This document shows, in pieces, positions 1 through 64,000 of a stretch of 64,000 bases of DNA. A program made the translations under genes and the position numbers. Numbering within the stretch: the stretch's first letter is position 1; every line of letters begins with the position of its first letter. Origin of the DNA: Acidobacteriota bacterium (GTDB lineage Bacteria; Acidobacteriota; Terriglobia; Acidiferrales; UBA7541); assembly GCA_013289585.1 (NCBI GenBank), contig JABCZR010000001.1, forward strand, positions 372,001 through 436,000. Reading direction: 5' to 3'. The notes under the pieces are model-generated. The model worked only from the letters and a program-made list of their open reading frames with translations. It did no database searches and had not been told where the DNA came from.

Positions 1-561
1 TGGGATTTTTGGCTGTATATCAAGGTCGTGGCTGGAATCTCCGCCATCGTAAGCCTTCCCTGGCTGGCAAGTGCGGTATGGCGTTTCATCCGACACGGAA
101 CGCCGGAGCGAAGCGTGCGACAGATTGGACAGGCAATCCTGGAAGCGCTGAAGTATGAGGGATCAATCCGGGGGCGGGCACGAGAGCTTGCTGTGTTTGC
201 CAGCCAGAACCGGGATGGCACCGTATTTTGCTCCGTCACAGGGGGAGGAGGAGCCGAGCAAGCGATTTTTCTTCGAACTTTGGGGGAAGTTCTCGCGCCT
301 ATCGAGAACCCAAGATATCTGCTGGCACGTACGCGGTTGTGGCGGTTTTTTCGGGAAGACTATTTCGCGGTTCCTGAGGTGCTGGCGCGAAAAAAAGAGT
401 TTGCAGAAATGTTTGCTAAGAAGTGGCGCCGTTTTGTGGGGCCGGTGGACCTTGTTTACACGCGTGCACCGGAGGGCCGAAGGTCGCTGTTGAGAGCTCG
501 GATTCATTCTCTTGCGGCCTCATTCCAGAAACGGGCAGAGCGGCTGAGTTGCTGGAAATAA
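1..561 (+). CDS. C-terminal part of a probable DEAD/DEAH helicase-like protein (5' truncated by window)
   Basis: The frame is open from base 1, so the gene starts outside the window; the first internal start (GTG at 28) is probably not the true one. The visible part opens with a hydrophobic stretch (WLYIKVVAGISAIVSLPWLA region) followed by a soluble domain. The blocks LGEVLAPIENPRYLLAR and RKKEFAEMFAKKWRRFVGP resemble the C-terminal region of large DEAD/DEAH helicase-like proteins known from Actinobacteria; this is recalled family knowledge, not an alignment. No helicase motif is visible because the N-terminal part is missing. The coding call is firm, the function is not. Confidence 0.6.
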   Translation, partial: WDFWLYIKVVAGISAIVSLPWLASAVWRFIRHGTPERSVRQIGQAILEALKYEGSIRGRARELAVFASQNRDGTVFCSVTGGGGAEQAIFLRTLGEVLAPIENPRYLLARTRLWRFFREDYFAVPEVLARKKEFAEMFAKKWRRFVGPVDLVYTRAPEGRRSLLRARIHSLAASFQKRAERLSCWK

Positions 562-602
562 GGATCGAAGTTCTACGTGTTCTGGACGGGGGCAGGTTGG
601 TG

Positions 603-1583
603 ATGAATACACGACGACAATTCTTGGGACTCGCCGCATGTTCAGCGACCGGTGCATTGGTGTCGCCGGGGCTGAAGAGTGTTTTTGCGAAGGATTGGAG
701 GAGCGAAACGGCGGTCGCGGCGGAGGCGGGGCCGGGCATGCGGTTCCCGGGGGTGGCACGGGAGCGGATTGCGATTGCTTCGTATCCGTTCCGGCAATTC
801 ATTATGGGGCGCGATGAAAAGGCCGGGAGCAGCGGCAGCGGGAAGATGGAGTTGACGGAGTTTGCAGGGCATGTAGGGGCGAAATTCAATATCAGGAAGA
901 TTGAGCCTTGGAGCGAGCATTTCCGGTCGCTGGAGAATGGGTACCTGGAGGAGCTGCGGGCGGCGGTGGCGAAGGCGGGCGGGGCGATCGTGAACATTGC
1001 GGTGGATGGGGAGCACAGTCCGTATGCGGCGGACGCGGCGGAGCGGGAACGGGCGGTGGCGTTCAGCAAGCAGTGGATTGATGCGGCGGTGGCGATCGGG
1101 TCGCCGAGCGTGCGGACGAATATTCCCCCGGCGAAGGATGCGAAGCCGGACGTGGAGCGGACGGCGGCGAGCCTGGCGCGGGTGGCGGAATATGGGGCGG
1201 CGAAGAACGTGGTGGTGAACCTGGAGAACGACAATGCGGTGAGCGAGGATCCGTTCTTCCTGGTGAAGGTGATTGAGAAAGTGAACAGCGCGTGGCTGCA
1301 TGCGTTGCCGGATTTTGCGAATACGCTGGCAGCGTACGACGAGGAGTACGCGTACAAGGGAATCGCGGAGATGTTCGGGCATGCGTACAACATTTCGCAT
1401 GTGAAGGAAACAGAGGTGGGGGACGGGAAGGACAAGGTCGCGCACGTGGACCTGGCGCGGACGTTTGGGATCGCGAAAAAACATGATTACAAAGGATATT
1501 TTTCGATGGAGTGGGACAGCCCGGGTGATCCGTATGCGGGGACGGCAGGGCTGATTGAGAAGACGCTGAAGAACCTTGCCTGA
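603..1583 (+). CDS. Tat-exported sugar phosphate isomerase/epimerase-like TIM-barrel protein
   Basis: The 326-residue product begins with a twin-arginine signal (NTRRQFLGL followed by an Ala-rich hydrophobic segment), so it is probably exported folded. The body reads as a xylose-isomerase-like TIM barrel: the opening strand IAIASYPFRQF, a central NLEND segment with candidate metal-binding acids, and a late HVKE segment followed by GYFSMEWDSPG near the C-terminus. ATG at 603 was chosen because it starts exactly at the Tat signal, although the frame is open further upstream and overlaps the preceding gene. Substrate is unknown; acidobacterial genomes carry many such exported paralogues. Confidence 0.85.
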   Translation: MNTRRQFLGLAACSATGALVSPGLKSVFAKDWRSETAVAAEAGPGMRFPGVARERIAIASYPFRQFIMGRDEKAGSSGSGKMELTEFAGHVGAKFNIRKIEPWSEHFRSLENGYLEELRAAVAKAGGAIVNIAVDGEHSPYAADAAERERAVAFSKQWIDAAVAIGSPSVRTNIPPAKDAKPDVERTAASLARVAEYGAAKNVVVNLENDNAVSEDPFFLVKVIEKVNSAWLHALPDFANTLAAYDEEYAYKGIAEMFGHAYNISHVKETEVGDGKDKVAHVDLARTFGIAKKHDYKGYFSMEWDSPGDPYAGTAGLIEKTLKNLA

Positions 1584-1632
1584 GAGTTCAGGCAGCATTC
1601 CACCGGAAAAAATACGTTCGCTGCGAGCAAAA

Positions 1633-1654
1633 GGGACGCAGCATGCTGCGCCCC
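1633..1654. repeat. Intergenic palindrome centred on GCATGC
   Basis: Bases 1637-1650 read CGCAGCATGCTGCG, a perfect 14-bp palindrome, flanked by GGGA and CCCC that extend the pairing. A related GC-rich hairpin ending GCGCCCCTA occurs at 25835-25859. No T-run follows, so it looks more like a dispersed palindromic repeat than a terminator. Confidence 0.5.
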
Positions 1655-1774
1655 TACACAGCGTTGGTTTTCCCTACCAACTCTGCGGCAAGTTTAGGGC
1701 GAGGGTGGTGCTTGTTGGAGGAGCGGGACAGGGGTATGCTTTTTTCTGAATTTTGTGGGGAGAGGGGAACAACA

Positions 1775-2356
1775 ATGAAAATACGTGCGAGTTTGATGGT
1801 GGCGGGGATAGCGATGTTGATGGCGGCGGCAGTTGCGAGGGCGCAGCAAGCGGCACCGGCAGCGGGCGCGCCGCCGGACATGTCGCCCGTGGCAAATCCG
1901 GTGAGCGGGTTCGTGAAGGCGGGAGTGACGCGATACGAAAAAAACATGGTGGGAGCGGCCGAGGCGATGCCGGCGGACAAATACAGCTTCAAGCCTTCGC
2001 CGGAGATGAATTCGTTCGGGCACCTGGTGATGCACATCACGCAATCGAATAATACGTTTTGCTCGAAGATTTCCGGACAGACGGCGCCGGACGTGAAGAT
2101 CGCGGAAAACGATTCGAAGGACAAGCTGGTGGCGGCGCTGAAGGATTCGTTCGCATTTTGCGCGACGGCGCTGGCAGGCGTGGATGATTCGAAGCTAGGG
2201 GAGCAATTCGTGCTGTTCGGCGGCCGGCCGATTTCAAGGGGAGGCGCGCTGGTGGCGCTGGGCGGCAGTTGGACGGATCACTATGCGACAGAAGCGATCT
2301 ATTTGCGATTGAACGGGATTTTGCCGCCGACCGCGCAGCCACCAGAGAAGAAATAG
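1775..2356 (+). CDS. DinB-family protein with signal peptide
   Basis: The 193-residue protein starts with a Sec signal peptide (MKIRASLMVAG through ARAQ). The mature part has the DinB-like four-helix layout: a first His in SFGHLVMHITQSN, then a late His in WTDHYATEAIYLRLNGI. In this superfamily such histidines bind a metal, and some members are thiol-dependent transferases; the reaction here is unknown. ATG at 1775 is supported by a GGGGAGAGGGGA purine run just upstream and by the signal peptide beginning exactly there. The next gene is convergent. Confidence 0.8.
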   Translation: MKIRASLMVAGIAMLMAAAVARAQQAAPAAGAPPDMSPVANPVSGFVKAGVTRYEKNMVGAAEAMPADKYSFKPSPEMNSFGHLVMHITQSNNTFCSKISGQTAPDVKIAENDSKDKLVAALKDSFAFCATALAGVDDSKLGEQFVLFGGRPISRGGALVALGGSWTDHYATEAIYLRLNGILPPTAQPPEKK

Positions 2357-2424
2357 CGGATTGCCACAGAGGCATGGAGACACGGAGAGAAATCCGTGGA
2401 GAAGATCAGAGATCAGAGAAAAGA

Positions 2425-5400
2425 TCAGACCTGGAGGACGTCGCCATCGCGGGCGACGATTTCATAGAGGACTGGATTGACGAAGAAGCCGAGGAGCAGG
2501 CGCGAGAGCAGGCCGGCGACAACGACGATGGCGAAGGGCTTCTGCGTATCGCTGCCGACGCCGGTGGACATGGCCGCGGGGAGAAGGCCGAGGCAGGCGA
2601 CGAGAGCGGTCATCATGATCGGGCGAAGGCGCAGGAGCGAGGCACCCATGGTGGCTTCGCGGACGGATTTTCCTTCGAGGCGCAGCTTGTTGATGTAGCT
2701 CACAAGGATGACGGCGGTTTCCACGGAGACGCCGAGGAGCGCGAGCAAGCCGAGAATGCTGGAAACGCTTATGGGCGTATGCGTGAGCTTGAGGGCGATG
2801 AGCGCGCCAATCGGTTCGGTGAGAACCACGCCGAGTGCGATGCCAATGGGAAATTTGAAATTGCCATAGAGGGCAAAGAGAATCAGGAAAATCAGAAGGA
2901 TCGCGAGCGGGCCGATAATGATGAATTGCGATTTAGCTTCGACCAGCTCGCTGTATTCACCACCCCAATCGAGTGAGTAGCCTTCCGGGAGTTTTACGGA
3001 CTTAGCGACGGCGGCTTGTCCAGCGTTGACGATGCCTTCCAGGTTGCGCCCTTCAATGGAAAACTGAATGCCGATGTAGCGCGAGTTATTTTCGCGGTAG
3101 ATGAAGGAGGCGCCGGTGCTTTCCTTGATGGTGGCGAGCTCGGAGAGAGGAATCTGCTGACCAGCGGGAGCGGGGACGAGGAGATCGCCAATGTCGCGGG
3201 CGCTGGAACGGAAGCGCGGCTCCATTCGAACGATGAGGTCGAAAAGCTTTTCGCCCTGGATAACTTGCGTAGCAGCCTGGCCGCCGACGGCCGCCTGGAC
3301 GACGGCTTCGACGTCGGCAACGTTAATGCCGTAACGCGCAATTTTCTGACGGTCGGCATCGATTATAAGGCTGGGCTGGCCGAGTTCGCGAACGACGGTG
3401 AGCTCGGTGAAGCCCTGGGTGCTGGCGAGAACATTTTTGATTTCCACGGCTTTTTTCTCGAGAGTGTCGAGATCGGGGCCGAAGATTTTTACCGCGAGGG
3501 CGCTCTTGAGGCCGGTGAGGGCTTCGTCGACGGCGTCTTCGGCGGGCTGGGTGTAGTTAAAGATGACGCCTGGATAAGTCTCGAGCTTTTTCTGGACGTC
3601 TTCGATGAGCTGCTCTTTCGAATGGACCGATCCTTTTTTCCAGGACGCGTCGCCGTAGGGCTTCAAACCAACATAAAACTCGCAATTGAAAAAGCCCGTG
3701 GGATCGGTGCCGTCATCGGGGCGGCCGAGCTCGGAGCCGACGACGGTGACTTGCGGATATTTGGAGAGCAGATCGCGGACCTGCGGCGCGAACTTGCTGG
3801 CGTCCTCGAAAGAGATGGTATAGGGCATGGTGGCGCGAACCCAAAGCGCGCCTTCATCGAGGTGCGGGAGGAATTCGCCGCCGATAAAAGGAACCAGCAG
3901 CAGCGTAGACACAAAGATGAGTGTCGCGGCGAACAGCGTGGTCTTCGGATGATTGAGGCACCATTCGAGGCGCTTGCCGTAACTGTCGCGTACCCAATCG
4001 AAGATGCGGTTGGGCTTTTCCTGAACGCCGCTCTTGAACCAGTAGGAAGCGAGAACGGGAACGAAGGTAAGAGTAAAGACCAGGGCGCCGACGAGCGCGA
4101 AGGCCATGGTGTCGGCCATGGGATGGAACAGTTTTCCGGCAGGGCCGGTGAGCGCGTAGATGGGAAGGTAGCCGGCGATGATGACGGCGACGGAATAGAA
4201 AATGGGGCGGTCGACGTCGCGCGCAGCGGCGAGAATGACTTCGTTTAGTTTGTAGTCCTGGCCCTTTCGCAGGCCGAGTTCGCGGTAGATGTTCTCGACC
4301 ATGACGATAGTGCCGTCAATGATGATGCCGAAGTCAATGGCGCCGATGGAAAGCAGGTTGGCGGCTTCGCCGGTGGCGTTCAAGAAAATAAAAGCGAAGA
4401 GCAACGCGAGAGGAATGGTGAGCGCGGTGATGACCGCGGCACGGACACTGACGAGAAAAAAGATTAGGACGATGAGAACGAAAACCATACCGCGGATCAG
4501 ATTCCACTCGACAGTGTCGGTAGTGACGCGGACGAGGTCGCTGCGGTCGTAGTAGGGGCGGATTTTCACATCGGGCGGAAGGACATTGCGATTGAGCTCT
4601 TCCGTTTTTTTCTCGACGCCTGCGAGGACGTTTTGGGTCTGCTCGCCGCGACGCATGAGGATGACGCCTTCGACGGCGTCGTCGTTGCTTTTCTGTTTGT
4701 CCTGGAAACCGAAAATGCCGAGGCGCGGAGCGTGGCCGATCTCCACATGGCCGATGTCCCTGATTCGAATGGGAACGCCGTTGCCGGCTCCGACGACGAC
4801 CTCGCCGATTTCGTCGGTGGATTTAACGAGGCCGAGCCCGCGCACGTAGTAGAACTGGCCGCCCTGGGTGTAGAAGCCTCCGCCGGTGTTGGAGTTGTTG
4901 GCAGTGAGTGCGCTAAGAACCTGCACGACCGGGAGATGGAAATTGTAAAGCTTCACGGGATCAAGCAGGACTTGATACTGCATGGTCGGCCCGCCGAAGC
5001 CGGAATCGTCGGCGACGCCGGGAACGCTCTTGTAAGCGCGCTCGATGATCCAGTCCTCATACGTATGCAACTCCATGGGGGTGCGGTCCGGGCTCTCGAT
5101 GACGTAGCGGTAAACGAGACCGCTGGGGCTGAAGAGTGGCGCCATGCTGGGAGTGACGCCCTGGGGGAGCTGGGCGTCGCTAATGCGCTGGAAGACCTCC
5201 TGGCGGGCGAAATAAGGATCGACGCCTTCGTCGAACGTTAACCGCACGTCGGAGAGGCCGTAGAGGGAGATCGAACGCATCACTTTCAGATGCGGGGAGC
5301 CGTTCATGGCGAGCTCGAGCGGGAGTGTAGTAAGGCGCTCGACTTCTTCAGCGGCATGGCCGGGCCACTGGGTGATGAGTTCGACCATCGGGGGCGAGAG

Positions 5401-5523
5401 ATCGGGATAGGCATCCACGGGCATGCGCTGAAAGGAGACAGCACCGGCGATGATGATGAGCACGGTGACCATCATCACCAGGAAGCGCTGCTGCAGAGCG
5501 AATTGGACAATGCGATGGATCAT
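2425..5523 (-). CDS. Heavy-metal-type RND efflux pump, inner-membrane subunit (CusA/CzcA family)
   Basis: The 1032-residue protein has the standard RND length and layout: TM1 at the N-terminus (VMMVTVLIIIAGAVSF), a large periplasmic porter domain, a central TM bundle, a second porter domain and a second TM bundle. The segment DFGIIIDGTIVMVENI near residue 400 carries the Asp-Asp-Glu set typical of the proton relay in heavy-metal efflux pumps. It is the last gene of a minus-strand operon after the adaptor (25-base gap) and the outer-membrane channel. It would expel metal cations across the envelope using the proton gradient. Copper/silver versus zinc/cobalt/nickel cannot be decided from the sequence alone. 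Confidence 0.93.
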   Translation of the reverse strand: MIHRIVQFALQQRFLVMMVTVLIIIAGAVSFQRMPVDAYPDLSPPMVELITQWPGHAAEEVERLTTLPLELAMNGSPHLKVMRSISLYGLSDVRLTFDEGVDPYFARQEVFQRISDAQLPQGVTPSMAPLFSPSGLVYRYVIESPDRTPMELHTYEDWIIERAYKSVPGVADDSGFGGPTMQYQVLLDPVKLYNFHLPVVQVLSALTANNSNTGGGFYTQGGQFYYVRGLGLVKSTDEIGEVVVGAGNGVPIRIRDIGHVEIGHAPRLGIFGFQDKQKSNDDAVEGVILMRRGEQTQNVLAGVEKKTEELNRNVLPPDVKIRPYYDRSDLVRVTTDTVEWNLIRGMVFVLIVLIFFLVSVRAAVITALTIPLALLFAFIFLNATGEAANLLSIGAIDFGIIIDGTIVMVENIYRELGLRKGQDYKLNEVILAAARDVDRPIFYSVAVIIAGYLPIYALTGPAGKLFHPMADTMAFALVGALVFTLTFVPVLASYWFKSGVQEKPNRIFDWVRDSYGKRLEWCLNHPKTTLFAATLIFVSTLLLVPFIGGEFLPHLDEGALWVRATMPYTISFEDASKFAPQVRDLLSKYPQVTVVGSELGRPDDGTDPTGFFNCEFYVGLKPYGDASWKKGSVHSKEQLIEDVQKKLETYPGVIFNYTQPAEDAVDEALTGLKSALAVKIFGPDLDTLEKKAVEIKNVLASTQGFTELTVVRELGQPSLIIDADRQKIARYGINVADVEAVVQAAVGGQAATQVIQGEKLFDLIVRMEPRFRSSARDIGDLLVPAPAGQQIPLSELATIKESTGASFIYRENNSRYIGIQFSIEGRNLEGIVNAGQAAVAKSVKLPEGYSLDWGGEYSELVEAKSQFIIIGPLAILLIFLILFALYGNFKFPIGIALGVVLTEPIGALIALKLTHTPISVSSILGLLALLGVSVETAVILVSYINKLRLEGKSVREATMGASLLRLRPIMMTALVACLGLLPAAMSTGVGSDTQKPFAIVVVAGLLSRLLLGFFVNPVLYEIVARDGDVLQV

Positions 5524-5548
5524 CTTGATCTCGCGGTTGAGTCTCCCT

Positions 5549-6730
5549 TTAGTGCTGCAAAGAATTCTTGAATTGCAGGAACAGGCTGCCGTCGCCGACG
5601 ACGCGCTCGCCTTCCTTCACGCCGTCGGTAACTTGAGTGCGGCCGCCCTGGCTGTCACCGACCTTGACGAGGCGGCGGGCGAATTGATTCGAACCGGATT
5701 GCACGTAGATGAAGGGCTGATTTTCCGTGTCGCGGAGAACGGCGGCGTCAGGGACGATGAGCGCATCGCGAACCGCGCCGGCCTGGACGGTCGCGGTGAC
5801 ATACATGTCTTTTTTGAGTTTCTTGGCGGGATTACTGGTGACGATACGCGCCTGCAGGGTGCGCGTGTTGGGATCGAGCGCCGACCCGATGTAAGAAATT
5901 TTCCCGTGAAAAACATCCGGATAGGAGTCGGTGGTGATGTCCACGGAATCACCCGGGTGCACGTATGCCATATCGCTCTGGTAGACGTTGACGAGGACCC
6001 AGACGGTGCTCATGTCGGAAATGGTAAAAATCTGTGTTGCGCCGGCCATGAGCAGCTGGCCGGGACCGACGAGACGCTCGACAACATCACCGCCGACCGG
6101 GGCGATTACGGGAATTTGAGAAGTCGTATTCGGAGGGAGCTTCATTACGGCTTCCGGATCTTTCAGGCCAAGTGCACGCAGGACGTCCTCACTGGATTGC
6201 ATGTCAGCCTGCGCCTGGATGCGGCCGGATTCGGCTTGCTGGAGATCGGCCTCGGCGATGGCGCCGTGAGAGTAGAGGTCCTGCGCGCGGTTATAGATTT
6301 TTTCAGCAAGAAAAAATGCGTCGCGGGCTTTGATGTAAGCAGACCGCGCCGCGGAATAGTCAGGACTGTTCACCGTTAGCAACGGCTGACCCGCATGCAC
6401 GGTCTCGCCGGGTGCGACCAGGATCTGGTTGACGGGCCCCCCGATGGCGCTGAAAACCGGAGTGGTCTTGAAAGCGTTATAGGTGGCGTTACCCGTCAGG
6501 CGCAGGACGCGGGGGAGCTTCGTTTTCTCCACGGCCACAACCTGGATATGAGACATCTGATCCTGAGGAACGGTGAAGAGAGAAGCGGTGTCCGCTTTAG
6601 ACTCCGTTCCTGAATACGAGGTCATTTTGGATTCAGAGTCCCCCGAGCCAGAGCCGCAGCCCGCGAAGACCAGCACGGCTGTGAGAGCGGCGAACGAAGA
6701 AATAGCTGAAGGCAAGAAAGTTTTTCTCAT
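5549..6730 (-). CDS. RND efflux periplasmic adaptor lipoprotein (CusB/CzcB/HlyD type)
   Basis: The 393-residue product starts with a lipoprotein signal ending in the lipobox VFAGC, so it is probably lipid-anchored. The core contains the biotinyl-lipoyl half-motif around QILVAPGETVHAGQPLLTV, a helical hairpin (SAYIKARDAFFLAEKIYNRA region), then beta-barrel and membrane-proximal domains ending in VKEGERVVGDGSLFLQF. It would bridge the inner-membrane pump and the outer-membrane channel. The start overlaps the stop of the upstream channel gene in an ATGA, indicating translational coupling. Confidence 0.92.
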   Translation of the reverse strand: MRKTFLPSAISSFAALTAVLVFAGCGSGSGDSESKMTSYSGTESKADTASLFTVPQDQMSHIQVVAVEKTKLPRVLRLTGNATYNAFKTTPVFSAIGGPVNQILVAPGETVHAGQPLLTVNSPDYSAARSAYIKARDAFFLAEKIYNRAQDLYSHGAIAEADLQQAESGRIQAQADMQSSEDVLRALGLKDPEAVMKLPPNTTSQIPVIAPVGGDVVERLVGPGQLLMAGATQIFTISDMSTVWVLVNVYQSDMAYVHPGDSVDITTDSYPDVFHGKISYIGSALDPNTRTLQARIVTSNPAKKLKKDMYVTATVQAGAVRDALIVPDAAVLRDTENQPFIYVQSGSNQFARRLVKVGDSQGGRTQVTDGVKEGERVVGDGSLFLQFKNSLQH

Positions 6731-8034
6731 GGCAGAGTCCTTGTTCCCACGGCCTGGCGCATCTGTTCGAGCGCGGTCATATAACTGGCAAGAGCCTGGC
6801 GATAGGCGAGCTGATTGGCGCGATAGGTGCGCTCGGAATCGAGATAATCGAGCAGGCTGGCGGCGCCGCGTTTATAGGCGTACTCGCTGATATCGCGCGA
6901 CTGCCTGGCCATATCGACATAGCCGCCGCGATAGAGCTGGACGATTTGCTCGTTGCTGCGAAGCGCCTCGTAAGCGTCAACGACGTCGCTGAGAACCTGC
7001 TGGGAGGATTCGCTGGCGAGTTCCTGGGATTGCGTGATGGCGTAGCGAGTACGGGCGATCTCACCCTGGTTGCGGTCGAAGAAGGGGAGCTGAATGTTGA
7101 AGAAGAATGCGCCGGTATTTGTAGCGGCGACGTGGGAATAGTTGAAGCTGGCACCGAGGTCGCGTTTGCCGTTGGCTTCCGCGAGCGCCTCCTGGCTGCG
7201 GGCAGCAATGAGGTTTTGCTGCGCGGCGCGGAGGTCGGGACGCGTGCGCAGCGCCAGGGCCTTCAAATCGTCGAGACCTGCGCGAACAGCCAGATAGTCG
7301 AGGTCGCCTTCCACATCATAATTGTCGGGAACAGATTCGAATCCGAGGAACTGGCGGAGGCCGGTGAGCGCCTGGACTTTGGCGAGCTTTGCGGTAAAGA
7401 CATCGCTCTGGAATTGCAGCAACTGCAATTTGATCTTGAGAAGATCGCCCTCGCTCATGTCGCCGGCTTTGTAGCGCGTCTCGCTGATGTCCACGGTCTT
7501 CTGAAAGCTGTCGAGATCCTGCTGATTGAAATCGATGGTGGATTGCGCGAGAAGCACGGCGACGAATTGCTGCGAAACGTTGAAGACGAGCTGGCGCTCG
7601 TTGTCGGCGACGGTAGAGGTGGTGGCAGCAGTCTGATCCTTGGCGGCTTGCAGGCGATGCTGGCGCTTTTTGCCGCGTTCGAAGGTGTAGCCGATGCCGA
7701 GGTCAAACTGCGCCACGTTGTCAATGTAGTCGGCTGTGAATTTATTGGGCTGGAAGATGGGAAGGAACTGAGCGTCCCAGGAGAGGACGGGGTTGGGGCG
7801 CAGATTAGCGGTGATTTCCTGGGCCTGATTTTGCAGGATGGTGGTGCGCGCGGCCAGGAGAGCATGGTCATGCTCCAGCGCCAGGCGAATGGCTTCCTCA
7901 ATGGAGATTCTCGCTGCCGGGGTCTGCGGCGAGGCGGCGCTCGGTCTGGGCACCGGGGCCGAAGGAGGCTGCTGCGCTGCCGAGAAAGCCGGCGCGGCCA
8001 GAAGGGCCAGGGCCCATAAAGATAGTTTTCTCAT
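6727..8034 (-). CDS. Outer-membrane efflux channel (TolC/CusC/CzcC family)
   Basis: The 435-residue product has a signal peptide (MRKLSLWALALLAAPAFSAAQ) and two outer-membrane-efflux-protein repeats rich in long amphipathic helices, such as SIEEAIRLALEHDHALLAARTT at the beginning and the closing SYMTALEQMRQAVGT. ATG at 8034 was preferred to an upstream in-frame start because AAGGA lies eight bases before it and the signal peptide begins there. It is the first gene of the tripartite operon and forms the exit duct for the pump. Confidence 0.9.
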   Translation of the reverse strand: MRKLSLWALALLAAPAFSAAQQPPSAPVPRPSAASPQTPAARISIEEAIRLALEHDHALLAARTTILQNQAQEITANLRPNPVLSWDAQFLPIFQPNKFTADYIDNVAQFDLGIGYTFERGKKRQHRLQAAKDQTAATTSTVADNERQLVFNVSQQFVAVLLAQSTIDFNQQDLDSFQKTVDISETRYKAGDMSEGDLLKIKLQLLQFQSDVFTAKLAKVQALTGLRQFLGFESVPDNYDVEGDLDYLAVRAGLDDLKALALRTRPDLRAAQQNLIAARSQEALAEANGKRDLGASFNYSHVAATNTGAFFFNIQLPFFDRNQGEIARTRYAITQSQELASESSQQVLSDVVDAYEALRSNEQIVQLYRGGYVDMARQSRDISEYAYKRGAASLLDYLDSERTYRANQLAYRQALASYMTALEQMRQAVGTRTLP

Positions 8035-8106
8035 GGTGATAATCCTTACGCGTCCCCCCAAAGGGGACAGCTAGCAGTCGGGAACAGACCAGGGAGAAGG
8101 AGTTAG

Positions 8107-8382
8107 TTAAAGCGCGGGAGGAGCGCGCGGAGAGGTAGCGCGCGGAACGGCAGAACCCGGGGAAACGAGCAACGGCGGCAGTTCGAGCCGGTTGACGAAC
8201 GGCACAACGGCAATGCTTGGAGACTGCGTGGCGACAGCAGAACCCACGGTAGAGCAGATCGGGCAGATGTGCGAAGCCGAAGGGGTGGCCGTCAAATCGG
8301 CGCAGAAGTGGAACTGCGCCCCGAGGAAGACCATCCCGAGGAGCAACGCCAAGATACGAATCCGCTGTGTCTTGCCGAGCAT
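8107..8382 (-). CDS. Small membrane or exported Cys/His protein, DUF2946-like
   Basis: The product (91 residues from the ATG at 8382; an in-frame ATG at 8427 would add 15) has a hydrophobic N-terminal segment (ILALLLGMVFLGAQFHF) followed by SHICPICSTVG and a Pro-rich tail ending PRAPPAL. The CxxC plus His cluster and the terminal Arg-Ala-Pro-Pro resemble DUF2946-type proteins, which are often found with copper transport genes; that link is recalled, not searched. It lies directly upstream of the RND operon on the same strand, 72 bases away, and is divergent from a similar protein at 8509. Metal sensing or handling is an inference. Confidence 0.6.
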   Translation of the reverse strand: MLGKTQRIRILALLLGMVFLGAQFHFCADLTATPSASHICPICSTVGSAVATQSPSIAVVPFVNRLELPPLLVSPGSAVPRATSPRAPPAL

Positions 8383-8468
8383 GTAGGTACTAAGACGAAG
8401 CTTAGGATGAAATGGTTGCGGGGTCAAGGAAGGCGCGTGTAACTGTGTTGCTTTTAAAGGACCGGGCC

Positions 8469-8497
8469 TCGACCTGATGCGAGCGAGGTGCTATGGT
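8469..8497 (+). promoter_or_regulatory. Possible sigma-70-type promoter in the divergent gap
   Basis: TCGACC at 8469-8474 and TATGGT at 8492-8497 are separated by 17 bases, just upstream of the small Cys/His gene at 8509. The match to consensus is moderate and the start codon would lie very close to the transcription start. Confidence 0.25.
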
Positions 8498-8508
8498 AAA
8501 TCTGGCCT

Positions 8509-8808
8509 ATGAATCGCCTTAGATTCTTGTTTGAAAGGACGGCTGTGCGCCGCGCGCTGGCGCTGTTGGCTTGCGCTGCGCTGTTGTACTTTGCCGCGGG
8601 CGGCAGTTTCCTTCACGAACACACGAAAGGCCCCGATACCGCCTGCCATATTTGTCAGGCGCTGCACATGCCGACGCTGGCGGCTGCGCCCCTCGACCTC
8701 GTCAGCACGCCTGAGTTTGTCACCTGGTATTTTTCGCTCCCGCAACACGCAGCTCCGAGCGATTCGTTTGCGCTGCATCGCGCGGGGCGCGCCCCTCCTT
8801 CCGCGTAA
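8509..8808 (+). CDS. Small membrane or exported Cys/His protein, DUF2946-like
   Basis: The 99-residue product has a basic N-terminus, one hydrophobic segment (ALALLACAALLYFAAGG), then FLHEHTKG and ACHICQALHMP, and ends GRAPPSA. The order (one TM segment, His-rich stretch, Cys-His-Ile-Cys, Pro-rich tail with terminal Ala-Pro-Pro) is the same as in the divergent neighbour at 8107-8382, so the two are probably distant paralogues. It precedes a TonB-dependent receptor on the same strand. A role in binding or sensing copper or another soft metal is suggested by the motif and by the RND pump next door, but is not shown. Confidence 0.6.
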   Translation: MNRLRFLFERTAVRRALALLACAALLYFAAGGSFLHEHTKGPDTACHICQALHMPTLAAAPLDLVSTPEFVTWYFSLPQHAAPSDSFALHRAGRAPPSA

Positions 8809-8937
8809 TTCCATCTTCAGTTCATTGGTTTTCCCTACTGTGCGTTGACGCTTATTCAAGCGGCCACGCAACCGCCACATTTCCAGGCGGTTTCTATCCA
8901 CACTCACACAGCTGACCCTTCAAGGGATGGAGAGAAA

Positions 8938-11787
8938 ATGTTGAAGCGACTGAGCAGATTAACTGCAATTGTTTTTGGTTTCGTATTTTTTTTGACGGCT
9001 GCACCGGTGAAGGCGCAGATGGGGAATTCGGGATCGATTGAAGGCGTTGTGAAGGATGCGTCTGGCGGAGTAATTGCGGGCGCAACGGTTGAGATTTCGT
9101 ACGCGGTGAGCGGTTACCGACGGGAAACGACTACTGGAAGCGATGGAGCGTTTCGCTTTACGAACGTGCCCTTGAACACGTATCACATGGTTATTACGGC
9201 CCCCGGCTTCGCGAGCTACACCCAGGATGTTGATGTGCGCTCGAGCGTTCCTCTGAGTGTGGCGATCAGCCTGAACGTTGGCTCCGCCGCGTCGACCAGC
9301 ATAACGGTGGAGGCTACGGGTGGTGACCTGGTGGAAAATGAATCGACGTTTCACACCGACGTGGACCGCGGTTTGTTCGAAAAGCTTCCGCTGGAAAGCC
9401 AGTCGTCGTCTTTGAGCTCGCTCGTTACGCTTTCGACGCCTGGAGTCGCGGCGGATTCGAATGGCCTTTTCCACGGATTAGGGGATCATGCGGAAAACTC
9501 ATTCTCATTAGATGGCCAGCCGATCACCGACCAGCAAAGCAAGGTTTTCTCGAACCAGATACCGCTCGATTCGGTTCAGTCGCTGGAGGTGATCTCCGGG
9601 GCACCGCCGGCGGAGTATGGCGACAAGACGAGCTTAGTTATTAACGTGACGACGCGCTCAGGCCAGGGTCAGACCACTCCTCATGGCAGTGTCACGGCGT
9701 CGTACGGTTCCTTCGGTTCAGTCAATGGGGGTTTCGACGTAGCGTATGGTGGCGAGAAGTGGGGCAACTTTATTGCCGTGGGCGGACTGAATACCGGCCG
9801 GTTCCTCGATCCGTCCGAGTTCAGCGTGATGCACGACAAAGGCAACATGGAAAACATGTTCGACCGCGTGGACTATCAAATGTCGACTGCGGATTCTCTG
9901 CATCTCAACTTGAGTTACACGCGTTCCTGGTTCCAGACGCCCAATTCGTTTGATGCCCAGAATGCCACGCCATGGAACGGAGTGGTCGTTGCGAACAACG
10001 GTCTCGATCCCGACGGCAATGTTGTGGGCCCCACGGACCAGCGCTCGAAAATCGGAACGTTCAACATCGCGCCAACCTGGAATCACTTGATCAGCCCGAC
10101 CGCCGTCTTTACCCTGGGCGGTTTCGTGCGACGCGACGCCTACAATTATTACCCAAGCGGCAATCCATTCGCAGACTTGGGCCCATCGAATCTTCAACAG
10201 GAAACCGTTGCTCAGGACCGGACGCTCACCAACGCAGGCGCGCGAGCGGGCTTGTCCTACGTGAAGGGCATTCACAATGTGAAGGCCGGAATCGTGTACG
10301 AGCAAACGATCCTTACGGAGAACGATCACTTTGGAATCGTCGATCCAACTTTCAATGCGCCGTGCCTGGATGCAGGGGGGGTTCCGGTATTTGTAGGTAA
10401 TCCCGGACTCAACAATCCGAGCCAATGCGCTACGGCAACATCAACGAACCCTTCTACGTATCCAACGCCCTTCGTAGCGAATCCCAGTTTCGTACCGCTC
10501 CTAGGTTGCATCGACCTTACTAGGCCGACGCCGTCGCCCGCGGACGGCTGCGGAAGCACTTCAAGCGCGTCTCACTTGTTCCACGGCCATACGGATGTGA
10601 AACAGCTTGCTCTCTACATCCAGGACACGATCACGGTGAAAAGCTGGTCCTTCAACCTTGGAATTCGGGGTGATATCTATAACGGCTTTACCTCACAGTC
10701 CCAGGCGGAGCCTCGCCTTGGAGTCGCCTACAATATCAAGCGCACGAATACGGTCCTTCGCGTTTCTTACGCGCGAGCCCTGGAAAGCCCTTTTAACGAG
10801 AACTTGGTACTTTCTAGCAGGGGCTGCCAGGACGTGGTTGTGGCCAACCTTTTTGCACTTGCGGGTGAGGGTTGTACAGACTCAAATACCGGGTTGGTTA
10901 GTACTGCTGCTAGCACCCTGCCTGCCGGCTATCGCAATGAATTCCACGGCGGGTTGCAGCAAGCTTTCGGAAAGTATTTCGTCGTGGACGGCGAGTACAT
11001 CTGGAAGTACACGCACAACGGCTACGACTTCAGCATTCTCGGTGCGACACCTATCACTTTCCCGATCGCGTGGCATAACTCGAAGATCCCTGGCTATGCC
11101 ATCCGGGCGAATGTGCCGAATTACCACGGTTTAACAGCGCTCGTCGTAATGTCCAGCGTGGCCGCTCGATTCTTCACTCCACAAATTGGCGGGGTCGGTG
11201 CGGTCCCCGTCACACCGGGGAGTTTCTCGGTGTTCCGTATCGACCACGACGAGAAATTTAATCTCACGGCCCACATGCAATACCAGTTCTTGAAACGCGG
11301 GCCGTGGGTTGGCTTCAATTGGCGATACGACAGCGGTCTCGTGGCCGGCCCAGTGCCTTGTGCGGGGGGCAACTGCAACAACGGTCCACTAGGCAGCGAT
11401 ACGGTCGTTGACGCGTCGATCTTGACGGCAGACCAGCAGTTTCAGGCGGGCCTCTTCTGCGGGTCAGTTCACGCAACGCCTACTACGCCTATCAGTCCCA
11501 ACTCCCTCTGTCCTGCATCGCAGTACGGATCCACATTCCTGCAGATACCGGCTCCGGGGACTGAGAATGACGACCACAATCCGCCGCGCGTGGCTCCACG
11601 CAGCTTGTTTGACGTGGCCATCGGGCACGACAACCTTTTCCACGGCGACCGTTTTAAGTGGAGTGCCCGGCTCACGGCGATCAACGTTGCGAACAAGACT
11701 GCGGTATACAACTTCCTGTCCACGTTCAGCGGGACACACTACGTAACGCCGCGTGCCTTGACGGCCGAACTCGGCTTTCATTTCTAG
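8938..11787 (+). CDS. TonB-dependent receptor with N-terminal carboxypeptidase-regulatory-like domain
   Basis: The 949-residue protein has a signal peptide (MLKRLSRLTAIVFGFVFFL through VKAQ), a carboxypeptidase-regulatory-like beta-sandwich at about residues 27-115 (GSIEGVVKDASGGVIAGATV), a plug domain (FSLDGQPITDQQSKVFS) and a long beta-barrel ending in Phe (LTAELGFHF), as expected for outer-membrane insertion. ATG at 8938 was chosen because the signal peptide starts there. The substrate is unknown. Its position after the Cys/His proteins and efflux operon makes a metal chelate a reasonable guess; acidobacterial relatives are also often linked to glycans. Its top-strand base composition is C-rich, unlike the G-rich flanks. 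Confidence 0.9.
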   Translation: MLKRLSRLTAIVFGFVFFLTAAPVKAQMGNSGSIEGVVKDASGGVIAGATVEISYAVSGYRRETTTGSDGAFRFTNVPLNTYHMVITAPGFASYTQDVDVRSSVPLSVAISLNVGSAASTSITVEATGGDLVENESTFHTDVDRGLFEKLPLESQSSSLSSLVTLSTPGVAADSNGLFHGLGDHAENSFSLDGQPITDQQSKVFSNQIPLDSVQSLEVISGAPPAEYGDKTSLVINVTTRSGQGQTTPHGSVTASYGSFGSVNGGFDVAYGGEKWGNFIAVGGLNTGRFLDPSEFSVMHDKGNMENMFDRVDYQMSTADSLHLNLSYTRSWFQTPNSFDAQNATPWNGVVVANNGLDPDGNVVGPTDQRSKIGTFNIAPTWNHLISPTAVFTLGGFVRRDAYNYYPSGNPFADLGPSNLQQETVAQDRTLTNAGARAGLSYVKGIHNVKAGIVYEQTILTENDHFGIVDPTFNAPCLDAGGVPVFVGNPGLNNPSQCATATSTNPSTYPTPFVANPSFVPLLGCIDLTRPTPSPADGCGSTSSASHLFHGHTDVKQLALYIQDTITVKSWSFNLGIRGDIYNGFTSQSQAEPRLGVAYNIKRTNTVLRVSYARALESPFNENLVLSSRGCQDVVVANLFALAGEGCTDSNTGLVSTAASTLPAGYRNEFHGGLQQAFGKYFVVDGEYIWKYTHNGYDFSILGATPITFPIAWHNSKIPGYAIRANVPNYHGLTALVVMSSVAARFFTPQIGGVGAVPVTPGSFSVFRIDHDEKFNLTAHMQYQFLKRGPWVGFNWRYDSGLVAGPVPCAGGNCNNGPLGSDTVVDASILTADQQFQAGLFCGSVHATPTTPISPNSLCPASQYGSTFLQIPAPGTENDDHNPPRVAPRSLFDVAIGHDNLFHGDRFKWSARLTAINVANKTAVYNFLSTFSGTHYVTPRALTAELGFHF

Positions 11788-11804
11788 ACGCTAGGTCTCG
11801 AGAA

Positions 11805-12401
11805 ATGGCGGTCTTCACGATGGCGTCAGCGGCTGGCAGGACCAGGAAGCCTAAAAGGTTGGTGCCGAATCCTCTTGGAGAAAGTGCCGAGCTAGAGAGG
11901 AAATACTTCAGTATCAGGGAATGGCGTGGCCAAGACCTGATATCCCTGCTCTTTCGAACGAGCATACGACTGCAAACAACCTTTGACCGCTGCTTCCTGC
12001 AATTCGGAATCACCGCGCAGGAAGCGGCAGTGCTGCTTCGCTGCGTGGAGGCAGGCGAAACTTCGGCTGGAAAACTGGCCCAGGCGATGAGAAGAGATAA
12101 AGGGAAGATAACGCGGTTCGTTAACCGTCTCGAGGCGGCCAGGCTTCTCACCCGCATCCGAAATCGGCACGACCACAGGCTGCAAATCATTCAGGCGACG
12201 AAGTTCGGCCACCGGCTGGCGCCAAAATTCAGGGCCATCTTTGAAGAGATCCGGGGGCAATTCCTAGAGGGAATCCAGACCTCTGATATCGATCACCTTG
12301 GGGCCCTTCTGACGCAAGTGTATGAAAATGCAGGACGTCTCCATGAGGATAGGACCTCTCGGAGGCCCCGGAAGAATTCGAAGCGGCGACCGCCGGGTTG
12401 A
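11805..12401 (+). CDS. MarR-family transcriptional regulator
   Basis: The 198-residue protein has a MarR-type winged helix: dimerisation helices, then FGITAQEAAVLLRCVEAGETSAGKLAQ and the recognition segment RRDKGKITRFVNRLEAA, then the wing LLTRIRNRHDHRLQ. The C-terminus is highly basic (SRRPRKNSKRRPPG). It starts 17 bases after the TonB receptor stop, so it is probably co-transcribed and may regulate one or both receptors. A second in-frame ATG at 11820 is an alternative start. The effector ligand is unknown. Confidence 0.8.
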   Translation: MAVFTMASAAGRTRKPKRLVPNPLGESAELERKYFSIREWRGQDLISLLFRTSIRLQTTFDRCFLQFGITAQEAAVLLRCVEAGETSAGKLAQAMRRDKGKITRFVNRLEAARLLTRIRNRHDHRLQIIQATKFGHRLAPKFRAIFEEIRGQFLEGIQTSDIDHLGALLTQVYENAGRLHEDRTSRRPRKNSKRRPPG

Positions 12402-12631
12402 GCCGGTTTTCAAGTCAGGCACCCGCACAGGCGGCGTGAAGCATCCAAAGCGAATGATCTGGAAAGCTGGGCTGAGCAAGCTGAAGTTGGCACTCTCCTT
12501 TCAAAGCCCACGGGTGGAAATCAAGGGAGAGGGGCATGTTCACTGGCAGGACAAGAGTGCCTGCGATAGTCGTGACTCCAACGGGACCACTGGCGAGATA
12601 ATCCCTAATTGGCGTTCGGCTAGACAAAACT

Positions 12632-15256
12632 ATGAGTTTATTTCGACTGGCAATTCGTAAAAACGCCCCTTTATACGTCGGGAGCACCGCGTCACATCGC
12701 TGGTCACACAATTGGTTACGGCAGACTGCGGCTACGTGTGCGATCTTGATCGCAACAGTTACGGCGGCTGGGCAGACGACTCAGACCAGCAACGATAAAC
12801 CGCGCCCAGGATCCATTCATGGCACCGTGACCAACCTGCAAGAGAACACTTCGAGTGGCCTTGCGGGAGTTACCGTAAAGTTGACGCCGGAACCCAATGG
12901 CAGCCCCCTTACCGCGGACACGGACGAGGCAGGGAAGTACGAATTCAAGGACCTCCAGCCGGGAACCTACACAATTTCGATCAACCAGCCGGGATTCAAA
13001 CCGTTCACAAAATCCGTCTCGGTGAATCCGGGGCAGGCTACGGTCCAGGATATCCAGGCGGAGCTGGAGACGGTCGCGGAAAAAGTTGAGGTCAGCGAAG
13101 AAACTCAGACCATAGCGACAGAGAGCGCGACAACTCCGACCGTGAATCTTACGCAGCGCCAATTGATTTCTCTTCCGACAGCCCAGGAAAAAATTCGGGA
13201 AGTCCTTCCCGTGACTCCCGGTGTAGTAAAAACACAGGATGGAAAACTGAACTTCAAGGGAGCGGACGAGAATCAGAGCTTGTTGCTGGTGAACTCCGCG
13301 AGGACCACTGATCCGGTGACCGGAAGTTTTGCGGTGCCCGTGCCGACGGACGCCGTGCAGTCCTTCGCGGTCTACAAGACACCGTACAATGCGGGCCTTG
13401 GAAGTTTCACTGGCGGGCTGACCACGGTGGAAACCAAACCCCCCGACGATCAGTGGAACTACAGACTAAAGAGTTTCATTCCTTCCGTGCTTGGGAAGAA
13501 TGGAAGCATGGTTGGAATCCAGGAGGCGACGCCAGGGCTGGACTTTGGCGGGCCGCTGATTGCCCACAAACTGCTCTTTTCGGAGATTTTTCAGTACGAC
13601 ATGAAAAAGCGCACGGTGCGCGGATTGCCCTGGCCCTATGACATCAGCAAGAAACAGGGGTTCAACACATTTACGACCGTCGAGGCGATCCTTTCCCAGA
13701 CACATGTGCTGACGCTCACGGTGAACGCGTTTCCCCTTCGGACACAGCACGCGGATATCAACGCACTCGTTCCTCAGCCAGCCTCGAACGACCTGAACCA
13801 AAAAGGGATAGCCGTGGGTCTGACGGACCGGTATCAGTTCGAGTCCAACGCCATCTTCAGCACCATTGCGCAGTACACCTATTTCGACAGCAATGCACAT
13901 GGCCAGGGATCAGCAGACATGCTCGTCACACCTCAAGGGTGGGGTGGAAATTTTTTTAACAAATGGTCGCGCCAGGGCAAGGAATTCCAACTGGTCTCCG
14001 CGTACCAATTTGCCCAGAAAAAATGGCTCGGCAGCCACGAACTTCACGTCGGCTTGGATTTTGATTATCGCTCCTATACCGGAGTCAGCAGTTCACATCC
14101 GATACAAATCCATCGCCAGGATGGGACGCTGGCGGAAGAGATTACTTTTCTTCTAGGGCCGCCGCAGAGTACATCGGACACGGCTGTGGCCGAGTTTATC
14201 CAGGATCATTGGGTGATGAACTCCCACTGGGCTGTCGATCTGGGAGCGCGGTTGTCGAGTGAAGGGCAAGGTTGGTCGGCAGCGGTGGCCCCGCGTGCCG
14301 GTGTGGCCTACTCCCCTGGCAAAGAAGGTAAGACCGTTATTCGATCAGGCATCGGCTTGTTCTATGGCTTGCTACCGCTTCTGGCGGGAGACTTTGCAGC
14401 CAATCCTACTCGCGTAATCACGCCGTTTGATACGGCAGGCCTACCAAGCGGGCCTCCAGTGACTTACACGAACGCTTACGTCGGCGGGTTGAACCCACTG
14501 AGTACAAGCGCCTTTCCAAGCCAGCCGAGTACGACCCCTCGCAATTTGACGTGGAGTGTCGGAGTAGAACACGCGTTGCGGAAGAATGTGCTGTTTCGTG
14601 TCGGTTACATTGATAGCCACACGACGTACCTTCTGGTCGTGAATCCTTTCACGGCTGTGCCGGGTGCACAATCTTTTCTGGGACTCACGAACACGGGCTC
14701 ATCGCACTACCGCGAGCTGGAAAGCACCGTGCATTTCACCTTTCACCACAGTGAGGTGAATGCATCCTACATTTGGAGCCGCACACGCGGAGATTTGAAC
14801 AATCTCTCGGCTGTGTTCATTCCTTTCCAGCAGCCCGTGATTCGCCCCAACGTGTACGGCATCCTCCCGTATGACATACCCAACCGCGTGGTGACCTGGG
14901 GAATTTTTTCCTTGCCGAAAGGCTTCAAGTTCAGTCCTATCGCCGACGTGCATACCGGCTACCCGTACTCCAATATTGATACGCTGCAGAACTACGTGGG
15001 GACACCCAACGGGCAGAACTTTGCGACGTTTTTCACTCTGGACGTGAAGCTATACCGGCAATTCCGCATTCCTTTTCTTGGCTTCGGCCATGGAAAGGGC
15101 AAAGAACATCACGTGCGCCTCGGTGTCTACTCTCTGAATGTGACCAATCACGGTAATTATAACGCCGTGTATAACAATGTGACTGCGCCGAACTTCGGGT
15201 CGTTCGCCGGATTCCTGGACCGCCGCGAAGGGGCGGTCATCGATTTCGTCGACTGA
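12632..15256 (+). CDS. TonB-dependent receptor-like protein with carboxypeptidase-regulatory-like domain
   Basis: The 874-residue product begins with a long basic leader and a hydrophobic segment (TAATCAILIATVTAAGQ), then a carboxypeptidase-regulatory-like domain (GSIHGTVTNLQEN, with GKYEFKDLQPGTYTISI), a plug-like region (ENQSLLLVNSARTTDPVTG) and a beta-barrel. The barrel ends in VIDFVD rather than a terminal Phe. It lies 230 bases after the MarR gene, and that gap holds no convincing gene. It differs clearly from the receptor at 8938, so it is not a recent duplicate. The substrate is unknown. Confidence 0.85.
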   Translation: MSLFRLAIRKNAPLYVGSTASHRWSHNWLRQTAATCAILIATVTAAGQTTQTSNDKPRPGSIHGTVTNLQENTSSGLAGVTVKLTPEPNGSPLTADTDEAGKYEFKDLQPGTYTISINQPGFKPFTKSVSVNPGQATVQDIQAELETVAEKVEVSEETQTIATESATTPTVNLTQRQLISLPTAQEKIREVLPVTPGVVKTQDGKLNFKGADENQSLLLVNSARTTDPVTGSFAVPVPTDAVQSFAVYKTPYNAGLGSFTGGLTTVETKPPDDQWNYRLKSFIPSVLGKNGSMVGIQEATPGLDFGGPLIAHKLLFSEIFQYDMKKRTVRGLPWPYDISKKQGFNTFTTVEAILSQTHVLTLTVNAFPLRTQHADINALVPQPASNDLNQKGIAVGLTDRYQFESNAIFSTIAQYTYFDSNAHGQGSADMLVTPQGWGGNFFNKWSRQGKEFQLVSAYQFAQKKWLGSHELHVGLDFDYRSYTGVSSSHPIQIHRQDGTLAEEITFLLGPPQSTSDTAVAEFIQDHWVMNSHWAVDLGARLSSEGQGWSAAVAPRAGVAYSPGKEGKTVIRSGIGLFYGLLPLLAGDFAANPTRVITPFDTAGLPSGPPVTYTNAYVGGLNPLSTSAFPSQPSTTPRNLTWSVGVEHALRKNVLFRVGYIDSHTTYLLVVNPFTAVPGAQSFLGLTNTGSSHYRELESTVHFTFHHSEVNASYIWSRTRGDLNNLSAVFIPFQQPVIRPNVYGILPYDIPNRVVTWGIFSLPKGFKFSPIADVHTGYPYSNIDTLQNYVGTPNGQNFATFFTLDVKLYRQFRIPFLGFGHGKGKEHHVRLGVYSLNVTNHGNYNAVYNNVTAPNFGSFAGFLDRREGAVIDFVD

Positions 15257-15344
15257 TCTCGAGAACGTCTGCAAACTTCCAAGTGATTTCACAGCAAGAA
15301 CGTGCGAACTCCAAGCACGACTGCGAAAAATGATCGCAGACCCG

Positions 15345-16946
15345 CTATTTCTGCGCGAGGTAAGTTTTCGCTTCCACGAGCTCGGGTCGATCGGCGCCCG
15401 GCAAACAAATCGAGGCGAGCTGCGTGTAGAACGATTGCGCCACGGTGGCGTCCCCAGAGGCCTGGGCTGCGCGGGCAGCACCAAGAAGTCCGTCGAAGCG
15501 ATTCGGCGCGTTCTTGATGTCCGTCTTATACTCAATGAGGGCTTCCTTGGAGCGCTTGAGTTCCAAGAGCATGTCGGCGAGCATTTCGCGCGCGGGGATG
15601 CCGACGGATTCGCCACCGTCTTTGTCTTGATGATCGGCGGCGGCGCGGAGCTCTTGAAGGGCTTCATCCACTTTTCCCTTGGCGAAGGCCAGCCAGGCTT
15701 CGGCTTCGCGGAGATCGGTGGCCTTCTCCGTGGAGACGTTGTAGCCGTTTTTCTTCGCGCGCTTTTCACGATCGGCGACGAGTTCGGTGAGTACCTTCAC
15801 GTCTGCTTCCGCACCGGGCACATCGCCGCTGCGTGCGGCCCCGATGGCGCGTGCCCAGTAGGTGGTGTCCTCCCAGTTTTTGTGCGTGGCGGCAACCGGC
15901 AAATTGGCGGCTTCTTTCCAGCGATGCAGCTCGAGAGCGGTTCGCGCGGCGAAATAGGCGCGATGTTCGGCCTTGCTTTGGTCGCTGGCTCCAACCACGT
16001 GGTCCGTGTGCTCGATGACTTCGCGCGCTTTGGCTTCCTGGCCGCTCTGGAGGTAGGAGTAGCTTAGAAAATCCATAGCATGAGTTTGATAGTGAGCTTC
16101 GGCCAGGTGCATTTCGGCGGCGTGAGCGCCAGAGGCGTTCGCGGCGATATTCGAAGTGATGGAATCCTGCCAAAGCCCGAGGCGCACAAAAATATGCGAG
16201 GGCATGTGCAAGGCGTGCGCGGAGTCTGGTGCGATGGCGGCGTAACGGCGCGCAGCTTGCAGGCCTTGGGCCGCGAACTCCGGCTTATCTGTTGCGTGAA
16301 TCAGGTAATGGGCGACGCCGGGATGATCCGGGTGCGACTGGAGAAGCGGATCGAGAATGGCGATGGCTTTTTGCAGATTCGCGGTGGTGTCAACATCTTC
16401 ATCGGCGAGGGAGACGAGAGAGAGCGCATAGAAGGCGCTGATATTCACGTCGCCGGGAAATTGAGCGTGCAACTGCGCGAGCGCCGAGGAGTACGCCTGG
16501 GTTCTGTCGGCGTGGGACAGATTGGATTTTTTCTGATAGAAAGCGGCGGCGGCGTTGATGAGGCCCTGTTCCTGGGCGTGCGCGGTGTGAAGCTTCTGCG
16601 CTTTCTCAATGTCCTTGCGGCCTTCTTTGAGAGTTTTATCGTCTGGAAAATCCCAGAGTTGATGATAGAGAGCCATGGCTTCGCCCCAATACGCGATGGG
16701 GCATTTCGGGTCGCGAGCTGCAGCATCAGCAAAGGTCTTCCCGGATTCCGTGTATTGGAAGGAGTGCAAGAGCGCGAGGCCTTTTTCGATCATCGGTTTC
16801 GCTTCGGCGGCGCAACTTGTGGGGAATTCGACTTTGCCGAGTTGGTCAGAGGGAGAGGCGCCAACGGATGCGTGCGGGGCGGCCAAGGGGACAAGGATGA
16901 TGACAGAGTGGACCAGAATAAAGGCGAAGTTTCGGCGCAGGCGCAT
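15345..16946 (-). CDS. Exported tetratricopeptide-repeat protein
   Basis: The 533-residue protein has a signal peptide (LRRNFAFILVHSVIILVPLAA) and many helical repeats. Examples are KGLALLHSFQYTESGKTFADA, the DPLLQSHPDHPGVAHYLIHA segment, and late repeats such as AWLAFAKGKVDEALQELRAA. The His-rich repeats (GVAHYLIHATD, SAHALHMPSHIF) are typical of a family of large exported TPR proteins common in Acidobacteriota. No enzyme motif was seen. It probably acts as a protein-binding scaffold in the periplasm. It is convergent with the receptor gene at 12632. Confidence 0.85.
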   Translation of the reverse strand: MRLRRNFAFILVHSVIILVPLAAPHASVGASPSDQLGKVEFPTSCAAEAKPMIEKGLALLHSFQYTESGKTFADAAARDPKCPIAYWGEAMALYHQLWDFPDDKTLKEGRKDIEKAQKLHTAHAQEQGLINAAAAFYQKKSNLSHADRTQAYSSALAQLHAQFPGDVNISAFYALSLVSLADEDVDTTANLQKAIAILDPLLQSHPDHPGVAHYLIHATDKPEFAAQGLQAARRYAAIAPDSAHALHMPSHIFVRLGLWQDSITSNIAANASGAHAAEMHLAEAHYQTHAMDFLSYSYLQSGQEAKAREVIEHTDHVVGASDQSKAEHRAYFAARTALELHRWKEAANLPVAATHKNWEDTTYWARAIGAARSGDVPGAEADVKVLTELVADREKRAKKNGYNVSTEKATDLREAEAWLAFAKGKVDEALQELRAAADHQDKDGGESVGIPAREMLADMLLELKRSKEALIEYKTDIKNAPNRFDGLLGAARAAQASGDATVAQSFYTQLASICLPGADRPELVEAKTYLAQK

Positions 16947-17130
16947 AGTCCGTCTCCAAAAATACTGGTGGCAATTCTAACTCGGGTGGTGGAGTTTGCA
17001 GGAAAAAATCCATTTCATGAAAGGCCGAGAAGCAGGGAGGCGGTTGGACGCCGCTTTGGCACGTTGGATACAATGGAGACGGAGCGGTACTTCGAAGCAG
17101 GTGCGGTAGCGAAAGCTGTTTGAACCAATG

Positions 17131-17278
17131 ACGAATCTCTGAGGTGCTGCGGATAGACAGCCCGTGTGCACGGCCTGTCCCGCTGGCGGGTCTCTTCGGG
17201 AGGAATGAGGAAGACACGCGAGCGGGGCAGGAAAGCCTAACGGTTGGCTCGTGGCGCCCTACTATTTCAGAGGTTCAC
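17131..17278 (+). ncRNA. ssrS: Probable 6S RNA
   Basis: In the 394-base gap before the YmdB-like gene, GAATCTCTGA at 17133-17142 can pair fully (one G-U) with TCAGAGGTTC at 17267-17276, closing about 145 bases. Inside, CCTGTCCCGCT at 17174-17184 pairs with AGCGGGGCAGG at 17221-17231 (one G-U), and CTCTTCGGGAG forms a small apical hairpin at about 17202-17212. The 5' text CTCTGAGGTGCT resembles the start of E. coli 6S RNA (CTCTGAGATGTT), and the 3' closing strand also matches its style. 6S RNA sequesters sigma-70 RNA polymerase in stationary phase. A weak TTGGAC (17044) / TACAAT (17069) pair lies upstream. Confidence 0.6.
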
Positions 17279-17340
17279 GGCCTAGCTACCCACGGCCAAG
17301 CAGTCCGCTCCGTTTTTTGTTTTGCGGCGAGAAAGAGGGC

Positions 17341-18144
17341 ATGCGCGTACTTTTTGTAGGAGACATCGTCGGGTCACCGGGACGGCAGATCGTGCGCGAT
17401 CGGCTTGCGGACATTGTTGCGCAGCAGCAGGTCGACCTGGTGATCGCCAACGGCGAGAATTCGGCATCGGGATTCGGGATAACGCCGCGCCTGGCGGAAG
17501 AACTCCTGAAAATGGGAATCGACGTGCTCACCGGTGGAAATCACAGTTGGGACCGCAGGGAGATTCTGGAGTACATGCCGCACGAGCCGCGGCTGCTGCG
17601 GCCGGCAAATTTTCCGGACGGCAATCCGGGGAGCGGGCTCTACGTTGGAACGGCGAAGAACGGCGTGCAATATGCGGTGCTCAATCTGCAGGGCCGCGTG
17701 TTTCTGACGCCAATCGACGATCCATTTCGCAAAGCCGATAGCGAGCTGGCGAAAATTCCAGCGGACGTGGCCTTTGTATTCGTGGACATGCACGCAGAAA
17801 CGACCAGCGAGAAAATCGCCATGGGCCGTTATCTCGACGGACGCGTGTCCGCGGTAGTCGGCACGCATACGCATGTGGCGACGGCCGACGAGCAAGTTTT
17901 GCCGCAGGGCACTGCTTACATCACGGATGTGGGGATGACCGGACCGCACGGCGGGGTGATTGGCATGGACGGCAACGGCATCATTACAAAATTTCTGAAT
18001 GGGTTGCCTGCGCGATTCGAAGTCGCTTCCGGCGATGTGCAGATGAACTGCGTGCTGGTCGAAACCGACGACGAGGGTCCGCGCAATCCCGCGGGCCGGC
18101 TGCGCGCGCGCGCTATCGAACGCCTGCGCTTCCGTATTGACTAG
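17341..18144 (+). CDS. TIGR00282-family metallophosphoesterase (YmdB-like)
   Basis: The 267-residue protein matches the YmdB family from its first residues: MRVLFVGDIVGSPGR (metal-binding Asp), then VIANGENSASGFG, DVLTGGNHSWDRREI with the conserved Asn-His, and later VVGTHTHVATADEQVLP and GMTGPHGGVIGMD. These proteins are 2',3'-cyclic-nucleotide phosphodiesterases with two bound metals, and are linked to RNase Y and biofilm control in Bacillus. Length is normal for the family. ATG at 17341 starts the conserved N-terminus; an upstream extension in the same frame would run through the 6S RNA candidate and is not supported. Confidence 0.92.
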   Translation: MRVLFVGDIVGSPGRQIVRDRLADIVAQQQVDLVIANGENSASGFGITPRLAEELLKMGIDVLTGGNHSWDRREILEYMPHEPRLLRPANFPDGNPGSGLYVGTAKNGVQYAVLNLQGRVFLTPIDDPFRKADSELAKIPADVAFVFVDMHAETTSEKIAMGRYLDGRVSAVVGTHTHVATADEQVLPQGTAYITDVGMTGPHGGVIGMDGNGIITKFLNGLPARFEVASGDVQMNCVLVETDDEGPRNPAGRLRARAIERLRFRID

Positions 18145-18217
18145 ATTGCACGAGAACTGCCTGCAACGCAGGGCAACCTGCGCACGTCCATAGTAATCTT
18201 AGGATTCAGATAAAAGG

Positions 18218-19225
18218 GTGGGACTACGAGTGAGAATTCTTGCGGTGTTGTGTCTGTTGGCGTGTGCGGCTGGGAGCATTGTGGCTCAGGAGGAAGGCGA
18301 ACTTACGGCCACGCGCCGCATTCTTCCGAGCATTGGCCCCGGATTGCGGACGGTGAAGCGTGGGCCAGACGGGCGACTGTACGTGCTGGCTTCGCCGTCG
18401 CCGGGTCTGATCGTTTTTGACGCCGCGGGCAAGCAAATCCTTTCCATCGGAGAACTCGCGGCAGCTCCCTTGCCGGCGAAGGGTAGTCGTGCCCTCATCA
18501 CGTTCGCGGAGGATTGCGACGCCGATGCGGAAGGGAAGATCTTCGTGGCGGACCGCGGTGCAAACCTGGTCCAGGTCTTCTCGCCCGAAGGCGCGCTGCT
18601 GCGTTCCATACCGGTGAAAAATCCGATTTCCGTGGCGGCTCTTCCCGAAGGAGAAGTGGCGGTCGGAACTCTGCGGGAACAGCACCTGGTGATGGTATTC
18701 GATAAGAATGGACGAGATGTGCGGGAGTTCGGCGATCCGGAGCCGCTTACGGAGCGCGAGGACTTAAATCGGTACCTGAATATCGGGGAGCTGGCCACCG
18801 ATGCCCAGGGGCATCTTTACTATGCGTTCGTTTATATGCCCGAACCAACCGTGCGGCAATATGACCGGGTCGGATACGCCGGGCAGGACGTTCAATACAC
18901 GGCACTGGAGGCCTGGCCGGCGGCGCAGGCGGCGCGCAAGGAGATCGAGCGGCAGGAAAGGCGTGGCGAACCGCCGACGCTAAAACCCATCCTTACGGCC
19001 GTGGGTGTAGATCGCACAAACGGGGAAATCTGGATGGCGCTGCACAACACGCTCCTGCATTTTGACAAGGAAGGAAACCGGCGCGCGAGCTATCAGCTTT
19101 ACACGCCGGAAGGAGCGCGGCTGGAAGTAAACACAATTCTGGTGGAGAAAGACCACCTGATTATGGGAAACGATCCGCTGGGCATCTATGAATTCGACCG
19201 GCCGGCAAAAAAAAGTCCACAATAA
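18218..19225 (+). CDS. Exported six-bladed beta-propeller (NHL-like) protein
   Basis: The 335-residue protein has a signal peptide (ILAVLCLLACAAGSIVAQ) and repeated propeller blades with the pattern KRGPDGRLYVLASPSPGLIVFDAAG, then DADAEGKIFVADRGANLVQVF and TDAQGHLYYAF. No catalytic motif was seen, so it may be a binding protein. GTG at 18218 is the first start; GTG at 18230 is an alternative that still leaves the signal peptide. It ends 400 bases before dnaA. Confidence 0.78.
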   Translation: MGLRVRILAVLCLLACAAGSIVAQEEGELTATRRILPSIGPGLRTVKRGPDGRLYVLASPSPGLIVFDAAGKQILSIGELAAAPLPAKGSRALITFAEDCDADAEGKIFVADRGANLVQVFSPEGALLRSIPVKNPISVAALPEGEVAVGTLREQHLVMVFDKNGRDVREFGDPEPLTEREDLNRYLNIGELATDAQGHLYYAFVYMPEPTVRQYDRVGYAGQDVQYTALEAWPAAQAARKEIERQERRGEPPTLKPILTAVGVDRTNGEIWMALHNTLLHFDKEGNRRASYQLYTPEGARLEVNTILVEKDHLIMGNDPLGIYEFDRPAKKSPQ

Positions 19226-19625
19226 TGGGACTTTTCCTCAGGCAAGATAGCGTGAATTTTGTCTAAGAATTGTTTTTCATCAGAAAATTTAGTTGAATAT
19301 CCCGCGAAAATGAGTGATGCAGCGGCCACTTGCACAATCTTTGTGCTTGTGGAAAAACTGTGTATGGTGTGTGAAAGGCAGTGAACCCCTTCGCACACTT
19401 TTCGCTTGCCCCCTACGCACCAATCAGAGACAATCCCGCGCTGACTCATAGCGGCGGTACGTGGGCCGGCAAGTTCAGACGGGCCGCGCGCGGAGCGACA
19501 GGGGCAAAGCGCAACGTTCCGGCGCGGGTAAGAATCCCGAAGCCTGCAGAAAGATGCAAGTAAACCCGCTTTCCACAGCTTTTGCACATCTGTGGAAATA
19601 GCATAGGATTTTCTTTTCTCTTCCG
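19226..19625 (+). promoter_or_regulatory. dnaA upstream region with DnaA-box-like sites
   Basis: This 400-base gap has no convincing gene. It holds sites close to the DnaA box consensus TTWTNCACA: TGTGGAAAA at 19348-19356 (minus-strand TTTTCCACA, full match), CTTTCCACA at 19569-19577 (one mismatch), TTTTGCACA at 19580-19588 (full match) and TGTGGAAAT at 19591-19599 (minus strand, one mismatch). The last three lie 27-57 bases before the dnaA start, a position suited to autoregulation of dnaA. Confidence 0.5.
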
Positions 19626-20984
19626 ATGACAACAGCAACTCAACCTGGGCGCGAGCGTGAAGGAGCCAACTCCTGGGACAAATTTCTAGAACGGGTCAAG
19701 TCCCGGGTCAGCATCAACACGTACACGACCTGGTTCCAGCCCACGCGGTTGAACCGCGCCGAGGGGGAGACCCTTTTCGTGCAGATTCCCAGCGCGGTGT
19801 TCCGGCAAGTGCTCACGCGGACCTACGGCGATATCGTCAAGGCCGTCTTTCACGAGCTCGGCACACCGAGCATGAAGGTACAGTACGTCTGCACCGAGGA
19901 AGAGCCGGTCCAGGCCGCTCCGGTGGTTTCCAGCGTGAAGCAGGCGAAACTGGATTTTGAGAGCAGCGACCACCAACTGAACACGCGCTATACGTTCGAC
20001 ACGTTTGTTGTGGGCAAATCGAATGAATTCGCACATGCCGCCGCAAGAGCGGTAGCCGAGCAGCCTTCCAAGGCTTATAACCCACTGTTTCTGTATGGCG
20101 GCGTGGGCATGGGCAAGACGCATTTGATGCACGCGATTGGTCACACGATCAAGAAGCGGAATCCCGCGATGCGGCTCAGTTACGTGAGCGCGGAAAAGTT
20201 CACCATCGAAGTGATCAATTCGCTGCGGTTTGACCGCATGATCAGCTTCCGGGACCGCTTTCACACGGTAGACGTGTTGCTGGTGGATGATATTCAGTTC
20301 ATCGCCGGGAAAGAACGGACGCAGGAAGAATTTTTTCATACGTTCAATGCGCTTTACGAGCAGCAGAAACAGATTGTGATTTCGTCGGATTGCCTGCCGA
20401 AGGAGATCAATTCGATCGAGGAGCGGCTGCGTTCGCGATTCGAATGGGGATTAATCGCGGACATCCAGCCGCCGGACCTCGAGACCAAGATTGCGATTTT
20501 GCAGAAGAAGGCGGAGAACGATCGCTTCAGCCTGCCGGACGATGTCGCGGAATACATTGCGCGGGCGATCAAGTCCAACGTGCGCGAGCTGGAGGGCGCG
20601 CTGACACGTTTGATGGCCTACGCTTCACTAACAGGTGTCTCGGTTTCGCTCGCGACAGCGCAACAGGTGCTACGAAACATCATCGCTTCCCAGGAGAAGC
20701 GCGTCACCATCGATCTCATCCAAAAGCGTGTGAGCGAGCATTTTAATTTGCGCGAGCAAGACCTAAAAGTCCGCAGCAACACGCGGGCGATCGCTTTTCC
20801 GCGGCAAGTCGCAATGTACATCGTCAAGCAGTTGACGACCGCATCGCTTCCCGAGATCGGCCGCCAATTCGGCGGGAAGCACCATACAACCGTGCTGCAC
20901 TCGATCAACAAGATTGAAGAGTTGCGCCGGTCGGATAAAGATTTAAATCGCACCATTACCCGCTTGATGGATGCTCTGCAGTAA
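19626..20984 (+). CDS. dnaA: Chromosomal replication initiator DnaA
   Basis: The 452-residue protein has all four DnaA domains: an N-terminal helical domain (SWDKFLERVKSRVSINTYTTW), a short linker, the AAA+ domain (Walker A GGVGMGKT at residues 158-165, Walker B LLVDDIQ at 218-224, sensor region SIEERLRSRFEWG), and domain IV with the DNA-binding signature GGKHHTTVLHSINKIEE near residues 414-430. Length is normal. It binds DnaA boxes, melts the origin and loads helicase. DnaA-box-like sites lie on both sides of the gene. dnaN follows after 491 bases. Confidence 0.98.
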   Translation: MTTATQPGREREGANSWDKFLERVKSRVSINTYTTWFQPTRLNRAEGETLFVQIPSAVFRQVLTRTYGDIVKAVFHELGTPSMKVQYVCTEEEPVQAAPVVSSVKQAKLDFESSDHQLNTRYTFDTFVVGKSNEFAHAAARAVAEQPSKAYNPLFLYGGVGMGKTHLMHAIGHTIKKRNPAMRLSYVSAEKFTIEVINSLRFDRMISFRDRFHTVDVLLVDDIQFIAGKERTQEEFFHTFNALYEQQKQIVISSDCLPKEINSIEERLRSRFEWGLIADIQPPDLETKIAILQKKAENDRFSLPDDVAEYIARAIKSNVRELEGALTRLMAYASLTGVSVSLATAQQVLRNIIASQEKRVTIDLIQKRVSEHFNLREQDLKVRSNTRAIAFPRQVAMYIVKQLTTASLPEIGRQFGGKHHTTVLHSINKIEELRRSDKDLNRTITRLMDALQ

Positions 20985-21475
20985 TCTCCTTTAGTCCATC
21001 CCATTCTAGTAATCCGATTTGATCGCAACCCATTAAACGCTGTGGAGATGAATTGGAAAAAGTGCGGAGAACGTGTTGAATAACGAGGACGGATTGTTGA
21101 GTCGAGAGCTGGAACGCTGAAGAAGGGCCGCGTTTTCCACTATTCTCACAAAACGCCACTTGGCAATCATTCCCGTATGTAGCCAGCACAGCGACGGTTG
21201 CCATGCTTTCCACAGTTCCACAGCACTCATCACAACAACAAGCTTTATGGAGCTTAAAAGTTTAGGAAAGCACTTGCTGTGATGATTGTACTTGTGAATA
21301 TGTGAATTTAGACTCTGGTGACGCACGCGAGTGGTTGGAGGTATTCCCACCTATTTCCACAGTGAGAAATGCGTTGCAGACTTTATACTTTGTCAAAAAG
21401 CGAGTACAGTACGACAGCCGTGGAATTGCGGCGAGATAGGGCGCTGGCCCCCGCCCTAGTTGAGGAAACGTCAAA
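20985..21475. other. Candidate replication origin or origin remnant between dnaA and dnaN
   Basis: This 491-base gap has no gene. DnaA-box-like sites are TTTTCCACT at 21133-21141, CTTTCCACA at 21206-21214, AGTTCCACA at 21214-21222 and ATTTCCACA at 21353-21361, each one or two mismatches from TTWTNCACA. Between them lies an AT-leaning stretch at about 21241-21310 with repeated TGTGA words. The dnaA-dnaN gap is a common origin position in bacteria. The GC-skew polarity across the window argues against this being the active origin (see findings). Confidence 0.45.
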
Positions 21476-22627
21476 ATGACCGCACCTGGAACGGCACGCG
21501 AGGAACATCAATCGATGGAATTCAGCGTTACAAAATCAGCGCTATTGAATGAACTCTCGACGACACAGGGTGTTGTCGAGCGCAAGACCACCATCCCTAT
21601 TTTGTCGAATCTTCTGGTCGAGGCCAAGGGAAGCCACCTGACAATTACCGCGACAGATCTCGAGTTGAGCATTCGCACGTCTTGCGAAGCCAAGATCAAG
21701 AAAGAGGGCGCCGGGACCATTCCCGCGAAGAAACTACTGGAGCTCGTCCGCCTGCTGCCCGAAGGCGAGATCAAGGTTAAACTTCTCGAGAATCACTGGG
21801 TGGAAGTCGTCAGTGACAAGAAGAAATACAAACTCGTGGGGATGGCAAAAGAAAATTTTCCTGCGCTGCCGGCTATGCCGCACACACTGGTGAAAATTCC
21901 CGCTGCGATTCTGGAAAACCTCATCGGCAAGACGAAATTTGCAATTTCCATGGAAGAGTCGCGCTACACGCTGAACGGGGGCATGCTGATCCTTAAGCCG
22001 GATACGCTGGCGATGGTAGCTACGGACGGCCACCGGTTGGCACTTGCGGAGACCGATCACAAGCTGGCGGGGCTGAATGGGGAAGTAAGAGTGCTGGTTC
22101 CCAAGAAGGCCATGGATGAGGTTGAAAAATTATCCAGCGCCGCAGGCTCCGAAGCGCACATTGAATTTGCGAAAGACGAAAGCCATCTCTTTTTCCAGGT
22201 GGGCCACCGGCTGCTGATTTCGCGCATTCTCACCGGGCAATTTCCGAACTACGAAGCAGTCTTGCCGCGCGACAACAACAAGAGCGTGGTCATTGACCGT
22301 GGCGAATTAAGTGACGCGGTTCGCCGTGTTTCTCAACTTGCCGATCAACGCTCGCACGCCGTGAAGCTGGCCGTTTCGAAAGAAGGCATCGAAATTTCCG
22401 CTTCGAGCCCGGAATACGGCGAAGCGAAAGAAAATATCGAGAAAGAATACAAGGGCGATCCCATCGCCATCGGATTTAATTCCAGCTACATGCTGGATTT
22501 TCTTGCCGCTGCTGCCGATGGTCCGATCAGCATCGAGCTGAAGGACGAACAGTCCGCTGGCCAAATGCGCCCGCTCGCCGACGAGTCCTACCGTTATCGC
22601 TACATCATCATGCCTATGCGCATCTGA
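21476..22627 (+). CDS. dnaN: DNA polymerase III sliding clamp (beta subunit)
   Basis: The 383-residue protein has the three-domain clamp fold typical of DnaN: EFSVTKSALLNELSTTQGVVERKTTIPILSN at the start, MLILKPDTLAMVATDGHRLAL in the second domain, and the C-terminal YRYIIMPMR close. It encircles DNA and tethers polymerase. ATG at 21476 has a GAGGAA eight bases upstream; ATG at 21515 (MEFSVTKS) matches the usual family start and is the alternative. The downstream neighbour is gyrB, not recF as in many bacteria. Confidence 0.97.
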   Translation: MTAPGTAREEHQSMEFSVTKSALLNELSTTQGVVERKTTIPILSNLLVEAKGSHLTITATDLELSIRTSCEAKIKKEGAGTIPAKKLLELVRLLPEGEIKVKLLENHWVEVVSDKKKYKLVGMAKENFPALPAMPHTLVKIPAAILENLIGKTKFAISMEESRYTLNGGMLILKPDTLAMVATDGHRLALAETDHKLAGLNGEVRVLVPKKAMDEVEKLSSAAGSEAHIEFAKDESHLFFQVGHRLLISRILTGQFPNYEAVLPRDNNKSVVIDRGELSDAVRRVSQLADQRSHAVKLAVSKEGIEISASSPEYGEAKENIEKEYKGDPIAIGFNSSYMLDFLAAAADGPISIELKDEQSAGQMRPLADESYRYRYIIMPMRI

Positions 22628-22989
22628 CGACGTGAAACTGAAGAAAAGTACGGTCCCAAGCGCGCACCTAAGAAAGCCCTCGTTTTCTTAGAATTCAGGT
22701 TCTTGAATCCTTCTAATATTAAGTAAATAAACGGTTTATTCCACAAGAAAGACAACTCTCCTTCTTGAGAAAAGTCCTCAAATCGAGTACACTTTTTGTG
22801 TTGTTGATTCACAGTTTGGTTTCCTCCAGATAGGCCCGTGTTGGTCAGAATTAGGGCACGCCAACTAATCGGGAACGGCGCATCAAAGCAGGCTCTGCGC
22901 CAGGAGCCTCGCGCCGGAATCGCTTGGAGAAAACTAAGTCTTCGCCACGTCTCGCTGCGCGAGATGGGATGGAGCAGGAACCCTACGAG

Positions 22990-23011
22990 TTCCGTTCGCA
23001 TGCGAGCGGAA
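22990..23011. repeat. Near-perfect 22-bp palindrome in the gyrB leader
   Basis: The arms TTCCGTTCGCA and TGCGAGCGGAA are reverse complements except for one pair, and meet at GCATGC. It lies about 150 bases before gyrB. A protein-binding operator or an RNA hairpin are both possible. Confidence 0.45.
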
Positions 23012-23022
23012 TCAAAGGGTAA

Positions 23023-25572
<2,550 letters not shown>

Positions 25573-25575
25573 CCA

Positions 25576-25824
25576 GTGTTTTATCAATTGGGATGGACGA
25601 CGTTGCCGGGGCTGCGGGGGTTAGCCTGCAGCGAATTTCACGCGACGCCGACAAGTTCACCGGATAACGAGCGTGGCGTTGCGATTGAATTTGCGGGCGA
25701 GACTGAACGCGATATGTTCTTGGAGCAGCTCGAAGAATATTTTGCGGCGCGGCGGTTTACGAATACGGCGGATGCCTTCGACAGGGTGAAGGCGTTCGTG
25801 CTGGAACAGAAGGCCAAGAAGTAG
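25576..25824 (+). CDS. Small hypothetical protein between gyrB and gyrA
   Basis: GTG at 25576 lies 3 bases after the gyrB stop and opens an 82-residue frame. The second half (VAIEFAGETERDMFLEQLEEYFAARRF, then AFDRVKAFVLEQKAKK) looks like a small alpha/beta protein with an acidic then basic helix. The position inside the gyrB-gyrA operon and a protein-like composition support it. I do not recognise the family and the start is uncertain. Confidence 0.45.
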   Translation: MFYQLGWTTLPGLRGLACSEFHATPTSSPDNERGVAIEFAGETERDMFLEQLEEYFAARRFTNTADAFDRVKAFVLEQKAKK

Positions 25825-25834
25825 AGATTGCCAG

Positions 25835-25859
25835 TAGGGCGCGGCGGACTGCGCCCCTA
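25835..25859. repeat. GC-rich intergenic hairpin before gyrA
   Basis: TAGGGCGC and GCGCCCCTA pair around an 8-base loop with one bulged C. It shares its right arm (GCGCCCCTA) with the palindrome at 1633-1654, suggesting one dispersed repeat family. Confidence 0.4.
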
Positions 25860-25890
25860 TGCCCGGAATTTTTAGCAACAGCGAGGGGAA

Positions 25891-28554
25891 ATGGCGGACG
25901 AGACAAATACATCCATACTGCTTCCGATCGATATTGAAGCGGAAATGCGCAAGTCGTACCTCGACTATGCGATGAGCGTAATCATCGCGCGCGCGCTGCC
26001 CGACGTGCGCGACGGCTTGAAGCCGGTGCAGCGCCGCATCCTCGTGGCCATGAACGACCTCGGCCTCGCTTCGAATCGCGGCTATCGCAAATGCGCCAAG
26101 ATCTGCGGTGATACTTCCGGCAACTATCACCCGCACGGCGAAGCGGTGATTTATCCCGCGATGGTGCGTCTCGCTCAGGATTTCAACCTGCGCTACATGT
26201 TGGTGGACGGGCAAGGGAATTTCGGTTCCGTGGACGGCGATCCCCCGGCGGCCATGCGGTACACCGAAGCACGGCTGGCGAAAATCTCAGAAGACATTCT
26301 TGCCGACCTCGAAAAAGAGACCGTCGACTTCATTCCCAACTTCGATCAGACGCGCGAAGAGCCCGTAGTCCTTCCGTCGCGCATTCCGAATCTGCTCGTC
26401 AATGGCGCAAGCGGAATCGCCGTCGGCATGGCCACGAACATCCCGCCGCACAACCTGCGGGAGATCGTGGACGCCGCCATTGTGCTGATCGAAAAGCCTG
26501 ACGCGACGCTGAAAGAAATCATGAAGATCGTGCCGGGCCCGGATTTCCCGACTGGCGCTTATATCGCGGGCCGCGAAGGCATTGAGGCCGCCTACAAAAC
26601 GGGCCGCGGCAGCTTCACCATGCGCGCGAAAGCGGCCATCGAAGAGACCACTAAGGACCGCGAAAGCATCATCATCACGGAGATTCCATACCAGGTGAAC
26701 AAAGCGCGGCTGATCGAGCGCATTGCCGAACTGGTGCAGACCAAAAAACTAGAAGGCATTTCCGACGTGCGCGACGAATCTTCGCGCGAGGGCATGCGCA
26801 TCGTCATCGAGTTGAAGCGCGGCGAAGAATCGCAACTTATCCTTAACAATCTTTTCAAGTTCACGCAGATGCAGGAATCCTTCGGCATGATCCTGCTCTC
26901 CATCGTTGGCGGACAGCCGCGCGAGCTGGGCCTGATCCCCATGATCAAGCTCTTTATCGAGCACCGCATCGATGTTATCCGGCGCCGCACGATTTTCGAG
27001 TTGAAGAAAGCCGAGCAGCGCGAACACATTTTGCTCGGCTATCAGATTGCCCTCGACCATCTCGATAACGTCATCCGCATTATCCGCGGCTCCTCCAGCC
27101 GCGTGGACGCCCGGGAAAACCTGTTCAAGTATTTCAGCGAACAGGACGTGAACATCACGGAAAACGGCAAATCGAAAAAAATCGAAGGCGTGAAGCTGGA
27201 TGGACGAAAGTACCGCGCGCAAGGAGCGCCGGAAATCGAAGCGGCAGGCCGTGGCAGCGGGCTCGGGCTGAGCTATGCGCAGATCGACGCCATACTCGAA
27301 TTGCAATTGCACCGGCTGACACAGCTCTCCATCGACGAGATTCTGAAGGAGTTAAAATCCATTCGTGAATTGATCGCGGAGTTGCGCGAAATTCTGGCGA
27401 GCGATAAGAAACTCAAGCAAGTCATCACCGCGGAATTGCGCGAAGTGCACAAAGCGTATGGCGACGACCGCCGCACTCAAATCGTCGATAAGGTGGACGA
27501 AATCAAGCTCGAAGACCTGATCGCCGACACGGAGATGCTGATTACCGTCAGCCATGCCGGCTACATAAAGCGTACGGCGGCGGACACGTATCGCCACCAA
27601 TCGCGCGGCGGCAAGGGCCGCATCGGCGCGAAGACAAAGGAAGAAGATTTCGTCGAGCATCTGTTCATCGCTTCAGCGCACAGCTACATTTTGCTGTTCA
27701 CGTCGAAGGGCCGCGTTTACTGGCTGAAAGTGTACGAACTCCCGGAAGCCGCGGCGGCCACGCGCGGCAAAGCGATTTCCAGCCTGGTGAAATTCCAGGA
27801 AGATGAAAAGCTGACCGCGCTCGTCGCGGCGCGCAACCTGGAAGAAGCGGACAAATTCGTCTTCATGGCGACCAAGAGCGGAACGGTGAAAAAATCCGCA
27901 CTGACGGAATTTTCGAACCCGCGCTCGACGGGCATCATCGCCATCACCCTCGACGGCAAGGACGAATTGATCGGCGCGAAACTCACCGACGGCAAGAGAA
28001 TGATTTTCCTGGCCAGCCACGAAGGCCAGGCGATCCTCTTCCGTGAAACGGAAGTGCGCCCCATGGGACGCAATGCAGGCGGCGTGAACGGCATGGACCT
28101 CGACAAGGACGACTACGTCGTCAGTATGGATGCGGTCCAACCGGGCTTCGAAATCATCGCCAAGGAACACAAGACAACCACACAGAACCTAGAGGAACTT
28201 GAAAACGAGCAGATCAAAGACTCGCTGGTCACGCTGATGCTTACTGTAGCCGAGAAGGGCTTCGGCAAGCGCACGCCGCTGGCCGAATACCGCATCACTT
28301 CGCGCGGCGGTAAGGGTGTCGTCAACATGAAGACCACGGACCGCAACGGTTACGTCGTCGCCACGCTGCAAGTGACCGAGGAATCGGACGTAATGATCAT
28401 CACGCACAACGGCAAGGTCATCCGCGTTCACGCGAACGAAATCCGCGAGGCTGGCCGCTCCACGCAGGGCGTGCGCCTGCTGCGGCTCGAGGACGATGAC
28501 TCGGTCGCTGCCGCCGCTGTTCTGCAGGAAGAGAACGAGGAAGAGAAGAAATAG
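25891..28554 (+). CDS. gyrA: DNA gyrase subunit A
   Basis: The 887-residue protein has the breakage-reunion domain with catalytic Tyr124 ([10 protein letters not shown]) and a C-terminal beta-pinwheel containing the GyrA-box-like QSRGGKG and a second SRGGKG. An insertion with [19 protein letters not shown] lies before the coiled-coil dimer region, slightly lengthening it over E. coli (875). In the quinolone-binding helix the sequence is [15 protein letters not shown]: the positions matching E. coli Ser83 and Asp87 are Ala85 and Pro89. It is downstream of gyrB in the same direction; a GAGGGGA precedes the ATG. Confidence 0.97.
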
Positions 28555-28633
28555 ATCCGCAACCTCGGAAAATAAGTGGGGCATAAATCGTCGTGCCCCT
28601 CTTCTGATTCGGCTTGCGTTACACTACTTGCCC

Positions 28634-29827
28634 ATGAAAATGACACGCCGAGTTTTTGCTTTTTCACTTCTGATCGTGCCGCTTGTTTTTTCGGCTATCG
28701 GTGGGTCGGCCGCTAAACCGCCTACAACTCACAAGTATCTCGCGTTCGTTGGGACCTACACGGCCAAGACGGAGAGCAAAGGGATTTACGCGTTTGAGTT
28801 TGACGCGGACACTGGGAAGCTGACGCCGAAGGGCGTTGCGGCGGAGACGCCGGATCCCTCGTGGGTGTTGGTGCACCCCAGCGGGAAATTCTTGTATGCA
28901 GCGAACGAAGCAGGCAAAGCGAGCACCGTAAGCGCTTTTGTCGTGGATACGAAGAGCGGGAAGCTCACACAACTGAATCAGATGCCCGCCCTTGGCGAAG
29001 ACCCGTGCTATCTCTCTTTCGATCGTACGGGAAAGTATGTTTTTGTTGCGAACTACACATCCGGCAATGTCGTGGTGTTTCCGATCGCCGAGGACGGCAA
29101 GCTAATCGCTGCCACTGCCAATGTCCGTGACGAGGGCAAGCTTGGCCCCAACAAGGAGCGCCAGGACAGTCCGCACGCTCACTGGACTGAGCCTTCATTT
29201 GACGATCGCTCCGTGTATGTCGCGGACCTGGGTCTCGATCGAGTGTTACGTTACGGATTTGATGCAACGAAAGGCACTCTGTCGATAGGACCGGTGCAAA
29301 GCACTTGGTCGCATTCCGTACGCGATCTATCCGCCAAGCCTTCGCCAGGTACAGGACCTCGGCATGCCGCGTTTTCCAGCGGCGGTATTCTGTATGTTCT
29401 GGGTGAGCTGCAATCTACCGTTACGGCGTTCCACATGATTGGCATCGATGACTTTGTTCCCACCTCATTCCAGAGAATCTCTACCCTTCCCAAGGGATTC
29501 CCGGGCCGCAACGACGCCGCCGAAATCACGCGGCATCCGAGTGGCAAGTTCCTCTACACATCGAATCGCGGCGAGGACACCATTACTGTGTTTGCCATCG
29601 ACCCGCAAAGAGGCACGCTAACGCATATCGAGAATGTGCCGACGCAAGGCAAAGAACCGCGGCATTTCGCGATCGATCCAACAGGACGTTACCTGTTGGC
29701 GGAAAATCAAAATTCAAACACGATTATCGAATTTCGAATCGACGCGGCCACCGGCAAGCTGATTCCCACGGGCGAAGTCGTTCACGTGCCGTCGCCCGTA
29801 TGCCTGGCGTTTCTTTCTGCAGATTGA
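28634..29827 (+). CDS. Exported lactonase-family beta-propeller (6-phosphogluconolactonase-like)
   Basis: The 397-residue protein has a signal peptide (RRVFAFSLLIVPLVFSAIGG) and the seven-bladed lactonase fold: FVGTYTAKTESKGIYAFEFD, VHPSGKFLYAANEAG, SFDRTGKYVFVANYTSGNV, the central SPHAHWTEPSFDDRSVYVADLG, GPRHAAFSSGGILYVL, and AIDPTGRYLLAENQNSN. Cytoplasmic relatives hydrolyse 6-phosphogluconolactone. The export signal suggests that this one acts on another lactone or only shares the fold. ATG at 28634 was chosen because it begins the signal peptide. Confidence 0.85.
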   Translation: MKMTRRVFAFSLLIVPLVFSAIGGSAAKPPTTHKYLAFVGTYTAKTESKGIYAFEFDADTGKLTPKGVAAETPDPSWVLVHPSGKFLYAANEAGKASTVSAFVVDTKSGKLTQLNQMPALGEDPCYLSFDRTGKYVFVANYTSGNVVVFPIAEDGKLIAATANVRDEGKLGPNKERQDSPHAHWTEPSFDDRSVYVADLGLDRVLRYGFDATKGTLSIGPVQSTWSHSVRDLSAKPSPGTGPRHAAFSSGGILYVLGELQSTVTAFHMIGIDDFVPTSFQRISTLPKGFPGRNDAAEITRHPSGKFLYTSNRGEDTITVFAIDPQRGTLTHIENVPTQGKEPRHFAIDPTGRYLLAENQNSNTIIEFRIDAATGKLIPTGEVVHVPSPVCLAFLSAD

Positions 29828-29912
29828 GCGCACATTCCCGTACCGGTAGAGTGAGTTTGCCGCGTCTAAAGTGAGTTACAATCCCGCGTTCGCCAAAACC
29901 AAGGAGAAAGTA

Positions 29913-32900
29913 ATGCGCCACCATTCCGGCCTGAGGATTGCCCTGCTTCTGTTATACGCATTTGGTTCGGCTGCCGTGGCGCTGGCGGATGGTGAAACGG
30001 CTCCCGCGCGTGGCCCCAAACAGGAAGTCGACGAGGCCTACACCGCGAAGATTCAGAAGTACACGACGGCGCCCTATTTCACTTCGCCGCTCGTCAATTA
30101 TCTCCCTGCCTCCAAGACCGTGCCGACCCCGGAGGCGGTGCTCGGCGACGTGGCCGGCGCGCCCGGCGTGCTTCCTTACTCCAAAGATGTTTACAGGTAC
30201 ATGCGCCTGCTCGAGAAAGCCAGCCCCCGAGTGAAGGTTTTTTCCATCGGCACGACCGAAGAAGGCCGCGAGATGATCGCCGTGGCCATCTCTTCGCCCG
30301 AGAATTTGAAAAATATCGAAGAAAATCGCGCGCGGCTCGCCAAGCTGGCCGATCCCCGCACGATTAAACTGGATGATGCGGAGGCCGATAAGCTCGTCGC
30401 AGAAGCCGTGCCGGTTTACTACATCACCGGCACAATCCATTCGCCGGAAACCGGCGCGCCCACCGCGCTGATGGAGCTGGCATACCGGCTCGCCGTGGAC
30501 GAAAGCCCGTACATCCGCGAAATTCGCGAAGGCATGATCACACTGATCACACCCGTCGTGGAAGTGGATGGCCGCGATCGCATGGTGGACATCTACAGAT
30601 GGCACCTGTCCCATCCAAAGGACTTCTATCCGCCGCTGATCTATTGGGGCAAGTACGTGGCGCACGACAACAATCGCGACGCGATGGGCGTCACGCTGAA
30701 ACTCACTGAAAATGTGCTGAACACTTACGTCGGCTGGAAGGCGCAGGTGCTCCACGACCTCCACGAATCCGTGCCCTATCTCTATGACAATACCGTCGGC
30801 GACGGTCCGTACAACGCCTGGGTCGATCCGATTCTTACGGACGAATGGCAGATGATCGGCTCGCGTAACGTGGCGGACATGACGAAATTAGGCATGCCCG
30901 GAGTTTTCGCCCACGGCGATTTTGACACCTGGTCGCCCGGCTATTTGATGTTCATCGCCGCGATGCACAACGGCATCAGCCGGCTCTATGAAACTTTCGG
31001 CAACGGCGGCGCGGACACGCAGGAGCGCACGCTCGATCCCGACGAGTATTCGCGCACCTGGTATCGGCAGAATCCGCCGCTTCCCAAGACGCTCTGGTCG
31101 CAGCGCGACAACAATAATTACGAGCAGACAGGCCTGCTGACTTCGCTTCACTATTTCAACGAGAACAAGCAGCTCTTGCTGAAGAATTTTTATCTGAAAG
31201 CCAAGCGCTCCGTGACCAAACCCTCTGCGGAAGGGCCTGCCGCGTATGTCTTTCCCGCCGATGACCCGCGTCCCACGTTGCAAGCGGAGCTACTGCGCGT
31301 TTTGCAAAAGCAGGTCGTGGAAATCTCGCGCGCCAAGTCGGCGTTCACGGTAACGCTGCCGGTGAAGAAAGAATCCAAGTCCAAGAAGCAGCCGGATTCG
31401 AAAGAAAAAGCCGCTCCGCCCGCGCCAACGACGCGCGAGTTTCCCGCGGGCAGCTACATCATTCGAATGGACCAGCCCTACTCGCGAATCGCCGATGCGC
31501 TGCTCGATCATCAATACTGGAGCCCCGAAGATCCGCAGAAATCCCCTTATGACGACACGGGCTGGACCTTTGGCGAACTTTTCGGCGTGCAAGTCACGCG
31601 CGTAACCGATCCGAAAGTTCTCGACGCCGCGATGGAGCCGGTGAAGGGAATTCACCCCGCCGGTGGCGTGAAAGGTGAGGGCACGGTATTCGCAATCAAC
31701 AACAACGCCGAGCCCGCCCTCGCCACGCTGCGTTACAGAATGAAGGACGCGGGAGTAGAAGCGGCCGAGGAGCCATTCGAATCGGGCGGGAAAAAATTCA
31801 ACCGCGGCTCATTTGTGATTCGCAACGCGAGCCGCGTTGATCTCGATCGCGCGGCAGCCGATCTGGGCTTGCAAGTCGTCGCACTCGGCTCCGCTCCCAG
31901 CGTGAAGACGCACGCCGTGCGCGCCGCGCGCATTGCGTTTGTGCATACCTGGCTCAGCACGCAGACCGAGGGCTGGTGGCGGCTGGCACTCGACGATCTC
32001 AATATTCCCTTCGATTACATCAGCACGCAGACCATCGCGAAGATGGACGACCTCAATGCCAAGTACGACGTGATCCTGTTTCCGCCCGTCGGCTATTTCT
32101 CCTCGCCAACCGCCATCATCAACGGCATGCCCATGGCTTGGGGCAATCCTCTGCCGTGGAAGAACACGCCGGAAACGCCGAACCTCGTCGGCAAGAACGA
32201 TTCGACGGAGGATATGCGCCCGGGCCTTGGCTGGGATGGCCTCGCCAAGCTGCAAGTCTTTGTCCAAAAGGGCGGCGTCTTGCTGACCGCGACAGATACT
32301 TCCCGCTTCGCTGCAGAGATCGGCCTCGTCACCGGCCTTAGCGCGCGCAACTCGGAGCGCATGAAGATTGTCGGTTCCGTCGTCGGCACGCGGCTCGTGG
32401 ACGGGGCCAGCCCCATCGCCTACGGCTACGGCGAGAAAGTCGCGGCCTTCTGCGACAACGGACCGATCTTCTCTCTCAGCAGCATCGCTGGCGCGCGCGG
32501 CCGCCGCCGTCTCGGCACAGAATCAAAATCGCGCCCCACCGGCCGCGGCACTCTCGACGATCCGGATTTCACCGTGGGCCGCCCGGGCGTTGAGCCACCC
32601 GAAGAACAATCGTCGGAGATCTGGGAAGCGCCGCCGGTCACCGATGAACAGCGACGCAACGGCTACCGCGTTATTCCTCCGGCCGATCGCGCCCGTGTGA
32701 TCTTCCGCTACGCTGACACTAAGGAACTGCTTGTTTCCGGCTTGATCGAAGGCGGCGATGAAATCGCGCAGCATCCCGCCGTCGTGGACATGCCCTCCGG
32801 CAGCGGCCACATCGTGCTCTTTTCCATCAATCCGGTGTACCGCGGCGAGACGCGCGGGACCTACTCGATGGTGCTCAACACCATCCTCAACTTCGACAGC

Positions 32901-32933
32901 CTGAACGCCGGCCGCAAGCTCGCCGAGAAATAA
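29913..32933 (+). CDS. Exported M14-family zinc carboxypeptidase-like protein
   Basis: The 1006-residue protein has a signal peptide (IALLLLYAFGSAAVALA) and an M14 catalytic domain. The zinc ligands are likely His176 and Glu179 in TGTIHSPETGAP, with the third His in LHDLHES (281 or 284); HDNNRD at 251-256 matches the substrate-binding Asn-Arg. The long C-terminal half contains a Lys-rich linker (KKESKSKKQPDSKEK) and a domain with VFVQKGGVLLTATDTSRF. AAGGAG six bases before ATG 29913 supports this start. It probably trims peptides in the periplasm; the role of the C-terminal domain is unknown. Confidence 0.88.
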   Translation: MRHHSGLRIALLLLYAFGSAAVALADGETAPARGPKQEVDEAYTAKIQKYTTAPYFTSPLVNYLPASKTVPTPEAVLGDVAGAPGVLPYSKDVYRYMRLLEKASPRVKVFSIGTTEEGREMIAVAISSPENLKNIEENRARLAKLADPRTIKLDDAEADKLVAEAVPVYYITGTIHSPETGAPTALMELAYRLAVDESPYIREIREGMITLITPVVEVDGRDRMVDIYRWHLSHPKDFYPPLIYWGKYVAHDNNRDAMGVTLKLTENVLNTYVGWKAQVLHDLHESVPYLYDNTVGDGPYNAWVDPILTDEWQMIGSRNVADMTKLGMPGVFAHGDFDTWSPGYLMFIAAMHNGISRLYETFGNGGADTQERTLDPDEYSRTWYRQNPPLPKTLWSQRDNNNYEQTGLLTSLHYFNENKQLLLKNFYLKAKRSVTKPSAEGPAAYVFPADDPRPTLQAELLRVLQKQVVEISRAKSAFTVTLPVKKESKSKKQPDSKEKAAPPAPTTREFPAGSYIIRMDQPYSRIADALLDHQYWSPEDPQKSPYDDTGWTFGELFGVQVTRVTDPKVLDAAMEPVKGIHPAGGVKGEGTVFAINNNAEPALATLRYRMKDAGVEAAEEPFESGGKKFNRGSFVIRNASRVDLDRAAADLGLQVVALGSAPSVKTHAVRAARIAFVHTWLSTQTEGWWRLALDDLNIPFDYISTQTIAKMDDLNAKYDVILFPPVGYFSSPTAIINGMPMAWGNPLPWKNTPETPNLVGKNDSTEDMRPGLGWDGLAKLQVFVQKGGVLLTATDTSRFAAEIGLVTGLSARNSERMKIVGSVVGTRLVDGASPIAYGYGEKVAAFCDNGPIFSLSSIAGARGRRRLGTESKSRPTGRGTLDDPDFTVGRPGVEPPEEQSSEIWEAPPVTDEQRRNGYRVIPPADRARVIFRYADTKELLVSGLIEGGDEIAQHPAVVDMPSGSGHIVLFSINPVYRGETRGTYSMVLNTILNFDSLNAGRKLAEK

Positions 32934-33018
32934 GAAATTCGTCTGCAGGGAAACAATTCTGGCTGGATGCAGGAACCCACTGGCAGTTTTGGCTGGTTGG
33001 AGTACAATCCCGGCCATC

Positions 33019-33405
33019 ATGGCCAAACGCAAACCGAAAAGGACCACCTTTAAGCGCTCGGGTAAAAAAAAGGCTTCACACGGCTCACGCTCAAAGGGAA
33101 ATCCGAAGCTTCCCAAGGATGCCGTCACGCTGATCGTTTTGTTGCGCGCTCGCGAAGGCCAGGAAACTATTCTCGAAGCAGAGGTGCGCGCGCTGGTCGG
33201 CCATTCGCGAAAAGAAGACGGCTGCCTGCGGTTCGATTTGCACCGCTCCGTTGAGGCGCCAGGCGCACTCCTGGTCCATGAAGTGTGGGCAAGCCGCGAG
33301 GCTCACACGGAACACACCCACTTGCCCCATTTCCTTCGCTGGAACGCCCGCAAAGATTCGCTCCTCGCGTCTCGCGACGCCACTTTCTGGAAGCACGTCT
33401 TGTGA
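33019..33405 (+). CDS. ABM-domain protein (putative quinol monooxygenase-like) with basic N-terminal tail
   Basis: The 128-residue product has about 30 strongly basic residues (KRKPKRTTFKRSGKKKASHG) followed by a ferredoxin-like ABM domain: VTLIVLLRAREGQETILEAEVRAL, EDGCLRFDLHRS and LVHEVWASREAHTEHTHLPHF. ABM proteins include small monooxygenases acting on quinols and polyketides without cofactors; many have no proven reaction. ATG at 33019 was chosen because it starts the basic tail. Confidence 0.78.
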   Translation: MAKRKPKRTTFKRSGKKKASHGSRSKGNPKLPKDAVTLIVLLRAREGQETILEAEVRALVGHSRKEDGCLRFDLHRSVEAPGALLVHEVWASREAHTEHTHLPHFLRWNARKDSLLASRDATFWKHVL

Positions 33406-33423
33406 ACTCTTCAGGGTAGTTGC

Positions 33424-34566
33424 CTAGGATTCAGGTTCGGCAAGGAAGTACCCCGGCCGCGCGCGAACCTTCAGATTCTTGGCGTCATTTCGAACGACAT
33501 TCACTTTAATTTCGTGGTAACCGGTGACGTCCGCGTCGGTCGGCGTGTAGCTGATGCTGTATTGTGAGTGCAGCTCGCCGCCGATTTCATCAATGGCTTT
33601 TTCGATGGAACGGTCCCTGAATGTGGCAAGGTGAATTCCTCCTGTCGCCGTAGTGGCTACCTCCAGCGCGTTCTCCTTCACCGCATCATGGATGTGCTGC
33701 ACCGCCCAGACCGCCGCGGCCATCAAGTCAATGTTGCCGTATCGATTCGCTTCGGTGTTGGGCGTTTGTGCGACGCCCGGCTGCGGCGGCATGGGATATA
33801 CACCAGGTGGCGTAATTTGCGGCCGCGTGTCCTTGGGCTTGGCTTGCAGCTCCGCGCGCGTGGTGGAAAGGCCTACGCTGTAGATCGTTACGTTCGCCAG
33901 CTGTGCTTGCCGCAGGACTTCTCCCAGCTTCGCGGAGCTTCCATCGTCGGTCGCTTCGGCCAGGATCATCATCACGCGGCGCCGCCCCGGCTTGTCCGGA
34001 GTCGGCAGCGGCCGCGCCGTCAGCATTTCCACGCCGACAGCCATCGCATCGTAGAGCTTCGCACCCGATGTGCCCTGACCCAGGCGCGCAATAGTGTGTT
34101 CGATCGCGTCACTGTTCGTGGTGAAATCCTGCAGCTTGTCGACGGAATCGTTAAAAGCCACGACTGCAGCCTCGCCGTTCGGCCCCATCACCGTTTGCGT
34201 AAATAAAATCCCAGTTTTGTAGACCTCGGGGAGCAGGGCAGCAATTCGTGAGCTCGTCTCCACCAGGATCACCAGGGAAATGGGGTCGCCGCCCAGATCG
34301 AAGTGAGAAATCTTCTGCGTCGCGCCGTTATCGGTAACCTGAAAATCCCCCGCTTCCAGGTTGTGAACCATCTCGCCGCGGGAGTTGTGCACCGTCACCG
34401 GCGTATTCACCAGGGAGACCCGCACTTTGACCAGGGGTATGCCCTTAGGAGCCTGTTGCAGCTCAACGCCGGACTTGGGGGCGAGCGGCCCTTGGGGCGC
34501 CTGCCCGTAGGCAGGAATGACCGCCAGCACGAACAGGAGAGTCATCAATAACCCAGCAATTCGCAT
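33424..34566 (-). CDS. Exported VWFA-related protein, acidobacterial type (TIGR03436)
   Basis: The 380-residue product has a signal peptide (GLLMTLLFVLAVIPAYGQ), an N-terminal beta segment (VRVSLVNTPVTVHNSRGEMV, NLEAGDFQVTDNG) and a von Willebrand A-like domain. The end (LHSQYSISYTPTD, VRARPGYFLAEPES) is the hallmark of the acidobacterial VWFA family. The metal-site motif usually Asp-x-Ser-x-Ser reads Glu103-Thr-Ser105-Ser-Arg107, so metal binding may be lost or changed. It is convergent with the ABM-domain gene. Function is unknown; protein-protein contacts in the envelope are likely. Confidence 0.88.
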   Translation of the reverse strand: MRIAGLLMTLLFVLAVIPAYGQAPQGPLAPKSGVELQQAPKGIPLVKVRVSLVNTPVTVHNSRGEMVHNLEAGDFQVTDNGATQKISHFDLGGDPISLVILVETSSRIAALLPEVYKTGILFTQTVMGPNGEAAVVAFNDSVDKLQDFTTNSDAIEHTIARLGQGTSGAKLYDAMAVGVEMLTARPLPTPDKPGRRRVMMILAEATDDGSSAKLGEVLRQAQLANVTIYSVGLSTTRAELQAKPKDTRPQITPPGVYPMPPQPGVAQTPNTEANRYGNIDLMAAAVWAVQHIHDAVKENALEVATTATGGIHLATFRDRSIEKAIDEIGGELHSQYSISYTPTDADVTGYHEIKVNVVRNDAKNLKVRARPGYFLAEPES

Positions 34567-34705
34567 GATTACCTAGCACCAGTTTAGATCAGCCAAAGCC
34601 CGCGAAACGGGAGTGTACTAGATTCGACGCATGTTCCACGGAAGGCGTTGCCGCGAGCCTCCCCGATTCCTACAATCAATGATTGCTCATACGGAGAGAA
34701 GCCCC

Positions 34706-35581
34706 ATGCCTAACGGCAAGAGACCGAAGCCGCAACACGCACCCAAAGCACCCCACGAAGATCCAGTTTTTCTGAAGAGCACCCCTGCACGTCCTATCCG
34801 CATTCTCGGCGAGTACATTCACCCGCTCGTGCAGCTGAAGCGCGAGGGGATTGGCGACACCGTAGTCATGTTCGGCTCCGCGCGCATCGAACCGCATGAA
34901 GTTGCGCACGCGCGGCTAACGCGTCTGAAAAATGAGAAAACCTCGAAAATGTCCGCGACGAAACTTACCAAGCATCACGCCGCCCTGCGTCACGCGAAGA
35001 GCTTGCTAGAAATGTCCCGCTATTACGAAGAAGCGCGCCAGCTTTCGCACAAGCTGACGTCCTGGTCGCTCACATTGGGCCCCCGGCCGCGCCGCTTCGT
35101 TGTTTGCTCCGGCGGCGGCCCGGGCATCATGGAAGCGGCGAACCGCGGCGCCTACGAAGCCGGTGGCAAGTCCATCGGCCTTTCGATCGAGCTCCCGCAC
35201 GAACAGTTCGCAAATCCTTACATCAGCCCGGAGCTCAGCTTCAATTTCAAATACTTCTTCATGCGCAAACTCTGGTTCGCGCAAATCGCCAAAGCGCTCA
35301 TCGTTTTTCCCGGCGGTTTTGGCACCATGGACGAGCTCTGGGAAATGCTCACGCTCCTGCAAACCCATAAACTCCCTAAGCACAACATCATTCTCATTTA
35401 CGGCCGCAAGTACTGGGATGAAGTCCTGAACTGGAAAGCCATGGTGCGCACGGGCACCATCAGCGAGGACGAATACAAGATGCTGCAGTTTGCCGATACC
35501 GTAGACGAAGCCTTCGACCATATTCGCGCCGGCCTCGAAAAATACCACATGGGTGTAGACACCTTTTTGCAAGCCTACTGA
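34706..35581 (+). CDS. LOG-family (lonely-guy) nucleotide 5'-monophosphate nucleosidase-like protein
   Basis: The 291-residue protein has the two LOG signatures: SGGGPGIMEAANRGAYEAGG (residues 135-154) and PGGFGTMDE (202-210), with the nucleotide-binding VVMFGSARIEP near the front. Relatives remove the ribose 5-monophosphate from cytokinin nucleotides or hydrolyse purine monophosphates. It has an extra N-terminal segment of about 50 residues and a helical insertion before the core, as in longer bacterial members. ATG at 34706 follows a GGAGAG; an ATG at 34679 is possible. Confidence 0.88.
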   Translation: MPNGKRPKPQHAPKAPHEDPVFLKSTPARPIRILGEYIHPLVQLKREGIGDTVVMFGSARIEPHEVAHARLTRLKNEKTSKMSATKLTKHHAALRHAKSLLEMSRYYEEARQLSHKLTSWSLTLGPRPRRFVVCSGGGPGIMEAANRGAYEAGGKSIGLSIELPHEQFANPYISPELSFNFKYFFMRKLWFAQIAKALIVFPGGFGTMDELWEMLTLLQTHKLPKHNIILIYGRKYWDEVLNWKAMVRTGTISEDEYKMLQFADTVDEAFDHIRAGLEKYHMGVDTFLQAY

Positions 35582-35770
35582 ACGGGCTATTTTGCTGCTG
35601 TTTCAGATTGACGTTGAGCTGGTTGTATCTTGATCGCTGACCGTTTGACCGAGAACGTGCACTGTTTCTTCAAGTAAGCCTGCACAACCTTTTCCGCGCG
35701 TTCGTGTTTTAAGAAGCAGGACGAGGACGCAACCCCGTACCAGCCTGGAAGACGCCCTCAGGAGGATGTT

Positions 35771-36070
35771 ATGCAACTGCATAAGCATCTGTTGAAATCC
35801 GTCTTCGGCAAGGCCGCGCTGGCGACCGCGGCACTGGGTGGATTGATGCTCTTTGCCGGCACACCGAGTGCGAAGGCCAATGACTGGGACGATTGCAATC
35901 GGCGCGCTGCATACACCGATTGGCGTCTCCATGAATCGGTCGAGCGCTACGGTTACTACAGCTCGCAGGCGAACCACTGGCGTAATGAACAGCACGAAGC
36001 GTATGAGCGGCTCGAGCGCCTTCGCCGTAACGAACGCCGCGAGCACCACGGCGACCGGTATCGTGACTGA
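35771..36070 (+). CDS. Small exported protein, charged and Tyr/Arg-rich
   Basis: The 99-residue product has a clear signal peptide (GKAALATAALGGLMLFAG, cleavage near AKA) and a mature part rich in Arg, Glu, His and Tyr (DCNRRAAYTDWRLHESVERY). A perfect AGGAGG lies five bases before the ATG, one of the strongest ribosome sites in the window. I do not recognise a family with known function. The gene is followed by a strong terminator. Confidence 0.75.
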   Translation: MQLHKHLLKSVFGKAALATAALGGLMLFAGTPSAKANDWDDCNRRAAYTDWRLHESVERYGYYSSQANHWRNEQHEAYERLERLRRNERREHHGDRYRD

Positions 36071-36103
36071 CCCGCGCCAACAATTAGTCGAGGTAAAATA
36101 GAA

Positions 36104-36137
36104 AAAGGGCGCTCCGATTCGGATCGGAGCGCCCTTT
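36104..36137. terminator. Strong bidirectional intrinsic terminator
   Basis: AAAGGGCGCTCCGAT and ATCGGAGCGCCCTTT form a perfect 15-bp stem around TCGG, with A- and T-runs on either side. It sits between the convergent genes ending at 36070 and 36168 and can stop transcription from both directions. Confidence 0.92.
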
Positions 36138-36167
36138 CTTCTTGCAAAACGAGAAGATAAAAAATAA

Positions 36168-36482
36168 TTAGTTCGAAGTCACCAACTGCTCATCGGAAAA
36201 AACTGCTTCGAACCGCCGCGTTTCATCCTGATCGTGCAACATCACGATCGGAACGACACGCAACGATTGTTTGCACGAATGGCATTGCGTCACTTCGCCC
36301 TGCAAATCCTGCAGGAAGCCATCCGTGAAATGATACAAGGCACGCTCGCGCCGGGCATTTTTCTTGTCCCGCGCGCCGCAGTGCGGACAGATGAATTCCA
36401 CCGTGTCCTGCTGCGGATCGCGGTCCAGAGCAGCCCAACCCGTGCGGCGCACACCTACCGTGACTACGTTACGCCGGTCCAT
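36168..36482 (-). CDS. Small zinc-ribbon protein
   Basis: The 104-residue product has two Cys pairs, ICPHCGAR and QCHSCKQ, separated by about 36 residues, forming a likely four-Cys zinc ribbon. The remainder includes LRVVPIVMLHDQDETRRFEAVF. The ATG at 36482 is supported by AAGGAGG nine bases upstream and is preferred to the longer frame. Function is unknown; nucleic-acid or protein binding is possible. Confidence 0.7.
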   Translation of the reverse strand: MDRRNVVTVGVRRTGWAALDRDPQQDTVEFICPHCGARDKKNARRERALYHFTDGFLQDLQGEVTQCHSCKQSLRVVPIVMLHDQDETRRFEAVFSDEQLVTSN

Positions 36483-36835
36483 CGGGATTGCCCTCCTTAG
36501 ATCCACGTCCACGTGAGATAAGATGCAGAAGAATGGCACTCGGATACAGCCTGTATAAGTTATTAATAATGAAAGGCTTAGACTTGTTCCCGGGCTGAAT
36601 GGCGCCCAAATGTTGGCACCTGTGGTTCGATTTCACCCTTCGGGGAACTTGTCCCCACCCTTGGTGTCCAACGAAGTGAGGACGCGCGCTACCCCTCACA
36701 TCCCTGCGAGCGCGGCGCCGGTTTTCTGGAGATTTAGAGCAACCTCCAGGGAGTCGGCGCCGCAAAACTCTGCAACTCTGTCCCGAAGCACCGCAGAGTC
36801 TTCCGCTCCTGCAGAAAACTTTGTGGAGGTGTGCG
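36483..36835. other. Intergenic region with no gene recognised
   Basis: These 353 bases separate the divergent zinc-ribbon and TonB-like genes and must hold promoters for both. An AT-rich patch at about 36551-36575 (TATAAGTTATTAATAATG) is the best candidate for -10 elements. No RNA gene or repeat was recognised. Confidence 0.4.
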
Positions 36836-37633
36836 ATGTCTCTCGAGCCCAAAAAAGTTTCCGAAGAAATATCCGAGAACGGTCTTGGTTCTTTACGTGG
36901 TTGTTTGGTCGATGGCGATCCGGAACAGCGCCGTCGCGAAATCCGGAATCGCCGCCGTTCCTTGGCGATCTCCATCGTCCTGCAAAGTGCAGTGCTTGCC
37001 GCGCTCATTCTCGTCCCGCTATTCGGCAAGACAGAGCGCATCGCGTTAGGAAAAGAGTTCATTCCAATGGTCCCGTACGGCCACCGAAATACTCAGCCGC
37101 GCGGGAACGCACGGTCCACCACCTCCAGGCCAACCGTCCCCGATTCGCGTTTTATCTTTCATCCGCTGACCAATAGACCAGATGTTCGCACTGCCGGAGA
37201 AGCGAACCAAGTTGATACGGCGGATTTCGATCCAGGACCGAATCAACCAGGCGACGGACCTGGCTGCGGTTGGTGCGTGGACATCGGCGGGAAGAACAAC
37301 GGCCCGCGTCCTCCGCAGCCCGTGACGGAAAGTCATCCAAGGCCGCAAATCGTTCACATGACAAGTCTCGATCCAGCAATGCTCATCCATCGCGTCGAGC
37401 CGGTTTATCCGCCACTGGCGAGACAAGTTCACCGCGAAGGCCGGGTAGAACTCCGGGCTATCATCGGAACGGACGGTAGTATTCAGTCCATGCAAGTTGT
37501 CAGTGGTGATCCGCTGCTGGTGCGTTCCGCGCTGGACGCCGTTCAGCAATGGCACTACAAGCCAACAATTCTCAACGGCCAGCCCGTCGAAATCGACACC
37601 TACATCACCGTGGTCTACACCATGCAACACTAA
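36836..37633 (+). CDS. TonB-family protein with single membrane anchor
   Basis: The 265-residue protein has a cytoplasmic basic region, one TM helix (residues 43-63, LAISIVLQSAVLAALILVPL), a Pro/Gly-rich periplasmic linker and a TonB C-terminal domain from about residue 185 (VEPVYPPLARQVHREGRVEL, then GTDGSIQSMQVVSGDPLL, WHYKPTILNGQPVE). It may energise TonB-dependent receptors such as those at 8.9 and 12.6 kb, though no ExbB/ExbD genes lie nearby. The linker contains Cys-Gly-Trp-Cys at 144-147. ATG at 36836 follows GGAGG. The C-terminus is spelled out fully, so the domain is complete. Confidence 0.87.
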   Translation: MSLEPKKVSEEISENGLGSLRGCLVDGDPEQRRREIRNRRRSLAISIVLQSAVLAALILVPLFGKTERIALGKEFIPMVPYGHRNTQPRGNARSTTSRPTVPDSRFIFHPLTNRPDVRTAGEANQVDTADFDPGPNQPGDGPGCGWCVDIGGKNNGPRPPQPVTESHPRPQIVHMTSLDPAMLIHRVEPVYPPLARQVHREGRVELRAIIGTDGSIQSMQVVSGDPLLVRSALDAVQQWHYKPTILNGQPVEIDTYITVVYTMQH

Positions 37634-37740
37634 GGCCCGACGAAGCAAGCCGGGTAAGTCGCAAAAGTGCGAGGGGCCTCGTCTTGCAGCACGGCGCGGC
37701 TCCTCTGCATGAAGTCGGCAACAGTGTTTGTGGTTTTGTG

Positions 37741-40695
37741 TTAGAGCAGCGGCTCGCCGGAATGCGGGACAATCGTATCGCGGGTGGCGTCGCGCAGACG
37801 AATCAATTCGTGCCAGCCCGAACCTTCTTCGCTTGCGCTCGCGCTTCCCGCCGTTCGCGGATAGATTGGTGGCAAAACGGTGATCGTCACATGGCCCGGC
37901 CGCGGCAAGTAAGTGCCGTCGCGTAAAATCTTCCGCGTTCCGGCAAGCGCAACGGGAATAATTGGCGCACCCGTGGCCACGGCCGCCTTAAACGCGCCCA
38001 GTTGAAACGGCCGCACACCGTCTTCTTTCGTAAACGTCCCTTCCGGAAAAACAAAAACGGATTCCCCGTTGCGCAGAAACTCCTCAATTTGCTGTGCCTG
38101 GCGCAGCCGAGAACCCGCATCCGTCCGGTCGAACTTGAGATGTCCCATCTGGTCCAGAAATGTGCCGATGAAGGGCATTCGTCCCACTTCCATTTTCGAA
38201 ACGAAGCGGTAGGGCACGCCAAGGCCGAGCATCAGCGGCAGCACATCGAAGTAACTGGTGTGATTCGACGCATAGATTTTCGCGCCTGGCGTCTCCATAT
38301 ATTCCTTGCCAACCACGGTTACCCGGCATCCGATCAGTACAAACAAACTTTTCAGCGCAGCGGAAGTGAAACGTCCCGCCGCGCGGTGATCCTTGATGAA
38401 TTGCACGATCGTCCAGCTCGGTACGATCCACAACAGGAACACCACGCCGAAGTACAAGCCGTAAAGAACCTCCAGCCCGCGCCTCGCGCCGGCGAGCACG
38501 TCCTGCGCGAGATCGCGCAATGTGCTTCCCGCACCCAGCCGCACAATCTGCAGCCACGCCGGCGCCTTGGATGCCGAGAGCGTCCCCGCTAGATACAACT
38601 GTTTCGTTTCTTCCCGGCGCAATTTTCCGCTCGATGTTTTCGGGATACTGCCCGGCGGTATCAGCTCCACGCGATCCGGCGGCAGTCCCAATCCTGTTGA
38701 CACCAGCTCCGTCACCGCGGCGGCAATCGCGCCCCGCCTCGCCGCATTGCGTTCTCGCGTTTCCGCGACGACCACAAGCTTTTCCGTACCCGCCACGGCG
38801 TCCGACAATCCAAAGGCTACGATACATCCCTTGCGAATTCCCTCGGCGCGCGCCGCCAGTTCTTCCACCTCATGCGGATACAAATTGCGCCCTCCCTTGA
38901 TAATGATGTCCTTCACGCGCCCCGTGACGTAGATTTCGCCGTCAGCGCGGTACGCGCGGTCGCCCGAATTCACCCAGGCGTATTCGCCCTCACCGCTCGC
39001 GGGACCAAGCGGCAGCACAGCCTTGGTCGCTGCTGCGTTGTGGTAGTAACCGCTTGTCGCCGACGGCCCGCGAAACCACAAAAATCCCTCCGTGCGATCC
39101 TCAACTTCATTTCCGGCGTCATCTACGATTCGTACTTGATGTCTCGGGATCGGTCCACCCGACGAGACAAACGCAATCGCCGTCGCATCATTCGGCTCGC
39201 ACGGCACGGCCTGTCCTTGCGAAGCAAATACTTCGCGCTTCACGCGATCGATCAACGGACCGCGGCCCAGCGGCGGCACGGTAACCGCGAGTGTCGCTTC
39301 CGCGAGCCCATATACGGGGAGCTGTGCTTCGCGTCGAAAGCCATAGCTCGCAAATCGATTCGCGAAACGGTCCAGCGTTTCCGGGTTCACCGGCTCAGCG
39401 CCATTCAACGCCGCGCGCCACGAACTAAGATCGACACCCTGAATATCTTTGTCGGCAATCTTTCGAACGCAAAGCTCATAAGCAAAATTCGGCGCGGCAG
39501 AGATTGTTCCGCGATGTTTGTGAAACGCCAGCAGCCAGCGCTCCGGCCGCGTCAGGAAAGCCAGCGGCGACATCACTGCCAGCGGAATGCCGAAATGCAG
39601 CAGCGTTAACCAGGCGCCGATCAACCCCATATCGTGATACAGCGGGAGCCAGCTCACGCCCACGTCATCCGGCCCCAATTGCACAACCTCGCCGACCGCC
39701 CTGATGTTCGCAAGCAAATTCGTATGCGTCAGCACCACACCTTTGGGATCGCCAGTTGACCCGGATGTGTATTGAAGCAGGGCGATGTCGCTGCCTTTGC
39801 GCGCGCGGCTGCCGGCAAGGTGTAGTGGCAAAGCGCCGGGCGAAGGTGGAGGAGCCTTGTCCGCGGCATCAATCAGCTTTTCCGCATCGGCAACTGTCGA
39901 GAGCGAACGCACACGCGGCCGCAGCAGTTTCGCAACAGCTTCCGCGCGGCGAAACGTCAACAGCAGACAGACTTCTGCATTGTTCAAGATCGCCGATTGC
40001 CGCTCCGCGTACTCCTCGATGCGGTCCGCGCGAAACGGCGGATAGATCGGCACGGGGATCGCTCCCGCAAGTAGAATTCCCGCATAAGAAATGAAAAACG
40101 CCCGCGAAGTCGGCAACATCAACGCCACGCGCCCGCCCGCCGGCACGTCGCGCCGCGCAAGCTCTGCCGCGCAACGCTGCGCCGCTGCGTACAACGCGCC
40201 AAAAGTCAGCGTGAAGCTGCGTTCCTCGCCATCGGTGTCTTCGGTGATGAGCAGATGCGCTCTCTGGGCGTCGTGGACCGCGCGATGCCGCAGCACATCA
40301 ATCAGCGTCTCCGCGGAAAATACTCCTGTGTCTGCGGCCTCGCGGTGCAGCTTCTGTGTGGTCACCGAAGCCCGAAGGGCGGAGCCGGCGTCCGTGTCTT
40401 CCAATACCGTTCCCGGCGCATCGAGAATCGCCCGCGCCAGATCATCCGGCGTATTCGCTTCCGCAGCAACACGGTCCGGTAAACGGATGCTGAACGCCGT
40501 CTCCAGCCGTGCCAGCAATTCCACGCGTTCCAGACTGCCCAATCCGAGTTCACGATCGAGCTGCGAACCCCCGCGCAGCAGCGGTAACGCTCCTTGGCTG
40601 CCCAGTTCAGCCAACAACGCGCGAATCTCCTCAAGCACGCGATCGCGCACTGCCGAACTATCGAGTTGTGTGATGGGTGTAGCCACCGGACTCAC
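37741..40695 (-). CDS. Fused acyl carrier protein - fatty acyl-AMP ligase - PlsC-type acyltransferase
   Basis: The 984-residue protein contains three modules. Residues about 15-95 form a carrier domain with the phosphopantetheine Ser54 in LGLGSLERVEL. Residues about 110-720 form an adenylating enzyme of the fatty acyl-AMP ligase type (YTSGSTGDPKG near 306-318, LPVYGLAEATLAV, VNSGDRAYRADGEIYVTGR, IPKTSSGKLRR). After a hydrophobic segment (LYGLYFGVVFLLWIVPSW, about 745-765) comes a 1-acylglycerol-phosphate acyltransferase-like domain with NHTSYFD near 810 and FPEGT near 885. It would activate a fatty acid, load it on its own carrier and transfer it to a lipid acceptor at the membrane. Substrates are unknown. 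Confidence 0.9.
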   Translation of the reverse strand: MSPVATPITQLDSSAVRDRVLEEIRALLAELGSQGALPLLRGGSQLDRELGLGSLERVELLARLETAFSIRLPDRVAAEANTPDDLARAILDAPGTVLEDTDAGSALRASVTTQKLHREAADTGVFSAETLIDVLRHRAVHDAQRAHLLITEDTDGEERSFTLTFGALYAAAQRCAAELARRDVPAGGRVALMLPTSRAFFISYAGILLAGAIPVPIYPPFRADRIEEYAERQSAILNNAEVCLLLTFRRAEAVAKLLRPRVRSLSTVADAEKLIDAADKAPPPSPGALPLHLAGSRARKGSDIALLQYTSGSTGDPKGVVLTHTNLLANIRAVGEVVQLGPDDVGVSWLPLYHDMGLIGAWLTLLHFGIPLAVMSPLAFLTRPERWLLAFHKHRGTISAAPNFAYELCVRKIADKDIQGVDLSSWRAALNGAEPVNPETLDRFANRFASYGFRREAQLPVYGLAEATLAVTVPPLGRGPLIDRVKREVFASQGQAVPCEPNDATAIAFVSSGGPIPRHQVRIVDDAGNEVEDRTEGFLWFRGPSATSGYYHNAAATKAVLPLGPASGEGEYAWVNSGDRAYRADGEIYVTGRVKDIIIKGGRNLYPHEVEELAARAEGIRKGCIVAFGLSDAVAGTEKLVVVAETRERNAARRGAIAAAVTELVSTGLGLPPDRVELIPPGSIPKTSSGKLRREETKQLYLAGTLSASKAPAWLQIVRLGAGSTLRDLAQDVLAGARRGLEVLYGLYFGVVFLLWIVPSWTIVQFIKDHRAAGRFTSAALKSLFVLIGCRVTVVGKEYMETPGAKIYASNHTSYFDVLPLMLGLGVPYRFVSKMEVGRMPFIGTFLDQMGHLKFDRTDAGSRLRQAQQIEEFLRNGESVFVFPEGTFTKEDGVRPFQLGAFKAAVATGAPIIPVALAGTRKILRDGTYLPRPGHVTITVLPPIYPRTAGSASASEEGSGWHELIRLRDATRDTIVPHSGEPLL

Positions 40696-40782
40696 GAAGG
40701 GAGCGGTTGTCTTCAGCGCGAGGCTACCATGCGTCGCCGCCGATTTCCATATCTCGCCGCGTTCGAATCAACGCCGCGGGCC

Positions 40783-41346
40783 TTAGGCGCTCTTTTTCTG
40801 TACTTGCGCCGCAGTAAGGCCTTTCGGGAGCAGCGTTGTGGAGAGGTCCACGCCGGAAAGATCCGCGCCCGTCAAATCCGTTTCGCGCAGAATCGCCACG
40901 CCCATATCCGCGCCGGAAAACTTTGCACCGTTCACATTGGCGAGGCGCAGATTCACGTTGCGCAGTTGCGCTCGCTCGAAATTCACGTTCGAAAGGTCGC
41001 AGCGGAAAAACTCCACTCCGCTGGCCTGCGCTTCTGCCAGATTGGCGCCCGGCAGAATTGCTTCGGTCATATCTGTGTTGCGCAGATCGGCCTTGCGCAG
41101 ATTTGCGCCGGAAAGATCCGCTCCCGGAAGTTTCGCTTTGCGCAGATCCGTCCTCTCGAGGTTGGCGTTGCGAAGAATCGCCCCGCTCAAGTTGGCCCCG
41201 CTCAGGTCCGCGCCGGAGAGGTCAGCTCCGGTCAGGTCCGCCCGCGCCCCGCCGTCTTTCCCGCTGAAAAACAGTTCATGCGCCTCTAGAATCTGCGCGA
41301 GTGTCTTTCCGTTGTGTTTAATACTCTTCGGTTTTCTCAATGCCAT
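40783..41346 (-). CDS. Pentapeptide-repeat protein
   Basis: The 187-residue protein is dominated by A(D/N)LxX repeats such as ADLTGADLSGADLSGANLSG, continuing for about 25 copies and predicting a right-handed quadrilateral beta-helix. A basic leader (LRKPKSIKHNGKTL) precedes it. Some such proteins (Qnr, MfpA) mimic DNA and bind gyrase, but most have no known role; nothing here points specifically to gyrase. It follows the FAAL gene on the same strand after 87 bases (opposite transcriptional order: it lies upstream of it). Confidence 0.9.
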   Translation of the reverse strand: MALRKPKSIKHNGKTLAQILEAHELFFSGKDGGARADLTGADLSGADLSGANLSGAILRNANLERTDLRKAKLPGADLSGANLRKADLRNTDMTEAILPGANLAEAQASGVEFFRCDLSNVNFERAQLRNVNLRLANVNGAKFSGADMGVAILRETDLTGADLSGVDLSTTLLPKGLTAAQVQKKSA

Positions 41347-41495
41347 ATTTGTCCGCCACTCATAGATCCCAGCCTATAGCTTACTGGAACTGGCCCGCGC
41401 GGGGAACCCTATCGCTACCCGATTGCACAGCCAAACCAGGATTAGAACTGAGCTTATGAATCACTCCTCCGTCCATCTCTCCCGCTTATGATAGT

Positions 41496-42977
41496 GTGAA
41501 GCCAATGGTCCCGGGTTGCCCGGATGGGTCGTGTGGCGTGAAGCTGTTCGCAAAACTTTTCTTTCTGATCCTACTTTGTTCCTACGTAACCCCTGCTGCC
41601 ATGGATACTCCGCTCGTACTTCAGCATGTCACGGTCATCGACGGAACCGGCGGCGCGCCAAAGCCGGATCAAACCGTCATCATTTCCGGCGGCCGCATAA
41701 CCTCGCTCGGTCCCGCCGGAAAAATCAAAATCGATAAAGCCGCCACTGTCATCGATGCTCGCGGCAAATTCCTGCTCCCCGGACTTTGGGACATGCACGT
41801 TCACCTCGCCGGCATAAACGCCGATCCCGCCTGGAGCAAAGACGTTTTGCTCCCGGTGCTCATTGCCAGCGGCATCACCGGTGTCCGCGACATGGGCGGC
41901 GATCTCGAGGTGCTTCTCTCCTGGAAGCGCGAAGTCGAAGCCGGATCGCTCCTCGGCCCGTATTTCTACGTTTCCGGTCCCTGGCTCGCCGCGGGTGGGC
42001 GAAAAACCCCCGAGCAATTTCCTGTCGCGAACGCCGAAGAAGCTCGCGCCGCCGTACGTGACCTGAAACAGCGCGGCGCGGACTTCATTAAGATCATTTC
42101 GCTACCTTCCCGCGAAACCTTCTTCGCGGTCGCTGACGAAGCCAAAAAACAGAACATCTCCTTTGCGGGCCATCTCCCATTCGAAATCGGCGCCGCCGAA
42201 GCTTCGAATGCCGGCATGCGCAGCATCGAACATTTTCTTTACAGCGCCTTCGCACTTTCCTTCTCTTCGCAGGAAGAAACGTTGCGCAAGCAATTGGTCG
42301 AAGCGGAGAAAAAAGGCGACTCCGAAGCCTGGGAAAGAATCGCGCACGAAGCCGACGCCACATTCAGCGCGGAAAGAGCCGCCGCGCTCTTTCAAACGCT
42401 CAAGAAAAATGCCACCTGGGTTACACCGACCATCGCCTCGCTCGATATCACTTCGCATCCTGATACCTGGAAACTGGACGACCCCTACCTGGACTTCGTT
42501 CCCCCGTCGCTTGCCAAAGAATGGCGTAGTTCCTTCAATGACGAGCAGATGAAACAACGCGCCGCATGGCTCGGTCGCCAGGCGGCCAACGATTGGAAAT
42601 TGACCGGCCAATTGCACCGCGCAGGAATCCCTCTGCTTGTCGGTTCCGACTCTCTCGACCCTTTTGTTTTTCCCGGCGATAGCCTGCATCGCGAACTAGC
42701 CGAATTTGTCCAAGCCGGTTACACGCCCCTGGAAGTAATCCAGGCCGCCACGCAAGGCGCCGCCAAATTTGTTGGCCGTGAAAACGAACTCGGCACGGTG
42801 GAACAGGGAAAAACTGCCGACCTGATTCTTCTCGATGCAAATCCTCTGGAAAATATCTCAAACACTCGTAAGATTCTTGCCGTGATTCGCAACGGCCAAT
42901 ATCTCAATCGTGCTGCTCTGGACGCGCTGCTTGCCAAGGCACGGTCAGCAGCCGCAGCTATGCCGGCAGAAAAATAA
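41496..42977 (+). CDS. Exported metal-dependent amidohydrolase
   Basis: The product (493 residues from GTG 41496) has a signal-like segment (KLFAKLFFLILLCSYVTPAA), which starts best at GTG 41538. The amidohydrolase fold is shown by LLPGLWDMHVHLAG with the first metal-binding His pair, a central FIKIISLPS (possible bridging Lys), FAGHLPFE and RSIEHFLYSAF with two further His, and LLVGSDSLDP with the catalytic Asp. It ends GTVEQGKTADLILLDANPL. Related enzymes cleave cyclic amides, imidazolonepropionate or dipeptides; the substrate here is unknown. It overlaps the next gene in TAATG, so the two are translationally coupled. Confidence 0.88.
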   Translation: MKPMVPGCPDGSCGVKLFAKLFFLILLCSYVTPAAMDTPLVLQHVTVIDGTGGAPKPDQTVIISGGRITSLGPAGKIKIDKAATVIDARGKFLLPGLWDMHVHLAGINADPAWSKDVLLPVLIASGITGVRDMGGDLEVLLSWKREVEAGSLLGPYFYVSGPWLAAGGRKTPEQFPVANAEEARAAVRDLKQRGADFIKIISLPSRETFFAVADEAKKQNISFAGHLPFEIGAAEASNAGMRSIEHFLYSAFALSFSSQEETLRKQLVEAEKKGDSEAWERIAHEADATFSAERAAALFQTLKKNATWVTPTIASLDITSHPDTWKLDDPYLDFVPPSLAKEWRSSFNDEQMKQRAAWLGRQAANDWKLTGQLHRAGIPLLVGSDSLDPFVFPGDSLHRELAEFVQAGYTPLEVIQAATQGAAKFVGRENELGTVEQGKTADLILLDANPLENISNTRKILAVIRNGQYLNRAALDALLAKARSAAAAMPAEK

Positions 42978-43996
42978 TGTTTCGTCGTTCCTTATTTTCG
43001 CGTAACTGTCACGGCGTTCTCCACCGCCGAACTCTCCCTTTTCTTCTGCTGTTTCTCGCTGCCTTAGCTCCCTTTACTGCTTTGACGCAGGAGCAATCCC
43101 GCGAAGACGAGATCGTCGCCAATCTCGCCGGTGGCCGCGTCATTGTGGATGTCGCCAAAGACGTCATCATCTTCGCCGCGATCGATCAGCCCATCGAACG
43201 GAATTCCATTCCACCGCGTGTAACGAATCTCGATTCCTCGCACATTGGCGTTCTTTTCGGCGCTTCCGAGTGGCGCATTCCCGCCGATCCCAAACCCATT
43301 CGAATGGATCGCGATATCCAGCACATCGGCCCGAGAGATCCTCGCTACGCCGCGGTTCCCGGCGAAGCGGAACCCGACTTGGAAACCATCGGCGTCGCGT
43401 TTCTTGAAAAACTTCGCCCGCTCGTTTCCCAGCTCCACCACAAGCTCGATTTCGCCCCCGACGAACCGATCTTCCAGATGGTGATTATCGGTTTCGGTGC
43501 GAATTACTATGGCCCGGAAGTCTGGGTCGTCGAATATCGCATCGAGCAGGAGCAAATCGCCGCCCGCGGGGAATACTGGCAGACACGCATTCTTCGCCCG
43601 CGTTTCTCCCAGCTTTATCCTCCGGAAAAGCATGCCCCGCGAACCCTCGTCGAGAGCCGCTATCCGCCCGATTTGAAGGGCCCGACATTGGCCGAACAGA
43701 TTCAAGGCAACGAACCGAACATCGTGGGCCTTGCCGCTAAGGATCCGCACTTTACCAAGGTGATCGAAAATTTCCATGGCGGCCAGGCTCAAAAGACCGT
43801 TTCACTGGACGCAGTCAATTTCATGCGAGCGGTGCTGCCCTTAATTGCTGGCAAAGCTCCTTACATCCTTGGCAAGATGAGTGAACAGGAAGGTTTCGAT
43901 TGGATCGTTCCACCCGCGGAACCCGTTGAAAAAATCCCCGAAGACAAGAACCGCCCGCCCGACGCGCCGACGCTTCGGCGCCCCCCAAAACCGTGA
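42977..43996 (+). CDS. Exported protein of unknown function, coupled to the amidohydrolase
   Basis: The 339-residue product has a signal peptide (RTLPFLLLFLAALAPFTALTQ) and a mature part without a family I recognise. Features include ANLAGGRVIVDVAKDVIIFAAI, a tyrosine-rich VIIGFGANYYGPEVWVVEYRI strand pair, and a Pro-rich C-terminus (DAPTLRRPPKP). Its ATG overlaps the stop of the amidohydrolase gene (TAATG), so it is probably translated with it and may act in the same pathway. Confidence 0.8.
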   Translation: MFRRSLFSRNCHGVLHRRTLPFLLLFLAALAPFTALTQEQSREDEIVANLAGGRVIVDVAKDVIIFAAIDQPIERNSIPPRVTNLDSSHIGVLFGASEWRIPADPKPIRMDRDIQHIGPRDPRYAAVPGEAEPDLETIGVAFLEKLRPLVSQLHHKLDFAPDEPIFQMVIIGFGANYYGPEVWVVEYRIEQEQIAARGEYWQTRILRPRFSQLYPPEKHAPRTLVESRYPPDLKGPTLAEQIQGNEPNIVGLAAKDPHFTKVIENFHGGQAQKTVSLDAVNFMRAVLPLIAGKAPYILGKMSEQEGFDWIVPPAEPVEKIPEDKNRPPDAPTLRRPPKP

Positions 43997-43999
43997 TTG

Positions 44000-44419
44000 T
44001 CAGGAAATCTTTTCAATCATGTCGCCGCGACGGATCATCCCGCCTTCGACAACCCGGCACAGCATCCCGCGCCTTCCCCATAGCTCTTTGCGCAATCCCG
44101 GGCGGATTTTTTCCATCTGGTCGCAGGGGGCGCAGATTTCGCTGACTTCGAGCAACGTTCGGCCCACACGAAGTTGCTGACCAATCGCCAAGCTATTTAC
44201 ATTTAGGCCGGTTGTCGTGATGTTTTCCCGAATGATTCCCGGTTGTAAATCCATGGCGTCCAAAGTCTCTTTGTCCACCAGCAGAACCTGGCGCGCTCTG
44301 CCCGGCCGCGCGTGCACACATCCCTCGAAGCCGAAGTCGTTCATGACTTGAGCTTCCTGCAGCTCTTCCATCGGCAAACGCTTCTTGGGCGCCCGAAATA
44401 GACTATGCACACTCGCCAT
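44000..44419 (-). CDS. MOSC-domain protein
   Basis: The 139-residue protein has the MOSC beta-barrel pattern: QVLLVDKETLDAMDLQPGIIRENITTTG, VGRTLLEVSEICAPCDQMEKI with a conserved Cys candidate, and GMLCRVVEGG near the end. MOSC domains occur in molybdenum-cofactor sulfurases and in stand-alone proteins handling sulfur. The gene lies 4 bases downstream of purD on the same strand and is probably co-transcribed with it. Confidence 0.85.
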   Translation of the reverse strand: MASVHSLFRAPKKRLPMEELQEAQVMNDFGFEGCVHARPGRARQVLLVDKETLDAMDLQPGIIRENITTTGLNVNSLAIGQQLRVGRTLLEVSEICAPCDQMEKIRPGLRKELWGRRGMLCRVVEGGMIRRGDMIEKIS

Positions 44420-44423
44420 GCTT

Positions 44424-45713
44424 TCAGTCTCCCGCAGCCTTCAGTTTCGTCGCATGCGCGCCGATGTCCTTCCGATAATGCACGCCCTCAAAATGGATCT
44501 GTGCTGCTGCGGCATAAGCCGCAGCGAGCGCGGCATCAAGGGACGGTCCTGACGCTGTCACGCCGAGAACGCGCCCTCCGTTGGTCACCACCGCGTCCCC
44601 GTCAAGCTTCGTTCCCGCATGGAGCACTTTCACACCAGCAATATTTGCCACACTGGTTAGTCCCTCAATTTGCTTTCCAATCTCAAATTTCCCAGGGTAT
44701 CCCCCTGATGCCAGCACCACACAAACACTTGCTCCTGGTTTCCACTTTAGTTTCGAGGTATCTAGCTTTTCGGCCGCGACGTCCCTGAGCACTTCTGCCA
44801 GGTCAAAATCCATTCTCGCAACAATTGCTTGCGTCTCCGGATCTCCAAGGCGGCAATTAAACTCCAAGACCTTCGGCCCCGATTTCGTGAGCATCAGCCC
44901 AAGGTAAAGAAATCCCTGATAACGAATCCCATCCGCCGCCAGGCCGCGAAGCGTCGGCTCAACAATCTTGTCGACAACGGTTGCGCGCAAGTTGTCCGGA
45001 AGCAAGTCCTCGGTCGAATACGCTCCCATGCCCCCCGTGTTTGGCCCTTCGTTGCCATCAAAAACCCGTTTGTGATCCCGGGTCGGCACTAGGGTCCCAT
45101 AACGCTCTCCATCGATCAGAATGATGAACGACAGCTCTTCTCCTTCGAGCGTTTCCTCTAGCAGTAACCGTTTTCCGCCCGGGCCCAGTTCATTCCTCTC
45201 CATCACGCGCTGGATAAAATGCTCAGCCTCAGAGCGATTCGCCGCCAGAAAAACACCCTTGCCGGCGCACAAGCCGTCCGCTTTAATCACCAGCGGCCAG
45301 CTAACATTCGAAAGCGCCGGATAGGCTGCCGTCGCGAAGTCGAACGCGCCATACATCTTGGCCGTGGGAATCTGGTGCCGTTCCAAAAACTCCTTGGAAA
45401 AAATCTTGCTGCCTTCCAGCTGCGAAGCCAGTTTCGAAGGCCCCACAATCGCCCAATTCCGCTGGCGAAACGCATCCGTCAACCCATTCACCAGCGGCAA
45501 TTCCGGTCCGACCACTGTGAGATCAGGTTGAATTTTATCCGCGAACTTCACGACCGCAGCAACATCACCTGCATCAATGGCTTCGCATTCCGCTTCCTCG
45601 GCGATACCGCCATTCCCCGGCGCGCACCAGATTTTCTCCACCAGCGGGCTTTGCTTCAGTTTCCAAACCAGCGCATGTTCCCGTCCGCCCCCGCCAATCA
45701 CCAAAATCTTCAT
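44424..45713 (-). CDS. purD: Phosphoribosylamine-glycine ligase (GAR synthetase)
   Basis: The 429-residue protein starts MKILVIGGGGREHALVWKL, the classic PurD N-terminus, and has the ATP-grasp core (KADGLCAGKGVFLA, LEGEELSFIILIDG, NTGGMGAYSTEDLLPD, LEFNCRLGDPETQAI) and the C-terminal VVLASGGYPGKFE block. It joins 5-phosphoribosylamine and glycine using ATP, the second step of purine synthesis. ATG at 45713 was chosen over a longer frame because it begins the conserved fold and has GAGG eight bases upstream. Length is normal. Confidence 0.97.
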   Translation of the reverse strand: MKILVIGGGGREHALVWKLKQSPLVEKIWCAPGNGGIAEEAECEAIDAGDVAAVVKFADKIQPDLTVVGPELPLVNGLTDAFRQRNWAIVGPSKLASQLEGSKIFSKEFLERHQIPTAKMYGAFDFATAAYPALSNVSWPLVIKADGLCAGKGVFLAANRSEAEHFIQRVMERNELGPGGKRLLLEETLEGEELSFIILIDGERYGTLVPTRDHKRVFDGNEGPNTGGMGAYSTEDLLPDNLRATVVDKIVEPTLRGLAADGIRYQGFLYLGLMLTKSGPKVLEFNCRLGDPETQAIVARMDFDLAEVLRDVAAEKLDTSKLKWKPGASVCVVLASGGYPGKFEIGKQIEGLTSVANIAGVKVLHAGTKLDGDAVVTNGGRVLGVTASGPSLDAALAAAYAAAAQIHFEGVHYRKDIGAHATKLKAAGD

Positions 45714-45937
45714 CCGCAGTACCTCATGAACACCCTGTCGAACGATAGTCGGCGTCTTCCTACGTGTCAACTCGACTCCTCGCTGCAGCATTCTTCAATA
45801 GCGGAACGTCGAACGCGGCCGCGCCACGTTTACCAGTTGACCCGCACTGTACTCCAGGACAGTTACCGCCAATCAGCCCGCTCCCTACACTCGAAAAAGC
45901 TCAATTCTCTCTCCTATGCCAACGAAAGGGGCCTACC

Positions 45938-47440
45938 ATGCTCATTCCGCTGCGCCATGAAAACATGGAAGGCCGCCGCTGGCCGGTCATCACCTTCACG
46001 CTCATCGCTCTCAATATACTTATCTTCCTTGGAACCCACTGGAAGATGGAAGCGCAAGAACCCGAACGCGCCGAAGTGCGTACACACCTGATTCTCCTCG
46101 CCGGAATGCACCCAGAATTGAAAACCTCAGCGGAGGTCGAGCGCTTTATCAGCGACGTTCAGGAAAAAATTCCCGAAGAAGTTTGGAAGCAAATCGGCGA
46201 TCCGAATCGAAAAAGTCAGGACGCATGGGATGCGCGAATACGCCGAGTCACTGATCCAGCCGAACTCCAGGCAGAAATGGATTCACTCACCCAGCGCTTT
46301 GCCGACGAGGAAAGAGACTCAATTCTGGAAAATTATGCGTTTGTCCCTGCACATCCTAAGCCCATTTCCTATCTAACCTCTATGTTTCTTCATACCGGTT
46401 GGCTGCACCTGATCGGCAACATGTGGTTTCTCTGGCTTGCGGGCTTCATCCTCGAGGATCGTTGGGGCCGGGTGATTTATCCCATCTTCTATCTTCTGGC
46501 AGGAATTGCGGCCTCTCTCTTTCACGTGTTGTTCTATCACGGAAGCCTTGCTCCCGTCCTCGGAGCATCCGGTGCAATCGCTGCATTGATGGGTGGATTT
46601 CTGGTCCGCTTCCCAAAACTGAAAATTGAGATGATGTGGTTCATGCTGATTTTCCGAGTTCGCTTCAAGGCCTATGCTTACTGGCTCCTCCCAATGTGGC
46701 TGTTCATGGAGATTTTCTACGGCAGTCTGTTTGGACAGTCAACCGGCGTCGCGCATTGGGCCCATGTTGGAGGATTCATCTTTGGCGCGCTCGCTGCCCT
46801 GGTAATCCAGCGCACAGGGCTGGAGCATCAAGCCAACGCGGTCATCGAAGATAAGATCGGTTGGACCGCCGATCCCGCCGTTGTCCAGGGAACAGAACTC
46901 CTGGAGAAAGGAAAGCTGGACGAGGCGATCGCCATACTCCAAAAGCACGTCGCCGCAAAACCAGATGCCCTCGATGCCTATTCCATTCTGCGGCAGCTCT
47001 ATTGGCGCAAACAGGACCTTCCAGCGCACCTCGAAGCCACGATCAAAGTGTGTCAACTGCATCTCAAAGCACAGGATGCCGAGGCTGCGTGGGAAGATTT
47101 TCAGGAGTACGGTAATGCGGGTGGAGATCGCATGCCGGCCGCAACTTGGCTGGAACTGTGCCGAATGGCGGAGGGCCACCAGGACTTTCAACGTGCCGCG
47201 ACTGAATACGAAAATCTCGCCAAAACTTATCCGACCGAAAAACAGTCCTTGCTGTCACTTCTTTCCGCCGGTCGCCTCTGTCTGAAGAAGCTCAACCGCC
47301 CCGCTGACGCATTGCGCTTTTACAAAGCTGCCAAGACATCCAAAGTTCCACATCTCGATTGGGATTCGAATATTCAGGCCGGCATTCTGGAGTCCGAAAA
47401 GCTTCTTGGAGCTTCCACAATTCCAGTCGAAAACTCTTAA
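45938..47440 (+). CDS. Rhomboid-family intramembrane serine protease with C-terminal TPR-like region
   Basis: The 500-residue protein has TM1 (VITFTLIALNILIFLGT), a soluble insert of about 100 residues, then the rhomboid core: LHTGWLHLIGNMWFLW, catalytic Ser211 in LGASGAIAALMGG and catalytic His276 in AHWAHVGGFIFG. Residues from about 310 on form TPR-like helices (GTELLEKGKLDEAIAILQKHVAAKPD). Both catalytic residues are present, so it should be active. The TPR tail, on the cytoplasmic side by topology, may recruit partners. AAAGGGG precedes the ATG at 45938. It is divergent from purD. Confidence 0.9.
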   Translation: MLIPLRHENMEGRRWPVITFTLIALNILIFLGTHWKMEAQEPERAEVRTHLILLAGMHPELKTSAEVERFISDVQEKIPEEVWKQIGDPNRKSQDAWDARIRRVTDPAELQAEMDSLTQRFADEERDSILENYAFVPAHPKPISYLTSMFLHTGWLHLIGNMWFLWLAGFILEDRWGRVIYPIFYLLAGIAASLFHVLFYHGSLAPVLGASGAIAALMGGFLVRFPKLKIEMMWFMLIFRVRFKAYAYWLLPMWLFMEIFYGSLFGQSTGVAHWAHVGGFIFGALAALVIQRTGLEHQANAVIEDKIGWTADPAVVQGTELLEKGKLDEAIAILQKHVAAKPDALDAYSILRQLYWRKQDLPAHLEATIKVCQLHLKAQDAEAAWEDFQEYGNAGGDRMPAATWLELCRMAEGHQDFQRAATEYENLAKTYPTEKQSLLSLLSAGRLCLKKLNRPADALRFYKAAKTSKVPHLDWDSNIQAGILESEKLLGASTIPVENS

Positions 47441-47550
47441 CGCTTAGAGCTGAGCTGGAGATTCCAGCAGGTGTCGAAGTATTTGGGCCAGTCAGTTGAA
47501 TCGAGAAGTGTCCTGCGTTTGCGCTACAAAAATTCGAGTAAGAATAAAGC

Positions 47551-47964
47551 TTAGCCGTTCCCCACTGCGCGGATTGGGATCGTAACCGTCGAGGCCGTCT
47601 CCGAAGAGGCCAGCATGTGGCACCGGCCGTCGAATATCCCACCCGGATCAATCACCATGCACGGCGCGTGAACTTCCCCCGTGACCACTCCCTTGGCTTC
47701 AATCTCTACACGTCCCTTTGCAAAAATCACGCCGTCAAATCGCCCCGAAATCACTACACGATTCCCTTCGATCTGACCTTCGACTTTGGCGCCTTCTCCA
47801 AGCACCACCGTCTGATCGGAAATGATGTTGCCCTTCACATTTCCATCAATGCGAAACGTTCCAGTAACCGTCAGCGTGCCTTCCAGCGTTACGCCTTGGT
47901 CGATGAATCCTGTCCACTCTTCACTGATGCCGTTCTTCGAAGCACTTGGCCACTTCCATGCCAT
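47551..47964 (-). CDS. Bactofilin (polymer-forming cytoskeletal protein)
   Basis: The 137-residue protein is a compact bactofilin: the right-handed beta-helix is visible as regular repeats, FIDQGVTLEGTLTVTGTFRIDGNVKGNI, VVLGEGAKVEGQIEGNRVVISG, RFDGVIFAKGRVEIEAKGVVTGEV. Bactofilins polymerise without nucleotides and scaffold envelope or chromosome-segregation proteins. It lies 131 bases downstream of parB on the same strand, an arrangement reminiscent of Myxococcus, where bactofilins help position ParABS. Confidence 0.92.
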   Translation of the reverse strand: MAWKWPSASKNGISEEWTGFIDQGVTLEGTLTVTGTFRIDGNVKGNIISDQTVVLGEGAKVEGQIEGNRVVISGRFDGVIFAKGRVEIEAKGVVTGEVHAPCMVIDPGGIFDGRCHMLASSETASTVTIPIRAVGNG

Positions 47965-48095
47965 AGCAATCCCCCAAATACACTACTACTCTAGCCGTGT
48001 GTGCGAGCAAGTCAACGCAGCATTAAAGATGAGTTGTCGAATGAAACGACTGCACCGATGGACAGTAGTCTTGCAGCGTCTGGAAGATCACAGCG

Positions 48096-49022
48096 TCACT
48101 TCATCAAGCGATCGTAAATGCCCATCAACTGCGCGTCATCGTAATACTCGAGCACCAACTGCCCCGGGCGCATTTTTGTCTTCTGACGCAAGAGCACCTT
48201 CGTCCCAAGGTGCCGCTGAAGCTCTTCCAGCGCCGATCGAATATTCGCGTCCACATGAATTTCAGCCGCGGCCTGATTGTTTCGCGCGCGCCGTGATGCC
48301 AGGCGTTCAATCTGCCGGACCGTCAGCCCCCCGCGTGCACCGCGTTGCGCATACCGCATTCGGAGCTGCGAATCCTGCACGGCAAGCAATGCCCGGCCAT
48401 GCCCAGCAGTGAGCTTACCTTCCTCGATCCAATCCTGAATCGTCGGCTCCAGCTTCAGCAAGCGGATTGAATTCGCCACAGTTGCGCGGTCCTTGCCGGT
48501 CCGCTCTGCCACGGCTTCTTGTGTAAGCTGGAACTCATCCATTAATCGTTCGAACGCGCGAGCCGCTTCAATCGCGTTCAAATCTTCCCGTTGGATGTTC
48601 TCGACCAGCGTCATTTCCAACGCGAGTTCGTCTGGCACTTCGCGGACAATCACCGAAACTTTGTTTAGACCTGCACGTTGCGCAGCCCGCCAGCGGCGTT
48701 CCCCGGCAATGAGCTGAAAACGCGAACCGATCGGTCGAACAACCAATGGCTGAATGATCCCGCTTGCCTGAATGGAGCGTGCCAATTCGTCCAGCGATTC
48801 TTCTCGAAACCGCGTTCGCGGCTGGTAAGGGCTGGGCTCAACCAGGTCGATATCGACCTGCTGAGGCCCGGGATGTACCGCCTCGCGTGCAGGAGCAGCT
48901 GCTGCGCCGCTTGCGGTCGTTGCTTGAGGTTGAATGGGAGGAACTTCAGGCTGAGCTTGTGGCTCAGGCTCCCGAATGAGCGCTCCTAGCCCCCGTCCCA
49001 GCGCGTTTCTCGGCATTGGCAA
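48096..49022 (-). CDS. parB: Chromosome-partitioning protein ParB
   Basis: The 308-residue protein begins with a basic LGRGLGALIRE leader, then the CTP-binding and parS-loading core (NPYQPR-like SPYQPRTRFREE, FQLIAGERRWRAAQRAG, LVENIQREDLNAIEAARAF), a helix-turn-helix (LTQEAVAERTGKDRATVANSIRLL) and a C-terminal dimerisation domain. The start overlaps the end of parA by about 59 bases. Five parS-like palindromes lie upstream of parA. It loads on parS and spreads as a CTP-dependent clamp. Confidence 0.96.
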   Translation of the reverse strand: MPMPRNALGRGLGALIREPEPQAQPEVPPIQPQATTASGAAAAPAREAVHPGPQQVDIDLVEPSPYQPRTRFREESLDELARSIQASGIIQPLVVRPIGSRFQLIAGERRWRAAQRAGLNKVSVIVREVPDELALEMTLVENIQREDLNAIEAARAFERLMDEFQLTQEAVAERTGKDRATVANSIRLLKLEPTIQDWIEEGKLTAGHGRALLAVQDSQLRMRYAQRGARGGLTVRQIERLASRRARNNQAAAEIHVDANIRSALEELQRHLGTKVLLRQKTKMRPGQLVLEYYDDAQLMGIYDRLMK

Positions 49023-49770
49023 TTACCTCCTGGGCGAGTTGGGTGTAGCCCTCAGCCCCTTTGCTATGAATATCGTAGAAAATGATTGGTTTTCCAAAAC
49101 TCGGCGCTTCCGCCAGCCGCACATTCCGCGGAATCACGCTTTGGAATACCTGCGTCCCAAAGAAACTCCGCAAATCCGTGGCGACCTGACGAGAAAGCGT
49201 CGTCCGCTCATCGAACATAGTCAGCAGAATCCCCTCGATTTCCAGGCTTGGATTCAGTGTCCGCCGGATGCGCATCAGTGTATCCAGCAGTTCCGACACA
49301 CCCTCCAAAGCCAGGTATTCGCACTGTATGGGAATCAACACGGCACTGGCAGCTACCAGGGCATTCAGGGTCAACAGGTCCAAGGCTGGAGGGCAATCGA
49401 GTATGATAAACCGATACTTATCCTGCAGCCCCTTAAGCGCAGTCTGCAGCTTGTATTCGCGATTTTCAGCATTGACAAGCTCGACGGCGGCTCCAGCGAG
49501 GTTTTTGTCGGCGGGGACGACATCTAACCAATCTACTTGTGATTTTTGAACGATTTTGTCGAATGACTCATTCAGAATGAGGATGTGATACAGCGTCCGG
49601 CGTGATGGATCTTTCGGGAACCCGATCGCTGCGGTCGAGTTTGCCTGAGAATCGCAGTCGATTAGGAGCGTTGGTTGTTCAGCGGCAGCGAGGCAGGCGG
49701 CCAGATTTACCGCGGTTGTAGTCTTTCCAACTCCACCTTTTTGGTTTGCAACCGCAATAATTCGAGCCAA
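48964..49770 (-). CDS. parA: Chromosome-partitioning ATPase ParA/Soj
   Basis: The 268-residue protein, read from TTG 49770, begins (M)ARIIAVANQKGGVGKTTT with the deviant Walker A Lys at residue 16, then LLIDCDSQANST, IILDCPPALDLLTLNALVAA and the NVRLAEAPSFGKPI loop typical of Soj. A TTG at 49818 would add 16 residues without homology; TTG 49770 is preferred because it matches the usual family start and has GAGG upstream. It uses ATP to move ParB-parS complexes over the nucleoid. parB overlaps its 3' end. Confidence 0.95.
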   Translation of the reverse strand: MARIIAVANQKGGVGKTTTAVNLAACLAAAEQPTLLIDCDSQANSTAAIGFPKDPSRRTLYHILILNESFDKIVQKSQVDWLDVVPADKNLAGAAVELVNAENREYKLQTALKGLQDKYRFIILDCPPALDLLTLNALVAASAVLIPIQCEYLALEGVSELLDTLMRIRRTLNPSLEIEGILLTMFDERTTLSRQVATDLRSFFGTQVFQSVIPRNVRLAEAPSFGKPIIFYDIHSKGAEGYTQLAQEVIANAEKRAGTGARSAHSGA

Positions 49771-49820
49771 ACAGTCCCTCGCCAGCGAAAATTTAGCAAA
49801 TGTAACCCCACGTTGCAAGA

Positions 49821-49836
49821 TGTTTCACGTGAAACA
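49821..49836. other. parS site 1 (canonical)
   Basis: TGTTTCACGTGAAACA is an exact copy of the consensus parS 16-mer, 51 bases upstream of the likely parA start, so ParB bound here may also regulate parAB. Confidence 0.95.
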
Positions 49837-49875
49837 TTTGTCCGCCAGTGAAAATCTCGCCAATTCCCCCCAAAA

Positions 49876-49891
49876 TGTTCCATGTGGAACA
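49876..49891. other. parS-like site 2
   Basis: TGTTCCATGTGGAACA keeps the parS arms in the C/G variant but has CATG instead of CACGTG at the centre, so binding may be weaker. Confidence 0.7.
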
Positions 49892-49926
49892 CTCTCCCAA
49901 CCTTACTCTCGAACCAACCTTCGCTC

Positions 49927-49942
49927 TGTTCCACGTGGAACA
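49927..49942. other. parS site 3 (symmetric variant)
   Basis: TGTTCCACGTGGAACA is a perfect palindrome with the intact CACGTG core and one symmetric change in each arm from consensus. Confidence 0.85.
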
Positions 49943-50036
49943 ACCTCCTATTCCATCCCCGCTGCAGGGTTTCCACTCTGAGGGGCCTACCCAAACAGCT
50001 TAGGCCGCGCTGCTATCTCCACACAGGTTAAGCATT

Positions 50037-50052
50037 TGTTCCAGGTGGAACA
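50037..50052. other. parS-like site 4
   Basis: TGTTCCAGGTGGAACA differs from site 3 only at one central base (C to G), breaking the CACGTG core. Confidence 0.65.
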
Positions 50053-50095
50053 CAGACGACGCGATGGACAAAAGATGGGTTGGTCCGAGTTTCAT

Positions 50096-50111
50096 GTTTC
50101 ACGTGGAACAT
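50096..50111. other. parS site 5 (hybrid)
   Basis: TGTTTCACGTGGAACA joins the canonical left arm to the variant right arm around an intact CACGTG core. It lies 92 bases from the rsmG stop. Confidence 0.85.
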
Positions 50112-50202
50112 CGTCCTTCAACACCCCATGCGAAGTTGACTCGCAGACAGGCAACGGTAATAGAATTTGTTGACCCACGTTGCCTGTGAAAATCACTTGT
50201 TT

Positions 50203-50868
50203 CTAAGTGGTCGAGCCGACACTCCCGACCTTGCTGGTTCCCACGAGCAGTAGTCGCCTCAAGGAGTTTGGCACCGCCATAGGCTCTCGCCACTCCCAAG
50301 TGGGTATCTTCTGAATCTCCGGCAGGTCCCGGGCTCCGATCCAAAGGATAACCTGTTTCGCTGCAATCTGTTCCGAACGAGCCCACTCCAGAAAAGGGGC
50401 AAACTCCCCCAAGGCCCGCGAACATACAAAATCGAGCGGCGCGACTTCCTCGCCAAGCTCCTCATAACGACCAACAAGCACCCTTGCTTCCGTAAGTCCA
50501 AGGTCTCGAACCACTTCCGCGAGGAAGGTGGCCTTCTTGATGCTCGATTCAATTAGAAAGACCTGCAAATCCGGCCGCATGATCTTCAGGGGCAATCCAG
50601 GAAATCCGCCTCCGGACCCCACGTCGGCGAGCCGACCGTTTTCCACAGGAACGGCCACTGCTGCATACATGGATTCGCAAAAATGACGATTCAGTATCTC
50701 CAGAGGGTCGCGGATCGCCGTCAAATTCATCTTTTCGTTCCAGGTCAACAGCACCCTTATATATTGCTGAATTTGAAGCACTTGCTCGTCATTGGCGGAG
50801 AGTTGAAATTCCGCAAGAGCTCTGCGAATGATCTCCGCGGATAGGGGGGCGGGGACTGGAGTTGTCAT
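50203..50868 (-). CDS. rsmG: 16S rRNA (guanine527-N7)-methyltransferase RsmG
   Basis: The 221-residue protein has the RsmG pattern: LLTWNEKMNLTAIRDPLEILNRHF, then the SAM-binding ADVGSGGGFPGLPLKIMRPD, LIESSIKKATFLAEV, and FVCSRALGEFAPFLEWA. It methylates G527 of 16S rRNA, and loss gives low-level streptomycin resistance in other bacteria. In many bacteria it follows mnmG; no mnmG is present here. It is upstream of parA on the same strand, separated by the parS cluster. Confidence 0.94.
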   Translation of the reverse strand: MTTPVPAPLSAEIIRRALAEFQLSANDEQVLQIQQYIRVLLTWNEKMNLTAIRDPLEILNRHFCESMYAAVAVPVENGRLADVGSGGGFPGLPLKIMRPDLQVFLIESSIKKATFLAEVVRDLGLTEARVLVGRYEELGEEVAPLDFVCSRALGEFAPFLEWARSEQIAAKQVILWIGARDLPEIQKIPTWEWREPMAVPNSLRRLLLVGTSKVGSVGSTT

Positions 50869-50894
50869 AACAGTAAACGATGTTCTCCTCGGAT

Positions 50895-51611
50895 TCAGCT
50901 GAGCGTTTCGTTGGTAACTACTTGTTTTTCAATTAGATACCGTGGACCCGCCATTCCTGCAACCACGTCCACTGCCGTATGCCAGAAAATCACCGGAACC
51001 AGACTATCATACGCCATACGGCCACTTCCGAGTACCGCGCCGATTACCATTGTGCTCAGGAATCCACCACGACCCTGGTACAGATGAGCCAGTCCGAACA
51101 GGATGGAAGAAACCAAAATCGCCAGCCAGACTGGCGATCCCAGGCGCGCTAGAACCGCCATGGCGAATCCTCGATATAGGAATTCTTCGCAAAGCCCGGC
51201 AGTAACTGCAAGTGCAAGAAACGGAAGCAGTTCCACGGTCGACTGCGGCAAAACGCGCTCAGCGATGGCTTGTATTACTCCCCGACTCTTGGCCGGAATT
51301 CGTCCCATGCGTCTCAAATTCAGCCACTGAAGAACTGCGATGGTCGCGCCGCCGATGATGGCCGCTGAAATAAGACTGGTCGTGTTATGCGCAGTCAGTC
51401 CCATCTCCGCCGCCCTATAGCCATGGACCCAGGCGCGCCACGTGACCACAGCGACTGCTAACCATTGGAACGCAATCGTCGAAGCGTAGAGCGCAATCCT
51501 CTCCACAGAGCTGACCTGCGGCTTCGCGATTAACTTTTTCAATCGCAATCTCCCGCGCCACGGAATAATTACGGCGAGCACAAAAAAGATCAGCGCGAAG
51601 TCCCAGGACAT
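50895..51611 (-). CDS. CPBP-family intramembrane metalloprotease (CAAX/Abi)
   Basis: The 238-residue membrane protein has the three CPBP motifs: Glu142-Glu143 and Arg147 in CEEFLYRGF, His176 in FGLAHLYQG, and His211 in FWHTAVDV, within at least six hydrophobic segments. All likely catalytic residues are present. Bacterial members process peptides or prenylated substrates, or give immunity to bacteriocins; the substrate is unknown. It lies 26 bases upstream of rsmG on the same strand. Confidence 0.87.
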   Translation of the reverse strand: MSWDFALIFFVLAVIIPWRGRLRLKKLIAKPQVSSVERIALYASTIAFQWLAVAVVTWRAWVHGYRAAEMGLTAHNTTSLISAAIIGGATIAVLQWLNLRRMGRIPAKSRGVIQAIAERVLPQSTVELLPFLALAVTAGLCEEFLYRGFAMAVLARLGSPVWLAILVSSILFGLAHLYQGRGGFLSTMVIGAVLGSGRMAYDSLVPVIFWHTAVDVVAGMAGPRYLIEKQVVTNETLS

Positions 51612-51729
51612 CCGCCGATAAGAACATGTTCAAGCCTTGTGCGCAACCTGTCGTCGGATTTCGCGAAACAGAATGTTACGAGCAATGTCCACCCGGCATC
51701 CCTATAATGCTATTTCGAGAGGTGACACT

Positions 51730-52809
51730 TTGGCGGATCAAGTGAAGTTGACCTCGATGGCAAAGGCCGCGGGCTGCGCCGCGAAACTAAATCCGGCCAC
51801 GCTGGACGCCGTGCTGCGCGGACTGCCACGCCAAACCGATCCAAACGTACTTGTTGGATTTGACACCAACGACGACGCCGGAATTTATTTGCTGGGCGAA
51901 GGTCACGCTCTCGTGCAAACCGTTGATTTCTTCACTCCGATCGTCGACGATCCGCATCTTTTCGGACAGATTGCCGCGGCCAATGCACTAAGCGATGTCT
52001 ATGCCATGGGTGGCAAGCCGGTTTCCGCACTCTCCATTGTTGGTTTTCCTGAAAAAGGCGACCCCGCTATCCTCGAGCAGATCATTCGGGGCGGCCTTTC
52101 AAAAATGAACGAAGCGAAATGCAGCGTTATCGGCGGCCATTCCATTCGAAACGAAGACATGCTCTTCGGCTACGCTGTCACCGGCATCATCAATCCGCAT
52201 CGAATTTGGCGAAATGTCGGCGCGCGCACGGGAGACGTTTTGCTTTTCACCAAGCCGCTGGGCACGGGGGTCATCACCACCGCGCTGAAGAAAGAGCGTG
52301 CCACTCCCGAATCTCTCGCAGCAGCCGTCGCCGCCATGACGACTCTCAATCGCGATGCCGCCGCTGCCCTGCAGGAGATTGACGAAAAATTCCCCGGCGC
52401 GAGTCCCATCCACGCCGTCACAGACGTCACCGGTTTCAGCTTGTTGGGCCACGCCCGCGAAATGGCGCTCGGTGATCCAACTCATGGCATCGATACCGTC
52501 TCTTTCGAAATCGATCACCGCGCCTTCGTCTATCTTCCAGGCGCCGTCGAAGCCGCCCGCGAAGGCCACCTCTCCGGCGGCCTGAGAAATAACCGCGCTT
52601 TCATCGGCGATTGCGCTATTTTCGACGCCACCGTCCCCTCTGAATACCAAGACTTGCTTTTCGATCCCCAGACCTCCGGCGGCCTGCTCATCTCCATCGC
52701 ACCGGAATCCGCCCACGCCGCCATCACCGCACTCGACCGCCAAGGTGTCTCCGCCCTCCGCATCGGTAGTGTCTTTGCCAAGAAAAATCCGCTCATTCTT
52801 GTTCACTAA
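51730..52809 (+). CDS. selD: Selenide, water dikinase (selenophosphate synthetase)
   Basis: Read from TTG 51730, the 359-residue protein aligns at once with E. coli SelD (347): VKLTSMAKAAGCAAKL carries the catalytic Cys16 and Lys19. It continues with DPNVLVGFDTNDDAGIY, TVDFFTPIVDDPHLFG, ANALSDVYAMGGKPVSAL, GGHSIRNEDMLFG, VTDVTGFSLLGHAREM and DPQTSGGLLIS. Cys, not selenocysteine, is used. A TATAAT at 51703-51708 lies between the ATG at 51685 and the TTG, and AGAGG precedes the TTG, favouring TTG. SelD makes selenophosphate for selenocysteine or selenouridine; no selA or selB gene is in the window. Confidence 0.94.
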   Translation: MADQVKLTSMAKAAGCAAKLNPATLDAVLRGLPRQTDPNVLVGFDTNDDAGIYLLGEGHALVQTVDFFTPIVDDPHLFGQIAAANALSDVYAMGGKPVSALSIVGFPEKGDPAILEQIIRGGLSKMNEAKCSVIGGHSIRNEDMLFGYAVTGIINPHRIWRNVGARTGDVLLFTKPLGTGVITTALKKERATPESLAAAVAAMTTLNRDAAAALQEIDEKFPGASPIHAVTDVTGFSLLGHAREMALGDPTHGIDTVSFEIDHRAFVYLPGAVEAAREGHLSGGLRNNRAFIGDCAIFDATVPSEYQDLLFDPQTSGGLLISIAPESAHAAITALDRQGVSALRIGSVFAKKNPLILVH

Positions 52810-52847
52810 AATTCAGAATGCTGAAGAACACTCGATAAGCTTCAACA

Positions 52848-54041
52848 ATGGACACCATCACCCACGGCATCGCCGGCGCGCTCATCGGGAAGGCCGTATT
52901 TCACGGCGAAGACATGTTCGCTTTCCGCCCCATCAACCGCGGCCGGATCATCACCTGGTCGTTGATGCTTGGCGCCATTTTTCCCGATTCCGACGTCTTC
53001 CGGGATTTTTTCTCCAGCGACATACTTCTGATCATTACCTGGCACCGCAGCCTCACACATTCGCTCGTTCTTCTTCCGCTCTGGGCCGTAATTCTCGCGG
53101 CCATCACACAAGCATTCGCCCGCTGGCGAAAATGGGAAGCGCCTTCCTTCGCGATGCTTACCGCGATCTACGCCCTGGGCCTTCTCAGTCATATTTTGCT
53201 CGACCTGGTCACATCGTTCGGCACCATGATCTGGTCCCCTTTGCAATGGTCCCGACCCGCCTGGGATCTCATCTTCATCGTGGATTTCTCGCTGACAGCC
53301 CTTTTCCTCGTGCCGCAGTTGCTCGCGTGGGTTTATTCCCATCCCGAAAAAGTAAAACCGCGCGCCCTGGGAATGTGGCTGGTATTTTTGCCGGCTCCGT
53401 TGCTCATCGCCAGAATTGGCGAAATTGTCGGCGCGCCGATTTCTGGGCGCGTCATCTTGGGCGCCACACTTATTTTCACCGCGCTCTTTCTATTACCGGC
53501 ACTCCAGGGCTGGGGCATCAAAATAAAGCATGACAACTGGAATCGCGCGGGATTGTTTGCCTCCCTTGTTTACGTGGCGCTCACACTTTTCGCACATCAT
53601 GTTGCGTTCGCGCGCATCCAGAAGTTTGCCGAACTCGATCATCTGCAAGTTCAGTCCATCGGCGCGCTGCCGCTTCCACCGTCTCTCTGGCATTGGGATG
53701 GCCTGGTTCGCACGCCTCGCGGCGTCTACGAGCTCCGCATGGACCTGAGTGAAAAATCCGCAAGCGAAACGGATCTGCTCGCGCACGAACATCATTACTA
53801 CCCGGATGCCTATCCGAACTCCTACATCGCCGCCGCCCGGCTCCTGCCCGAAGTCCAGAAGGTGATGTGGTTCTCGCGTTTCCCCGTCACGCGCTTCCAC
53901 AAAGAAGGCGATGTAGCCGTAGTGGAGATCGCCGACATCCGTTTCATACAAACGCACCGCGACCGCCCCGCAGGCTTCACTTATCGCGTGCGTTTCGACA
54001 TCAACGGAAATGTTTTGTCAAAGGGTTGGGCCGCGAGGTAG
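52848..54041 (+). CDS. Membrane-bound metal-dependent hydrolase (YdjM/DUF457 family)
   Basis: The 397-residue protein opens MDTITHGIAGALIGKA, a family hallmark, followed by IFPDSDVFRDFF with acidic metal ligands, WHRSLTHSLVLLPLW and LLSHILLDLVTSFGT with the conserved His/Asp pairs. About seven hydrophobic segments follow, then a soluble C-terminal domain of some 120 residues. E. coli YdjM is SOS-controlled, but no LexA site was recognised here. The substrate is unknown. It follows selD after 38 bases in the same direction. Confidence 0.85.
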   Translation: MDTITHGIAGALIGKAVFHGEDMFAFRPINRGRIITWSLMLGAIFPDSDVFRDFFSSDILLIITWHRSLTHSLVLLPLWAVILAAITQAFARWRKWEAPSFAMLTAIYALGLLSHILLDLVTSFGTMIWSPLQWSRPAWDLIFIVDFSLTALFLVPQLLAWVYSHPEKVKPRALGMWLVFLPAPLLIARIGEIVGAPISGRVILGATLIFTALFLLPALQGWGIKIKHDNWNRAGLFASLVYVALTLFAHHVAFARIQKFAELDHLQVQSIGALPLPPSLWHWDGLVRTPRGVYELRMDLSEKSASETDLLAHEHHYYPDAYPNSYIAAARLLPEVQKVMWFSRFPVTRFHKEGDVAVVEIADIRFIQTHRDRPAGFTYRVRFDINGNVLSKGWAAR

Positions 54042-54062
54042 GACAGGCATTCCTGCCTGTCC
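54041..54062. repeat. GGACAGGCA hairpin repeat, copy 1
   Basis: GGACAGGCA and TGCCTGTCC pair perfectly around TTCC, followed by TCTTTTCT. It may act as a terminator for the upstream gene. Related hairpins lie at 56747 and 57530, so it belongs to a local repeat family. Confidence 0.65.
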
Positions 54063-54099
54063 TCTTTTCTTATTCCAAGTTCTTATTTCAATGAGGGAA

Positions 54100-54630
54100 C
54101 TACCGAGCAGTTTTCTTATCCGCGGGATGAATAACCACCTGCCGCTCTTCACCCACGCCGATGCTTTCCGTTCGAACGCCAGTCATCTCTTTCAACGCCA
54201 GATGCACAATTCGCCGCTCCCGCGATGACATGGGGTTCAACTGAAACGGTTGCCGCGAACTTTGCACGCGCTCCGCAGCTATTCGCGCCGTCATCCGCAG
54301 CTCTTCAAAACGCAGCGCCCGGTAACCCGCGCTGTCAACATGGATTTTCTCATGGTATGCCGGTTCCAGCCGCAGCGCCTTGAACGCCAGGTGCTCAAAC
54401 GCCTTCAAAACTTCCGCGTTATGCCCCAGCAGAATCTCCTTATCCCGGCCGTCGAGATCGGCAAGCACTTCCGCATCCCCCTCTACACCCGCCGTACCGG
54501 GGGCAACGGCACGAACGCTCACCTTCAGGTCGAGTCCAGAACAGCGCACGGTGCTCTCCAGAAAATTCCTCAGCGCCTCGGCCGTTGCTTCCCGGTCCAG
54601 CTTGCCATCGCGGATGAGTTCTTGGGTCAT
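54100..54630 (-). CDS. RNA-binding protein Jag/KhpB (KH and R3H domains)
   Basis: The 176-residue protein has a KH-like domain with DKEILLGHNAEVLKAFEHLAFKAL and a C-terminal R3H domain around LNPMSSRERRIVHLALKEM (Arg-x3-His). The order fits KhpB/SpoIIIJ-associated Jag, although the separate Jag-N domain is not obvious. These proteins bind RNA and affect cell elongation and division. It is the last gene of the rpmH-rnpA-yidD-yidC series, 51 bases after yidC. Confidence 0.9.
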   Translation of the reverse strand: MTQELIRDGKLDREATAEALRNFLESTVRCSGLDLKVSVRAVAPGTAGVEGDAEVLADLDGRDKEILLGHNAEVLKAFEHLAFKALRLEPAYHEKIHVDSAGYRALRFEELRMTARIAAERVQSSRQPFQLNPMSSRERRIVHLALKEMTGVRTESIGVGEERQVVIHPADKKTAR

Positions 54631-54681
54631 ATGGCGTTCGAACGAATCGTGTCTCGCCGGCGATTCCGAAATCTTCTTTAC

Positions 54682-56436
54682 TTACGATTTCTTTCCGCGC
54701 ACGGGCTTGGCCGCGGCGGGCATCGGATGCGCCCGGTTCAGGTACATCTGCTGCACGATTCCCACCAGGTTGCTTGTGAGAATATACACTGCCAGCCCGC
54801 TGGAGAACGGGAAAATCACAAACATTCCCGCCATGCTGATCGGCATGAATTTCATCATTGCCTGCTGTTGCGGATCCGTCGCCGTCACCGGCGTCATCTT
54901 CGATACCATATACATCGAAAGCCCCATCGTCAGTGGAAGAATGTAGAACGGGTCTTTCGACGAAAGGTCCGTGATCCACAACCAGTGCGCGTGGCGCATC
55001 TCGATGGCTCCGCGCAACGCGGTGTTCAGCCCGATCCACACCGGCATTTGTAGCAGCATCGGTATGCATCCGCCGCCGATGCTGATGCCTTCGCGCTGAT
55101 AAACAGCCATGACCTCCTTGTTCATGTCTGCTTTCTTCGGGTCGTTGAACTTGTACTTCTTATAGCGCTCCTGGATGGCCTTGATTTCCGGCGCCACGCG
55201 CTGCATTTTCAGCGTCGTCTTGTAGCTCGAAATCCTTAGCGGAAAAAATAGCGTATTGACGATGAGCGTCAGTACCACGATCGCCCAGCCCCAATTGGGA
55301 ATGTAGTCGTGCAGCCACTTCAGCGCGTGGAACATGGGTTCGGCGATAAATTCCAGCCAGCCGAAATTCACCAGCCCGTTCAACGGGGGATTCATCTTCT
55401 TCAGGTCGTCGTAATCCTTCGGACCCACAAAGACCCGTAATGCCACCGGCTGCGCCGATGTTGCCGTCGCAACTTCCGGCACCGGCTCCTGCGTCTCCTG
55501 ACCATTTGCTTGGACCGTTCGCGATGCTTTCCAATAGCGTGTTTCCAGTGTGCCCGGCGCCGCCCCGTTCGCGGGCAGGAACGCCGCCGTAAAATAGCGA
55601 TCTTCGATCCCCACGAAATCTTTCCCACCTTGCCAGACGCCCGGGCCCCACTTGTCCGGCCCATCCAGCTTCTTGTAGGGCAGGCTCGTGATCTTTCCGT
55701 TCTCGCCGTAGTACGTCGAAACCGTTTCCACAGGAGCAGGATCCCTCACGGTCAAATCGCCAAAGCCGCCCAGCCAGCCGATTCCCGCGGTGATGGGCCT
55801 TCCATCCAGCTTGGCGGACGTCTCCACGCGGACCACGTAAGTGTGGTCAAACCGGAAATGTTTCGTGATCTCCAGGTGGCCGTCGCTCCATACGAATTGC
55901 ACATCGGCCGGAGCGTGCAGCGTTTCCGCGCCGGACGTACTCTGATAAAGCCCGGCATTCGCGGCGTTCTGCAGTTGCTCATCATCCAGCACAACGGCAA
56001 AGGGCCAGCCGGTTTGCTGGGATGCGGCCGGATGCACGACGTCCAGCACGCGCTGCGGCTTCGCATCATCCATGTATTTCTTTAGTTGCCAGCTCTTCGC
56101 CACCGCGCCGCGGTTCGAAATCTCCACACGATAAAGATCATTTTCGATGACGATCGTGCGCTCTTGGGTATCGCTCTTTGGCGGAACGCTCGTCGCGGGC
56201 GCTGGCGAAATCGCCGTCGCTGGATTTGGCGCTTGTGAAGTATTCGCAGCCGGCGATGTCGCGGTACCCGGTATCGCCGGAGCGCTCTGCGCCGGCCGGT
56301 TCATTTGTTGCGGCGGAGCCTGCGGCTTTGGCCCGAAATATTTTGCCCACAGGAGAATCACACCCATCGACAACAGCGATGCCGCAAGGATCCGGAGCTC
56401 CGGGCTGAACTTGTCCTTCTGTCCCGGCAAGCTCAC
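54682..56436 (-). CDS. yidC: Membrane protein insertase YidC
   Basis: The 584-residue protein has TM1 ([19 protein letters not shown]), a Pro/Ala-rich linker, a large periplasmic beta domain (PGTATSP linker to about residue 330), and the conserved insertase core: [15 protein letters not shown] with the groove Arg, then [20 protein letters not shown] and [20 protein letters not shown]. It ends with a basic tail (KPVRGKKS). The large periplasmic domain is typical of diderms. Its start overlaps the yidD stop by four bases. Confidence 0.96.
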
Positions 56437-56732
56437 GAATGCACCTCATTATTTTGTGTGGCCGCGGCGCGGCTGGCGGAAGTCTCAACCGCATTCGTCT
56501 CTGATGACATGATTTCCCATTTCTCCGGAACCGGATCAAGCCCAAACCTGCGCGAAAGCGGCTGGCAGCGCAGCAGCCGTTTCGTTCCCAGCCACACTCC
56601 ACGCGCCACGCCAAACCGTTCAATCGCCTCATACGCATACCGCGAACAAGTCGGCTCGAACCGGCAGTTCCCCGCGAATAGAATTGATAAGTAAGCTTTG
56701 TAGAATCGCAGTGCGAACAGTGCCACACGCAC
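56433..56732 (-). CDS. yidD: Membrane protein insertion efficiency factor YidD
   Basis: Read from GTG 56732, the 99-residue protein begins [19 protein letters not shown] and contains [20 protein letters not shown], the diagnostic YidD motif with its Cys, then [24 protein letters not shown]. About 27 extra residues follow, rich in Ala/Ser/Asn. The longer frame to 56909 has no homology upstream and overlaps rnpA, so the internal GTG was chosen. YidD assists YidC insertion of membrane proteins. Confidence 0.9.
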
Positions 56733-56746
56733 TCCGACACCTGGTA

Positions 56747-56766
56747 GGACAGACTTCAGTCTGTCC
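56747..56766. repeat. GGACAG hairpin repeat, copy 2
   Basis: GGACAGACT and AGTCTGTCC pair perfectly around TC, between yidD and rnpA. The outer bases GGTAGGACAG and CTGTCCTCTT are the same as in the copy at 54041, but the inner bases differ in a compensatory way, so the structure is kept. Confidence 0.65.
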
Positions 56767-56800
56767 TCTTGTCCTGTCCCCAACGCAGGGCCTCGCTCGC

Positions 56801-57223
56801 TCACTTGCTTGTCAACGTGAAGCCCGTCACCACCCGCAGCAGATCCGCCGTCAGCGCCGCAAACTCCGCGCGCGCCACCGAACTCTTCGGATGTATCACG
56901 ATGTCCCATCCTGCGGGTATCTCCAGCCGGTGGCAGCGCACCATTTCGCGCAGGCGCCGCCGGATACGATTGCGCACCACCGCGCCGCCAAGCGCTTTCT
57001 TGATGCTGAAGCCAAAGCGGCTCTGCGGCAGTTCATTGGCGCGGAAGAAAACTGTGTAGTGGGAACTCGAGCGGCGCTTTCCGGCGCGGTACACGGCGTC
57101 AAACTCCGATTTCCGCACCAGCTTGCCTGCTCCAGCAGGTCTGCCTGCCGTGGCAGGCCGCGCCTCGCGCGGAAACGTTGCCCCATCGGACCCCGCACCG
57201 CCCGGAGTCACAGGGCTCCCCAT
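56801..57223 (-). CDS. rnpA: Ribonuclease P protein component
   Basis: The core from about residue 36 is clear Rnp[40 protein letters not shown], then the RNA-binding helix [17 protein letters not shown] and GWDIVIHPK. From ATG 57223 the protein is 140 residues, 1 base after rpmH, with a Gly/Pro/Ala-rich extension of about 35 residues encoded over two hairpins. Starting at GTG 57118 gives 105 residues, closer to the usual size, with GGAG upstream. The second start is at least as likely. With RNase P RNA it matures tRNA 5' ends. Confidence 0.92.
57127..57159. repeat. Tandem hairpins at the 5' end of rnpA
   Basis: CCTGCTCCAGCAGG at 57127-57140 and GCCTGCCGTGGCAGGC at 57144-57159 are two perfect palindromes, three bases apart. 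They lie inside the long form of rnpA or, if GTG 57118 is used, in its untranslated leader. Confidence 0.6.
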
Positions 57224-57224
57224 T

Positions 57225-57365
57225 TTATTCGGGGGTAAGCCGATGGCGTCCCTTCTTGCGGCGTGCCGCCAGCACCTTGCGGCCGCCCTTCGTCTTCATG
57301 CGTACGCGGAAGCCGTGCGTCTTGGCGCGTCGGCGTTTGCGCGGTTGAAATGTGCGCTTTGGCAA
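57225..57365 (-). CDS. rpmH: Ribosomal protein L34
   Basis: A 46-residue protein reads from TTG 57365 to a TAA at 57225: (M)[19 protein letters not shown], then [20 protein letters not shown] and RLTPE. This is L34 in full. No ATG is available in frame before the conserved region, so TTG is the start. It begins the minus-strand rpmH-rnpA-yidD-yidC-jag series. The gene is below the length that simple ORF lists keep. Confidence 0.95.
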
Positions 57366-57529
57366 AGCAATCCCCCTTGTCGAACACTACCTGCTATACC
57401 CGATCTGTACCACGCGATCGCCGGGCCGTCTCTTTCACCCGCGCCGCCCGCACAGCCCTCTAGCTCGTTCACCAGCTGCTTTCGAATCTCTTAGTGTATT
57501 CGACCCCTGCGCACACGGTCAAGAAAGTG

Positions 57530-57551
57530 GGACAGGCATTCCTGCCTGCCC
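57530..57551. repeat. GGACAGGCA hairpin repeat, copy 3
   Basis: GGACAGGCATTCCTGCCTG matches copy 1 exactly over 19 bases, ending CCC instead of TCC, so one pair is lost. It lies between the start of rpmH and the stop of the class V aminotransferase. Confidence 0.65.
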
Positions 57552-57553
57552 CG

Positions 57554-58852
57554 TCAAGCGACACCGTTCGCTCGCCGAAACTCGTCGTAAGCCGCCAAAT
57601 ACCGGTCGACATCCTTCCGCAGCAAATAATAGGGCGTCGAAAGCCGAATCTTCGAAGGCGCCCCGCCCCGAATCCGGATTTTCTTCGACTTCCACATCCA
57701 GTTTTCGATCTCCATGATCTGAATCGGCGGCACGTTCACCGACACGATCGCGCAACGCAGCGCCGGATCGGGCGAAGCCCACGACTCCGCCCCGCGCGTC
57801 ACCATCTCTTTCAGAATGTAATCCGCCGTTTGCCGTTGCCGCCGTTCGATTCGCTCCATCCCAATCTGATTCGCCAGTTGAATCGCCGCGCGCAGGCCCC
57901 ACAACGACGGCACGTTCGAACTCCCGATACGCTGGAAGCGCTCCGCGCGCAGCTTCGGCTCGTCCCACCCCGCCGTGACAATCGTGTTCCACACGCGGTC
58001 GATCACCTCATCGCGCACATAGAGAAACCCGTTGCCCTTCGGCGCTTGCAGCCATTTGTGCGGGCTCGACGAATACATGTCGCACCCAATCTCCCGCACA
58101 TTCAGCCGCATCATTCCAATCACGTGCGCGCCGTCCACAGCCGAAAGAATCCCTTTCGAACGCGCCAGCGCGCAAAGCTCCTTAGCCGGCAGCACCACAC
58201 CTGTCACCGTGGTGATGTGGCTGAAAAACAACACCCGCGTTCGCGGCGTAATCGCGTCGTTGAAAAGATTCATCACCGTCGCTGCATTCGGCACCGGCTT
58301 TGGCAGCGTGATTTTTTTCACCACAATCCCGTACCGCTTCGCGCGAAGATTCCATGGCTGCTCGCCTCCCGGATGCTCCTGGTCGGTCATCAACACTTCG
58401 TCGCCCGGCTTCAGGTCCAACCCGTTAGCCATGTAACTGTTCGCTTCCGTAGCATTCCGCAGCAACGCAATCTCGTCGCGCGAACATCCCACGAACTCCG
58501 CCAGCGGATCGCGAAACTCGTTCCACGCGCCGTATCCCCAAATCGGATAATCCTCCGGATCGCTTTGCGCCATTTTTTCCGTTTCGTTATATCCATCGAA
58601 AACGGCCCGCAAAACCGGCATCGGCGACGATCCCACCGTCCCGTTGTTCAGATAAACCTCATCCGCCGGAATCAAAAACTGCTTCCGCAGGTCCGCCCAA
58701 TATGCCTCTTCATTCGAACCGAACAGCGCACTGTCCGGCAGCTTCGGCGGCTCCTGTTCGAACAGCTCCGGCCAATTCGCAAATGCGCCCAGCGCACCGG
58801 CAGCGCCCGCAACCCCAGCAACCGACGACAAGAAACCCCGCCGATCCAGCAT
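57554..58852 (-). CDS. Tat-exported class V aminotransferase-like PLP enzyme (isopenicillin N epimerase-like)
   Basis: The 432-residue protein has a twin-arginine signal (DRRGFLSSVAGVAGAAGALG), then a class V fold: YLNNGTVGSSPMPVL, LLRNATEANSYMANG, SHITTVTGVVLPAKEL, AVDGAHVIGM with Asp240, and YSSSPHKWLQAPKGNGFLYV with the PLP Lys266. The pattern is closest to isopenicillin-N-epimerase-like and cysteine-desulfurase-like proteins. ATG at 58852 follows a perfect GGAGGTGAGC ribosome site and starts the signal. Export folded with PLP is implied. The substrate is unknown. Confidence 0.87.
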   Translation of the reverse strand: MLDRRGFLSSVAGVAGAAGALGAFANWPELFEQEPPKLPDSALFGSNEEAYWADLRKQFLIPADEVYLNNGTVGSSPMPVLRAVFDGYNETEKMAQSDPEDYPIWGYGAWNEFRDPLAEFVGCSRDEIALLRNATEANSYMANGLDLKPGDEVLMTDQEHPGGEQPWNLRAKRYGIVVKKITLPKPVPNAATVMNLFNDAITPRTRVLFFSHITTVTGVVLPAKELCALARSKGILSAVDGAHVIGMMRLNVREIGCDMYSSSPHKWLQAPKGNGFLYVRDEVIDRVWNTIVTAGWDEPKLRAERFQRIGSSNVPSLWGLRAAIQLANQIGMERIERRQRQTADYILKEMVTRGAESWASPDPALRCAIVSVNVPPIQIMEIENWMWKSKKIRIRGGAPSKIRLSTPYYLLRKDVDRYLAAYDEFRRANGVA

Positions 58853-58987
58853 GCTCACCTCCACAGGTCCGTGTGCGCGAATTCTACGCGCGAACCCCCG
58901 CCGCAACAATCCTCATTCGAATCCTCTTCCTTCGAATCGCTATCTGCATTTCTCGCCCGGATCTTCGATTTTTCTAACTCCATGTAG

Positions 58988-59009
58988 GGCCCACCTTTTG
59001 AGGCGGGCC
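58988..59009. repeat. Intergenic hairpin between divergent genes
   Basis: GGCCCACC and GGCGGGCC pair around TTTTGA with one A/C mismatch. It lies in the 242-base gap between the divergent aminotransferase and S9 peptidase genes. No T-run follows; it may be another dispersed palindrome. Confidence 0.4.
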
Positions 59010-59094
59010 GCTCATCGCGCCCAACTTCACTTGCGGCAAGTGGCCGCTCGGTCTATCTTTGCGCGACACCATTGCGCCCCAAAGGTCGGTGAGC

Positions 59095-61158
59095 ATGCGA
59101 TTTTTGAAGAGTTCAGTTGTGGCCATTCTCTTGCTGTTTCTTTGTGCCGCTACCAATTCCTCCGCACAAAACAAGAGCACCTCGAAGCAAGCGGTCGAAG
59201 CCCGCCTCAAAGCCGCCGAGAAGCCAAAATCCAGCTCACCTCTCGACAGCGTCCTGGACACGCTCTTCGCCGCGCGCACCTTCGAACAAACCTCCATCTC
59301 TCCCGACGGCAAAAAAGTCGCCTGGGTTGAAACTCTAGCCGGCAAAGACGGCGCCCCCACCGGCAACACGGCAATCTATCTAGCAGACCGTGAAAGCGAC
59401 GCACCGCCAAAGCGCGTCACCGCAGCGCCAACCAACGTAGCACGCGCCGAAGGCAGCGTCGCCTGGTCGCCCGATAGCAAAAGCCTCGCGTTCCTCTCCG
59501 ACGCCACAAAACCAGGCCAGCTTCAGCTGTACGTCGTCGCCACAGCCCCTGGTCCCGCGAAAAAACTCACCACCGTCAAAGGTCTCCTCGCCACTCCACG
59601 CTGGTCCCCCGACGGAAAAACCATCGCCGTCCTCTTTACCGAGAACGCCACTCGCGCCGCCGGCCCGCTTGTCGCTGAAACTCCCGAAACCGGCGAAATC
59701 AAAGACGCCTTCTTCGAACAGCGCCTCGCCCTCATCGATCTCGCCACCGGAGAATTCCGCCAAATCTCTCCCGCCGACACCTACATCTACGAATACGACT
59801 GGTCCCCCGACAGCTCGCGCTTCGCCGTAACTGCCGCCCTCGGCAACGGCGACAACAACTGGTACATCGCCGAGCTCTACACTCTCAACGTCGCCCTCGG
59901 CTTAATGAAGTCCATCTACAAACCGCCTCTGCAAATCGCCAATCCCGCGTGGTCTCCCGACGGCAAAAAAATCGCTTTCATCTCGGGTCTTATGAGCGAC
60001 GAGCCCTCCGTCGGCGGCGATATCTACACCATCTCCGCAAACGGCGGCCCAGCCACCAATGCCACTCCCGACATGAAAGCCTCCGCAAGCTGGCTCGCGT
60101 GGACTCCGGAAAATAAAATTGTTTTCGGCCAATTCATCGAAGGCGACGCCGCAGTCGCCGCTGTCGATCCAGCCACCAGCCGCATCGACCAGCTCTGGCG
60201 CGGCCAGGAACTCGTCTCCGCTGGCCTCTGGGGCCCCAATCTTTCCCTCGCCCGCGACGGAAAAACTTCCGCCGTCATTCGCAGCTCGTTCAGCGACCCG
60301 CCTGAAATCTGGGCCGGCCCCATTGGCTACTGGCGGCAACTCACCCACGTCAACGCCGCCGTGAAACCCGCCTGGGGCGAAGCCAAAAGCATCCATTGGA
60401 AAAACGACGGCTACGACATTCAGGGCTGGCTGACCTACCCGAGCGATTTTAATCCCGCGAAAAAATATCCCTTGATCGTCGAAGTCCACGGCGGCCCCGG
60501 CGCCGCGGTTCAGTCCGAGTGGCCGGAACCTTCCGATTTCGCCACCGCACTCGCTGCCGTCGGCTATTTTGTTTTGCAGCCAAATCCCCGCGGCAGCTTC
60601 GGCCAGGGCGAAGCCTTCACCCGCGCCAACGTCAAGGATTTCGGCTACGGCGATTTTCGCGATATCCTCGCCGGCGTTGACGAAGCCCTCCGCATCGCCC
60701 CCATCGATTCGAATCGCCTCGGTCTTACCGGCTGGAGCTACGGCGGCTACATGACCATGTGGGGTGTCACGCAGACCAATCGCTTCAAAGCCGCCATGGC
60801 CGGCGCCGGCCTTGCCAATTTTCAAAGCTACTACGGTGAAAATAAAATCGATCAGTGGATGATTCCGTTTTTCGGCAAGTCCGTCTACGACGATCCCGAG
60901 GTCTACGCCAAGAGCTCGCCCATGACCTTCATCAAAAAAGTGAAAACTCCCACGCTCATCATCGTCGGCGACAGCGACGGCGAATGTCCCACGCCGCAAT
61001 CCTACGAATTCTGGCACGCCCTCAAAACACTCGGCGTCGAAACCCAGCTCGTCGTCTACGAACACGAAGGCCACCACTTCTCCAAGCCCGAACATCAGCG
61101 CGACCGCACCCGCCGCACCGTCGCCTGGTTCGACGCCCATCTCCAACCATCCCATTAG
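59095..61158 (+). CDS. Exported S9-family prolyl oligopeptidase-like serine peptidase
   Basis: The 687-residue protein has a signal peptide (SSVVAILLLFLCAATNSSAQ), an N-terminal beta-propeller (ISPDGKKVAWVETL, VAWSPDSKSLAFLSD, TPRWSPDGKTIAVLF, NPAWSPDGKKIAFIS) and a C-terminal alpha/beta-hydrolase domain. The catalytic triad is Ser548 in GWSYGGYM, Asp628 in GDSDGECP and His660 in EHEGHHF. It would cleave oligopeptides in the periplasm or outside. ATG at 59095 begins the signal peptide; a longer frame from 59059 is not supported. Confidence 0.93.
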   Translation: MRFLKSSVVAILLLFLCAATNSSAQNKSTSKQAVEARLKAAEKPKSSSPLDSVLDTLFAARTFEQTSISPDGKKVAWVETLAGKDGAPTGNTAIYLADRESDAPPKRVTAAPTNVARAEGSVAWSPDSKSLAFLSDATKPGQLQLYVVATAPGPAKKLTTVKGLLATPRWSPDGKTIAVLFTENATRAAGPLVAETPETGEIKDAFFEQRLALIDLATGEFRQISPADTYIYEYDWSPDSSRFAVTAALGNGDNNWYIAELYTLNVALGLMKSIYKPPLQIANPAWSPDGKKIAFISGLMSDEPSVGGDIYTISANGGPATNATPDMKASASWLAWTPENKIVFGQFIEGDAAVAAVDPATSRIDQLWRGQELVSAGLWGPNLSLARDGKTSAVIRSSFSDPPEIWAGPIGYWRQLTHVNAAVKPAWGEAKSIHWKNDGYDIQGWLTYPSDFNPAKKYPLIVEVHGGPGAAVQSEWPEPSDFATALAAVGYFVLQPNPRGSFGQGEAFTRANVKDFGYGDFRDILAGVDEALRIAPIDSNRLGLTGWSYGGYMTMWGVTQTNRFKAAMAGAGLANFQSYYGENKIDQWMIPFFGKSVYDDPEVYAKSSPMTFIKKVKTPTLIIVGDSDGECPTPQSYEFWHALKTLGVETQLVVYEHEGHHFSKPEHQRDRTRRTVAWFDAHLQPSH

Positions 61159-61240
61159 AGGATTTCCGGTGTACAGACGTGCTCTAACGCCACCTGCAAT
61201 TGACTTTGAAAGGCTCGACAGCAGCTCTTACACTGACCTC

Positions 61241-61480
61241 ATGGAAGTAAAACTATCGCCCGAATTGCAAGCCAAGTTGGACACTATTGCTGCCCAGCAG
61301 GGTCGCGACAGCGCTTCCCTGGTGCGTGAGGCCGTCGAGCGCTTGGTTGGTTACGACGAGTGGTTCATCCATCAGGTAGTAGAAGGCTTGGCGCAGATCG
61401 ACCGCGGAGAATTGCTCGAACACGATGAAGTCGCCGCACGTATGGAAAAGCTCATCACCAAAAAACAACGTCGTAGCTGA
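61241..61480 (+). CDS. ParD/RelB-like antitoxin (ribbon-helix-helix)
   Basis: The 79-residue protein begins MEVKLSPELQAKLDTIAAQQGRD, a ribbon-helix-helix DNA-binding start, then SASLVREAVERLVGYDEWFI and a helical C-terminus for toxin binding. The stop overlaps the next ATG in TGATG, standard for toxin-antitoxin pairs. Since the downstream toxin is frameshifted, this may be an orphan antitoxin. Confidence 0.82.
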   Translation: MEVKLSPELQAKLDTIAAQQGRDSASLVREAVERLVGYDEWFIHQVVEGLAQIDRGELLEHDEVAARMEKLITKKQRRS

Positions 61481-61765
61481 TGCAAGTCCGCTGGACCACC
61501 GCAGCCGCCCGTGGCCTGGAAAATATTGCAGATTGCCTCTTCGAAAAAACGCACAAGACGCTCCGCGCTTGATACGCGAGTTTGCAATGCTGTTTTCGCG
61601 CTGAGGATTTACCCAAACCGAGGTCGTTCGGGCAAGAAGCTCGGAACACGCGAACTGGTTCTTACGCCTCTTCCCTACGTCGTCGTCTACAAGTTGGCAA
61701 ACGAGAATCTCTTCATCGTCCGTATCTTGCACGGTGCGCAGGATTGGCCACGACGAGACGCGTAA
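61480..61765 (+). pseudogene. RelE/ParE-family toxin, frameshifted
   Basis: The ATG at 61480 opens MQVRWTTAAARGLENIADCL and FEKTHKTLRA, then stops at TGA 61570-61572. The rest of the toxin continues in the +1 frame: VCNAVFALRIYPNRGRSGKK, GTRELVLTPLPYVVVYKLAN and LFIVRILHGAQDWP, ending at 61765. The pieces together match a complete RelE/ParE toxin of about 95 residues, so a net single-base shift between about 61550 and 61575 has broken it. A short LIRE match in the third frame suggests that two small indels are possible. A sequencing error is the main alternative. Confidence 0.82.
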
Positions 61766-61857
61766 ATCTGGTGGGTTTCTGTGCTGTATTGAACTGCGCG
61801 AAATAATGATTTCGTGTAAGAATTGTTTCTATTAAGGATCGTGCTTCTCGTCTCCCG

Positions 61858-61901
61858 GAATTCTCTGGGCGCCGCTCTCAAAGCTGACGCCAGGAGAATT
61901 C
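61858..61901. repeat. Inverted repeat with 21-base loop in a gene-free gap
   Basis: GAATTCTCTGG at 61858-61868 pairs with CCAGGAGAATTC at 61890-61901 with one bulged base. It lies in the 300-base gap 61766-62065, where no gene was recognised. No T-run follows. Its role is unknown. Confidence 0.45.
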
Positions 61902-62065
61902 GCCAGTATCAGATGCACCCCTCTTTACCCCCCCTGCCACTTTCGCTCTTTGTACCAAGAGCGTTTCACAACTCCTTTTCAATCAGAAGCCCCCACACTC
62001 TATCTAAAAAGGTCGGGCGGGCGGGGAACCAACCATCCAATTTGTTTGGCAGGACTGCGGAGAGG

Positions 62066-62437
62066 CTACCGCCCGTGGCGCAGGTAGTCGTCGGTCTTGT
62101 TCAGCCAATCCTCGCGCGGAGGATCGAACACGTCGAGGTCCACGGTATCTTCCAGCGCCCAGGCTTCATGCGGCATCATCGAAGGAATGCACAGCACTTC
62201 GCCCCCGCGAACCACGATCTCCTTGCCATCAATGGCAAATTTCAAGGCGCCTTCGAGGATGTACGTCACCTGCTCGTTGTGGTGATGATGCAACGGCACG
62301 TGCGCGCCTTTTTTCAGCAGCACGCGCGCCAGCATGATCTTCGCGCCGACCACCATTTCGCGGTCGATCAGCGGGTTCAGTTTTTCGCGTTCGACATTTT
62401 TCCACGCGATGTGCTTTGCATTAGCGGGGGTGCTCAT
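62066..62437 (-). CDS. Cupin-domain protein
   Basis: The 123-residue protein has both cupin motifs: PLHHHHNEQVTYILEG with the metal-binding His residues and Glu, and LCIPSMMPHEAWAL with the second His. It is a single-domain beta-barrel of normal length without a signal peptide. The substrate is unknown. It lies 62 bases downstream of the aminotransferase at 62500 on the same strand and may be co-transcribed. Confidence 0.88.
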   Translation of the reverse strand: MSTPANAKHIAWKNVEREKLNPLIDREMVVGAKIMLARVLLKKGAHVPLHHHHNEQVTYILEGALKFAIDGKEIVVRGGEVLCIPSMMPHEAWALEDTVDLDVFDPPREDWLNKTDDYLRHGR

Positions 62438-62499
62438 TGAACGTCTCCGTAAAAATGTGCTGCGTCATGCATCGTTTTGGAAAATCGGCGACCGCAAGA

Positions 62500-63684
62500 C
62501 TACTGCGAAACCGTCGCGCGCCATTGCGTGGAAACGCGCTGCATACGTTCCAGCGCTTCTTCCAGCAAATTCCGCGCGCTGACCAGCGAGAACCTCAGAT
62601 AGTTCTTGCCACCAGGTCCGAATGCCGCGCCCGCTATTCCGGCGACGCCGGCCTCCTCGAGGAGCACTTTCTGCAACTCTTCCGCGGAGAGCCCGGTCTC
62701 TTCAATATTCACCCAGGCATAAAACGCGCCGTCCGGTGCCTGGCAGCGGAATCCCGGTATGCGCGCGAGCCCGGCGATGAATTGATCGCGGCGCTTGCGG
62801 TACTCCGCAACCATGGTATCGACGGCGTTGGTGGAATCGCGCAGCGCTTCGATCGCCGCCACCTGGGTGAATTCCGCCGTGCAGGTAAACGTGTTCAACA
62901 CCAGCAGGTCCATCGCATCAATCACCTGCGTGGGCGCCACGGCGTACCCCAGCCGCCAGCCGGTCATCGCGAAGCTTTTCGAAAAACCATCAATAATCAC
63001 CGTGCGTTCCGCCATGACGGGAAGGGACCAGATGGATTTATATTCGCCGGTGAACAGGATGCGCGCGTAAATTTCGTCGGAAAGAATCCAGAGGTCGTGT
63101 TTCACCGCGAGTTTCGCGAGATTTTCCAGCGCCGAATTGCTGAAAACCGTTCCTGTGGGATTATTCGGTGAATTGAAAATGATCATGCTGGTGCGAGCCG
63201 TAATTTTTCTTGCGATTTCTTCAATATCCGGCTGGAATTTATTTTTTTCTTCGAGGCCAAATGGAACCGCCGCGGCGCCGAGCCCACGCGTGAAGGACGG
63301 ATAAATCGGGAAACCCGGATCGGGATAGAGCACTTCGTCGCCCGGTTCGATCAGCGCCATCATCGCCAGGGAAAGCGCCATCTTGCAGCCTGGTGCAATC
63401 AGGACTTGTTCTGTGGCAACATCCAGCCGCCGCGTGCGCTTCAGATACTCCGCAATCGCTTCGCGCAACGCCGGCACGCCGCGCGTCGAGCAGTAACGGT
63501 CTCGCCCCGCAGCAACCGCGTTGCGAATCGCATCCACAACAGGCGCTGCCGGGTGAAAATCCGGTTCGCCCAGTTCCAGATGAATGATCGAACGCCCCTG
63601 GCGCTCGAGCTCTTTGGCGCACGAATAAACGGCCAGTGCGCCTTCGCCGTTCAATTGGGAAACGCGTGATGCGATGCGAGTCAT
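62500..63684 (-). CDS. Class I/II pyridoxal-phosphate aminotransferase (aspartate aminotransferase-like)
   Basis: The 394-residue protein has the AAT-fold signatures: HLELGEPDFHPAAPV, YCSTRGVPALREAIAEYL, NSPNNPTGTVFS with Asn174, LSDEIYARI with Asp203 and Tyr206, GFSKSFAMTGWRLGY with PLP Lys236 and Arg244, and LRFSLVSA near the end. Length is normal. It would transfer amino groups between amino acids and 2-oxo acids; aspartate, alanine and aromatic specificities cannot be separated here. Confidence 0.93.
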   Translation of the reverse strand: MTRIASRVSQLNGEGALAVYSCAKELERQGRSIIHLELGEPDFHPAAPVVDAIRNAVAAGRDRYCSTRGVPALREAIAEYLKRTRRLDVATEQVLIAPGCKMALSLAMMALIEPGDEVLYPDPGFPIYPSFTRGLGAAAVPFGLEEKNKFQPDIEEIARKITARTSMIIFNSPNNPTGTVFSNSALENLAKLAVKHDLWILSDEIYARILFTGEYKSIWSLPVMAERTVIIDGFSKSFAMTGWRLGYAVAPTQVIDAMDLLVLNTFTCTAEFTQVAAIEALRDSTNAVDTMVAEYRKRRDQFIAGLARIPGFRCQAPDGAFYAWVNIEETGLSAEELQKVLLEEAGVAGIAGAAFGPGGKNYLRFSLVSARNLLEEALERMQRVSTQWRATVSQ

Positions 63685-63870
63685 GAGTTTATCCGGGCAA
63701 GAATCTTATCACTTCGCCGCAAATAATGGCGTTGCTGGAATGCGTGGCGAAAGCTTCGCTTGACGCCGGCCTCTCCGGGCGAGACCCTATTCTCAAGTAA
63801 AGGGGCAGGTAACCTCCCCGTTCTTCAGAGCGTCTAATGATTCAGGCCACGTCCCGGTGAGGGCGTAAAC

Positions 63871-64000
63871 ATGATCTCTCGTAGACTGATTCCTTCCATC
63901 GCAATTATCCTGCTGTTGGTTCTGTTTGTAGGCGCACGGCCTGCTGCTGCGGATTCGAGCCACGCTCGTATCATTCGATTGAGCCTCGTGCAAGGCGATG
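63871..64000 (+). CDS. N-terminal part of an exported FecR-like protein (3' truncated by window)
   Basis: ATG at 63871 opens an uninterrupted frame to the window end: MISRRLIPSIAIILLLVLFV is a clear signal peptide, cleavage near RPAAA, then DSSHARIIRLSLVQGD. The last segment resembles the start of acidobacterial FecR-domain proteins, in which SHARI(V/I)RLS..GDV begins the mature domain. Only 43 codons are visible, so the family call is tentative. Confidence 0.65.
   Translation, partial: MISRRLIPSIAIILLLVLFVGARPAAADSSHARIIRLSLVQGD

Follow-up and report, generated by a model that had tools for sequence, protein, structure and literature searches.

The 64,000-nucleotide stretch of Acidobacteriota DNA analysed here (the window) encodes a 984-residue protein in which an acyl carrier domain, a fatty acyl-AMP ligase (FAAL), a membrane helix and a PlsC-type acyltransferase follow one another in one chain. 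Judged from its sequence, this protein is probably a membrane-anchored, self-loading acyltransferase, which would act in the manner of Aas with its own built-in carrier and re-acylate lysolipids without acyl-CoA. The evidence comes from the intact domains, the FAAL-specific features of the ligase and the joint conservation of all active centres in a family spread over several phyla.

Gene and domain architecture

The gene is a single intact open reading frame on the minus strand, with a GTG start and no internal stop, while the plus strand of the same interval has many stops throughout. The features recognized in the protein are listed in Table 1.

Table 1 Features of the fusion gene and its product (positions in the window)
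Feature	Position	Strand	Remarks
Whole gene, ACP - FAAL - membrane helix - PlsC fusion	37741..40695	-	984 aa, GTG start; Pfam
Acyl carrier (PP-binding) domain	40420..40659	-	Residues about 13-92; Pfam 47-90; weak acyl_carrier model matches
Ser54, predicted phosphopantetheine attachment site	40534..40536	-	Ser in 84/84 homologues having the column
Fatty acyl-AMP ligase (FAAL) domain	38572..40311	-	Residues about 129-708; Pfam, model, PDB and Foldseek matches
FAAL-specific helix, residues 376-384	39544..39570	-	Aligns with EcFAAL R251-P259; Phe380 and Pro384 in 88/88
FAAL-specific insertion after motif A5	39166..39291	-	Residues about 469-510; also in the C4 FAAL
Lys691, A10 catalytic lysine	38623..38625	-	88/88 homologues
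Hydrophobic membrane helix	38401..38478	-	Residues about 740-765; hydropathy 1.98; modelled helix 713-765
PlsC-type acyltransferase domain	37945..38325	-	Residues 791-917; Pfam; best sequence match among solved structures 5kym
PlsC motif I NHTSYFD, residues 811-817	38245..38265	-	N811, H812, D817 in 88/88
PlsC motif III FPEGT, residues 883-887	38035..38049	-	E885, G886 in 88/88
C-terminal family helix, residues 959-979, then conserved GEP	37759..37821	-	Structure model and conservation

Three Pfam domains were detected: PP-binding (29.5 bits, cut-off 20.8), AMP-binding (residues 159-551, E = 3e-67) and Acyltransferase (PF01553; E = 3e-29, 101.7 bits against a cut-off of 23). In the AlphaFold2 model (mean pLDDT 88.9, pTM 0.78, alignment of 51 sequences), the carrier domain folds into helices at residues 13-30, 34-39, 54-68, 74-79 and 83-92. 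This helical domain, the conserved serine and an ACPS-family phosphopantetheinyl transferase encoded in the same genome together fit a functional carrier. The acyltransferase domain holds both the NHxxxxD and the FPEGT motif, as a PlsC-type enzyme should. As for the ligase, Lys691 is the A10 lysine, whose catalytic role is established for the ANL superfamily.

Ahead of the PlsC domain the hydropathy peaks at residues 740-758, and a single long modelled helix contains this hydrophobic stretch. The preliminary description had placed a membrane segment before the PlsC part, which the hydropathy and the helix bear out; its further statement that Ser54, the adenylation part, NHTSYFD and FPEGT are all intact in one chain agrees with the reading frame, the Pfam matches and the conservation among 88 family proteins described below.

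The ligase has the features of the CoA-rejecting kind

The top NCBIfam matches of the ligase were mostly FAAL models and its top PDB matches were FAALs, as were the first ten Foldseek matches of the structure model (TM by target 0.75-0.91). According to the text consulted of an eLife paper of 2021 (PMC8460268), FAALs refuse CoA through a Trp, a Met and a Phe that fill the usual CoA pocket and through a FAAL-specific helix at its mouth; a third FAAL feature, an insertion, is given there from earlier work. All three features are present in the window protein. W349, M356 and F404 align with W224, M231 and F279 of the E. coli FAAL, and these residues, like F380 and P384 of the FAAL-specific helix, are kept in 88/88 homologues. 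The stretch aligned with the E. coli helix contains a modelled helix at residues 377-382.

Other AMP-ligases of the same genome provide an internal comparison. Contig C4 encodes a second FAAL that shares the CoA-rejecting features, including the insertion after motif A5, which is largely gapped in six further ligases. In each of these six, all three plug residues are replaced, and the FAAL-specific helix is gapped in four of them, the alignment of the other two (C2 and one of the ligases on C30) being ambiguous there. It is thus well supported by sequence that the ligase belongs to the CoA-rejecting FAAL kind, and the enzyme would be expected to refuse CoA. Since the published CoA-rejecting residues are present here and absent from the six other ligases, a bypass of acyl-CoA is well supported as well, and this reading rests on checked sequence features instead of on the fusion alone. 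The earlier suggestion that one protein could activate, carry and esterify a fatty acid, bypassing acyl-CoA, thereby becomes the natural reading of three intact functions joined to a FAAL-type ligase, as a prediction for the enzyme.

Conservation and distribution of the family

Near-full-length homologues were found in 11 of 297 sampled Acidobacteriota genomes, the window's own included, with one of the 11 (G066) cut by a contig end. We also sampled the Gammaproteobacteria, the class of the genome (G312) that carries the Pseudomaricurvus locus L073; here 65 of 369 genomes, sample centre included, held a homologue at an E value of at most 1e-150, a threshold that favours full-length proteins. 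The family is thus commoner in the sampled Gammaproteobacteria than in the sampled Acidobacteriota. Cultured strains with a homologue include Thiocystis violacea DSM 208 and Hahella ganghwensis DSM 17046. From a contig scan the best 80 of 585 relatives were kept, a selection that likewise favours full-length proteins; these belong to the Gamma-, Beta- and Alphaproteobacteria, Thermodesulfobacteriota, Nitrospirota, Actinomycetota (including one Mycobacterium and one Rhodococcus), Entotheonella and Acidobacteriota.

Across the 88 aligned family proteins, Lys691 and the PlsC residues Asn811, His812, Asp817, Glu885 and Gly886 are identical throughout. Ser54, Lys691, His812, Asp817 and Glu885 occur together in 84/88, and in the remaining four (L037, L054, L106 and L112) only the carrier column is missing. 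In three of these, L037, L054 and L112, the contig ends within the frame; in L106 a sequence resembling a carrier precedes the gene closely in a different frame, through either gene splitting or faulty assembly. There is thus no clear case of natural carrier loss. A hydropathy peak above 1.6 precedes the PlsC domain in 85/88 homologues. This joint conservation argues that the three active centres and the anchor have been selected together. Conservation extends to the C-terminal part, with L967 in 82/88, R968 in 78/88 and E981 in 81/88.

On a tree of the 88 proteins, five Acidobacteriota sequences form a clade with the window protein (SH-aLRT 100, quick method), and the Acidobacteriota sequences do not form one single group. 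Such scattered placement suggests transfer or the presence of several copies.

The PlsC part and its acceptor

On the ACYLTRANSFERASE question, the PlsC part scored 99.7 bits with TIGR00530 (1-acylglycerol-3-phosphate acyltransferase), its top model, against a curated cut-off of 102.95. The next models were PRK15018 PlsC (64.7 bits), a lyso-ornithine acyltransferase (58.8 bits) and an Aas-type model (55.6 bits), and the one related solved structure found by sequence, 5kym, is a PlsC. These model scores and the structural match point to some lysolipid as the acceptor, most likely a glycerophospholipid, that is, a lysophospholipid. Its score just below the lysophosphatidate acyltransferase cut-off, together with the matches to models of lyso-ornithine acyltransferase, is a point against the Aas-like reading.

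The same chemistry might instead serve a special acceptor (lyso-ornithine lipid, another aminolipid, a glycolipid or a hydroxy fatty acid) and yield an unusual lipid. Sequence by itself cannot fix the acceptor, and OlsA models do match the PlsC part, at 58.8 and 50.8 bits with cut-offs of 300. However, the two models of lysophosphatidate acyltransferase type score higher, no conserved lipid-biosynthesis neighbours occur in the 87 loci compared below, and the broad taxonomic spread argues for a common acceptor, so we regard a special acceptor as unlikely, though the most credible of the rival explanations. The related proposal of the preliminary description, an unusual membrane lipid of Acidobacteriota, fares poorly for the same reasons: the same protein occurs in other groups, from the Gammaproteobacteria to the Actinomycetota, no conserved lipid-biosynthesis cluster accompanies it, and the models nearest to its PlsC part are those of lysophosphatidate acyltransferases. 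As for diabolic, ether or other special Acidobacteriota lipids, gene context and distribution give no pointer to them.

Genome background and gene neighbourhood

The genome of the window also encodes PlsY and five PF01553 matches, including a stand-alone PlsC candidate above the TIGR00530 cut-off, and a complete LplT-PlsC-Aas fusion with 1396 bits on PRK08633 (cut-off 1221). Because PlsY and the stand-alone PlsC cover de novo phosphatidate synthesis and an LplT-PlsC-Aas fusion is present in addition, the window gene likely provides an extra acylation route. The LplT-PlsC-Aas fusion also counts against the Aas-like reading, because it would leave another enzyme for lysophospholipid repair partly redundant. 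A plain de novo lysophosphatidate acyltransferase, whose own loading module admits exogenous fatty acid, would agree with the top PlsC model and with the nearest solved structure; against it stand the separate PlsC candidate and PlsY of the genome and the patchiness of the family in the Acidobacteriota, which together make this explanation improbable.

For the neighbourhood comparison, 90 loci were reduced to 87 by removing two duplicates (L034 and L041, of L057 and L118) and one locus on the BLAST threshold (L068); genes were called as greedy longest open reading frames, some of them spurious. No conserved operon was found across the 87 loci, and the gene context is solitary. A total of 100 co-directional genes lie within 150 bp of the fusion, and 85 of these were scanned for domains. 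MFS transporters account for 5/85, four of them of the ATG22 type, and there was no other plausible recurring partner; RNB and Metallophos domains, found three times each, look unrelated.

The carrier and ligase might alternatively serve another enzyme, or the PlsC domain be inactive, so that the fusion would be a loading module whose acyltransferase is vestigial; polyketide or peptide synthases are the usual recipients of acyl chains from FAALs, as stated in the consulted parts of PMC11837247 and PMC8460268, but no PKS or NRPS appears among the 25 most often matched of 141 families in the 85 neighbouring genes, and the invariance of the PlsC residues in all 88 homologues makes this the least credible explanation, one to which we give very little weight.

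In the window itself, a pentapeptide-repeat gene (40783-41346) lies upstream of the fusion gene, co-directional and 87 bases off. An operon of the two was considered and rejected, since no co-directional gene lies within 150 bp of the close homologue L046. A search for promoter-like sites gave none on the strand of the fusion gene and one on the other strand (0.8 expected).

An ATG22/UMF1-type transporter beside some fusion genes

In 5/87 loci (L052, L059, L073, L121 and L124), an MFS transporter gene of ATG22/UMF1 type adjoins the fusion, in some cases overlapping it; some lie upstream, some downstream and one is divergent. Pseudomaricurvus alkylphenolicus is among the organisms with this arrangement. 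Though the loci concerned are a small share, this is the most frequent neighbour, with 5/164 immediate neighbours against 0/697 at positions 2-8 (Fisher p = 2e-4), and the five loci lie far apart on the family tree.

A draw of 62 Gammaproteobacteria genomes, made regardless of ATG22 (two of its cases had been seen before adjacency was counted), gave immediate adjacency in G698, G648 and, convergently, G440, and a fourth case, G405, with the ATG22 gene within 2 kb of the fusion. An ATG22 gene above the cut-off is present in 41/62 of these genomes; in G616, G624, G462, G472 and G650 it shares the fusion's contig at a distance of more than 100 kb, and the others carry it on a different contig from the fusion. 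About 0.009 adjacent cases and 0.06 cases within 2 kb would be expected, with Poisson probabilities of about 1e-7 and 4e-7 that ignore shared ancestry. Another 45 genomes, chosen after four ATG22 neighbours had been seen, were excluded from this test.

The adjacency recalls the pairing of LplT and Aas. LplT, the transporter partner of Aas, binds the Aas acyltransferase domain according to the text consulted of PMC13170283, and is likewise an MFS protein: the LplT part of the LplT-PlsC-Aas fusion in the window's genome matches MFS_1. By analogy, this suggests that the ATG22-type transporters may bring in lysolipids. We tentatively go one step further, to a possibility that we ourselves think doubtful: the fusion, as a CoA-free acyltransferase with a tethered carrier, may belong to another lysolipid salvage system that evolved independently, with an ATG22/UMF1 transporter as its other half and lysolipid importer in several distant lineages. 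If so, bacterial UMF1 transporters would gain a substrate class, and self-loading lysolipid repair would have been invented more than once. The link to ATG22 was not found in the literature searched and appears to be new, and it offers a first testable guess at the cargo of some bacterial UMF1/ATG22 proteins. The window's own gene falls outside this link, since no ATG22 gene above the cut-off is present in its genome.

Proposed mechanism

Intact domains, conserved catalytic residues, the CoA-rejecting features of the FAAL and a membrane helix are all seen in the sequence; from them we infer each catalytic step, the acceptor and an acyl transfer that stays inside a single chain. Phosphopantetheine would be placed on Ser54 of the N-terminal carrier by a phosphopantetheinyl transferase of the cell itself. 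The FAAL domain would convert a free fatty acid to acyl-AMP and pass the acyl chain to this phosphopantetheine, and the PlsC domain would then transfer it to a hydroxyl of an inner-membrane lysolipid, most likely a lysophospholipid, with all steps taking place at the membrane within one chain. The net effect would be the return to the membrane of free fatty acids and lysolipids arising from turnover, phospholipase damage or the environment. As acyl-CoA would not be passed through, the salvaged fatty acids would be kept away from beta-oxidation.

Comparison with known systems

Fusions of this general kind are already in print. The text consulted of PMC8460268 mentions bacterial FAAL-like domains fused with lysophospholipid acyltransferases as an unusual organisation with PKS/NRPS-independent functions. 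This is likely the family of the window protein; the text consulted names the fusion without its sequence, domain order, carrier domain or function. It was the one mention found: the literature searched, which did not extend to subscription papers, held no functional study of a FAAL-PlsC fusion, and the terms "PlsC" and "phospholipid" do not occur in the consulted text of a 2025 FAAL review (PMC11837247). A FAAL-lysophospholipid acyltransferase fusion is thus a published and widespread kind of protein, apparently without a functional test. If the window protein works as proposed, it would make a clean test of whether FAAL chemistry feeds primary membrane metabolism as well as natural products.

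Like the FAAL-ACP didomain loaders HapA, NocH and AmbG, as described in the consulted part of the same review, the window protein joins a FAAL and its cognate carrier in one chain. Unlike them, it has the carrier first and PlsC last, and no PKS or NRPS nearby. Contig C29 of the window's genome encodes an 847-residue protein with the same three functions in one chain (AMP-binding - PP-binding - PlsC), but in the order ligase-carrier-PlsC and with a ligase from which the FAAL residues are missing.

The closest functional parallel is Aas, the acyl-ACP synthetase / 2-acyl-glycerophosphoethanolamine acyltransferase of E. coli. In the text consulted of PMC13170283, E. coli Aas has a high-affinity ACP site, charges ACP and uses the bound acyl-ACP on lysophospholipids, and the window protein likely works in an analogous way. 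Like Aas and LplT-PlsC-Aas (PRK08043, PRK06814 and PRK08633), it holds an AMP-forming fatty acid ligase and PlsC in one polypeptide; unlike Aas, in which PlsC precedes the ligase according to the model coordinates, its order is reversed, its carrier is covalent and its ligase is a FAAL. The whole protein scored 164 bits with PRK08633 (cut-off 1221) and 117 bits with PRK06814 (cut-off 1349); with PRK08043, which is absent from the best 25 models listed for the whole protein, the PlsC part scored 19 bits (cut-off 886). Given the reversed order, the other ligase family and scores far below the cut-offs of the Aas models, the window protein does not belong to the Aas family. Should the proposed mechanism hold, the protein would be a second answer to the problem that Aas solves, without acyl-CoA or a diffusing ACP.

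Genomic neighbourhood and C-terminal tail of the fusion gene

At the loci L052, L059, L073, L121, and L124 of other genomes, a gene encoding an ATG22/UMF1-family MFS transporter adjoins the fusion gene, and the same neighbour was found in the genomes G698, G648, G440, and G405 from the Gammaproteobacteria draw. The two genes stand side by side more frequently than expected by chance. In the window, the gene upstream, separated by 87 bases, encodes a pentapeptide-repeat protein. The small protein encoded next to the Nitrospira homologue (L051) has, by eye, a likeness to diacylglycerol kinase DgkA, but an NCBIfam search with it returned zero matches, which leaves this assignment tentative. The C-terminal helix region of the window protein terminates in a conserved GEP-type tail.

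Features observed around the fusion gene and in the genome of the window
Location	Strand	Feature
Window 40783-41346	minus, as fusion gene	Pentapeptide-repeat protein gene
L051:8112-8480		Small protein gene, 24 bp downstream of fusion homologue
Window protein, residues 959-984		C-terminal helix specific to the fusion family
L044:5377-8697 (C4)		FAAL and NAD_binding_4 reductase domain in one gene
L045 (C30:8000-25905)		Two AMP-ligase genes clustered with a PlsC-like gene (L005)
L043:5995-8538 (C29)		AMP-ligase, carrier, and PlsC fusion
L042:5004-8432 (C6)		Complete LplT-PlsC-Aas fusion

Related genes in the same genome

The protein on contig C4, which also possesses a DIP2-like ligase C-domain, is perhaps a fatty acid reductase bypassing CoA, and the C30 region may be a further lipid locus. 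In the C29 fusion, the domain order (ligase, carrier, PlsC) differs from that of the window protein, and comparison with the genome's ligases showed that its ligase lacks the published CoA-rejecting FAAL residues. Since the LplT-PlsC-Aas fusion on C6 (1396 bits against the PRK08633 model) is complete and comes in addition to the C29 and window fusions, this genome encodes three different ligase-PlsC fusions.
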